Shown here: positions 1 to 35,380 of the stretch, in pieces | How the letters are laid out: each line of letters starts with the position of its first letter | Position numbering within the stretch: the first letter of the stretch is position 1 | IMG/VR virus record: IMGVR_UViG_3300029893_000041 | Location: 1 to 35,380 of that record | Reading direction: 5' to 3' (one strand) | Origin: a virus | Length of the DNA: 35,380 bases | Program-made: the position numbers and the translations under genes | The notes under the pieces: generated by a model | The model's input: only the letters and a program-made list of their open reading frames with translations | The model's database searches: none | Told to the model about the DNA's origin: nothing

Positions 1-44
1 GTCACGCGTGAGAATCCGCAGGTTCGAATTTGGGGGTTCTTGTC

Positions 45-536
45 ATGCCTCGCAAATCAGGCCCACCCAGAAAACCTACTAGCCTGCGCGTTCTCGAGGG
101 TAACCCATCGAAGCGCCCGCTTCCCAAGGGAGAGCCGAAGCCCGCGTCGGCCGTACCTGCACCACCTCTTTGGCTCGACGACCATGCCCGGGCTGAGTGG
201 GGTCGCATCGTCCCCGAGCTCAACGCACTGGGCCTGCTTTCCTGTCTCGACATGTCGTCCCTGGTTGGCTACGTGACCACGTGGTCTGAATTCGTCCAGG
301 CCGAGAGGGAAATCGCCGAGTATCGGGATGCCAACGGGGGGCGGATTACGTTTACAACACCGAATGGGGCCCTGCAACAGATTCCGGCGGTGGGCGTGAG
401 GAACAAAGCCGCTCGGCTACTCCTTGCGTTTGCCGCGGAGTTTGGCCTGTCACCGTCGGCCCGGGCGGCCATCGACATGAGCAAACTCGGGCAACCGAAG
501 GAAGACGAGATCGAGGGCCTGCTTTCCGGGTGTTGA
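45..536 (+). CDS. terS: Phage terminase small subunit (P27 family)
   Basis: This 163-residue protein would recognise phage DNA and hand it to the large terminase for packaging. Family recognition rests on the basic N-terminus (PRKSGPPRKPTSLRVLEGNP), followed by WLDDHARAEWGRIVPEL and a helical body ending in LLAFAAEFGLSPSAR, all typical of P27-type small terminases. The ATG at 45 was chosen over an upstream in-frame TTG at 30 because a GGGGG ribosome binding site lies at 32-36, correctly spaced for 45. It sits 7 bases before the large terminase gene, the usual pairing. The first 44 bases of the window hold no gene. Confidence 0.9.
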   Translation: MPRKSGPPRKPTSLRVLEGNPSKRPLPKGEPKPASAVPAPPLWLDDHARAEWGRIVPELNALGLLSCLDMSSLVGYVTTWSEFVQAEREIAEYRDANGGRITFTTPNGALQQIPAVGVRNKAARLLLAFAAEFGLSPSARAAIDMSKLGQPKEDEIEGLLSGC

Positions 537-543
537 TGCAACC

Positions 544-3060
544 ATGCCCTATGACGAGGCTAAGGCCGAGCAAGCCGTACGGTTCATCAGGCATTTGAGG
601 CACACACAGGGACGGCAGTTCGCAGGGCAGCCATTTAGCCTCCTCCCTTGGCAGGAGCACGAGGTAATCCGTCCGCTGTTCGGCACCGTCCGCGAGGACG
701 GGACGAGGCAGTACCGGACGTGCTATGTCGAGGTGCCCAAGAAGAACGGTAAGGCCCTAGCGCTTGATACACCAATTCCGACGCCCGCCGGTTGGACAAC
801 GATGGGCGAACTCCGGCCGGGTGACGAGGTGTTCGACGAGTTCGGACGGCCCTGTCGGGTAATTGCCGCGACGGAGCCCATGCTCGGTCGGTCGTGTTAT
901 GCGGTCACCTTCTGTGATGGCGTGACAATTATAGCCGATGCAGAGCATGGATGGCTTACACAGACCCAGATACCCTACAAAGTTGTGGCTATCAGAACAA
1001 CACACGAAATCGCCCAGCGGGTACGTGTGAATCCTGCAAACCCTGCTTCGGGATTCAATCACAAGATACCATTGGCGCCTGCCGTGCTTGACCTACCTGA
1101 GGCCGAACTACCAGTAGACCCTTACGTGCTGGGGGTCTGGCTTGGGGATGGGCGGCATGACTGTGCTCAGATAGCAGTGGGCGATGGTGATGTAGCTACA
1201 AATCCGTCGCTACAGGAGCAACTCCGGGACCTTGGCGTTCTGGGCAGAAAACATATTCCTCCCGCATATCTGAGGGCTTCGCCGAAGCAACGTTTCGTGT
1301 TGCTCCAGGGCCTCATGGATACCGATGGATACGTGTCTGCGGCGGGTCAATGTGAGTTCACTACAACGAGTCCGGCTCTGCGTGACGGTGTTGTAGAGCT
1401 TCTGCGATCACTAGGTTTTAAGCCATACATTGGAACAGCGCGGGCTAGTCTGAACGGAAAAGACTGCGGGGAGAAGTACCGAGTTAGCTTCTTCGCCTTC
1501 AGTGATACCCCCGTTTTCCGCCTGGAACGAAAAAGAAAAAGGCAGAAAGCCAGGCCGAAACGTCGACCGCGTTCATTGACCCGCGTGATCACCAAAGTCG
1601 AGCCAGTTCCATCCGTGCCCGTCCGGTGTATCCAGGTCGACAATCTGTCGGGGCTGTTCCTAGCAGGCCCAAACATGGTGGTCACCCACAACAGCGAGCT
1701 GGCGGCGGCCGTCGTACTCAAGCTCCTGTGTGCCGACGGCGAGACGGGAGCCGAGGTCTACGGGGCGGCCGCGGATAGGTCGCAGGCGAGCAAAGTGTTC
1801 GACGCCGCGGCTCAGATGGTGAGGCAGAGCCCGGCGCTGTCGGCCCGGTGCCGCATCGTGGAGTCGACGAAGCGCATTGTCTACCGGCCGACTGCGTCGG
1901 TCTTCAGGGCCCTCTCGGCCGACGTGAAGACCAAGCACGGCATGAACATTCACGGGGTCGTCGCCGACGAACTCCACGCCTGGGAGGGGCGACGGGGGAG
2001 GGCTCTCTGGTCGGTCCTGACCCAGGGCGCGACGGCCGCGAGGCTACAGCCGCTCACGTTCATCATCACGACGGCCGGCAACACCCGGAACTCGGTGTGC
2101 TGGGAGGTCCACGAGTACGCCCGGAAGGTCAAGATGTTCCGCGACGGCAAGCCGGGAGGTATCGATGATCCGACGTTTCTGCCCGTCCTCTATGGGCTCG
2201 ACGAGACGGACGACTGGCACGACGAGGCAAACTGGGCCAAAGCGAACCCTTCGCTCGGCCATACTCTTACTCTGGAGGCCCTCCGATCCGAGTATCGGCG
2301 CGTGCGAGAGATACCGAGCCTGCAGAACGACTTCCGCCAGCTTCGGCTGAACCAATGGGTCTCCCAGGTGACTCGCTTTCTTCCGATGGACCTCTGGAAC
2401 GCGACGGCTGGCAGGGTCATGCCCGCCAGGCTCGTGGGTCGCACGTGCTATGCTGGCCTGGACCTTGCCTCGACAACCGATGTGGCCGCACTGGTTCTGG
2501 TGTTTCCGATGGATGATGGGACCTACCAGGTCCTCCCGTACTTCTGGATACCCGGAGACAACATCAAAGCCAAGAGCGCGAAGGACAATGCGAGCTATGA
2601 GGTCTGGGTGGACCAGGGCTACATCGAGGCTACCGAGGGCGACTACATCGACTACGAGGCCATCAGACGGACCCTCGAGGAGCTGAGCGAACTCTATCGC
2701 ATCGCCGAGGTGGCCTACGACGACTGGGGGAGCCCCCAATTGGTCCAGCAGCTCCAGCACGCTGGGTTCACGGTCAAACCGGTGCGCCAAGGCTATAGGT
2801 CCCTGTCGCCCCCGACGAAGGAGCTAATGACCCTCGTCGTCTCCAGAAGGCTCGTCCACGGTGCGAATCCCGTCCTGGACTGGATGGCCGACAACCTTGT
2901 GGTCGAGCGCGACGCGGCTGGCAACGTCAAGCCGAGCAAGGAGAAGGCGAGCCAGAAAATTGACGGCATGGTTGCTCTCATCATGGCACTTGACATGGCG
3001 CTCCGGAACGAGGGGACCGGCCGGGCGCACTACGAGGACCACGACATTCTGGTGGGGTGA
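544..3060 (+). CDS. terL: Phage terminase large subunit, interrupted by an in-frame intein
   Basis: ATPase-nuclease motor that packages DNA into the prohead and cuts concatemers. The reading frame is 838 codons; removing the intein (residues 71-383) leaves 525 residues, a normal length for an HK97-type large terminase. The rejoined Walker A reads VPKKNGK/SELAAA, Walker B is VVADELHAW (D475, E476), and the RNase H-like nuclease begins at YAGLDLAST (D640) and includes KIDGMVALIMAL (D807). The intein sits exactly between Lys70 and Ser384 of the P-loop, so unspliced protein should be unable to bind ATP. The flanking host frame is more GC-rich than the intein. Downstream genes follow directly. Confidence 0.95.
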   Translation: MPYDEAKAEQAVRFIRHLRHTQGRQFAGQPFSLLPWQEHEVIRPLFGTVREDGTRQYRTCYVEVPKKNGKALALDTPIPTPAGWTTMGELRPGDEVFDEFGRPCRVIAATEPMLGRSCYAVTFCDGVTIIADAEHGWLTQTQIPYKVVAIRTTHEIAQRVRVNPANPASGFNHKIPLAPAVLDLPEAELPVDPYVLGVWLGDGRHDCAQIAVGDGDVATNPSLQEQLRDLGVLGRKHIPPAYLRASPKQRFVLLQGLMDTDGYVSAAGQCEFTTTSPALRDGVVELLRSLGFKPYIGTARASLNGKDCGEKYRVSFFAFSDTPVFRLERKRKRQKARPKRRPRSLTRVITKVEPVPSVPVRCIQVDNLSGLFLAGPNMVVTHNSELAAAVVLKLLCADGETGAEVYGAAADRSQASKVFDAAAQMVRQSPALSARCRIVESTKRIVYRPTASVFRALSADVKTKHGMNIHGVVADELHAWEGRRGRALWSVLTQGATAARLQPLTFIITTAGNTRNSVCWEVHEYARKVKMFRDGKPGGIDDPTFLPVLYGLDETDDWHDEANWAKANPSLGHTLTLEALRSEYRRVREIPSLQNDFRQLRLNQWVSQVTRFLPMDLWNATAGRVMPARLVGRTCYAGLDLASTTDVAALVLVFPMDDGTYQVLPYFWIPGDNIKAKSAKDNASYEVWVDQGYIEATEGDYIDYEAIRRTLEELSELYRIAEVAYDDWGSPQLVQQLQHAGFTVKPVRQGYRSLSPPTKELMTLVVSRRLVHGANPVLDWMADNLVVERDAAGNVKPSKEKASQKIDGMVALIMALDMALRNEGTGRAHYEDHDILVG
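754..1692 (+). mobile_element. Class 3 (WCT-type) intein with LAGLIDADG homing endonuclease domain, inserted in terL
   Basis: In-frame segment of 313 codons that starts at Ala71 and ends VVTHN, followed by Ser384 as the +1 extein residue. Ala at position 1 means there is no N-terminal Cys/Ser nucleophile. The three residues that define class 3 inteins are all visible: Trp137 in block B (AEHGW, with His135), Cys362 in block F (VRCIQVDN) and Thr381 in block G (VVTHN). Two LAGLIDADG motifs, LGVWLGDG (196-203) and LLQGLMDTDG (253-262), indicate an apparently intact homing endonuclease. A Lys/Arg-rich stretch follows (about 325-345). The segment is visibly richer in A and T than its flanks, consistent with horizontal arrival. 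Confidence 0.92.
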
Positions 3061-3275
3061 TGGGGTTGAAGGGTTTGGCGAGGGCCTCGGCGAGCCGTAT
3101 CAGAGCAGTGCTCCGGCGGGTCTGGGCGAGCGTGGACAGGGGCGACGTCGGCCAGCTCATCGGCCTCGGGCTCGTCTTCTGGGGCCTCTGGCTCCGGGAT
3201 CCCTGGCTTGCCCCGCTGGTCGTCGGAAGCCTGGTCTACCTGACGCACCTTTTCAGCGCCGACCCTCGCCGTTAG
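3060..3275 (+). CDS. Small membrane protein, unknown function
   Basis: 71-residue protein translated through a TGATG overlap with terL; an alternative GTG lies one codon earlier at 3057. The N-terminal 25 residues are basic (RASASRIRAVLRR). Two hydrophobic stretches follow, GQLIGLGLVFWGLWL (about 31-45) and APLVVGSLVYLTHLF (about 51-65), separated by a short charged WLRDPWL turn, so it is likely a membrane hairpin. It sits between terminase and portal, where many siphoviruses carry a small uncharacterised gene. No family is recognised. A ribosome binding site is provided by the G-rich end of terL. Confidence 0.7.
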   Translation: MGLKGLARASASRIRAVLRRVWASVDRGDVGQLIGLGLVFWGLWLRDPWLAPLVVGSLVYLTHLFSADPRR

Positions 3276-3288
3276 GAGTCGTTGAGCC

Positions 3289-4959
3289 GTGGCTCTTCTC
3301 CCTCGTTTCTCGGCCCGCTCGTGGCAACCGTGGACCCTGTCGGACGTAGACGACTGGCTCTCGCGGCTCCTTGTGGGCGGCGGGACCTCGAAGGCGGGGG
3401 CCAGCGTCAGCGAGGACACGGCCCTGACGCTCTCCGGCGTCTACGCCTGCGTCCGGGTCCTATCCGGCACCATCGCCTCTCTGCCGTTCATCGTCCTCCG
3501 CCGCCGGCCGGAGGGGGGGAAGGAGCGCGCCCCCGACCACCACCTCTATCCGCTCCTGCACGACCGAGCGAGCGACGAGATGACGGCGTTCGAGTATCGC
3601 GAGACGACCATGGTGCACTTGCTGCTCTGGGGGAACGCCTACACGTTCAAGGTTCATGACCGCCTTGGCCGAGTCGCAGCCCTTTACCCCATTCACCCGG
3701 CTCGGGTGGCGGTGGCCCGGCCGGTTCCGGGTGAGCCCCTCGAGTACCGGGTGCGGATGAGCGACGGAACCGAGCGGGTCTATGGCCCGCGGAACATCAT
3801 GCATCTCAGGCTCATGTCGACCGACGGGATGGTCGGGCGCTCGGTCATCTCTCTGGCCCGCGAGGACTGCGGGCTCGCACTGGCCGAAAGGGAGTTTGGG
3901 GCGCGCTGGTTCGGCGAAGGCGCCCACCCGTCGGGCATCATCGAGCACGAGGCGACACTGAGCCCGGAGGCTCGTCGGGAGTTCAAGGAGGAAGTGCGGC
4001 GCAAATACGCCGGCCTTGGCAAGTCGCACGGCCTCATGGTTCTGGAGAAGGGATTGAAGTTCCACCCGGTCACCGTGCCCCCCGAGGACAGCCAATTTCT
4101 CGAGTCCCGGAAGTTCAGCCTCAGCGAGATATGCCGCTGGTTCCGCGTTCCGGCGCACCTGGTGAACGACCTGGACCGTGCGACGAACAACAACGTCGAG
4201 GAGCTCAACCGCGATTTTGTCCGGTATGTGGTGCGTGAGCACTGCGTCCGTCTGGAACAGGCCGTCCTGCACTCCCTCTTCCCGGAGGCAGACCGGGCGA
4301 GCTATTTTGCCGAGTTCAACCTCGACGGCATCCTCAGGGGCGACCCCAAAGCTAGGGCCGAGGTCTTCGCCATCATGTGGGAACACGGAGCGCTGACCAG
4401 CAACGAGTGGCGCGGCAAGGAGAACCTAAACCCCCTCGGCTCCGCGGCCGACACGACTTTCCTCCCGCTCAACATGGCCCCTGCGGATAGGGTGGCTTCC
4501 GGGGAGGCCCTGGCCGATAAGGACGTCAAGGGCCCAGGGGACGTGAACCGCTCCCGGGCCCGCGAGGCGTTCCGGGTCCTCCTAGAGGCCGAGGCCCGTC
4601 GGGTGCTCCGCCGGGAAGAGCAGGACGTATGCGCTGCGGTGAAGCGCTTCGCCGCGGACCCTGTTGCTCTCGAGGCCCGTGTGGAGGCGATCGCTGCCGA
4701 CATCCGCCGCTTCGCCGCAGAAAACGTAGGTCGCGTCGCTCGCGCGGCCGCCCGGGCTTTGGGCGTGCGGCCGGAGCCTGACATCCTCGCTTTGCTGGAG
4801 AGCCAGGCTACACTCCAGAAGGGCGGCGTTATTGCCCTGCTCGCCACGCCCGACCCCCTCGCCGCCCTTGACCGCCACTACGAGGCCCGCCGCTGTAGCT
4901 GGCCGGCCGAGCTTGCCGATAGCATCCTTAACGCTCTCGATTACGTGGAGGTGCGCTAA
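3289..4959 (+). CDS. Phage portal protein (HK97 family)
   Basis: Forms the dodecameric ring at the capsid vertex through which DNA enters and leaves. The 556-residue sequence carries typical HK97 portal landmarks: VYACVRVLSGTIASLPF near the N-terminus, LLLWGNAYTFKV, ALYPIHPARV, and the clip/stem region EICRWFRVPAHLVND followed by NNVEELNRDFVRYVV. The C-terminal 130 or so residues are a charged, alanine-rich helical extension beyond the conserved core. The GTG start at 3289 has AGGAG at 3274-3278. The gene is followed after two bases by the prohead protease, the usual order. Confidence 0.94.
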   Translation: MALLPRFSARSWQPWTLSDVDDWLSRLLVGGGTSKAGASVSEDTALTLSGVYACVRVLSGTIASLPFIVLRRRPEGGKERAPDHHLYPLLHDRASDEMTAFEYRETTMVHLLLWGNAYTFKVHDRLGRVAALYPIHPARVAVARPVPGEPLEYRVRMSDGTERVYGPRNIMHLRLMSTDGMVGRSVISLAREDCGLALAEREFGARWFGEGAHPSGIIEHEATLSPEARREFKEEVRRKYAGLGKSHGLMVLEKGLKFHPVTVPPEDSQFLESRKFSLSEICRWFRVPAHLVNDLDRATNNNVEELNRDFVRYVVREHCVRLEQAVLHSLFPEADRASYFAEFNLDGILRGDPKARAEVFAIMWEHGALTSNEWRGKENLNPLGSAADTTFLPLNMAPADRVASGEALADKDVKGPGDVNRSRAREAFRVLLEAEARRVLRREEQDVCAAVKRFAADPVALEARVEAIAADIRRFAAENVGRVARAAARALGVRPEPDILALLESQATLQKGGVIALLATPDPLAALDRHYEARRCSWPAELADSILNALDYVEVR

Positions 4960-4961
4960 CG

Positions 4962-6146
4962 ATGAAAGCCCGTGGCGCCGTCAAGCCGCACAAGACCGAT
5001 GTCACCGACGAACCCTGGGACGCCGGGGAAAACGTGAAGTGCATCCCCGCCGACGCCGATGAGGCCATCCTGAGGGCGGTATTTGCTTGGATTCCGGACG
5101 GAGACTCGCCCTCGAAATCGGACTGCAAGTTCCCGCATCACATGGTGTCGGAGGACGGCAAGCCCGGTGCCGCCAACCTCGCCGCGCTGGCAAACGGGTT
5201 CGCCCGGCTGGACCAGTCCGACCTCAGCGGCAAGGACCGGGACGGCGTCTATGCGCACCTAGCAAAGCATTACCAGGACGCCGGGAGGGAACCGCCGGAG
5301 AGGGCTCTTGTCGCCGATGTTCTGACCTCGGCAGAGAACGGCCGCGGCGCTAGGGGCAATCGGAAACGCGAGTGCCGCACGCAGGTCTTTCCGGCGGAGT
5401 TCCGTGTCGAAAGGCGCGCCAGTGGGCGTGCGCTCATCGTCGGCCACGCCGCCGTCTTCGACACGCCCACCGAATTCTGGTGGGGCGACCAGGAGAAAAT
5501 CCGGGGCGGAGCGTTCAAGAAGACTATCAGGGAGAGCGATATCCGCGCGCTGTTCAACCATGACCCCAATTTCGTCCTCGGCCGCAACAGGGCGGGGACT
5601 CTTCGGCTCTGGGAGGACGAGACCGGGCTCGCCGTAGAGATCGATGCACCCGACACCCAGACTATCGCCGACCTCGTGCTATCCCCGATGGAGCGCGGCG
5701 ACATTGACCAAATGTCCTTCTCCTTCGAGGTCATCAAGCAGGAATTCGAGGACATCGGCGACGGGAGGGTACTGAGAACTCTGGTTGAGGTCAAACTCTG
5801 GGATGTTGCGGTCGTGACGTTCCCGCAGTACCCCGAGACCGACGCCGAGGTTCTGCGCTCGATGTTCGCCCGGGCCGGGGTCGACCACCGCTTAATGCCC
5901 ATCCTGCTGCGCTCTAGGTCCGGAGCCCCCCTGACCGACGAGGAGCGTGACATACTGACGGCCACCCGCGCCGCCCTAGACAGCCTCATCCCCGCCGCCG
6001 AGCCGGCTCCCGGAGGGGGCCACTCGCCGGAGGAGCCCGTAAAGGGGACACTGGTGGACCAGCCGTCCCTGAAACGCCAAAGGGAGATAGGCATCGAAAG
6101 GGAGCGCTTGGCACTCAGGCGCCGCCATAGGCGCCTGACCGCGTAA
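4962..6146 (+). CDS. HK97-type prohead protease with N-terminal extension
   Basis: Serine protease that matures the prohead by trimming capsid and scaffold. The protease core spans about residues 140-300, with the expected His200 in IRALFNHDP and Ser252 in DQMSFSFEV, then a conserved VKLWDVAVVTFPQYP segment. An extra domain of about 110 residues precedes it, with a KFPHH motif (56-60) and FARLDQSDLSGKDRDGVYAHL; its function is not known to me. The C-terminus is basic and may act as a scaffold-like tail. ATG at 4962 has GGAGGTG just upstream. The 394-residue length is long for the family because of the extension. Confidence 0.92.
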   Translation: MKARGAVKPHKTDVTDEPWDAGENVKCIPADADEAILRAVFAWIPDGDSPSKSDCKFPHHMVSEDGKPGAANLAALANGFARLDQSDLSGKDRDGVYAHLAKHYQDAGREPPERALVADVLTSAENGRGARGNRKRECRTQVFPAEFRVERRASGRALIVGHAAVFDTPTEFWWGDQEKIRGGAFKKTIRESDIRALFNHDPNFVLGRNRAGTLRLWEDETGLAVEIDAPDTQTIADLVLSPMERGDIDQMSFSFEVIKQEFEDIGDGRVLRTLVEVKLWDVAVVTFPQYPETDAEVLRSMFARAGVDHRLMPILLRSRSGAPLTDEERDILTATRAALDSLIPAAEPAPGGGHSPEEPVKGTLVDQPSLKRQREIGIERERLALRRRHRRLTA

Positions 6147-6174
6147 CAACACCGCGCGCATAGTACGCAACCGG

Positions 6175-6208
6175 ACCCGCCCGGGAGGACCGTGGCGGGT
6201 TTTGTGTT
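6175..6208 (+). terminator. Hairpin with short T-rich tail between protease and capsid genes
   Basis: ACCCGCC (6175-6181) pairs with GGCGGGT (6194-6200), a 7-bp stem with a 12-base loop, followed by TTTGTGTT. It may be a weak or partial terminator, or an mRNA-end stabiliser that adjusts capsid gene expression. No termination assay can be inferred from sequence. Confidence 0.4.
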
Positions 6209-6232
6209 GCCGCCGAAAGGAGCAGAAACACG

Positions 6233-7525
6233 ATGGACCTGGAGAAACTCTACGCTGAACTAGAGCGGGCTCTCGACGATATGGAGTCCGCTATGGCCGT
6301 GGACAACGGCGAGGCTTACGAGGCCGCAGAGAGGCGGAAAAACGACCTCAAGCGCAAGATTGCCCAGGCCGAGGAGCTTGCGGCCGAGCGCCAGGCGCTC
6401 CGCGCGCCAGCCGAATCGCCCCCGCTCGAGTCCGGCCCGGCCGCTTCGGTGCAGCAGGTCGGGGAGCAGCGCCTGTTTTCCAGCCTCGGCGAACAGCTTC
6501 GAGCCGGCATCGAGGTCTACCGGACGAAGGGCCGTAAGCGGGACAGGCGCCTCGACCTCGTCGAGGAGCGAGCGGCTTCCGGCCTGTCCGAGGCCGTACC
6601 CGCGGATGGCGGCTTCCTCCTCGAACCCCAGATCGCTGCGGAGCTCGTAACACCCGTTTACGAGCGGGCCGTTTTCGCCGGTCGGTGCCGCCGCATCCCC
6701 ATCGGCCCCGATAGGTCCAGCCTCAAGATCAACGCGGTAGACGAGACCTCCCGGGCGACGGGCTCCCGCTGGGGTGGGGTGCGGGGCTACTGGGAAAACG
6801 AGGCCGATCTCATCACGGCCTCAAAGCCGAAGTTCTACCAGCTGGAAATCCCCGTGAACAAGCTCACCGGTGCCTGCTACCTCACCGACGAGCTTCTCAG
6901 CGACCTGCCGGCCCTGGAGGCCGTCGTCCGCGAGGCATTCGCCGATGAGTTTTCCTTCCTCCTCGACGATGCCATCTTCCGCGGCGGAGGCGCTGGGCAG
7001 CCGCTAGGCTTCACGGCGGCTAAATGCCTGGTAACCCAGGCAAAGGAGAGCGGCCAGGCGGCCGACTCCATCGTCGCCGAGAACGTCATCAAGATGTGGA
7101 GCCGCCTCATTCCAAGGGGTCAGGCGAACGCCGTCTGGTACATCAACCCCGAGGCCTTGCCGCAGCTCCACACCATGAGCCTCGCCGTGGGCACCGCGGG
7201 AATCCCGGTCTACATGCCGGCGAACGGGCTCGCGGGTAGCCCGTACGGGACCCTCATGGGGCGGCCGGTCATCCCGACCGAAATCTGCTCGGCCCTCGGG
7301 GACCTGGGCGACATCGTCCTTGTGGACATGTCGCAGTACATCCTCGTCCCCAAGGGGAGCGGCATCCAGACCGCCATCTCGCCGCACGTGCGGTTCCTCT
7401 ACGACGAATCGGTGCTGCGGTTCATCATGCGCATCGGTGGGCAGCCTGCATGGAAGTCGACGCTCACCCCGTATAAGGGTGCGAGCACGCTGTCGCCGTT
7501 CGTTGCCCTGGCTGCTCGGGAGTAG
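6233..7525 (+). CDS. Major capsid protein (HK97 fold)
   Basis: Builds the icosahedral shell. The 430-residue sequence starts with a charged coiled-coil of about 65 residues (LEKLYAELERALDDMESAM), the delta/scaffold domain that the prohead protease would remove. The shell domain begins near ASGLSEAVPADGGFLLEPQIAAELV. Family features seen are VNKLTGACYLTDELLSD, DDAIFRGGGAGQPLGF, WYINPEALPQL, GRPVIPTEICSALGDLGDIVLVDMS and the terminal LRFIMRIGGQPAW. ATG at 6233 follows AAAGGAG with good spacing. It sits directly after its protease and before the decoration genes; a strong hairpin follows the stop. Confidence 0.96.
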   Translation: MDLEKLYAELERALDDMESAMAVDNGEAYEAAERRKNDLKRKIAQAEELAAERQALRAPAESPPLESGPAASVQQVGEQRLFSSLGEQLRAGIEVYRTKGRKRDRRLDLVEERAASGLSEAVPADGGFLLEPQIAAELVTPVYERAVFAGRCRRIPIGPDRSSLKINAVDETSRATGSRWGGVRGYWENEADLITASKPKFYQLEIPVNKLTGACYLTDELLSDLPALEAVVREAFADEFSFLLDDAIFRGGGAGQPLGFTAAKCLVTQAKESGQAADSIVAENVIKMWSRLIPRGQANAVWYINPEALPQLHTMSLAVGTAGIPVYMPANGLAGSPYGTLMGRPVIPTEICSALGDLGDIVLVDMSQYILVPKGSGIQTAISPHVRFLYDESVLRFIMRIGGQPAWKSTLTPYKGASTLSPFVALAARE

Positions 7526-7542
7526 CTCGAGGCTCGCCGTTT

Positions 7543-7577
7543 GACCCGGGCCCTCTTCTCGAAAGAGGGCCCGGGTC
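7543..7577 (+). terminator. Strong perfect hairpin after the major capsid gene
   Basis: A 15-bp perfect stem (7543-7557 with 7563-7577; arm GACCCGGGCCCTCTT) encloses a 5-base loop. No T-run follows, so it is not a canonical intrinsic terminator. It more likely protects the 3' end of capsid mRNA or causes partial attenuation before the next gene. Confidence 0.6.
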
Positions 7578-7612
7578 GGCGCTTAAATGACAGTGAGGGA
7601 GGCACGCTAGAG

Positions 7613-8080
7613 ATGACCAGGTTCTACACCGCCCAGCAGGGTCACGTCGTGAACATCCTGCCGCCGGTTGACATCAACGGGGGTGCGAACACCGACGTCT
7701 TCTCGATGAAGGAGTATGGCCACGCGACCATCATCATCCAGCTCGGGGTGACCGGTGCGGCCTCGACCGTTACGGTCTATGAGTGCGACGACTTCACCCC
7801 GTCGAACGCGACGGCCATTGCATTCAACTACTTCGCCGAGACCGCGTCTGGCGGGGACACCCTGTCGGCCCTGACGGCGGCGACGACCGCCGGGTTTGCC
7901 ACTTCGACAAACGACAACATCATGTACGTCATCGAGCTCGATGCTGCAGAGCTCTCGGATGGCTACCCGTGTGTCCAGGTCCGTTTCTCGAACCCAGGGG
8001 CCTCGACGATCGTGTCGGCCGTCGCCGTCCTGTCGGGTGCGAGGTACGCGTCCGACCAGTCCGCCACGGTGATTGCGTAG
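7613..8080 (+). CDS. Putative head decoration/structural protein
   Basis: 155-residue protein with no catalytic motifs. It is rich in Thr, Ala and Val in alternating patterns (GHATIIIQLGVTGAASTVTVYE; CVQVRFSNPGASTIVSAVAVL), suggesting an all-beta fold. Its position between the major capsid gene and a second structural gene, bracketed by GC-rich hairpins, fits an abundant head decoration or head-fibre protein. ATG at 7613 has GAGGGAGG at 7595-7602; the in-frame TTG at 7541 lies inside the preceding hairpin and is unlikely. The function is inferred from context only. Confidence 0.75.
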   Translation: MTRFYTAQQGHVVNILPPVDINGGANTDVFSMKEYGHATIIIQLGVTGAASTVTVYECDDFTPSNATAIAFNYFAETASGGDTLSALTAATTAGFATSTNDNIMYVIELDAAELSDGYPCVQVRFSNPGASTIVSAVAVLSGARYASDQSATVIA

Positions 8081-8099
8081 TTAGGTCGACCTGAGTAAA

Positions 8100-8131
8100 G
8101 CGCCCCGGTCGCCTGCGGGTGGCCGGGGCGC
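8100..8131 (+). terminator. GC-rich hairpin between the two decoration genes
   Basis: GCGCCCCGG (8100-8108) pairs perfectly with CCGGGGCGC (8123-8131) across a 14-base loop. There is no T-tract. It resembles the hairpins after the capsid and tube genes, so it is probably an mRNA stability or attenuation element rather than a full stop. Confidence 0.5.
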
Positions 8132-8205
8132 CTGACTTCCGGAAAGCCCGGCGCGGAACCACCGCGACAGCACGGCCAACGTGCATGGCGAGAGGAGATG
8201 CCTAG

Positions 8206-8904
8206 ATGCCAGTCACCAAGGTCCATTCGAAGTGGAATAGCGGAAACCTTGTCTTTCACGACGGAGCCGGGACGAACCTTTTCTCAATTGAATCTGACGG
8301 GACCATCGACATCAAGGTCGCCGAAAAGTTCAAACTGGCTGGAACGGCCGTGACGGCCACGGCGGCCGAGATCAACAAGCTCGCCGGTGTCACGGCCGGA
8401 ACGGCCGCTGCGAGCAAGGCCCTCGTCCTCGGGGCGAACAAGAACATCGACACCATCGTCGTCGCCAACGGGGGCCTGAAGCTCGGTTCCGGTTCAGGCA
8501 CGGCCGTCACCGCGACGGCGGCCGAACTCAATGCTCTCGACAGCGCGCCCCTTGGAGCCGCCATCACCGTCGGCACGGAGACCGCGAACGTTATCAACGT
8601 CGCCGTACAATTGCAGGATGCCAACGGGGTGAATCTCGCTGTTCGCGGCTCCGTCATGGCCTACCTTTCGGACGACGCGAACGGCGACAGCCTTGTTGCC
8701 ACCGCTCCCTCCGGCGGTGTAGTTATCGGCACGAACGGTTTGGCCATCCCGCTCGTCGCGGGTAAGGCGTTTCAGCTTGTCAGCGAGGCCAATGGGGCCC
8801 TCGACCTCAACATCACCGAAACGGGGGCAAAGACGTGCTACCTCGTTCTCGTGCTGCCGAACGGCAAGCTCGCCGCCTCTGGGGCCATCACGTTTGCCGC
8901 CTAG
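8206..8904 (+). CDS. Putative phage head fibre/decoration protein with TATAAEINKL repeats
   Basis: 232-residue protein. The segment FKLAGTAVTATAAEINKLAG, followed by VTAGTAAASKALVLGANKNI, is characteristic of phage surface proteins (head fibres, tail fibres, decoration proteins). The motif recurs as GTAVTATAAELNAL about 60 residues later, showing an internal duplication. The C-terminal half (SVMAYLSDDANGDSLVATAPSGGVVIG) resembles beta-structured modules of phage decoration proteins. ATG at 8206 is preceded by AGAGGAG at 8191-8197. It probably sits on the outside of the capsid. A tail role is less likely given its place before the connector genes. Confidence 0.75.
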   Translation: MPVTKVHSKWNSGNLVFHDGAGTNLFSIESDGTIDIKVAEKFKLAGTAVTATAAEINKLAGVTAGTAAASKALVLGANKNIDTIVVANGGLKLGSGSGTAVTATAAELNALDSAPLGAAITVGTETANVINVAVQLQDANGVNLAVRGSVMAYLSDDANGDSLVATAPSGGVVIGTNGLAIPLVAGKAFQLVSEANGALDLNITETGAKTCYLVLVLPNGKLAASGAITFAA

Positions 8905-8925
8905 CGTGGGAGGGGTGAGTCTAAC

Positions 8926-9144
8926 GTGCCCGCTCTTTGCGCCGTACGCCTGATCGGCCCCGGTCCCAACGGTAACCACATCCCCGGCGAGGTTCTGATC
9001 GTTGATGGCGTCCGTGCAGCACTCCTCGTCGAGGCGGGCCACGCCACGTACGTCGGGCGGGCGCCGAAAACGGCGATGGTCGAGCCGCCCAGAAACGCCA
9101 TGCGGCCGAGGGCAAGGCCGAGGAATCCGCGCCCGCGGGGGTGA
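8926..9144 (+). CDS. Small protein of the head-tail region, unknown
   Basis: 72-residue protein starting at GTG 8926 behind GGGAGGGGTGAG. The N-terminal 45 residues (AVRLIGPGPNGNHIPGEVLIVDGVRAALLVEAGHATYVG) look like a small beta-barrel of the type often found next to phage connector genes. The C-terminal 25 residues are basic and proline-rich (RPRARPRNPRPRG), possibly DNA- or capsid-contacting. No enzymatic motif is present. The ORF ends 5 bases before a further small reading frame. Confidence 0.65.
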   Translation: MPALCAVRLIGPGPNGNHIPGEVLIVDGVRAALLVEAGHATYVGRAPKTAMVEPPRNAMRPRARPRNPRPRG

Positions 9145-9149
9145 GCTCG

Positions 9150-9302
9150 ATGTCTTGGCTCTCCCGGCTCTGCCGGCGCGGCATGGCCACTACCGCCACG
9201 TACGCGCCACCCTCGGTTCTCGTTACCGTGTCGCCCAAGTGGTGGTTTAGGTTGCTCCTGGGAAGCCCGCTTTTCAAGCCACACTCGTACACCGAGGGGT
9301 GA
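9150..9302 (+). CDS. Possible small basic protein (50 aa)
   Basis: A short frame from ATG 9150 to TGA 9302 is preceded by GGGGGTGAG (9137-9145). It overlaps no other gene except at its very end and fills the gap before the connector gene. The product (MSWLSRLCRRGMATTATYAP...) has a basic start and an aromatic segment KWWFRLLLGSPLF. No family is recognised. It is supported by its ribosome binding site and tight packing, but may be only a spacer. Confidence 0.4.
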   Translation: MSWLSRLCRRGMATTATYAPPSVLVTVSPKWWFRLLLGSPLFKPHSYTEG

Positions 9303-9307
9303 GTGAG

Positions 9308-10228
9308 GTGAACCGGTACGCCCTGGTCACCGTTACGGGTCCGGCAATCGAGCCTGTAACGCTCGCCGAAGCGAAGGAACATATCCGGCTGAGTTCGGGC
9401 TCTTTTGCTGACTCGGTGAGCACGGTCCGCTCTATCGTTCCGGCGGCCCATCAGGTCACCCCCGACTACGGTCTCGTCGGCTCGTCCGTCGAGGTCCTGG
9501 GCTACCGGGTCGTGGTCAACCTCGACGTGGGGACGGTGCCAGCGGAGGCTTCGGTGACAGCGAAGCTCCAGGAGTCGGCCGACGAGGCGAGCTGGACCGA
9601 TGTGGTGGGCGGGTCGTTCGGAACGGTGACGTCGTCGGGGCTCATCGAGCTTGCCTACACGGGCACAGCCCGCTACGTCCGCGTAGCGGCCACGGTCGCC
9701 GGGTCGGCCGTCCCGTTCGGGGCCTCAGTCGTCCGCCACACCGCCGACGCCACCGAGGACAGCCTGATTACCGGGTACATCCGGGCCGCTCGGGAAAAGG
9801 TCGAGGCCTACCTTGGCCGGACGCTCATCACCACCGTCTACGACCTCGTCCTCGACGACTGGCCGGGCGAGCCCTACATCACGCTCCCCCGGCCGCCGCT
9901 TCAGTCGGTATCGAGCGTGAAGCATTACGGCACCGACAACACCGAGCACATCATGAGCTCCGAGGACTACACCGTCGACACCTCGGACAATTTCGGCGGC
10001 ATTTTGTTCCTGCGCTATGGGAAGTCCTGGCCCACGACGACCCTTCGGCCGTACCGAGGGGTCAAGGTGCGGTTCGCAGCGGGCTACGGTGACGCGGCTT
10101 CTGCGGTCCCGCAGTACATTCGGGACAATATCAAGGTCCTTGTGGCCGCTGCGTATGGCACCAGGGGTGAAGTGGACGAGAGGCTTCTTTCCGCTCTCTC
10201 CTGGCCCGACCGAAAGGTGGGAGCCTAG
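9308..10228 (+). CDS. Head-tail connector (gp6/phiE125 gp8-like) with inserted beta domain
   Basis: Connector protein expected beneath the portal. The hallmark halves are PVTLAEAKEHIRL (16-28) and DSLITGYIRAAREKVEAYLGRTL (151-173), then YITLPRPPLQSVSSVKHY, YTVD, LRPYRGVKVRFAAGYGD and a helical end IRDNIKVLVAAAYGTRGE. In ordinary members the two halves are nearly continuous. Here about 118 residues are inserted between them, including VTAKLQESADEASWTDVVGG and TGTARYVRVAATVAG, which look like a discoidin-type beta-sandwich. The 306-residue length is therefore well above the usual (about 190). GTG 9308 is preferred over GTG 9299 because GAGGGG at 9294-9299 fits only the former. Confidence 0.82.
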   Translation: MNRYALVTVTGPAIEPVTLAEAKEHIRLSSGSFADSVSTVRSIVPAAHQVTPDYGLVGSSVEVLGYRVVVNLDVGTVPAEASVTAKLQESADEASWTDVVGGSFGTVTSSGLIELAYTGTARYVRVAATVAGSAVPFGASVVRHTADATEDSLITGYIRAAREKVEAYLGRTLITTVYDLVLDDWPGEPYITLPRPPLQSVSSVKHYGTDNTEHIMSSEDYTVDTSDNFGGILFLRYGKSWPTTTLRPYRGVKVRFAAGYGDAASAVPQYIRDNIKVLVAAAYGTRGEVDERLLSALSWPDRKVGA

Positions 10229-10579
10229 ATGCCTCGCCCGCAGCGTCGCTGGCAGCCGCCGGATCCCGGGGAGCTCCGGGACCGCGTGACCATCCAGGTG
10301 AATGCGCCGACCAGGGGGCCCACAGGCGAACCCCTGGACAACTGGGTCACCCGCGACACCGTCTGGGCGAAGGTCGAGCACCTTTCGGGTGCGGTTTACT
10401 GGCAGGCCCAGCAGGTCCAGGCCGAGACGACGCTCGTGTTCACAATCCGCTACCGCCCCGATGTTGTGTCAAGCCGCTGCCGCCTTGTCTGGGCCGGGCG
10501 GAACTTCGAGGTTAAGGAAACCGAGGACCCGAGGTCCGACCGGGTCTGGCTCATCGTCCGGGGACTCGAGGTGAAGTGA
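10229..10579 (+). CDS. Head-tail joining/head closure protein
   Basis: 116-residue protein of the phage head-tail adaptor family, which closes the head after packaging and docks the tail. Visible family features are the N-terminal PGELRDRVTIQ, then GEPLDNWVTRDTVWAKVEHLSG, TTLVFTIRYRPDVVSSRCRLVWAGRNFEV and the final WLIVRGLEVK. It begins directly after the connector stop and its end overlaps or abuts the next gene. Start ATG 10229 has GAAAGGTGGGAG just upstream. Length and beta-rich pattern match the family. Confidence 0.88.
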   Translation: MPRPQRRWQPPDPGELRDRVTIQVNAPTRGPTGEPLDNWVTRDTVWAKVEHLSGAVYWQAQQVQAETTLVFTIRYRPDVVSSRCRLVWAGRNFEVKETEDPRSDRVWLIVRGLEVK

Positions 10580-10581
10580 TT

Positions 10582-11025
10582 GTGGCTGGCAGGAGCGTCG
10601 TGGTCCTGGGAATGCCAGAACTTGAAGCCAAGCTGAGGGAGCTCGGGGATGCCGTTACAGGAGTGCTTGACCGGGCTGTTCTCGCTGGCGCCGAGCCCAT
10701 AGCTGCCGAGGCGGCCCGCCGGGCCTTTCCCATGCGCCGGACGGGTCAGCTCGCCGAGGACATCCGCGTCGTCCTTGACAACGACCCAGGTGACGAGATG
10801 GGCATGGGGCTCCTCGGGCGCCTAGCCGGAGCCCGGACGACGGCGATAGCCAGGGTGAGCCCGGCGCGGCGGTCGTTCTACGGGTTCTTTGTCGAGCACG
10901 GCGTGAGCATGTGGGATATCCCGGCGAGGCCCTTTATGCGCCCGGCCTACGACCTCTACCGGGACATGGCCGTGAGAATCGTCCGCGACTACATCGCCGA
11001 CGCAGTAAGGAGGGTTTGCCCGTGA
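10582..11025 (+). CDS. Tail completion / HK97 gp10-like neck protein
   Basis: 147-residue protein with the gp10-like pattern: a helical start (MPELEAKLRELGDAVTGVLDRAVLAGAEPIAAEAARRAF), then RRTGQLAEDIRV, a variable beta segment ending in YGFFVEHGVS, and the conserved PARPFMRPAYD with a terminal helix. These proteins sit at the neck or tail end during head-tail joining. GTG 10582 is preferred because GAGGTG at 10568-10573 is well spaced for it; GTG 10576 overlaps the previous stop but is too close to that site. Confidence 0.82.
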   Translation: MAGRSVVVLGMPELEAKLRELGDAVTGVLDRAVLAGAEPIAAEAARRAFPMRRTGQLAEDIRVVLDNDPGDEMGMGLLGRLAGARTTAIARVSPARRSFYGFFVEHGVSMWDIPARPFMRPAYDLYRDMAVRIVRDYIADAVRRVCP

Positions 11026-11438
11026 GCCTCTCCGAGTCCCTCTATGCGCATCTGACGACCCATGCCGGCCTCGCGTCCCTTGTCGCGAGCCGGGTGTACC
11101 CGGTCTACCGGCCTCTTGAGGCTCCGCTACCTGCCGTGACCTACCAGGTCATCTCGGCCGTTCCGCCGCCCCATCCGTCGGGGTCGGACCCCCCGCTCAA
11201 GTCGGTCCGGGTCCAGGTGGACTCCTGGGGGGCGACGTACGCCTCGGTGCTCGCCGTGGCCGCCGAGGTCCGGTCTGCCCTCCGGGACTACTCGGGGGTT
11301 ATGGGCGGCGATGGCGGAACCGTGGTCGAGAGGTCCTTCTGGGAGGGCGAGTCCGAGCTGTACGAGGCCGGACGGGAGGGCGCCAAGGGGCTGTTCCGAG
11401 TGAGCGCCGATTTTATCATCTGGGTCGCCGAGGGATGA
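11022..11438 (+). CDS. Tail terminator-like protein (DUF3168 type)
   Basis: 138-residue protein with the usual opening LSESLYAHLTTHAGLASLVASRVYPVYRP, then LPAVTYQVIS, VRVQVDSWGATYASVLAVAAEVRSAL and a final beta strand GLFRVSADFIIWV. This matches the family that caps the tail tube and contacts the neck. The GTG start at 11022 overlaps the previous stop (GTGA) and has AAGGAGG at 11007-11013. The frame remains open upstream of this start but overlaps the neck gene, so the extension is not used. Confidence 0.82.
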   Translation: MSLSESLYAHLTTHAGLASLVASRVYPVYRPLEAPLPAVTYQVISAVPPPHPSGSDPPLKSVRVQVDSWGATYASVLAVAAEVRSALRDYSGVMGGDGGTVVERSFWEGESELYEAGREGAKGLFRVSADFIIWVAEG

Positions 11439-11443
11439 CCTGA

Positions 11444-11779
11444 ATGCAGTCAGCGCTGCAGTGTCAACTACGTACGGTGAGGGCCGCCGCCAAGGCGGCC
11501 CTCGACCTTCTGGGCGGTGGGGCCTGCCGCGAGGCGGTCGTTGCTCAGGTTATGGCGGTTCAGTCGGCTGTCGACGCCGCGGTAGCCCTTCTGGCAGGAG
11601 AAGTGCCTGCCGCTCAGGTCCAGGCTGGCGAGGAGACATCCTGCCTGCATCCCCAGGACGCCCGGCAGAACCTGTCGACCTCGGGCACCGAGAGGTTCCT
11701 GTGCGGCCGGTGTGGGCGAGTCTACGTCCGCCCCTTCGGGTCCGGCGGGCCGTTCCTGGAAGAGAGGGGAGAGGGGTAG
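11444..11779 (+). CDS. Small helical protein with C-terminal zinc-ribbon-like motif
   Basis: 111-residue protein. Residues 5-60 are an alanine-rich helical segment (AAAKAALDLLGG, AVQSAVDAAVALLAG). The C-terminal half carries CLHPQDARQN...FLCGRCGRVYV, where Cys-x-His and Cys-x2-Cys could bind one zinc ion. It lies between the tail terminator and the first tube-like gene and ends 2 bases before that gene. A virion role is possible but not shown; it could instead be a nonstructural assembly factor. The ribosome binding site is weak (AGGGATGACCTGA before ATG). Confidence 0.6.
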   Translation: MQSALQCQLRTVRAAAKAALDLLGGGACREAVVAQVMAVQSAVDAAVALLAGEVPAAQVQAGEETSCLHPQDARQNLSTSGTERFLCGRCGRVYVRPFGSGGPFLEERGEG

Positions 11780-11781
11780 CC

Positions 11782-12516
11782 ATGACCGTCCAGGCCCTCA
11801 CGTCCTGCAAACTGTACGTTGCCCAGTACGAGCTCTCGGGCCACGTGAACAGTATGAACCTCACCGCCGAGGTTGAGCCGGTCGAGAAGACCACGTTCGG
11901 CTCGTCTGGGATGCGGGAGTACCTTCCAGGCCTTCTTACGGCACTGGCGGACTTTGTCGCCCTGTTTGAGGCCGACGGCACGGGGAAACCCGACGACGTC
12001 CTCCACGCGAAGCTCGGAGCCGAAGAGCACCTCGTCACCATGTGCCCGACGACAGGCGCAGCGGGCGAACCGGGGTACTTCTTCAAGGCGATCGAGACCC
12101 GGCTTGGTCGGTCCGGCAACGTCGGCAATGTCTTCCTTCTAAACGTCGGGGCCGTAGGGACGGGGACGCTCGTCAGGGGAACCGTGCTCATCCCGGCCTC
12201 GTCGGCGCTCACCGCGACCGGGAACAGCTCGCCCCGCGAACTCGGGGCCGTTGCCGCCGGGCAGTCCATGTGGGCCGCGCTCCACGTCATCGCCGTATCG
12301 GGCACGAGCCCCACGCTCGACCTCGTTCTGCAGAGCGACGATGCCGAGGCGTTCTCCTCACCAGCTAACCGGATTGCGTTCAGCCGGGTGACGGCCCCGA
12401 CATCCGAGCGGCTGTCAGTCGCCGGGCCCATCACGGATACCTGGTGGCGGGCGGCCTACACCATCGCCGGGACCGGGCCGTCTTTCACGCTCGTCCTGGT
12501 CGTCGGGGTGAGGTAG
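11782..12516 (+). CDS. Tail tube-like protein with extra C-terminal domain
   Basis: 244-residue protein. The opening CKLYVAQYELSGHVNSMNLTAEVEPVEKTTFGSSGMREYLPGL has the strand pattern of siphovirus tail tube subunits. The C-terminal 100 residues (MWAALHVIAVSGTSPTLDLVLQSDDAEAF...WWRAAYTIAGTGPSFTLVLVVGVR) form a further beta-rich domain, as in decorated tube proteins. ATG 11782 follows GAGAGGGG; the longer open frame upstream overlaps the zinc-ribbon gene and is rejected. A second, shorter tube-like protein lies directly downstream. Confidence 0.78.
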   Translation: MTVQALTSCKLYVAQYELSGHVNSMNLTAEVEPVEKTTFGSSGMREYLPGLLTALADFVALFEADGTGKPDDVLHAKLGAEEHLVTMCPTTGAAGEPGYFFKAIETRLGRSGNVGNVFLLNVGAVGTGTLVRGTVLIPASSALTATGNSSPRELGAVAAGQSMWAALHVIAVSGTSPTLDLVLQSDDAEAFSSPANRIAFSRVTAPTSERLSVAGPITDTWWRAAYTIAGTGPSFTLVLVVGVR

Positions 12517-12550
12517 CCCCCCGGCCCTTTATCGTCCCCTGGGTCCCACC

Positions 12551-12580
12551 GGCCCGCCGGGGGATCCCGGCGGGCCTTCA
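12551..12580 (+). terminator. Strong hairpin between the two tube-like genes
   Basis: GGCCCGCCGGG (12551-12561) pairs perfectly with CCCGGCGGGCC (12566-12576) over a 4-base loop, followed by TTCATCAT. It may be a partial terminator or an mRNA stabiliser controlling the ratio of the two tube-like proteins. Confidence 0.5.
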
Positions 12581-12603
12581 TCATCTAGGAGGTGAAGAGC
12601 ACC

Positions 12604-13011
12604 ATGGCGGTCAGGACGTTCTACAAGCCTCACCTTTCGGTGTCGGGTACCGACCTCTCGGCCTACGTGACGGCCCTGACGCTGAACTACGAGGGCGAGG
12701 CCCACGACATCACTGCTGGTAGCGATACCCGGGAGTACGTCGTGGGCCTGCGGAACTGGTCGTTCGAGGCCACGTTCAACCAGGACCGAGCGGCCGGAGC
12801 GGTCGACGCTACCCTGTTTCCCCTTGTGGGCGCGGAGTCGTTCGCCGTCGTTATCCGCGAGCAGACCGACGCCGTAAGCCAGACAAACCCGCAGTATACC
12901 GGCAACGCCCTTCTGCTGAGCTACCCGGTCATCAGCGGGACTGTCGGCCGGGTCGAGCAACCGGCGGTCCGCTTCCAGGGCAGCGGAACGCTCACGAGGT
13001 CGATCTCGTAA
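12604..13011 (+). CDS. Second tail tube-like protein
   Basis: 135-residue protein whose N-terminal part (KPHLSVSGTDLSAYVTALTLNYEGEAHDITAGSDTREYVVGLRNWSFEATF) aligns by eye with the upstream 244-residue protein: SG..LSA.V..L.L..E......T....REY..GL. It ends with VRFQGSGTLTRSIS, a typical tube-protein ending. It could be the main tube subunit, with the longer protein a minor or decorated subunit, or the reverse. ATG 12604 is correctly spaced behind AGGAGGTG (12587-12594); the GTG at 12592 lies inside that site. Confidence 0.75.
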   Translation: MAVRTFYKPHLSVSGTDLSAYVTALTLNYEGEAHDITAGSDTREYVVGLRNWSFEATFNQDRAAGAVDATLFPLVGAESFAVVIREQTDAVSQTNPQYTGNALLLSYPVISGTVGRVEQPAVRFQGSGTLTRSIS

Positions 13012-13040
13012 GCAAGGACCAAATCAGGGGGTGAGTCTGA

Positions 13041-13466
13041 ATGAGTCAAGGTTATAGGAAAAACCGTCGTGGGCATGAGGTCGAGGGCGTCAGGTGCTCC
13101 CTCGGCCTTCTCCACTTCGACCTTGGCGCCATGAGGAAGGCGCAGGGGGCGCTTGGCAAGCCCTTCCGCGCAATCGTCGAGGCCCTGGCGGACGAGGATG
13201 TCGAGGCCGTCGCCACACTTGCCTGGGCGGGTCTTCTTCGTCACCAGCCCGAGATGACGCGGGAGCGCGTCGAGGAGGAGCTCACGGTGCGGACGTTCCG
13301 CGAGGTGTTTCTCGCCCTCGACGAGGCCCTGGCGCCCTACGTCTACGGGCCGGAGAGGGCGCGAGAAATCCTGAAGCTCCGGGATAAGGCCCTGCAGGAG
13401 GCAGGTCGGACGGTGGCGGGTCTAAACCCTCCGCCTTCCGAGTCCCAGGAGATGACACCCTCCTAG
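13041..13466 (+). CDS. Tail assembly chaperone (gpG-like)
   Basis: 141-residue protein in the slot between tube and tape measure. The sequence fits a small helical chaperone: DLGAMRKAQGALGKPFRAIVEALADEDVEAVATLAWAGLLRHQPEMTRERVEEELT, with a flexible end NPPPSESQEMTPS. In lambda-like phages this gene has a second, frameshifted product that bridges tape measure and tube protein, and the same layout is present here (see next entries). ATG 13041 has GGGGGTGAG upstream. Confidence 0.78.
   Translation: MSQGYRKNRRGHEVEGVRCSLGLLHFDLGAMRKAQGALGKPFRAIVEALADEDVEAVATLAWAGLLRHQPEMTRERVEEELTVRTFREVFLALDEALAPYVYGPERAREILKLRDKALQEAGRTVAGLNPPPSESQEMTPS
13424..13430 (+). promoter_or_regulatory. Candidate -1 ribosomal frameshift site (A AAC CCT)
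   Basis: The heptamer A AAC CCT sits in the zero frame of the chaperone gene and has the canonical X XXY YYZ form. A -1 slip here leaves the ribosome in the frame that is open from 13388 to 13612. It lies about 35 bases before the zero-frame stop, a usual distance. Confidence 0.6.
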
Positions 13467-13615
13467 CCCTGGGGCTCGGCCTCCTTGGTTACACGCTCGA
13501 CGACTTTCACCGCATGACGCTCTACGAGTTCCGCTGCGCCGTCGTCGGCGCGAGCCTGCGCGTGCCGCGCGAGACCCGCGAGAGGGTCCTCGACCTGCTT
13601 GAACGGGAGGGTTAG
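13430..13615 (+). CDS. Frameshifted extension of the tail assembly chaperone (gpGT-like)
   Basis: An open segment in the -1 frame, with no good start codon of its own, begins within the chaperone gene and ends with TAG at 13615, just before the tape measure start. Its product (SAFRVPGDDTLLALGLGLLGYTLDDFHRMTLYEFRCAVVGASL...) reads like a real protein: helical, with LDDFHRMTLYEF characteristic of second tail-chaperone ORFs. Slippage at 13424-13430 would give a fused protein of about 191 residues (130 from the first frame plus 61). Without frameshifting the segment would be untranslated. Confidence 0.68.
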   Translation, partial: SAFRVPGDDTLLALGLGLLGYTLDDFHRMTLYEFRCAVVGASLRVPRETRERVLDLLEREG

Positions 13616-13617
13616 CC

Positions 13618-15963
13618 GTGGCCTCCTCGACCGTCGCCGCACTCAAAATTCTCCTCGGCGTCGACGCTTCGGGCGCGGCGGCCGGGTTCAAGCAGGCCGC
13701 CGTGGAGGCCCAGAAGTTCGAGCGGCAGATGCGGTCCCTGACTGTGGTCGGCCAGCGACTGGAGAAGGCAGGAACGGTGATGACGGTCGGCATCACCGTC
13801 CCCTTTGCCCTCGCGGCCCGGGCGGCGACCAGGCTAGCCGCGGACGCCGTGGAGAGCGAAAACCTGTTCAAGGAGTCCATGGGCCGGATGGCCGACGCGG
13901 CGAGGAGCTGGTCCACCGAGATCTCGGCGGCCCTTGGCCTCAACAGCTACGAGGTGCGGAAGAACGTCGGGACTTTCAACGTGATGCTCCACTCCATGGG
14001 GCTCGTCGACGAGCAGGCTTTCGAGATGTCGAAGACGATGACCGAACTCGCCTACGACATGACGTCCTTTTACAACCTCGACCCCTCGACGGCCTTCGAA
14101 AAGCTCCGCTCGGGCCTAGCGGGGCAGGTCCGCCCGCTCCGGGACCTCGGCATCAACATCGACGACGCAACGGTGAAGCAGTGGGCGATGACCCACGGCA
14201 TGGTGAAGACCGGTCAGGAAATGACCTACCAGCAGAAGGTCATCGCCCGGTACAACCTGATTTTGGAGCAGACCGCGGCGGCTCAGGGCGATCTCGCCCG
14301 GACCATCGACAGCCCGGCGAACCGGCTTCGCGTGCTCAAGGCCCGGACCGAGGAGGCCGCCATCAGCTTTGGGCAGCTCCTCCTCCCCGTGGTATCCCGG
14401 GCGGCGGAGGTCCTGAAGACGGCCGTCGACTGGTTCAACAGCCTCGACGAGGCCGAGAAGAGGGTCTTCGGGAGTGCTGTGCTTGTGGCGGCCGCCATGG
14501 GCCCCGTTCTCCTCGTGAGCGGTAAGCTCCTGCAATCCGTCGTCGTCCTCGGCGCGGCCAAGCGGGCCCTCGCCGGCCTCATCGCCGGCAGACTCGTGCC
14601 AGCGCAGGCCGCCCAGGCCGCCGCCACGGTTGCCGCTACCGCGGCTATGGACGCACAGGCGGCGGCGGCCACCCGGCTCTCCGGGTCGGCGGGCCTCGGG
14701 GCGCTGTCGAGGATGATGGCTCAAAACATCACTGTAAGCGAGGCGGCCGCAGTGAAGCTCGGCCTGCTCGGTACCGGTGCCGCTGCCGCGAAGGGGGCGA
14801 CCACTGGCCTTGCCGCGTCCCTCAGCCCGCTCCTCGCGACGCTCGGCCCTCTTGCTGCCGCGCTCGGCGTCGTCGGTCTGGCCCTGGGTGCGGTCTACCT
14901 TGCGACCAAGAAGTGGGGCGACGCGGCCAGGCCGCTAGAGGAGACCACCCGGCGGACGGCTGCGGAGACGGAGAGCCTCGCGGATGCAGTAGACCGTGTT
15001 GCGGGTGCCGCCGGACGTGCGACGGGTGAGACCAAGCGGTATGCGGAGCAGCTTGACGTCCTCGGGGAGTCGGCAGAGTTCGCGGTCGAGCGGGCGCGGC
15101 GTATCAGCGAGGCCGAGGCAGAGGTCGCTTCGACGGACCCGGGCCTCGCCGCTCTGCGCAGCGAGGCAGCAGAGACGGCAGGAGTCACCGACGGACTGAC
15201 CCGTTCCTTCGGCGACATGTCTGGGGCCCTCACCACAATCGCCAACCGCATCGCCATCGTGGACCGCGAGTGGGGCCTGTGGCGGGCCTCGTTCAAGGGC
15301 ACCCAGGATTCGCTGGAGTATCAGGCTGCCCTAGCAGACGCGATGGCCAAGAAGATGGAGGTCCTGCGGGCCGCGATAGCTGAGGTAGCAGGGATGAAGG
15401 GCGCGGACGCGCGCGAGACCCAGGAGCTGACATTGTGGCTCCTGGACCTGAAAATCCAGCTTGCCGAGGCCACCGCCGAGTATCAGCGTGCGAAGGCGGC
15501 GATGGCAGCGGGTCCTCAGGAGCGGAGCCGGATGGTCATGTCTGCTGCCGAAGCGGCGGCGAAGCGCGGTGTGACCCTCGGCGAACACCTTGCGTGGGCG
15601 GTCGAGGAGTACATCCGGCGCTGGTCTGCTGTCGGCAGGAGTGTCACCCGTGAGGAGGCGGAGCGGGCCATCTACGGCCCGTATGGTCTGTCGCCTGAGG
15701 CCTTCAGTAAGGCTTTGGGACAGGAGATACCCGGCCTGCAGTCGGGCGGCATCGTCACCCGCCCGACCCTGGCCCTCATCGGCGAGCGCGGCCCGGAGGC
15801 GGTCGTGCCCCTCTCCCGCTCCGGCCCCCTCGGCCCCGTGAGCGTCACCATCAACGTCCACGCCCCGACCGGCCGGGCCGACGACATCGGCCGGGTCGTC
15901 CGCCGGGTCATCCAGGAGGACCTGCCCCGCATGTTCCGCCAGGAGCGCCTGGCGACCTCGTAG
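13618..15963 (+). CDS. Tail tape measure protein
   Basis: Sets tail length and occupies the tail lumen before DNA ejection. The 781-residue protein opens with VDASGAAAGFKQAAVEAQKFERQMRSLT, a standard tape-measure start. It continues with a helical TP901-like core (ESMGRMADAARSWSTEISAALGLNSYEV; RTIDSPANRLRVLKARTEEAA), has an Ala/Val-rich hydrophobic centre (about 280-420), and ends with SGGIVTRPTLALIGERGPEAVVPLS, the common tape-measure C-terminal motif. Using the established ratio of about 0.15 nm per residue, it predicts a tail near 115-120 nm (inference). GTG 13618 follows GGGAGGG. Confidence 0.94.
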   Translation: MASSTVAALKILLGVDASGAAAGFKQAAVEAQKFERQMRSLTVVGQRLEKAGTVMTVGITVPFALAARAATRLAADAVESENLFKESMGRMADAARSWSTEISAALGLNSYEVRKNVGTFNVMLHSMGLVDEQAFEMSKTMTELAYDMTSFYNLDPSTAFEKLRSGLAGQVRPLRDLGINIDDATVKQWAMTHGMVKTGQEMTYQQKVIARYNLILEQTAAAQGDLARTIDSPANRLRVLKARTEEAAISFGQLLLPVVSRAAEVLKTAVDWFNSLDEAEKRVFGSAVLVAAAMGPVLLVSGKLLQSVVVLGAAKRALAGLIAGRLVPAQAAQAAATVAATAAMDAQAAAATRLSGSAGLGALSRMMAQNITVSEAAAVKLGLLGTGAAAAKGATTGLAASLSPLLATLGPLAAALGVVGLALGAVYLATKKWGDAARPLEETTRRTAAETESLADAVDRVAGAAGRATGETKRYAEQLDVLGESAEFAVERARRISEAEAEVASTDPGLAALRSEAAETAGVTDGLTRSFGDMSGALTTIANRIAIVDREWGLWRASFKGTQDSLEYQAALADAMAKKMEVLRAAIAEVAGMKGADARETQELTLWLLDLKIQLAEATAEYQRAKAAMAAGPQERSRMVMSAAEAAAKRGVTLGEHLAWAVEEYIRRWSAVGRSVTREEAERAIYGPYGLSPEAFSKALGQEIPGLQSGGIVTRPTLALIGERGPEAVVPLSRSGPLGPVSVTINVHAPTGRADDIGRVVRRVIQEDLPRMFRQERLATS

Positions 15964-15975
15964 GGAGTGATAGGT

Positions 15976-18135
15976 TTGCCCCGCGTCGAACTGCCCGAGC
16001 TCCGGACCTCGCACTCCAAGACCTTCCGCCTCGGCGACGGCCGCCTCCAGGTCGAGCTTAGCGCCAAGTGGCCCATCCACTATCTCGACGCGAACGGCCA
16101 CTGGCAGGACTGCGACTGCAACATCTACGGCGACACCGACGTCGCCGAGTTCGACCACTCGTGTAAGAAGACCTGGGCCTCGGCCATCCGCCTTGCCAAA
16201 CGCGCGCCCCAGCCTGTCCACATCGAACGCGGCGGCTGCAAGCTGACCTACCGCGCCCAGGGCGTGGCCAACGTCAAGGGGCAGGTCACCGGCAACCGCC
16301 TGGCCTTCGTCGACGCCTGGCGCGACGCCGACCTCGTCTGGTACGTGGTCCCCGAGGGCCTGCGCAAGGAGGTCGTCCTCAAGTCAGCTCAAGCCCCGGC
16401 CATCTACTCGTTCCTCGTCGAGGCCCAGTCCCTCGAGCTCCGCCGGGACGAGGACGGCGTGGTCCGCGCCTGGGCCGGGCCGTTCCCGGCGTTCGAGCTC
16501 TACCGGCCCTGGGTCCAGGATGCCTATGGTGTTCCCGGGCCGGTCACGGTCACCTTGCGGACCGACGGCGGCAAACAGTACCTCGACCTTGCCATCGACC
16601 CCGGCTGGCTCTCCGACCCCGCCAGGGTCTGGCCCGTGGTTCTCGACCCCACTACGGTCCAACCCGACGCGGCGGCGGGGAAGGATGCCTACGTCGACTC
16701 GTCGCAATCCACCGCCAACTTCGGGGCGGCCACAACGCTCGTCGCAGGCACCTCCAGTGCCGCAACCGTAAAGTACCGCTCCCTCATCGAGTTCGACGTG
16801 TCCGCCTATGCCGGGCGGACGCTGGGACTGGCCCAACTACAGCTCTACTGCTACGGTGAAGGCTCTACAACCGACTATGCCGTTACGGTCCACCCGGTCC
16901 TCGCCGGCTATCCCTGGTTCGAGGGAACGGTCACCTGGGGCAACCAGCCTGCGCATGGTTCCTCGCTCGGTGCGACGGTCATCACCGGCACGGGGGCCTG
17001 GTTTTCGTGGACTATCACATCCACCGTGCAGGGTTGGCTCGACGGCGGGGCCAACTACGGCCTGAAGCTCATCGGCGCGGGTGAGGACGTCACTACCCTC
17101 ACGCAAAAGCAGTTCTATTCATCCGATTACAGCACCAACCCGGCACTACGCCCGAAACTGGTCCTCACGTTCGTGCCGGTCGCCACGCCCACATCCCCGA
17201 CGGGCACCGAGGCGAGCCCCGGCACCGTCACGGACGATGTCTCGCCTCGGCTCTCCTGGACCTTCTCGGACCCCTACGAGTCCGGGACGCAGCAGAGCCA
17301 CTACCAGGTCCAACTTTACACCGGCGACGGGCTCAACCTCGTGGTGGACACCGGCGAGGTCGCGTCGGCGAACGCGTACTACGACTGCGCCGCCAATCTC
17401 CTTGACTACGGCAAGACGTACAAGTGGCGGGTGAAGGTCAAATCTACCTCGGGGGTCTGGGGTAGCTACTCCGCCTGGCAGTACTTCGTGCCCGTCCTCA
17501 CTGCCCCAACCGGGCTCACGGTCACGCCGAACGCTGGAGCAGCCCGCATTGACCTCTCCTGGACGGCTCACTCTGGCGAGGACCTGGCGGGCTACCATGT
17601 GTACCGCAAGCTCCAGGGCGCGGCGGACACGGCCTACGTGCGCCTGAACATCGCCCTGGTCACCGGCACGACCTACGTAGACGACACAGCCGCCTCGGGG
17701 ACGGCCTATACCTACGCTGTGACCGCCCAGGCCAACGACAGCTACGAGTCGGCCAAGAGCGCCGGGGTCGATGGGACGGTCACGTTCTCGGGATACTGGC
17801 TCGGGGCGCAGACCCTCAAACTCCGGCCGGAGCCGACCTGGACGCACCGGCGCCTCACCTCCACCCGCGTCGCCCTGGACGGCAGGGCCGTCGTGCAGGA
17901 CCGGGGCTACGGCCCGCGCGAACTGCGGCTGTGGTTCCGCTACGATACCCTGGCCGAGCGGCAGACCCTGCTCGACCTGTTCGGGGCGGGCGCGTCCCTC
18001 TCCTACCGCGACGAGGACGGGCGGGTCATGCGGGGCAAGGTCGGGGGCGACGTGGAGGAGCAAATCCTGGAGGTCCCCGGGAGTGTTGTGGGCTGGCTCG
18101 GCGTGACGCTCGTGGAGGTGGCGGCGGGTGAGTAG
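15976..18135 (+). CDS. Multidomain tail protein: WapA-like N-terminus, DNRLRE, fibronectin III domains, Dit-like C-terminus
   Basis: 719-residue protein directly after the tape measure, the position of the distal tail protein. Residues 1-232, ending in ARVWPVVLDPT, resemble the segment that precedes DNRLRE domains in secreted WapA/YD-repeat proteins. Residues 237-399 match a DNRLRE beta-sandwich (DAYVDSSQSTANFG; KYRSLIEFDVS; VTWGNQPA). Two Ig/FN3-like domains follow (about 405-508 and 510-600; the second begins APTGLTVTP). The last 110 residues (RQTLLDLFGAGASLSYRDEDG...LGVTLVEV) resemble the C-terminal part of Dit-type tail proteins. It probably binds host surface sugars. TTG 15976 is preferred because GGGAG at 15963-15967 fits it; GTG 15967 is too close. 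Confidence 0.75.
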   Translation: MPRVELPELRTSHSKTFRLGDGRLQVELSAKWPIHYLDANGHWQDCDCNIYGDTDVAEFDHSCKKTWASAIRLAKRAPQPVHIERGGCKLTYRAQGVANVKGQVTGNRLAFVDAWRDADLVWYVVPEGLRKEVVLKSAQAPAIYSFLVEAQSLELRRDEDGVVRAWAGPFPAFELYRPWVQDAYGVPGPVTVTLRTDGGKQYLDLAIDPGWLSDPARVWPVVLDPTTVQPDAAAGKDAYVDSSQSTANFGAATTLVAGTSSAATVKYRSLIEFDVSAYAGRTLGLAQLQLYCYGEGSTTDYAVTVHPVLAGYPWFEGTVTWGNQPAHGSSLGATVITGTGAWFSWTITSTVQGWLDGGANYGLKLIGAGEDVTTLTQKQFYSSDYSTNPALRPKLVLTFVPVATPTSPTGTEASPGTVTDDVSPRLSWTFSDPYESGTQQSHYQVQLYTGDGLNLVVDTGEVASANAYYDCAANLLDYGKTYKWRVKVKSTSGVWGSYSAWQYFVPVLTAPTGLTVTPNAGAARIDLSWTAHSGEDLAGYHVYRKLQGAADTAYVRLNIALVTGTTYVDDTAASGTAYTYAVTAQANDSYESAKSAGVDGTVTFSGYWLGAQTLKLRPEPTWTHRRLTSTRVALDGRAVVQDRGYGPRELRLWFRYDTLAERQTLLDLFGAGASLSYRDEDGRVMRGKVGGDVEEQILEVPGSVVGWLGVTLVEVAAGE

Positions 18136-20107
18136 GGTCGTCAGGCTCTACAAGCGGGACGGGACCTACCTCAAGGACCTCACGGCCCTGTCCGTCAGCG
18201 TGTCCGTCGACCGCCAGCGGGCGGTGCGCCGGACGGCCACCATAGAATTGCCCGGGTCGGCTCTGGCGGACGTGAAGGTCCTGGGGCGACAGGTCCGCGT
18301 GTACGACGGGGCGACCCAACTCTTCGGCGGCTACATCGACGACCCGCAGGCCCGGGTGGAGCCGGAGGGCACAATCGTCACGGTGTCCTGCCGGGATAGG
18401 TCCAAGCTCCTCAAACTGTCCCGGTTCGTGGTGGACACGACCTACGAGGACCTCGACGCCCGCGAGACCCCCAACCTCGTCACCACGGCCACCGCGTCCT
18501 CCTCGCTGGCTGTCGGCGGCGAGATACAGGGGTACGCCGTGGTCTACCAGCGGTCCCTCCAGGCTACGGTGCTCGGCGTGACCAAGGCGGTCACGGGCGT
18601 CGAGACGGGCGACGTGCTCAAGGGTACCTACCAGGTCGACTACGCGGAGGAGGGCCTGACCCAACTCGCCCTGGAGGTCCGGGTCGACCTGCGGGTCGAG
18701 GAGAGCGTGCAGGCGGTCACGGCCACGACCAACGGGACCCTGGGGACCATGCAGGTCTCGACCGACGGGACGACCTGGGCGAATTACGCGCCCGGGACGT
18801 TCCGCTATCTCAAGGTCCCCGTGACCCGTGCCTGCGGCCCGATCACGCTCGGCCTCGTTATCACGGCGGGCGCCGCCTACCCGACCACGAACGTCCTCAC
18901 CGACAACGGTACATCCTGGCGGCCCGCCCCGTCGGACGTGGACCGCTACATCGACCTGGAACTCGTGACCTCCCAGGCCGTCACGGACGAAATCGTCGGC
19001 ACGGGCGACGGGTCGAACAAGGTCTTCGTCCTCGACTGGTCGCCCGTGGTCGCCGGGTCGGACACGGTACGCGTGGACGGCACGGTCAAGACGCGGGGCA
19101 CGGACTATACCATCGACAACGCGACCGGGACCATCACGTTCGTAGCGGCGCCAGCGGCCGGCGCGGTGGTCACGGCGAGCTACACCTACACCCCTAAAGT
19201 CAACGTCCTGTACCTCAGATGGGGTGTCAACAGCCGCGACCGGACGACGCGATTCGTCTACAGCCTCAAGGGTTCCAACGACAAGGCGTCCTGGACCACG
19301 CTAGCCGCCGAGGCCGCCGCGACGTCCTCGCGCCGCGTGGAACACCTCATCGACACGGCTTCGTACCGCTACATCCGCGTCCAGGTGCTCAGGGCGTCCG
19401 GCCCGGTGGCCTTGCGCTACGCCGAGGCCCGGAACGTCGTGGCGGCCACCTCCATCCACCTGCTCATCAAGAGCCTGGCCGAGAGCGAGGGCGAGACGAG
19501 GTTCGCCCTCACGGCGACCCGGCAGTATGTGAGGACCATCACCTTCGAGGCGGGCACCGAGAAGTGGGCGGCGATGCAGGAACTCGCCGGGCTGCTCGGC
19601 TGGGAGCTCTACTACTCCGCCGACGAGACCCTGACGCTCCGGCCGTCCGACGACATCGACGTGACCGACCCCGACATCCCGACCTACCGGGCCATGTTCG
19701 ACCTCGCGGCCACCTGGTCCGACGCGGAACTCTACAACGAGGTCATCGGGCTCTATCAGGCGGCCGACACGACCCTACGGTCGGAGCAGCGCGACGACAA
19801 CGCCTTCAGCGCGACGGGCATCCCGCGCATCGGCCGGCGGACGACGGTCAGGCAGAACCCCCTGGCCGACACCCAGGCGAAGCTCGACGCCTGGACGCTC
19901 GACCTCCTCGGCCGTCTCTCCCGGCAGACCACGACCGTCGCGTTCTCCGTGTCGGGCGTGCCGACCCACGAGGCCGGGGACCTCGTCCGGCTCGTGGAGG
20001 AGCAAACGGGCATCTCGGGTCTTTTCACCCTGGAGTCCTTCAGCGTCGAGGACAGCGGCGGGGGCGAGTATCTCCTCCGCGCCCAGGTGACCGAGGAGGT
20101 GGTCTAG
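18128..20107 (+). CDS. Baseplate hub / tail tip protein with embedded discoidin-like domain
   Basis: 659-residue protein overlapping the previous gene by 8 bases; GTG 18128 follows GGAGGTG. The first 120 residues (RLYKRDGTYLKDLTALSVSV; ARVEPEGTIVTVSCRDRSKLL) and the last 250 (TFEAGTEKWAAMQELAGLLGWELYYSADETLTLRP; NEVIG; HEAGDLVRLVEEQTGISGLFTLESFSVE) match the split hub domain of phage tail tips. In between are beta modules including SNDKASWTTLAAEA and YRYIRVQVLRASGPVALRYAE (about 361-437), which look like an F5/8-type (discoidin) domain. It likely closes the tail tube and contacts the host surface. No peptidase motif was seen. Confidence 0.78.
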   Translation: MSRVVRLYKRDGTYLKDLTALSVSVSVDRQRAVRRTATIELPGSALADVKVLGRQVRVYDGATQLFGGYIDDPQARVEPEGTIVTVSCRDRSKLLKLSRFVVDTTYEDLDARETPNLVTTATASSSLAVGGEIQGYAVVYQRSLQATVLGVTKAVTGVETGDVLKGTYQVDYAEEGLTQLALEVRVDLRVEESVQAVTATTNGTLGTMQVSTDGTTWANYAPGTFRYLKVPVTRACGPITLGLVITAGAAYPTTNVLTDNGTSWRPAPSDVDRYIDLELVTSQAVTDEIVGTGDGSNKVFVLDWSPVVAGSDTVRVDGTVKTRGTDYTIDNATGTITFVAAPAAGAVVTASYTYTPKVNVLYLRWGVNSRDRTTRFVYSLKGSNDKASWTTLAAEAAATSSRRVEHLIDTASYRYIRVQVLRASGPVALRYAEARNVVAATSIHLLIKSLAESEGETRFALTATRQYVRTITFEAGTEKWAAMQELAGLLGWELYYSADETLTLRPSDDIDVTDPDIPTYRAMFDLAATWSDAELYNEVIGLYQAADTTLRSEQRDDNAFSATGIPRIGRRTTVRQNPLADTQAKLDAWTLDLLGRLSRQTTTVAFSVSGVPTHEAGDLVRLVEEQTGISGLFTLESFSVEDSGGGEYLLRAQVTEEVV

Positions 20108-20109
20108 CG

Positions 20110-20529
20110 GTGTCCCTCATCTCCGAGCTGGCCCGGCTCCACGAGCAGTGGCACCGGGGCGGCACGGCACCCAAGCCGACCGAGCCGGTCGCCCCGACTG
20201 TGGTCGAGACGGTCACCGAGGTGGCCGTGGTTAAGGAGGTCAGGCCGGTCTACCGGGTCGTGTCGAGCGTGCCGCAGGTGGCCTACTACGAGGTCCGGGT
20301 GGAGCGGGAGGCCCAGACCTCCGCGCCCGCCCCACCACCGCCGCCGCCCGCGCCGCCCGGCGTGACAATCACGACCAAACAGACGCGGCCTATCCGGGTC
20401 GCGGCTAACGTGCCGACCTCGGGCACCGGGGCCATCGCCGTGAACGACCGGGTCGAGGTGACCAAAATCAACAAGACGGTCAACACGGCGTATGTCGCCA
20501 GCATTGTCCAGAAGCCAGCGGCGGTGTAA
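20110..20529 (+). CDS. Small proline-rich tail-tip accessory protein, unknown
   Basis: 139-residue protein starting at GTG 20110, two bases after the hub gene. Domains seen: a short helical N-terminus (LISELARLHEQWHRGG), a Val-rich repetitive segment (VVETVTEVAVVKEVRPVYRVV), a proline linker (APAPPPPPPAPP, about 75-87), and a C-terminal beta segment (VTITTKQTRPIRVAANVPTSG). The linker suggests two modules joined flexibly, as in small tail fibres. The longer open frame running upstream in this frame overlaps the hub gene and is a shadow. Function is unknown. Confidence 0.65.
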   Translation: MSLISELARLHEQWHRGGTAPKPTEPVAPTVVETVTEVAVVKEVRPVYRVVSSVPQVAYYEVRVEREAQTSAPAPPPPPPAPPGVTITTKQTRPIRVAANVPTSGTGAIAVNDRVEVTKINKTVNTAYVASIVQKPAAV

Positions 20530-20680
20530 AAGGCGAGGCAATCCCGCTCAACTCGCATGTCTAACCCCCTACGGCCTGAGGCGTTATCCTCAGCGTCGGT
20601 CGTTGACTTTATTCCTCGACGAATAATTTCGGCTTCCTTAAGGTCGGCTCTGCGGAGTGCTGGAGGTGGAGGTGCTAGAG
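20530..20680 (+). other. AT-richer intergenic gap before the lysis cassette: small hairpin and weak promoter candidate
   Basis: CTGAGG (20576-20581) pairs with CCTCAG (20588-20593), a short hairpin without a T-run. A TTGACT box (20603-20608) is followed by AT-rich AATAATTT, but the best -10 (20624-20629) is at only 15 bases. Several GTG codons follow before the chosen start at 20681. This may mark a separate transcription unit for lysis, but the support is weak. Confidence 0.25.
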
Positions 20681-20869
20681 GTGGACAGTGTAGATAGGGC
20701 TATGTGCGGTCGCCATGAGGAGGCCATCGAACGGCTCAACGGTTGGCAAAAGACCCAGAACGGTGCCCTCCTCCGCCTGGAGGGCAAGGTCGACCGACTA
20801 AATCTGTGGCTCATCGGCCTGCTCGGCAGTGTCATTGCCAACCTTGCCCTGACGGTGCTCCGCCGATGA
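20681..20869 (+). CDS. XhlA-like hemolysin/lysis-associated membrane protein
   Basis: 62-residue protein with an amphipathic helix (HEEAIERLNGWQKTQNGALLRLEGKVDRLNLW) followed by one transmembrane segment (LIGLLGSVIANLALTVL) and a basic end RR. This is the layout of the XhlA family, which acts with a holin at the membrane during lysis. The start is uncertain: GTG 20681 has GGAGGTG at 20668-20674, but in-frame GTGs at 20657, 20666 and 20672 are possible. Its stop overlaps the endolysin start (ATGA), indicating translational coupling. Confidence 0.75.
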   Translation: MDSVDRAMCGRHEEAIERLNGWQKTQNGALLRLEGKVDRLNLWLIGLLGSVIANLALTVLRR

Positions 20870-22068
20870 GCAGCAACCTCAAAATCATCCTCCACAAGGC
20901 CTATCCCTCCGGCTACCGCGTCTGGTCCGGCATCACGGTGGGCCCGAACGCCCCCTCCACGCGTTACGCCACCGAGGCCGAGGTTCGCGCCGGGCTCGCC
21001 GAGCTTCCTGCGGCCCTCGTATCGGTCCTCGCCGCCAGGGGCCACGAGATCCACGTCTTCCGCAATCCCCTGGTCGGGGGGAGCCCGCACGTCTACGATA
21101 TCGGCTCGGGGCGTGTGTGTCTCGGCGAAGGCCCCCTGGCCGACTGGTCAGGCTACCAGTGGCAAGAATTCTGGGCCGGCATCACAGTCCACGAGATAGG
21201 TCACGTCGTCGAGTTTGGCTGGCTGAAGGACGATCTCGCGACCCGGTACTGGGCACTACGCCTGCCCCATCCGGCGGTTCCCCACGCGGACTGGTTCGCC
21301 GAGGACTTGCGCCAGGTCTTCGGCGGCGCGCTGGCAACGGCGGCCCGCCACAAGTGTGCCCTGGCGGATTGGGACGCAGAGGTCCGGGCCAAGGCCCGGG
21401 CGGTCGTCATGGACGTGGTCGGGAAGGTCGTCCTGGAGGGAGAGGGTGGTATGACTGGTACGGTCAAGGGCTTGAAACTGCTCAGGCCGGTGGATGAGAA
21501 GCATCCGGTGACGGCGAGGTTCGGCCAGACAGGGCCGCACTGGACGCCCTACCACCGGGGGACCGACTTTGGCTGTCCGTCAGGTACGGCGGTCAAGGCC
21601 GTCATGTCTGGCGTGGTGGACAGGGTCAGCGAGGAGACCGGGTATGGGAAGTACGTCAAGCTCCATCATCCCCAGGTCCGTTGGGTGGACGAGACTGGAA
21701 GGGAGCACAGTGGGCTTTTCTCGCTCTACGCCCACCTGAATGCTGCCGCCAAGGACCTTCGCGTTGGCGTCCGGGTCGTGCAGGGCGAAACCGTCGCCTA
21801 CTCCGGAGCCACGGGGACGAAGGACCCTCATCTCCACTTTGAACTTCGCGGCCCCCACGGGACCATCAAGGAGGCTTTCAACGCCGAGCCCTACTTCGTC
21901 AAGCCTACTTACCCTGACGTACTGCCCGAGCGGTGGAGTTTCGAGGCCGTCGAGCAGTGCGCCCAGAAGGGCTATCTCGTGGGCTATCCGGATGGAACGT
22001 TCAACCCGACGCGCCCGGTCACGCGGGAGGAACTCGCCGTGTTCGCGCTCCGCCTGAAGGGGGAGTAG
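20866..22068 (+). CDS. Endolysin: zincin-like HExxH domain + M23 peptidase + SLH cell-wall anchor
   Basis: 400-residue lysis enzyme. Residues 1-190 contain VHEIGHVVEF (His109, Glu110, His113), a zincin-type zinc site, with Glu146 in WFAEDLRQ a possible third ligand. Residues 205-345 are an M23 peptidase with HRGTDFG (His230, Asp234), YAHL (His290) and PHLHFEL (His322, His324), all zinc or catalytic positions present. Residues about 355-397 are one SLH domain (FEAVEQCAQKGYLVGYPDGTFNPTRPVTREELAVFALRL), which binds secondary wall polymers under an S-layer. ATG 20866 overlaps the XhlA stop. A well-placed internal start (21451) could make an M23-SLH form. Confidence 0.88.
   Translation: MSSNLKIILHKAYPSGYRVWSGITVGPNAPSTRYATEAEVRAGLAELPAALVSVLAARGHEIHVFRNPLVGGSPHVYDIGSGRVCLGEGPLADWSGYQWQEFWAGITVHEIGHVVEFGWLKDDLATRYWALRLPHPAVPHADWFAEDLRQVFGGALATAARHKCALADWDAEVRAKARAVVMDVVGKVVLEGEGGMTGTVKGLKLLRPVDEKHPVTARFGQTGPHWTPYHRGTDFGCPSGTAVKAVMSGVVDRVSEETGYGKYVKLHHPQVRWVDETGREHSGLFSLYAHLNAAAKDLRVGVRVVQGETVAYSGATGTKDPHLHFELRGPHGTIKEAFNAEPYFVKPTYPDVLPERWSFEAVEQCAQKGYLVGYPDGTFNPTRPVTREELAVFALRLKGE
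21435..21453 (+). promoter_or_regulatory. Internal ribosome binding site and in-frame ATG inside the endolysin gene
   Basis: GGAGGGAG (21435-21442) lies 8 bases before an in-frame ATG at 21451 (codon 196), exactly at the boundary between the zincin-like domain and the M23 domain. Initiation here would give a separate 205-residue M23-SLH protein. Internal starts of this kind are known for some phage endolysins. Confidence 0.5.
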
Positions 22069-22073
22069 ACCCG

Positions 22074-23186
22074 GTGGGCAAGCCAAGCCAGATCACCCAG
22101 GAGCATCTTGATGCCGTCCCCGGCCTGAGAGAGCGAGGCCTCAACTGGGCGGAGGCGGCCGCCATCCTCGGCGTGACGAGCGAGGCCCTGAAAACGGCTT
22201 GGTTCAGAAAACGCAAATGGCTCGGGAGAAAGAAGACGGCCTTGACCCCGCAGGCCGCACCCAGGGACGCTTCCGTGCTCCTCCGATGCCTCCGTCCGAA
22301 GCCGACGCCTGTCACGACCCTCGCCTGGAACCTGAAGGCAAGCGTGGAGGAAGTTCAGGGATGGCTTACCGAGCTTCGGGAACGAGGCTATCGCGTCCGC
22401 TCAGCCGGGGATAAGTGTTGGCTTGACCGAGATGTCGTGCCCGAGGATGTCGAGGTGAGCCATCGCCGAGCCGGCGTGAGAAGGCGGATCGGCATTGTGT
22501 CCGACACGCACCTCGGCTCCCGTCATCAACAGCTCACTCACCTCAATGACTTCTACGACAGATGTGCCCTCACCAAGGTGACCGACGTTTATCACGCCGG
22601 CGACCTCCTCGCCGGCGTCGGGGTCTATCCGGGCCAGCACTCCGACCTTTTCGTTCATACCGAGGACGATCAGGTGGACTACGCCGTCGCCAACTACCCG
22701 AGGCGCGAGGGCGTGCGGACGCACGTCATCGGCGGCAACCATGACCTCGCGTTCGTCAAGCAGGGCGGAGCCGACCCGGTTCGCCTCATCGCCAAGGAGC
22801 GCGATGACATCGAGTACCTGGGGGCGTACGCGGCCTGGGTCGATCTCGCGCCGGGTTGCCTCATGTATCTTCTCCATACCGACGGGGCCGCTCCCTACGC
22901 CCAGTCCTACCGGCTTCAGAAGCTCATTGAGTCTTTCCAGGGCGGCCGTAAGCCGAACATCGCCGTGGTCGGGCACCTTCATTCCTGGACGATGCTTTTT
23001 CTCCGCAACGTCTACGGTATGCTCGCCGGGTGCTTCGAGGCCCAGTCGGACTACCTTCGTCGCAAGGCCCTCCAGCCCCAGATCGGGGGCACCATCCTTG
23101 ATATCGAGTTCACTGACGGCGGTGCCATCCAGCGCTTCCGACCGGAGTTTGTGGCCTACCTCGTCGCCAAGGACCGCGACTGGTAG
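22074..23186 (+). CDS. Calcineurin-like metallophosphoesterase with two N-terminal DNA-binding-type domains
   Basis: 370-residue protein. All phosphoesterase motifs are visible: DTH (144-146), GD (176-177), GNHD (221-224), His268 (LLHTD) and GHLH (300-303), so two metal ions should bind. Ahead of this, residues 15-50 (ERGLNWAEAAAILGVTSEALKTAWFRKRKW) look like a helix-turn-helix. Residues 65-117 (SVLLRCLRPKPTPVTTLAWNLKASVEEVQGWLTELRERGYRV) look like a winged helix. It probably acts on nucleic acid, not on cell wall, although it sits between endolysin and holin. GTG 22074 follows GGGGGAG; the open frame upstream overlaps the endolysin. Confidence 0.85.
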   Translation: MGKPSQITQEHLDAVPGLRERGLNWAEAAAILGVTSEALKTAWFRKRKWLGRKKTALTPQAAPRDASVLLRCLRPKPTPVTTLAWNLKASVEEVQGWLTELRERGYRVRSAGDKCWLDRDVVPEDVEVSHRRAGVRRRIGIVSDTHLGSRHQQLTHLNDFYDRCALTKVTDVYHAGDLLAGVGVYPGQHSDLFVHTEDDQVDYAVANYPRREGVRTHVIGGNHDLAFVKQGGADPVRLIAKERDDIEYLGAYAAWVDLAPGCLMYLLHTDGAAPYAQSYRLQKLIESFQGGRKPNIAVVGHLHSWTMLFLRNVYGMLAGCFEAQSDYLRRKALQPQIGGTILDIEFTDGGAIQRFRPEFVAYLVAKDRDW

Positions 23187-23226
23187 CCCTGGTGCTTCAA
23201 GGCGTAGCGAGAGGGGGTGAAACGTG

Positions 23227-23586
23227 ATGCCGATTCCCGATACCCTACTGACCTGGGAGAACCTCGCCACTGTAGGCGGCCTGGTCACCGGGGTCTATTG
23301 GCTCACGCAGTTCACGAAAAAGCTCGTAGACGGCTGGCTATCCAGGTGGCACATGCATCTGGAGACCCAATACCTCGCTTGGTTCTGGGCGACTCTGCTT
23401 GCGCTTCTCGTTTGGGCAAAGCAGGGCGCCGGGGATGCGTGGGATCTCGCCATTCTTCCCGTCCAAGCCGTCTTCGCGGCCATCATCGCCATGAAGACCC
23501 ACGAGACGGCCGCCCAGGATGGTCTCGATAACCCGAGGGACCGTGACATCGAGATTGTCCCGGAAGAGGAGGTAAACCCCTCGTAG
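23227..23586 (+). CDS. Putative holin
   Basis: 119-residue membrane protein with three hydrophobic segments (about 11-30, LATVGGLVTGVYWLTQF; 48-65, YLAWFWATLLALLVWAK; 73-90, LAILPVQAVFAAIIAM) and an acidic cytoplasmic tail (IEIVPEEEVNPS). This fits a class I-like holin that opens the membrane for the endolysin. ATG 23227 is correctly spaced from GAGGGGGTG (23211-23219); the GTG at 23224 is directly before it. It is the last gene of the late operon, followed by two strong hairpins. Confidence 0.7.
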   Translation: MPIPDTLLTWENLATVGGLVTGVYWLTQFTKKLVDGWLSRWHMHLETQYLAWFWATLLALLVWAKQGAGDAWDLAILPVQAVFAAIIAMKTHETAAQDGLDNPRDRDIEIVPEEEVNPS

Positions 23587-23610
23587 TCGTAGTCAAAGCC
23601 AGCCGCGACC

Positions 23611-23632
23611 CTTCCCGGGGCGACCCGGGAAG
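23611..23632 (+). terminator. Hairpin 1 at the end of the late operon
   Basis: CTTCCCGGG (23611-23619) pairs perfectly with CCCGGGAAG (23624-23632) around a 4-base loop. It stands 25 bases after the holin stop and directly before a second, longer hairpin. Confidence 0.55.
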
Positions 23633-23646
23633 CCTCACCCCCTGGA

Positions 23647-23681
23647 GGAGGCCCCTGGTCTCTCGTGGACCAGGGGCCTCC
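23647..23681 (+). terminator. Hairpin 2 at the end of the late operon (14-bp stem)
   Basis: GGAGGCCCCTGGTC (23647-23660) pairs perfectly with 23668-23681 across a 7-base loop. Together with the hairpin just upstream it probably terminates late transcription. No long T-run follows, so termination may be incomplete or factor-assisted. Confidence 0.65.
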
Positions 23682-23888
23682 GTCTATGTACGGGTGCCCG
23701 AACCTTAACCCCGCCCGCCTTCAATCCCCGCGCTTAACAGGCCGACCGAGTATCCGCCCGGGGGGCCCGAACGCTTGTACGCCTCCTGGAGCGACCTCCC
23801 CAGCCGGTTTGGCCGCTCCTGGGCCGTCTGAGAGGTTCCGAATTCCGGGGCTCGCGGAAAAATTCTTGAGCCGACGGCGAAAACCCCC
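23682..23888. other. Noncoding stretch before the accessory promoter
   Basis: About 200 bases without a credible gene; the one frame that crosses it starts inside the terminator hairpin. One imperfect hairpin is present: 23785-23793 pairs with 23814-23822 with a single T:T mismatch, enclosing CCA...TGG. A small GGCTC/GAGCC pairing lies near 23850-23873. This could be a leader, an operator region or a small RNA, but nothing specific is recognised. Confidence 0.4.
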
Positions 23889-23917
23889 TTGACGTCCTGC
23901 CTACCGGCGTGTATATT
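23889..23917 (+). promoter_or_regulatory. Sigma-70-type promoter of the accessory operon
   Basis: TTGACG (23889-23894), a 17-base spacer and TATATT (23912-23917) make a near-consensus promoter. It reads into the accessory genes, with the first start codon at 23975. It lies after the late terminators, so these genes can be transcribed independently, for example in the lysogen. The -35 box is embedded in CCCCTTGAC, which also occurs in the right half of the repressor operator region near 30315. Confidence 0.8.
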
Positions 23918-23930
23918 AGTAGACAGATAA

Positions 23931-23967
23931 TAGCCCGCAGGCCCGGGAGGCCGGGGCCGAAGGAGGT
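23931..23967 (+). repeat. Accessory-operon leader element, copy 1
   Basis: Begins TAGCCCGCAGGCCCG and continues through GGCCGGGGCC to the AAGGAGG ribosome binding site. The first 15 bases are identical to copy 3 (25261-25275), and copy 2 (24772) is a diverged version. It sits in the 5' leader of the first accessory gene and can form a GC-rich hairpin next to the ribosome binding site. Confidence 0.6.
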
Positions 23968-23974
23968 AAACCTA

Positions 23975-24715
23975 ATGATGGTCTGGGCGGCCCGTTGGAC
24001 GAAAAGCTGGACCAGGGACCGGCGCCGCGGCTACAGCTTCGCCGGCGGCGGTATTGACCCGCAGCCGACACTCCGCGACCTCCGCGAAGCGCTCGCCGAC
24101 GACCCCCGCGCCCTCGCCCCCGTGCGCTGGTGCGGTGACGGCCAGCCTCGCCCGGGGTGGCTCCCCATCGCCCCGGGGCTCGCGGCATACACCGACGAGG
24201 ACCCGTTCGAGGCCGTGATGCTCGCCCTCGCCGACGCGCGCTACAGCCCTGACGAGTATCAGCTCGTCCTGTTCCCCGCCGAGATTGTCGGCGAGGATGA
24301 GGACAGCGCCTGCTTCTGGCCCGGCGCCGCGCGGGTTCGCCCGCTGCCCGGCCGCCGGGCGTACCGTATCCGCGTCCAGGCCAGCGACGCCGCACTCGGT
24401 CCCCGCGACTGCGCAGTCACGCGGGACCATCACATTGACCGCCGCCGGCTCGTCGCCACGCTGCCGGCAGTGGTGGCTCACAACACCCTTGAAGGGGGGG
24501 GACGAATAATGTTCCTCGTCATTCGCGAGCGCGGCGACGGCAATTTCGCTGTCGCCTACCACGAGCGTGGCATGGAGAGCATGCCCGCTCACACTACGAC
24601 CGACGGCTTCGCCACCCTCGCCGAGGCGGTGGCCTCGGTCGAGTACGCGGTGCGCTGGTCACTCCCCACCGAGTGCGCCGACGGCGACATCGTCCTCGTC
24701 GGCCGCACTGCCTAG
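23975..24715 (+). CDS. Accessory protein A, unknown; fusion of two modules across a G8 tract
   Basis: 246-codon frame starting at ATG 23975 behind AAGGAGG (23960-23966). The first part (about 172 residues) has a basic tryptophan-rich start (WAARWTKSWTRDRRRGYSF), an acidic helical segment (DPFEAVMLALADARYSPDEYQLVLF) and no recognised domain. The last 68 residues (MFLVIRERGDGNFAVAYHERGMESM...) look like an independent small protein. They have their own ribosome binding site and ATG at 24509, right after eight G residues. One G fewer would end the first protein at TAATG, overlapping the second start. So this may be one fused gene, two coupled genes or a phase-variable pair. Confidence 0.6.
   Translation: MMVWAARWTKSWTRDRRRGYSFAGGGIDPQPTLRDLREALADDPRALAPVRWCGDGQPRPGWLPIAPGLAAYTDEDPFEAVMLALADARYSPDEYQLVLFPAEIVGEDEDSACFWPGAARVRPLPGRRAYRIRVQASDAALGPRDCAVTRDHHIDRRRLVATLPAVVAHNTLEGGGRIMFLVIRERGDGNFAVAYHERGMESMPAHTTTDGFATLAEAVASVEYAVRWSLPTECADGDIVLVGRTA
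24494..24511 (+). other. G8 homopolymer and internal start joining/separating two accessory reading frames
   Basis: Eight consecutive G residues (24494-24501) are followed by ACGAATAATG, with ATG at 24509. In the present sequence both modules are in one frame. Loss of one G places TAA immediately over the ATG (TAATG). The G-tract also serves as a ribosome binding site for 24509. Confidence 0.6.
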
Positions 24716-24771
24716 CACTACCCCGATGACCTGGGGGACCCCGACCCCGGCGAGGGAATAGGGGACGGAAA

Positions 24772-24812
24772 AGCCCGTCAGGCTCGCCGAAGGGGCCGGG
24801 GCGGAAGGGGAG
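24772..24812 (+). repeat. Accessory-operon leader element, copy 2
   Basis: AGCCCGTCAGGCTCG, then GGGGCCGGGG, then GGAAGGGGAG before the start at 24821. It is a diverged copy of the leaders at 23931 and 25261: AGCCCG, AGGC-CG and GGCCGGGG occur in the same order. The rest of the 24716-24820 gap is noncoding and GC-rich. Confidence 0.5.
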
Positions 24813-24820
24813 AGAACATC

Positions 24821-25255
24821 ATGTTCGCAGTACTCGGCACTAGCGATTACTACCGCCTCCAGCGAGCTCTGGCCCAACCGGGCGTCATAGAGCTCGCCGG
24901 CCGGAGCCAGGGCATCGGGATGGCTCCCGATTTTTACTATTACTACGAAGCCCTTGTCTACACCGCCGACAAGGTCCCGACGGACCCGGGACCGAACCAC
25001 CTCGTCGACCTTGGCTTCGGCGTCGGCCCCGAGCCCCGACGTCTTCAGGTCGAGGTCGTCGGCCTGGAGGGCGCCCTGCGGTTCAGGCAGGCGCCAAGAG
25101 TCCGCGGACGTTGGGTCCCAGGCGAGGTCTTGCCTCCGGGCGTCGCCAGCAAGGACCTCCCGGGTTACCGCGAGAACGCGGCTGGCGAGTCCATCGTTGC
25201 CGCGTCCCCGGAGCTGCTCCGCCGGCTCGCGGTCGTCCCGCGGGAGGTGGCGTAA
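24821..25255 (+). CDS. Accessory protein B, unknown
   Basis: 144-residue protein starting at ATG 24821 behind GGGGAGAG. It opens MFAVLGTSDYYRLQRALAQPGVIELAG and has an unusual tyrosine cluster (APDFYYYYEALVYTADKV) and a mixed alpha/beta C-terminus (SPELLRRLAVVPREVA). There is no signal peptide, membrane segment or catalytic motif. It belongs to an operon of small soluble proteins beside attP. I do not recognise a family; function unknown. Confidence 0.7.
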   Translation: MFAVLGTSDYYRLQRALAQPGVIELAGRSQGIGMAPDFYYYYEALVYTADKVPTDPGPNHLVDLGFGVGPEPRRLQVEVVGLEGALRFRQAPRVRGRWVPGEVLPPGVASKDLPGYRENAAGESIVAASPELLRRLAVVPREVA

Positions 25256-25260
25256 GCAGT

Positions 25261-25297
25261 TAGCCCGCAGGCCCGACACGGGGCCGGGGTGAGAGGA
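25261..25297 (+). repeat. Accessory-operon leader element, copy 3
   Basis: TAGCCCGCAGGCCCG (25261-25275) is identical to copy 1, followed by GGGGCCGGGG and GAGAGGAG before the next start. Its recurrence just upstream of a third gene in the same operon suggests a shared translational or processing signal. Confidence 0.6.
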
Positions 25298-25309
25298 GAC
25301 TCACGAGTC

Positions 25310-25912
25310 ATGATGCTGACCGACATTCAATTCCACCGGGCCTGGGCGCTTGCTAGCGCCTACGGCCACGAGTGGGCCTCAGCGGTCGCGGAGGACTCGG
25401 CCCTCCGGGACCCTGACGACATCCGGACGGCCACGCAGGACGCCCGCAGCCCGTACGCCGCCCCCGGCATCGACGCCCCGGCAATGGACGGCGCAGGTCG
25501 CGTCGTCCACCGGACCGGCCGAGGCCGGGGGCGGCTAAGCTGGCAAATCGCCCCCGACGGGACGGTGACGCTGTTCATCCACCGTCCCGGGTGGGTCATC
25601 CCTGCCGACCCGGATATCGTAGCCCCCGACGATGACCTCCGGGTGCTGCGGGCCCAGGTCGACCCCGAGGGGCACGTCGAGGCTGTCCCCTACGACGCCC
25701 CCTGGGCACCGCGCCACGTGCGTAGCCTCCGCTACGCCCTCCGGGCCATTGCGGGCCCGGAGGTGGTCGAGGCTGCCATCCGGCGGCTCCCGACCCCGCC
25801 CGAGCCGGAGTGGTTCGGCCGGTTCGTCCGGTGGCTCCTCCGCGTGATGGTGCGGCGGAGTCAGCGCACCAATGTGCGGTTTTGGCACACCTATAAGGAG
25901 GCTGCGCGATGA
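25310..25912 (+). CDS. Accessory protein C, unknown
   Basis: 200-residue protein. ATG 25310 (a second ATG follows immediately at 25313) lies 11 bases after AGGAG; an in-frame GTG at 25289 is a less likely start. The N-terminal half is helical (FHRAWALASAYGHEWASAVAEDS), the middle contains a beta segment (GRLSWQIAPDGTVTLFIHRPGWVIP), and the end is strongly basic (WLLRVMVRRSQRTNVRFWHTYKEAAR). The basic tail could contact nucleic acid. No known domain is recognised. Its stop overlaps the next start (ATGA), so translation is coupled. Confidence 0.68.
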   Translation: MMLTDIQFHRAWALASAYGHEWASAVAEDSALRDPDDIRTATQDARSPYAAPGIDAPAMDGAGRVVHRTGRGRGRLSWQIAPDGTVTLFIHRPGWVIPADPDIVAPDDDLRVLRAQVDPEGHVEAVPYDAPWAPRHVRSLRYALRAIAGPEVVEAAIRRLPTPPEPEWFGRFVRWLLRVMVRRSQRTNVRFWHTYKEAAR

Positions 25913-26352
25913 CCAAGCCGACCTTAGTCCAGTTCCGCCCCGGGCCCGTGGCTGACGAGCTGCGGGCCCGGCTAGAACCCGAGGCCTCCGCTGGCGAAAT
26001 CGCGCGCCGCGACCTCGAGCGCTACTACTACCACCTGGCGCTCGCGGTCCGGTCGGTCGATCTGACCGAGCCCGAGGCCCTGGGCCTTTGCGACGCCCTC
26101 AACGGCACGTTCCACGAGCCGCGGACGGCTCAGCTCATCTGGGCCGAGATCGACGACGCCTGTCGGCTCGATCACCTCGACGAGAAGTGGGGCTTTGACC
26201 GGGTCACCCTGGTCGAAAAGCTCCGGGGCCTGCCGCCGTTCACCTGCCAAGCCGTCGTCGATGCCGTCGAACGGTTCTGGCTCGACCCGGCGGCCGACGC
26301 CCGCCAGCGGGTCCGGGAGGTCGGTCTCGTCCGGGAGGGCCGTCAGCCGTGA
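25909..26352 (+). CDS. Accessory protein D, unknown helical protein
   Basis: 147-residue protein, ATG 25909 behind AAGGAGG and overlapping the previous stop. The start (TLVQFRPGPVADELRARLEPEASAGEIARRDLERYYYHLALAV) resembles small proteins with a ribbon-helix-helix-like N-terminus in which a strand is followed by two helices. The rest is helical (EALGLCDALNGTF; AQLIWAEIDDACRLDHLDEKWGFD). A regulator or antitoxin-like role is conceivable but unproven. The gene ends in a GTGA overlap with a very small frame. Confidence 0.68.
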   Translation: MTKPTLVQFRPGPVADELRARLEPEASAGEIARRDLERYYYHLALAVRSVDLTEPEALGLCDALNGTFHEPRTAQLIWAEIDDACRLDHLDEKWGFDRVTLVEKLRGLPPFTCQAVVDAVERFWLDPAADARQRVREVGLVREGRQP

Positions 26353-26453
26353 CCTGGCGGTCCCTTACGGATGTTGTCCGGCAGCTTCTCAGGTCCGGGG
26401 GCACACCGCCCCCGGACCTAGACCTTCGCCGCGCGGCGGCTTGGCTCGCCTGA
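26349..26453 (+). CDS. Possible 34-residue coupled peptide
   Basis: GTG 26349 overlaps the previous stop and has GGGAGGG upstream. The frame ends at TGA 26451-26453, encoding MTWRSLTDVVRQLLRSGG followed by a short proline-rich and alanine-rich end. It fills the gap before the next gene. Translation is plausible but unsupported by any recognised family. Confidence 0.35.
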   Translation: MTWRSLTDVVRQLLRSGGTPPPDLDLRRAAAWLA

Positions 26454-26463
26454 CGGCGTTCGG

Positions 26464-26946
26464 GTGGCCCGTTGGACCCCGCACTGGCGGGAGGAGGACC
26501 TCGAGGCCGGCGTCGCCCGCGAGGACTCGCCGCTCATCTGCGATGTGGACGCCCACCACGAGTGGGCCCGGGAGGCCGCCCGGTTTTGTGTCGTCCTCGG
26601 CCTGCTCCTGGAGGCCGAGAGGAGCCCGGTGGAGGTGGATGATGAGGGGGAGGGCGGTCAGCGCCGGGTGCGGAGGTCGCGCCCCGGCGGGTCTGGGCGC
26701 GGCGAGTGGGTGGTCCGGCGCGTCTACCTGAGCCGGCTGACGCCGGCAAGACACCGGGCATCCGAGGGGCCGGGGGAAGCAGTCGACCTTACCGGTCGGT
26801 TACCCGCGCAGGTGCCGGTGCGGGGCCACATCAAGCGCCAGCCGTACGGCCCCGGCCAGTCGCTCAGGCGGTGGATCTACGTGGGGGGTTACGAGGCCCG
26901 GCGGTGGGTCTCGCCGAAACCATTGCGGGTCGAGGTTGGGGAGTAG
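26464..26946 (+). CDS. Accessory protein E, unknown, with C-terminal GHIKRQPYGPG motif
   Basis: 160-residue protein, last of the accessory operon and directly next to attP. The N-terminal half is acidic and helical (ARFCVVLGLLLEAERSPVEVDDEGEG). The C-terminal part VPVRGHIKRQPYGPGQSLRRWIYVGGYEARRW resembles a segment I have seen at the end of uncharacterised phage and plasmid proteins (a conserved GHxxRQpYGpG...RRwIyV pattern). This recollection is uncertain and gives no function. GTG 26464 has only a poor ribosome binding site, so initiation may depend on coupling. Confidence 0.6.
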   Translation: MARWTPHWREEDLEAGVAREDSPLICDVDAHHEWAREAARFCVVLGLLLEAERSPVEVDDEGEGGQRRVRRSRPGGSGRGEWVVRRVYLSRLTPARHRASEGPGEAVDLTGRLPAQVPVRGHIKRQPYGPGQSLRRWIYVGGYEARRWVSPKPLRVEVGE

Positions 26947-26983
26947 TCTTCGCGAGACCCGCCGTCTACTTCGGGCCCCGAAA

Positions 26984-27008
26984 TGGTGGCAAATTAGTGG
27001 CAGCAATT
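26984..27008 (+). repeat. Arm-type integrase-binding repeats, left pair
   Basis: TGGTGGCA at 26984 and TAGTGGCA at 26995, 11 bases apart (one helical turn), followed by GCAATT. The pair matches the one at 27251-27270 in sequence, spacing and orientation. Confidence 0.65.
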
Positions 27009-27057
27009 GTTCGCTGGCCTTGTTTGCGCTAGACGATATTGCCTTATTCAAACAAGT

Positions 27058-27107
27058 CCCCGGAGAGCCGAGACCTGAACCGCAGGTATCTCTAGGCATC
27101 TCCGGGG
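27058..27107. repeat. Inverted repeat between left arm and att core
   Basis: CCCCGGAGA (27058-27066) pairs with TCTCCGGGG (27099-27107); inside it, ACCTG (27073-27077) pairs with CAGGT (27083-27087). On the minus strand it follows the tRNA fragment and is followed by CTTGTTT, so it may be a carried-over tRNA terminator or an excisionase/IHF-type bending site. Confidence 0.4.
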
Positions 27108-27120
27108 CAGGTAGAATATC

Positions 27121-27170
27121 TGGTCGGAGCGGTGGGACTTGAACCCACGGCCTCCTGAACCCCATTCAGG
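27121..27170 (-). pseudogene. 3' fragment of tRNA-Pro(GGG), att core
   Basis: Read on the minus strand: anticodon arm CCTGA-ATGGGGT-TCAGG (U33, anticodon GGG, G37), variable loop AGGCC, T arm GTGGG-TTCAAGT-CCCAC, acceptor 3' half CGCTCCG, discriminator A, and encoded CCA. The expected 5' acceptor strand CGGAGCG and D arm are absent upstream. The fragment would restore the host tRNA on integration, the standard strategy of tRNA-targeting integrases. Confidence 0.82.
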
Positions 27171-27250
27171 AGGCCGTTTGGTCAGGAGAGAGCGGGAACC
27201 ATTGAGAGGCAAGGCTTGCACGGCACGGGGAACACTTGTTTGGCCGCCGT

Positions 27251-27270
27251 TGGTGGCATATCGGTGGCAG
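27251..27270 (+). repeat. Arm-type integrase-binding repeats, right pair
   Basis: TGGTGGCA at 27251 and CGGTGGCA at 27262, again 11 bases apart and in the same orientation as the left pair. It lies between the tRNA core and the integrase gene end. Confidence 0.65.
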
Positions 27271-27327
27271 TAATGCGACGAAGTCTCCGGGAGCGGCCGA
27301 CGCACCTGGGCGGACCATCTTGTGACC

Positions 27328-28752
27328 TCACGGCCACTCCTGCCCCTCTCCGCCCTCCAGCCACTCCCGACTCACCCCGAGAACCGTAGCTATCCGGCCG
27401 AGCCGCTGCTCGTGGACCTCGACCCGCCCAAGCTCGATCATTGACACGCTCGACTTCGCAAGTCCGAGGAGCCGGGCGAGGTCCGCTCCCGTGAGACCCC
27501 TGGCTTCCCTCGCGCGCCGTATCCTGTCGCCAACGGACCCACCGGCCGGCGGCAGTGCCCTTGGGGCCTCGGCGCGGGCGCGCGAGAGAGCCATATCCAC
27601 AGCAAGGGCGGCCTCCAAGTCCATCCCGGGAAGTAGGTGGCCGTAGGTGTCCATCGTGGTCTTGATCGTCTCGTGGCCGAGACGGTCCTGGATAACTTTG
27701 AGGTGGACGTTACGCCGGATGAGCTGCGTGGCGTGCGTGTGCCTGAGGTCGTGGAAGCGTAAGCCCCGGAAGCCCGCCTTGGCGACCAGGCGAGCCCAGC
27801 GTTTCCGGAAATTCCACGGCTTCTCAAGAGCCCCGTCGGCGGCGGGGAAGACGAGGTCGTCGCCCACGAGCTCGCGGCCCAGTCGGAGAGCAAGGTGCTC
27901 CAGGTAGCGTTCCATGACCTTCACGGGCTCCCCCATGAAGATGACGCGCCGCCGGCCCGCCCTTGTCTTCGGTTTCCCTGTGCTGACCTCGGATGCCCCC
28001 ACCCGGCTTACCGTACGGTTTACGGTGACGGCCCCGCAACGGACCTCGCGCCCGTCCGCGTCATGCACGACGATACCGAGTTCGAGGTCGGACCTGCGGA
28101 GCGCCAGGCACTCCCCGAGCCGTAACCCTGTGTGCCCGGCAAGGCTGGAGAGCGCATGGTCCCGCGGCCCGGCGGTTTCAAGCACGCCGAGAAGATGGAC
28201 GAGCTCGGCCTCGTCGAGGGCGCGGAACTTTGGTTCGCCAGGCTCGTATGGGCTCACGGCCTTCGCCACGTTCTTGGGGATCATGCCCCAAGTGACAGCC
28301 AGCTGGAGAGAGGCGTGGATGACGCAATGGATGAGCTCCAAGGTCCGGGGCGACAGGCCACCGACTTGGCGAGCCCGGCCCCCCTCGGCCAGCTGGGCGT
28401 AGAATTCGCTCAGCAGCCGCGGGTGGAGCCTATCGAGCCGGATGTGGCCGAGATGCGGCTTGACGTACCGTTTTACGAGGTAGCGGTAACCGTAGACGGT
28501 GCTTGGCCTCAATCGTAGTCCGACGTATCCGAGCCACGTATCGAGGTGCTCCCCGAAGGTGGTCCGGGTCGGCTCCACGTGTTCACCCCGGTTGTACCTG
28601 GCGACGAGATCGGTGCAGTACCTGTCGGCCGCGCGCCGGGTTCCCCGGAACGTTTCGGAGCGCCGGATGCGCTTACCCCGTTCATCGAGGCCGAAGCACA
28701 AGGTTACCTTGTGTCGTAAAGGTCCAAGGGTGGTGACGTGCCCTGTGACCAT
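27328..28752 (-). CDS. int: Tyrosine-type integrase with C-terminal XRE helix-turn-helix domain
   Basis: Site-specific recombinase that inserts the phage at tRNA-Pro. From ATG 28752 (with AAAGGGGG upstream) it has 474 residues; a 29-residue upstream extension in the open frame is unlikely. Domains: AP2-like arm-binding start (HKVTLCFGLDERGKRIRRSETFRG), core-binding SAM-like domain (about 65-160), and catalytic domain with Arg211 (HTGLRLGE), Lys260, His334 and Arg337 (FHDLRH), His360 (LGH) and Tyr370 (MDTYGH). All catalytic residues are present. Residues about 406-465 (VGDRIRRAREARGLTGADLARLLG...IELGRVEVHEQRL) form a complete Cro/C1-type HTH, unusual for this family. The gene reads toward attP, 58 bases away. 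Confidence 0.94.
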   Translation of the reverse strand: MVTGHVTTLGPLRHKVTLCFGLDERGKRIRRSETFRGTRRAADRYCTDLVARYNRGEHVEPTRTTFGEHLDTWLGYVGLRLRPSTVYGYRYLVKRYVKPHLGHIRLDRLHPRLLSEFYAQLAEGGRARQVGGLSPRTLELIHCVIHASLQLAVTWGMIPKNVAKAVSPYEPGEPKFRALDEAELVHLLGVLETAGPRDHALSSLAGHTGLRLGECLALRRSDLELGIVVHDADGREVRCGAVTVNRTVSRVGASEVSTGKPKTRAGRRRVIFMGEPVKVMERYLEHLALRLGRELVGDDLVFPAADGALEKPWNFRKRWARLVAKAGFRGLRFHDLRHTHATQLIRRNVHLKVIQDRLGHETIKTTMDTYGHLLPGMDLEAALAVDMALSRARAEAPRALPPAGGSVGDRIRRAREARGLTGADLARLLGLAKSSVSMIELGRVEVHEQRLGRIATVLGVSREWLEGGEGQEWP

Positions 28753-28861
28753 TAGATGCCCCCTTTGCGCCCTGGTCCGCCTGAATGTTTGGCACCGGAG
28801 GCCGGAGTCCTGCCAACGCAAACGAGGCTGCGCTCGCATAGACCCGGCTTGCCACGGGCAC

Positions 28862-29557
28862 TCAGAGCAGATAGATGATGAGGGCGACGAGGGCGACGAC
28901 TAGGCAGCCCCAGATGATGAGGGAGCCGAGGGCACCGAGGAACTGGCCTGTCGCCTGGAGGACGCTTGCGCTCGGCTGTCCGGTTGACCAGTCGATGGCC
29001 ATCCGGCAATTCCCGCACAGGGTCTGCCCGTAGCTGATGGGGATCCCGCAAGCCGGGCAGACCGGAGCGGCCTGCGCGGGGGTAGCGGATCCATGCCCGA
29101 ACTCCCCTGCGGTCTTCTTGGCGAGAAGGTCGGCCTTCGCTGTTTGGAACTCCTCTTCGGTCAGTTCCCCGGCCCTCCTCCTGGCGGCGAGGTCGTCGAG
29201 GGCCGCGAGAAAGGGCGGGCGCGGTGCGGTTGCCATAACTCTCTGTGCGGCCAGGGGCGTCCCATTCTCCAGGATGCGCCGGTATACCCGGAGAAAGTCT
29301 GGTTCTTCGGTGTACGCGAAGAAGATGGTCTGTGGGTCGCCCGCCACGTCGAGACTGGTGTACCTCTCCTGCCAGGGCTGGCCCACGAGGCCGATGCGGA
29401 GAAAGCCGTTGCGGTCGGGTCCCGCATGAGCTATCCAGATGCGGGCGATGTTGGCATAGGCCGCCCGGAAGGCATTCATCCCCTCGTGCTCAATGACGAC
29501 GCCTGCATCGTCGACGACGAGGCGGGCTTTGAGGCCCTGAGCAACTGTCTCAGTCAT
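28862..29557 (-). CDS. SHOCT-domain, zinc-ribbon, membrane-anchored protein
   Basis: 231-residue protein. Residues 1-105 resemble a PH-like beta domain (ARLVVDDAGVVIEHEG; ARIWIAHAG; FLRVYRRI). Residues 115-146 match a SHOCT motif (PFLAALDDLAARRRAGELTEEEFQTAKADLL). Cys167, Cys170, Cys181 and Cys184 form a zinc ribbon (CPACG...LCGNC). Residues about 207-231 are a C-terminal membrane anchor. It lies between repressor and integrase, on the same strand, so it is probably expressed in the lysogen. Superinfection exclusion or another membrane-linked defence is a reasonable guess, not shown. ATG 29557 follows GGGAGGG. Confidence 0.75.
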   Translation of the reverse strand: MTETVAQGLKARLVVDDAGVVIEHEGMNAFRAAYANIARIWIAHAGPDRNGFLRIGLVGQPWQERYTSLDVAGDPQTIFFAYTEEPDFLRVYRRILENGTPLAAQRVMATAPRPPFLAALDDLAARRRAGELTEEEFQTAKADLLAKKTAGEFGHGSATPAQAAPVCPACGIPISYGQTLCGNCRMAIDWSTGQPSASVLQATGQFLGALGSLIIWGCLVVALVALIIYLL

Positions 29558-29714
29558 ACGTCTTGCCCTCCCGAGATGTCTATGAGAAGACGACCGGTTA
29601 TCCTGTCACCTCCCGCCATGGCGGGCATGGCCATCGTCCCGAGTCGGGCATCCTGCCCCTGCCGCCCGACCCGAGGCCTGGCCGCTCCCCGTTAGTTAAC
29701 CACCCTTCCGGCCC

Positions 29715-30254
29715 TTATCGGGCTTCTCTTTGTCCGCCATGCTTTGCGTTTTCGCGCCTACCCTGATTAGGATTGTTGTCCTCTGCAACACCAGGGCCTT
29801 GATGTCCTCGGGTTTTATCTTCTGCATCATGGGCGTGGGGGGCGCGGCCGCGGCCGTTATCCTTCCGTCGCGCTATCTCGCTTCTGATAAGCTGGACCAG
29901 AAGGCGCACACTATCTGGGTCGAGCTCGGCGTCGGCCACATCTTTGGCCACGAGGATGTAGCCTGCCTTCTCCTCGTCTACAATGAAGCGCTGAACGTCC
30001 GACGGGAAGTGGGCGAGATGTTCCCGCAGGCTCACCCGCTCCAGGGCCCCCCTGTCCGATCTACCGACGAGGTAGTCAAGAGACACGCCGAACAGCTCCC
30101 CTATCCTGATGAGCGTCCGAATGTCGGGGAAGCGGGTCCCCGCCTCGTATCGGGATATCGTGGACTCCGTCAGATTGAGCCGCCTGGCCACTTCCGCGAG
30201 CGTCCACCCATGGGCAGCACGGAGTAGCCCCAACCTAGCCGCGAACCTTTCCAT
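29715..30254 (-). CDS. CI-like lysogeny repressor (XRE-family HTH)
   Basis: 179-residue regulator read divergently from the early genes. Residues 5-62 form a clear XRE helix-turn-helix (LGLLRAAHGWTLAEVARRLNLTESTISRYEAGTRFP...LFGVSLDYLVGR). The middle (REHLAHFPSDVQRFIVDEEKAGYILVAKDVADAELDPDSVRLLVQLIRSEIA) is helical. There is no S24/LexA-type peptidase domain, so RecA-stimulated self-cleavage is not expected. The last 40 residues are charged low-complexity sequence. It should bind the operator at 30304-30325. ATG 30254 has GGGAGGG about 12 bases upstream. No well-formed promoter was found for it. Confidence 0.85.
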   Translation of the reverse strand: MERFAARLGLLRAAHGWTLAEVARRLNLTESTISRYEAGTRFPDIRTLIRIGELFGVSLDYLVGRSDRGALERVSLREHLAHFPSDVQRFIVDEEKAGYILVAKDVADAELDPDSVRLLVQLIRSEIARRKDNGRGRAPHAHDAEDKTRGHQGPGVAEDNNPNQGRRENAKHGGQREAR

Positions 30255-30303
30255 GATGACATTGTACCCTCCCGACTTCCCTGGGGGAAAGCCGCCGTCT
30301 AAT

Positions 30304-30325
30304 GTGTCAACCTTCCCCTTGACAC
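30304..30325. promoter_or_regulatory. Putative repressor operator (inverted repeat)
   Basis: GTGTCAA (30304-30310) and TTGACAC (30319-30325) are perfect inverted arms separated by 8 bases. The right arm contains the -35 box of the early promoter and the left arm contains a TTGACA on the opposite strand, an ideal place for a CI-like or Cro-like dimer. Confidence 0.65.
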
Positions 30326-30348
30326 TTGCCGAGACGGCGACCTATAGT
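30319..30348 (+). promoter_or_regulatory. Early rightward promoter
   Basis: TTGACA (30319-30324), an 18-base spacer and TATAGT (30343-30348). It reads into the Cro-like gene at 30388. The -35 box lies within the inverted-repeat operator, so repressor binding should block it. Confidence 0.8.
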
Positions 30349-30387
30349 AAAGCCAGGGCTTGCCGCCGAGGAAAGGCGGGTATCCAC

Positions 30388-30630
30388 ATGGCCGTCAGGT
30401 CCACGCTCCGCCTGGCCATAAGGGTCAGTGGCCTAACCCAGCGGGAGCTTGCCAGGCGGGCATACATATCCGAGGCTCATCTGGCGAACATCATCGCCGG
30501 CCGGAAGAATCCCAGTCTCCGGCTGGCCCGTCGTCTGGGCCTCCTTGTCGGTCTACCGACCGACGAGCTTTTCGCCGACGAGCCGCACGGCTTGTCGGAG
30601 TATATGTGGGGTAGGGCCCATGACCGATAG
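30388..30630 (+). CDS. Cro-like XRE-family regulator
   Basis: 80-residue protein, first gene of the early operon. Nearly the whole protein is one XRE helix-turn-helix (LRLAIRVSGLTQRELARRAYISEAHLANIIAGRKNPSLRLARRLGLLVGL). It is opposite the repressor and shares its operator region, the classic Cro position. ATG 30388 has GAGGAAAGG about 10 bases upstream; the longer open frame upstream covers the promoter and is not used. It overlaps the next gene slightly. Confidence 0.82.
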   Translation: MAVRSTLRLAIRVSGLTQRELARRAYISEAHLANIIAGRKNPSLRLARRLGLLVGLPTDELFADEPHGLSEYMWGRAHDR

Positions 30631-30919
30631 GCTCGGCTCGGACTCTTACACCGCCAGCGAGATTGCCGCTATCACCGGCCTCTGCCGGGCCTCGGTCTAC
30701 TCCTGGACGAGACGCGGAGCCATCCCGCACAAGCGTCTCGTCGACCCAATCACGGGGCGCGTCACCTACCGCTGGCCCAGGCGGCTTATCGACGCCTGGT
30801 GGGCCTCCGACGACTCCGTCAAATGCCCGTCCCATGAAGGCCCGCCTCCCGTCCGTCGCCCCCATGCTAAATCCCGCAGGCGTAGCATGGTAGCTGCCTG
30901 CGGTCACGGGAGGGGGTGA
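30620..30919 (+). CDS. MerR/excisionase-type HTH protein
   Basis: 99-residue protein with SYTASEIAAITGLCRASVYSWTRRGAIPHKRL, then GRVTYRWPRRLIDAW, the pattern of helix-turn-helix domains found in excisionases and phage DNA-binding proteins. The C-terminal third is basic (VRRPHAKSRRRSM). ATG 30620 follows GGGGTAGGG and overlaps the Cro-like stop. It may direct excision at attP or regulate early genes. Confidence 0.7.
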   Translation: MTDRLGSDSYTASEIAAITGLCRASVYSWTRRGAIPHKRLVDPITGRVTYRWPRRLIDAWWASDDSVKCPSHEGPPPVRRPHAKSRRRSMVAACGHGRG

Positions 30920-30924
30920 AACGC

Positions 30925-31494
30925 ATGGATTCCGTCACCGTGCGTGTCGGCCAGGCCCTCGCCGCCGCCCTCTCCCGCAGAGGCGTGAGGCACCACGAGG
31001 CCGCCCGGCGGCTGGGCTACAGCCGGTCGGCCATCACTAGCTTCTGCAACGGAACCCGCCCTATACCGCTCGACGTTGCCGGCTGCTTCGCCGCATGGCT
31101 TGACGACCCGGAGCTCTACGTCACCCTTACCCAGGTCGTGTGCGGCGGAGCTGCCCCCTCTTGGTACGACGGCCCCCGGTGCGACCCACACCGCATGGCC
31201 CGAAAGTCGGCCTCGATCATCGAGATGGCCGAGGCTATCGCGGCCCTTGAGGAGAGCCGGGCTCTCATCGACGCTGCGTCCGCAGACCACCTCACCGAGG
31301 CAGGCCGTGCCGAACTTGCCCGCATCGTCGACGAGCTCCCCGACGCTATTGGGGAACTCGTGAACCTGCTGGGTCGCCTCTGCCTGCAGTACGGCTTGAG
31401 CTACAGGGATGCCTGGGCCGACCGCAGGGCCGAGGTGGAGGCGAAAGGCTACGTCGTAAAGGGGGAACGTCATGCGGTCGGGGTTGCTGTCTGA
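30925..31494 (+). CDS. XRE-family HTH protein with helical C-terminus
   Basis: 189-residue protein starting at ATG 30925 behind GGGAGGGGGTG (the GTG at 30916 falls within this site). Residues 8-60 form a helix-turn-helix (LAAALSRRGVRHHEAARRLGYSRSAITSFCNGTRPIPLDVAGCFAAWLDD). A Cys-containing linker and a long helical part follow (SIIEMAEAIAALEESRALIDAASADHLTEAGRAELARIVDELPDAIGELVNLL). The combination resembles phage regulatory proteins of unknown role. Overlaps the next gene by 23 bases. Confidence 0.7.
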   Translation: MDSVTVRVGQALAAALSRRGVRHHEAARRLGYSRSAITSFCNGTRPIPLDVAGCFAAWLDDPELYVTLTQVVCGGAAPSWYDGPRCDPHRMARKSASIIEMAEAIAALEESRALIDAASADHLTEAGRAELARIVDELPDAIGELVNLLGRLCLQYGLSYRDAWADRRAEVEAKGYVVKGERHAVGVAV

Positions 31495-31738
31495 GATCGT
31501 TGAGATGGTGGCCGTGAACGCAATCGTCGGCGGGAGGGAGCGCTGGCGAGCCCATTGCCGGAGCCTCCTCCGCGCGGAGCTCCGCCGCTCCGGTCTCGCT
31601 GGGTACGTTACGCCTCTCGTTGTCGTCGGTGTTCGTCGGGGGCGCCTTGTTGTCGAGGCTCGGGGCGCGCTCTGGGAGCACCTCGCGTTCCGGTCCGACC
31701 CGCTGAATGGGCAGTCCCCGACAAGACCTGGAGCATGA
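31472..31738 (+). CDS. Small early protein, unknown
   Basis: 88-residue protein with ATG 31472 behind GGGGGAA and overlapping the end of the previous gene. The sequence is basic (GGRERWRAHCRSLLRAELRRSG) with a central beta hairpin (YVTPLVVVGVRRGRLVVEARGALWE). No family is recognised. Its place among regulators suggests a small nucleic-acid-related or host-takeover protein, which is inference only. Confidence 0.6.
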   Translation: MRSGLLSEIVEMVAVNAIVGGRERWRAHCRSLLRAELRRSGLAGYVTPLVVVGVRRGRLVVEARGALWEHLAFRSDPLNGQSPTRPGA

Positions 31739-31754
31739 GAGGACGGGAAGGGCC

Positions 31755-31970
31755 ATGTGTTCTGCCTCGCACGGGCGCACCGACGCCTGCGCGGACAACC
31801 CGGACCGGGATGCCCGTTGCCGCGAGGCCCTCCTCGCGGAGCTCGACAGGCTCAGGGCGGAGAACGACAAGCTCAGGTGGCGACTGCGCGTCGCCCAGGC
31901 CCAGCTGGAGGCCGTAGACAGGGCCTTGAGGAGGGAGACTGGTGGACAAAAGGTTGGCCGCGATGACTGA
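31755..31970 (+). CDS. Small coiled-coil protein
   Basis: 71-residue protein starting at ATG 31755 behind GGGAAGGG. An N-terminal Cys/His-containing segment (MCSASHGRTDACADNPDRDARC) is followed by a clear coiled coil (EALLAELDRLRAENDKLRWRLRVAQAQLEAVDRALRRE). The cysteines could bind metal but the pattern is not a known finger. Probably a dimerising accessory protein. The gene overlaps the following frame. Confidence 0.6.
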   Translation: MCSASHGRTDACADNPDRDARCREALLAELDRLRAENDKLRWRLRVAQAQLEAVDRALRRETGGQKVGRDD

Positions 31971-32184
31971 CTGGTCCTCGCTCCCCGTCCTGCTGACCGT
32001 CGCCGAGGCCGCCCTGGTTCTCCGGGTGAACGCGCACACCGTCTACGAGCTGGTGCGCCAGCACATCGAGAGCCCTCATCCTCTCCCTGAACCCAGCTTC
32101 GCCCTCGAGGGGAGGGTCGGTCATGCGCGCGATGCCTCAGCAAACGCAGTTCCGGGACTTCGTCGAGCCGGCGGCTGCCGGTAG
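31963..32184 (+). CDS. Helix-turn-helix protein (excisionase-like), apparently short
   Basis: 73-residue protein. VLLTVAEAALVLRVNAHTVYELVRQH is a typical HTH of the excisionase/MerR type. The usual continuation (a glycine-rich wing and arginine strand) is missing; instead the frame runs into PSFALEGRVGHARDASANAV, within a 62-base overlap with the ATPase gene. It may be a truncated wing or a genuine short form. ATG 31963 has AAAAGG upstream; GTG 31942 is an alternative with GGGAG closer than usual. Confidence 0.55.
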   Translation: MTDWSSLPVLLTVAEAALVLRVNAHTVYELVRQHIESPHPLPEPSFALEGRVGHARDASANAVPGLRRAGGCR

Positions 32185-34156
32185 AGGCGTCGGGGCACCG
32201 GCAGAGCTCCGGCTGTTGAGACTGTGGCTCAGGAACTTCAAGGGCGTCCGGGAGTTCGAGCTGAACGCAGGCGGCCGGAACATCGACGTCTACGGCGACA
32301 ACGCCACGGGGAAGACGACGCTCTTCGACGCCTTCACATGGCTCCTATTCGACAAGGATTCCGCGAACCGCAAGGAGTTCGAGATCAAGACCCTCGGACC
32401 CGACGGCGAGGCCGCGCATGGCCTCGAGCACGAGGTGGCGGGAACGTTCAGCTTGTCCGGCAGGACGATCACTCTCCGCAAGGTCTACTCCGAGCAGTGG
32501 ACCAAGCAGCGGGGATCAGCCAATAAGGTCTTTACCGGGCACGTCACGGCGTACTACATCGACGGAGTGCCCGTAAAGAAGCAGGACTACGAGGCACGCA
32601 TCGCCTCCATGGTCGACGAGAAGGTCTTCAGGCTCCTCTCCGACCCCGGCTACTTCAACGAACAGCTGCATTGGCAGGAACGGCGAGCGTTGCTCCTGGA
32701 GGTCTGCGGGGACATCCCTGACTCGGCGGTGATCGGCTCGGATCCGGCGCTCGCGCCGCTCACGCAGATCCTCGGAGGTCGATCGCTCGACGACCACCGC
32801 AAGGTCTTGCAGGCCGCGAGGGCCAAGCTGAACAAGGACCTCGAGCAGATACCCGTCCGCATCTCCGAGGTCCAGCGGGGGCTGCCCGACATCGAGGGGT
32901 TCGACCCTGACCAGGCGGCCAAGACCCTGGAGGCGGCCAGAGAGGCCCGAAAGCGGAAGCTCGAGGAGCTCGCCCTCATCGAGAACGGAGGCGAGGCCGC
33001 ACAGAAGCGGAGGCGCCTGGCCGAGGTCGAGGCGCTGTTGCTGGACCTCGAAAACCAGGCCCGCAGGAGGTCCGAGGTCGCGCTGGCGGCCAAGCGGCAG
33101 GCCCTGCGCGATGCCGAGGTTGCAGTCTCAACCGCGGAGCGCGGCCTCGCCGACGTGCGCTTGGCAGTCGAACGTCTCGAAGAGGACGCAGCCCGCATCG
33201 CTGGCGACCTGGACGTCCTGCGGCGACAGTACCGCGAGGTCTCGGCTGAGCAGTTCAGCTATGTCGAGGAGACGGTCTGCCCCACATGTGGTCAGCCGCT
33301 GCCCCAGGAGATGCTGGAAGCAGCTCGGGCCAGGGCTTTGGAGCGGTTCAACGCCTCCCGGGCGGAGCGGCTGGGACGACTGGACGCCGAGGGCAGGGCG
33401 CTCCGGGCCCGCAAGGACCAGGCGGACGCCGAGCTCGCGCAACTCCGAGACCGGATTGCCGCGGCCGAGGCAGGCCTGCCGCACCTGCGCCGGAGGGTTG
33501 GCGACCTCCTGGCCGAGGTCGGGGCCATGACCGAGGCTCCGCTGGACCTCGACCAGGACCCTGATTACCAGAAGCTCCTCGCTGAGCGTGACGCTCTGGT
33601 CGAGACGCTCGAGGCCGCCGACGAAAGCCGGCCCGACACGAGCACCCTCCGGGCCGCGGTCGAGTCGCTTGAGCGGGACGTCGCAGCGGCCGAGCGTGTG
33701 CTCTCCGAGGTCGAGCAGTACCGCCGCGGCCTCGCCCGCATCAAAGAGCTCAAGGCCGAGGAGAAGCGCCTGGCCGCCGAGTACGAGCGCCTGGAGCGCG
33801 AGGTCTTCCTCATCGAGGCCTTCGTCCGCGCCAAGGTCCGCCTCCTCACCGACCGCATAAATTCCCGCTTCAAGCTCGCCCGGTTCAAGCTCTTCAACGT
33901 CCTCGTCAACGGCTCGGTCGAGGAGTGCTGCGAGACCCTCTACGAAGGGGTCCCCTACGGCACTGCCCTCAACCGGGGAGCCCGGCTCAATGTGGGCCTC
34001 GACATCATCAACACCCTCACCGAGCACTACGGCTTCATCGCCCCCGTCTGGGTCGACAATGCCGAGGCCGTAACCCGGCTCATACCCGTCAGGGGACAGC
34101 TCATCCGGCTCATCGTGAGCGAGCCGGACAAGAGACTCAGAACGGAGGTGCATTGA
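32123..34156 (+). CDS. Rad50/SbcC-like AAA ATPase of the phage recombination module
   Basis: 677-residue ATPase. Walker A is GDNATGKTT (58-66); a long coiled coil (about 200-570) is broken by CPTCGQ (Cys386, Cys389), a zinc-hook motif; the C-terminal lobe has LNRGARLNVGLDIINTL as signature region and VWVDNAEA (Asp645, Glu648) as Walker B. This is the architecture of SMC/Rad50-type proteins. In Gram-positive phages such ATPases accompany RecT and an MBL-fold protein, exactly the order here. ATG 32123 has GAGGGGAGGG close upstream. It probably acts in recombination or end processing of replicating phage DNA. Confidence 0.88.
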   Translation: MRAMPQQTQFRDFVEPAAAGRGVGAPAELRLLRLWLRNFKGVREFELNAGGRNIDVYGDNATGKTTLFDAFTWLLFDKDSANRKEFEIKTLGPDGEAAHGLEHEVAGTFSLSGRTITLRKVYSEQWTKQRGSANKVFTGHVTAYYIDGVPVKKQDYEARIASMVDEKVFRLLSDPGYFNEQLHWQERRALLLEVCGDIPDSAVIGSDPALAPLTQILGGRSLDDHRKVLQAARAKLNKDLEQIPVRISEVQRGLPDIEGFDPDQAAKTLEAAREARKRKLEELALIENGGEAAQKRRRLAEVEALLLDLENQARRRSEVALAAKRQALRDAEVAVSTAERGLADVRLAVERLEEDAARIAGDLDVLRRQYREVSAEQFSYVEETVCPTCGQPLPQEMLEAARARALERFNASRAERLGRLDAEGRALRARKDQADAELAQLRDRIAAAEAGLPHLRRRVGDLLAEVGAMTEAPLDLDQDPDYQKLLAERDALVETLEAADESRPDTSTLRAAVESLERDVAAAERVLSEVEQYRRGLARIKELKAEEKRLAAEYERLEREVFLIEAFVRAKVRLLTDRINSRFKLARFKLFNVLVNGSVEECCETLYEGVPYGTALNRGARLNVGLDIINTLTEHYGFIAPVWVDNAEAVTRLIPVRGQLIRLIVSEPDKRLRTEVH

Positions 34157-34157
34157 C

Positions 34158-35072
34158 GTGGCCACACCTGCCCAGACCCAGAAGCGCGGGCCCAAGCCCG
34201 AGACGAGCCTCGCCATCACCAAGAATGAGACCGTGAACGCCGTCATGCGGCGCGTCGGTGAGCTCCAGGGCCAGGGCCGACTCGTGTTCCCGCCCAACTA
34301 CAGCCCGGAGAACGCGCTCATGAGCGCCTATCTCATCCTGCAAGGCACGACGAACCGCGAGAAAAAGCCCGTCCTCGAGGCCTGCACGAGGGACTCTATC
34401 GCCAACAGCCTCCTCGACATGGTCGTCCAGGGGCTGAACCCGGCGAAGAGGCAGTGCTACTTCATCGCCTACGGGTCGCAGCTCGTCTGCCAGCGGAGCT
34501 ACTTCGGGACGGTGGCCGTCACCAAGCGCGTGACCGGGGCGAGGGACATCTATGCCGAGGTAGTCTACGAGGATGACGATTTCGGGTTTGAGATTGTCGG
34601 CGCGAACACGCGGGTCGTACGGCACCTTCGGAAGCTCACGAACGTAGACCGCCGGAAGATCAAGGCCGCCTACTGCACCATCGTCCTCCCGGACCCCGAC
34701 CGCGAGCCCTACACACAGGTCATGACCATCGAGCAGATTCACGAGGCCTGGAAGAAGTCCCAGAACAGCCCCTTCGACGAGCAGGGGCGGATAAAGCCGG
34801 GCTCGGTCCACGGCCAGTTCACGGAGGAAATGGCGAAGAAGACCGTCACTAACCGCACCTGCAAGCTGTTCGTCAACTCGTCGGACGACAGTTCGCTCGA
34901 CCTCGTGGTTCAGCGGTTCAACGAGGCCGACGACCGGGCCGAGGAGGCTGCCTTCCAGGAGGAGCTGCGCGAGCGGGCCAACCAGGAGGTCATTGACGCC
35001 GAGATCCGGGACGTCGCGGACACCCAAGAGCCCGAGACGGCAAAGACCGGGCCCGAGGAGCCGGGCTGGTGA
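34158..35072 (+). CDS. recT: RecT-family single-strand annealing recombinase
   Basis: 304-residue protein that anneals complementary single strands in phage recombination. The RecT core is recognised from SPENALMSAYLILQG, ACTRDSIANSLLDMVVQGLNPAKRQCYFIAYGSQLVCQRSYFGTVAVTKR, and HEAWKKSQ...HGQFTEEMAKKTVTNRTCKLFVNSS. The acidic C-terminus (EEAAFQEELRERANQEVIDAEI) is typical and may bind single-strand-binding protein. GTG 34158 is 7 bases after GGAGGTG. It is tightly packed between the ATPase and the MBL-fold gene. Confidence 0.95.
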   Translation: MATPAQTQKRGPKPETSLAITKNETVNAVMRRVGELQGQGRLVFPPNYSPENALMSAYLILQGTTNREKKPVLEACTRDSIANSLLDMVVQGLNPAKRQCYFIAYGSQLVCQRSYFGTVAVTKRVTGARDIYAEVVYEDDDFGFEIVGANTRVVRHLRKLTNVDRRKIKAAYCTIVLPDPDREPYTQVMTIEQIHEAWKKSQNSPFDEQGRIKPGSVHGQFTEEMAKKTVTNRTCKLFVNSSDDSSLDLVVQRFNEADDRAEEAAFQEELRERANQEVIDAEIRDVADTQEPETAKTGPEEPGW

Positions 35073-35380
35073 CGGACATCCAGGTCATCGCCTCCGGGAG
35101 CGGGGCCAACTGCTATCGCGTGAGCGATGGCCGGACCGCCCTGCTCCTGGAGTGTGGCCTTCCGTTCAGAAAGCTCCGGGAAGCACTCGGTTTCCGCCTA
35201 TCCGAGCTCGCGGGCTGCCTCGTCTCACACGAGCACGGCGACCACGCCAAGGCCGCGCACGAACTCATGAAGGCAGGCCTGGACGTCTACGCGTCGGCTG
35301 GCACGGCGGAGGCCTTGCGCCTCGGGGGGCATCGCCTGAACATCGTCCGGGCCCGAGAGCGGTTCGAGGTCGGGACCTGG
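35069..35380 (+). CDS. MBL-fold metallohydrolase, partial (runs off the window)
   Basis: The first 104 codons are present. GTG 35069 overlaps the recT stop (GTGA) and has GAGGAG upstream. The start reads IQVIASGSGANCYRVSDG and contains the metal motif SHEHGDHAKA (His54, His56, Asp58, His59). These residues define the metallo-beta-lactamase fold shared by many nucleases. Next to RecT it probably supplies the nuclease activity of the recombination module in place of RecE or lambda Exo. The C-terminal half and remaining metal ligands are outside the window. Confidence 0.9.
   Translation, partial: MTDIQVIASGSGANCYRVSDGRTALLLECGLPFRKLREALGFRLSELAGCLVSHEHGDHAKAAHELMKAGLDVYASAGTAEALRLGGHRLNIVRARERFEVGTW

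Follow-up and report, generated by a model that had tools for sequence, protein, structure and literature searches.

How does the large terminase subunit (TerL) of a phage come to carry 313 residues in the middle of its P-loop, and is the inserted element still a working, mobile one? The gene lies in the window, the whole stretch of DNA analyzed here, which spans the 35,380 bases of an IMG/VR virus record. Its genes run in the order terminase small subunit (TerS), TerL, portal, protease, major head protein, connectors, tape measure, tail genes, endolysin-like protein, integrase and RecT, and as judged from the sequence the genome is that of an uncultured temperate tailed phage, siphovirus-like by gene order. 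Elsewhere in the window, the tyrosine integrase (503 aa, 27328-28839, minus strand) has a C-terminal helix-turn-helix domain of repressor type (Pfam Phage_integrase at 207-402, HTH_3 at 440-494), and this ORF appears to be an integrase-repressor fusion. An SbcC-like AAA protein adjoins RecT, and a calcineurin-like phosphoesterase is encoded by a separate ORF (32123-34156 and 21933-23186, respectively).

The insertion site in the terminase gene

The terminase region of the window is laid out as follows.

30..536, plus strand: terminase small subunit gene, upstream of TerL (PHROG 83, E 6e-40)
544..3060, plus strand: TerL ORF, 838 codons in a single reading frame
544..753, plus strand: TerL N-extein, 70 aa, ending ...VEVPKKNGK at the Walker A lysine (joined-extein Pfam TerL_ATPase match; K-S junction in 50 relatives)
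754..1692, plus strand: class 3 intein, 313 aa, A1 to N313 (phmmer against 6bs8/6rix over both splicing halves; WCT residues in a 156-sequence alignment; AlphaFold model)
1693..3060, plus strand: TerL C-extein from Ser+1 onward, with the remaining ATPase domain and the nuclease domain (Pfam TerL_ATPase, TerL_nuclease)

The insert (TerL codons 71-383) is in frame, reads ALALDTPIPTP...MVVTHN and lies between ...PKKNGK and SELAAA..., thereby interrupting the Walker A motif of TerL between Lys70 and Ser. A search with the C-extein gathered 53 related TerLs (35-56% identity), and the K-S junction is uninterrupted in 50 of them; of the other three, two are fragments that stop short of the site and one (L113) has an intein at the same site. 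The intein boundaries are fixed because the K-S junction is empty in these related TerLs, and together with the frame of the ORF this makes the coordinates exact to the base. An earlier note on this DNA, which had placed an insert at 754-1692 in the terminase P-loop and had the Walker A motif divided between its Lys and its Ser, is borne out on both points, and the comparison with intein-free terL alleles that it proposed yielded related TerLs without the segment and no relative retaining it as part of the mature protein. Removal of the insert also restores the terminase domains: the Pfam TerL_ATPase score rises from 73.8 to 90.7 bits and its profile coverage widens from positions 41-177 to 6-177 when the exteins are joined, TerL_nuclease matches the joined exteins at 154.4 bits, and the ATPase and nuclease domains are then continuous.

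Splicing residues and class assignment

The two parts of the splicing domain flank the rest of the insert.

754..978, plus strand: N-terminal splicing half, blocks A and B, with Cys48, Asp62, His65 and Trp67 (Trp codon 952-954); the numbering of Asp62, His65 and Trp67 is identical in DnaBi1 (PMC6195587; alignment)
1585..1692, plus strand: C-terminal splicing half, blocks F and G, with Cys292 (1627-1629), Thr311 (1684-1686), His312 and Asn313 (alignment to 6bs8 105-139; Cys292, Thr311 and Asn313 in 156/156)

The class assignment made earlier was based on Ala in place of Cys or Ser at the start of the intein and on Trp, Cys and Thr at blocks B, F and G. Position 1 is indeed Ala, with no Cys or Ser nucleophile there, at a boundary set by the 50 intein-free relatives. 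When aligned by phmmer, Ala1, Asp62, His65, Trp67, Cys292 and Thr311 are in register with the solved class 3 Mycobacterium DnaB inteins, and the match to M. smegmatis DnaBi1 (6bs8; E 2.8e-32) takes in both splicing halves. The Trp/Cys/Thr (WCT) residues of DnaBi1 are Trp67, Cys118 and Thr137, and its block B holds Asp62 and His65 (PMC6195587). Among 156 aligned sequences, comprising the intein and its relatives, the Trp is found in 155 and the Cys and Thr in all 156, as is the residue aligned with Asn313. The residues do therefore occupy the block B, F and G positions, and the TerL numbers given for them, Trp137, Cys362 and Thr381, are correct and equal intein Trp67, Cys292 and Thr311. Block B His65, the C-terminal H312-N313 and Ser+1 are all present as well. 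The AlphaFold model of the intein (pLDDT 94.7) has a HINT splicing fold, and its splicing domain superposes on 6bs8 and 6rix at 1.3-1.7 Å (Z 22.5-22.8), with Z 22.5 and an rmsd of 1.3 Å over 127 residues for 6bs8. Sequence and model together identify the TerL insert as a class 3 (WCT) intein. Pfam Intein_splicing (PF14890) had no match in the window record, with matches in 6 of 14 control genomes, and no NCBIfam intein model scored above cut-off on the window intein. These misses reflect low sensitivity for a divergent, interrupted domain and are not evidence against an intein; with both sets of models below cut-off, the splicing domain would escape routine annotation.

Could the segment instead be a fixed insertion domain retained in mature TerL, or an intein of class 1 or 2? 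A continuous reading frame is compatible with such readings. Against them, relatives lack the segment exactly at K-S, every class 3 marker residue is in register with its counterpart in the solved class 3 inteins, Cys1 or Ser1 is wanting, and the C-terminal HN followed by Ser is complete. For these reasons we regard such explanations as extremely improbable.

For a class 3 intein, the expected pathway (PMC6195587, PMC7664689) would begin with an attack of Cys292 of block F, aided by His65, Trp67 and Thr311, on the Lys(-1)-Ala1 bond. The N-extein acyl group, carried at block F in a branched intermediate, would then pass to Ser+1, Asn313 would cyclize and the exteins would join, yielding a TerL whose Walker A motif (...NGKSELAAA...) is intact. 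In the M. chimaera intein, Cys124-His65-Thr143 form a protease-like triad (PMC7664689). From these residues and the predicted fold we infer that TerL is spliced in the window phage. Because the +1 position is occupied by the P-loop Ser, the unspliced precursor should be without a working P-loop or ATPase, and packaging should depend on splicing; the same loss-of-function reasoning has been discussed for other P-loop inteins (PMC6195587).

Splicing might also be subject to control. The window intein has Cys48 (codon 895-897), as do 128 of the 156 aligned class 3 inteins. In DnaBi1, Cys48 was termed non-conserved; there it pairs with the block F cysteine in a disulfide that blocks splicing, and every Cys48 change tried abolished splicing (PMC6195587). 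By analogy, TerL maturation in the window phage could be redox-gated via Cys48, but we consider this unlikely. The effect of those changes means that conservation of Cys48 may reflect splicing itself, not regulation. If such gating were true, host oxidative stress would hold back TerL splicing and delay DNA packaging, and given how many of the aligned inteins have Cys48, many phage packaging motors could have a switch of this kind.

The endonuclease domain and the homing cycle

Between the splicing halves lies a LAGLIDADG endonuclease domain with three segments of interest.

1129..1152, plus strand: endonuclease block C (first LAGLIDADG), LGVWLGDG with Asp132 (alignment; D in 149/156)
1153..1248, plus strand: shortened segment of the first endonuclease half, with the deletion junction near 1177-1206 (32 residues against at least 49 in all but two relatives; alpha2, beta3 and beta4 in the L001 model, not here)
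1306..1329, plus strand: endonuclease block E (second LAGLIDADG), QGLMDTDG with Asp189 and Asp191 (invariant in relatives; Pfam LAGLIDADG_3 and Hom_end above cut-off)

Both endonuclease motifs had been described as intact, and in the narrow sense they are: motifs C and E are present with the acidic residues D132, D189 and D191, and Pfam LAGLIDADG_3 scores 30.0 bits against a cut-off of 22.5, from the second endonuclease half. The first half, however, is internally deleted. Aligned with MAFFT, the window intein has 32 residues from Gly133 at the end of motif C to Lys166 (KHIP), whereas 153 of 155 relatives have at least 49 (a count of anchor distances that leaves out L273, an empty extraction) and the nearest ones 59-70. 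Only L188 (27 residues) and L215, which is Clavibacter phage CN1A (25 residues), are shorter. In a FastTree tree, these two and the window intein belong to three different clades, and the three shortenings of the first LAGLIDADG half look independent. Because its nearest tree relatives carry the longer form, the shortening in the window intein is derived, and the alignment indicates an in-frame loss of about 27-38 residues of the first half, seen in one metagenomic contig. A frameshift was considered as the cause of the missing segment and rejected, the DNA between the anchors being physically short and in frame.

What the deletion removed can be read from a comparison of AlphaFold models. The control model, of L001, has a helix at 142-149 and strands at 154-159 and 164-169, all at high confidence. 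In the window model, a short strand (139-141) is followed by a poorly predicted stretch (mean confidence 63) and then directly by the last helix (151-160). The window intein thus lacks the alpha2 helix and two strands of the predicted DNA-binding sheet of the first half, so that, of the two complete alpha-beta halves that make up a DNA-binding saddle, the first is incomplete relative to L001. Such strands form part of the DNA-binding sheet in the LAGLIDADG fold. With part of that sheet lost on one side, specific binding and cleavage should be impaired, and the window endonuclease is probably unable to cleave or home efficiently; the view of it as active gives way to one in which impairment is more likely. 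The reduced protein could still nick or bind DNA, since it retains the two LAGLIDADG helices and their acidic residues.

An alternative hypothesis is that the endonuclease is fully active and recently arrived, the shortened first half being a compact working variant. The intact motifs and acidic residues and a foreign GC3 would agree with this, and the occurrence of a short segment in the unrelated L188 and CN1A, in separate clades, means that a short form may be tolerated. Nevertheless, a helix and two strands of one half's DNA-binding sheet are gone, nearly all relatives keep the longer segment, and three independent short forms are as decay predicts, which leaves this hypothesis improbable. 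We consider it quite likely that the element is a class 3 intein that can still splice but whose homing endonuclease is damaged, which would place it in the degeneration phase of the homing cycle. Splicing would be kept since TerL needs it, and the endonuclease would decay, as the homing cycle predicts (PMC8966425). A remnant might also be retained as an aid to intein folding or splicing, a mutualism in place of unfinished decay. The second endonuclease half is well ordered in the model, and mutualism between HINT and endonuclease domains is on record for other inteins (PMC8966425). There are, however, class 3 mini-inteins, M. smegmatis DnaBi1 among them, that splice with no endonuclease at all (PMC6195587), and we find such a role doubtful. 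An endonuclease that has lost part of a DNA-binding half yet keeps diagnostic motifs that look intact is a warning against calling activity from motifs alone. Moreover, three independent losses of the same element, with natural pairs of full-length and shortened forms, make degeneration in the homing cycle testable.

The base composition of the intein is unlike that of its surroundings, as had been noted: GC is 56.3% against 66.2% for the window, so low that 99.8% of stretches of equal length (939 bases) exceed it, and GC3 drops from 0.83 in the exteins to 0.56 in the intein, with its minimum in the endonuclease part (0.51). The intein-flank difference of -0.073 lies towards the low end when compared with a mean of -0.024 in 80 relatives. 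The intein was probably derived from a lower-GC genome, and its low GC3 could be a sign of recent arrival. The claim that the element is recent finds support in this composition and in nothing else. No close allele, intein-bearing or empty, was found; a megablast search of window positions 1-25000 against named phages gave no match, and so no near-identical intein-free allele by which to date the insertion. Recent arrival also fits awkwardly with a decayed endonuclease unless decay was fast or the intein was already damaged on arrival.

Distribution and relation to known class 3 inteins

The splicing mechanism had been called rare, which does not agree with at least 588 relatives in one scan of viral contigs; among the matches listed, most have Trp/Cys/Thr and many are at a GK-S/T site. 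A second, profile-guided scan of viral contigs returned at least 584 relatives. Isolated phages have relatives as well, tblastn placing them in 765 phage records. Where the site was inspected, the insertion falls at a K-S/T junction in 74 of 84 relatives, 60 of these 74 being in GK-S/T, and GK likewise precedes the TerL inteins of Gordonia phage YungMoney and Clavibacter phage CN1A. Class 3 inteins at the TerL P-loop site are thus common in viral metagenomes, and the window adds a well-bounded one. Extein and intein identities in 29 TerLs are weakly correlated (Spearman 0.21, over pairs that are not independent), which suggests movement between lineages. Class 3 inteins also occur in several Chloroflexi genomes (L217, L219, L220, L223), between RLEGK and SSLGRLGL. 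Five others (L024, L025, L043, L044, L051) have a penultimate Cys or Gly, not His, and lie behind a PQK motif, immediately ahead of SGK/TGK, not at the usual GK-S site.

A class 3 intein in the TerL P-loop is an already known kind of element, to which the window adds a further member. P-loop insertions in mycobacteriophage TerL were reported by Kelley et al., who demonstrated splicing for several TerL inteins and DNA cleavage for two (PMC5050341). Relatives in IMG/VR contigs such as L001 and L002 are about 60% identical to the window intein and share its TerL GK-S site and WCT residues but, unlike it, have a full first endonuclease half (59-68 residues). Among isolates, the TerL intein of Mycobacterium phage Eureka (Kostyavirus) likewise has class 3 residues, a LAGLIDADG domain and the same Walker A site (ARKNGK followed by TELLAG); it differs in its 43% intein identity and in the 54 residues that separate its motif anchors. 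Gaia TerL1-e and Bethlehem TerL1-c, also class 3 inteins of phage TerL, were both spliced and that of Bethlehem also cleaved DNA, but 1-e is at Walker B and 1-c in a poorly conserved helix (PMC5050341); the Gaia intein is about 40-48% identical to that of the window. The M. smegmatis DnaBi1 and M. chimaera DnaB1 inteins (6bs8, 6rix) have splicing domains 52% identical to that of the window intein over the structural alignment. Like DnaBi1, the window intein has Ala1, Cys48, Asp62, His65 and Trp67 at identical numbers, and like both it has the block F Cys, the block G Thr and a P-loop insertion with Ser+1; unlike these mini-inteins of DnaB helicase, it resides in TerL and carries a LAGLIDADG domain. 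Partial deletion of that domain is shared with the P. horikoshii VMA intein, whose endonuclease is degenerate (PMC8966425). There the catalytic residues of the motifs are lost, whereas the window intein keeps its motifs and lacks some of the DNA-binding sheet in its first half.
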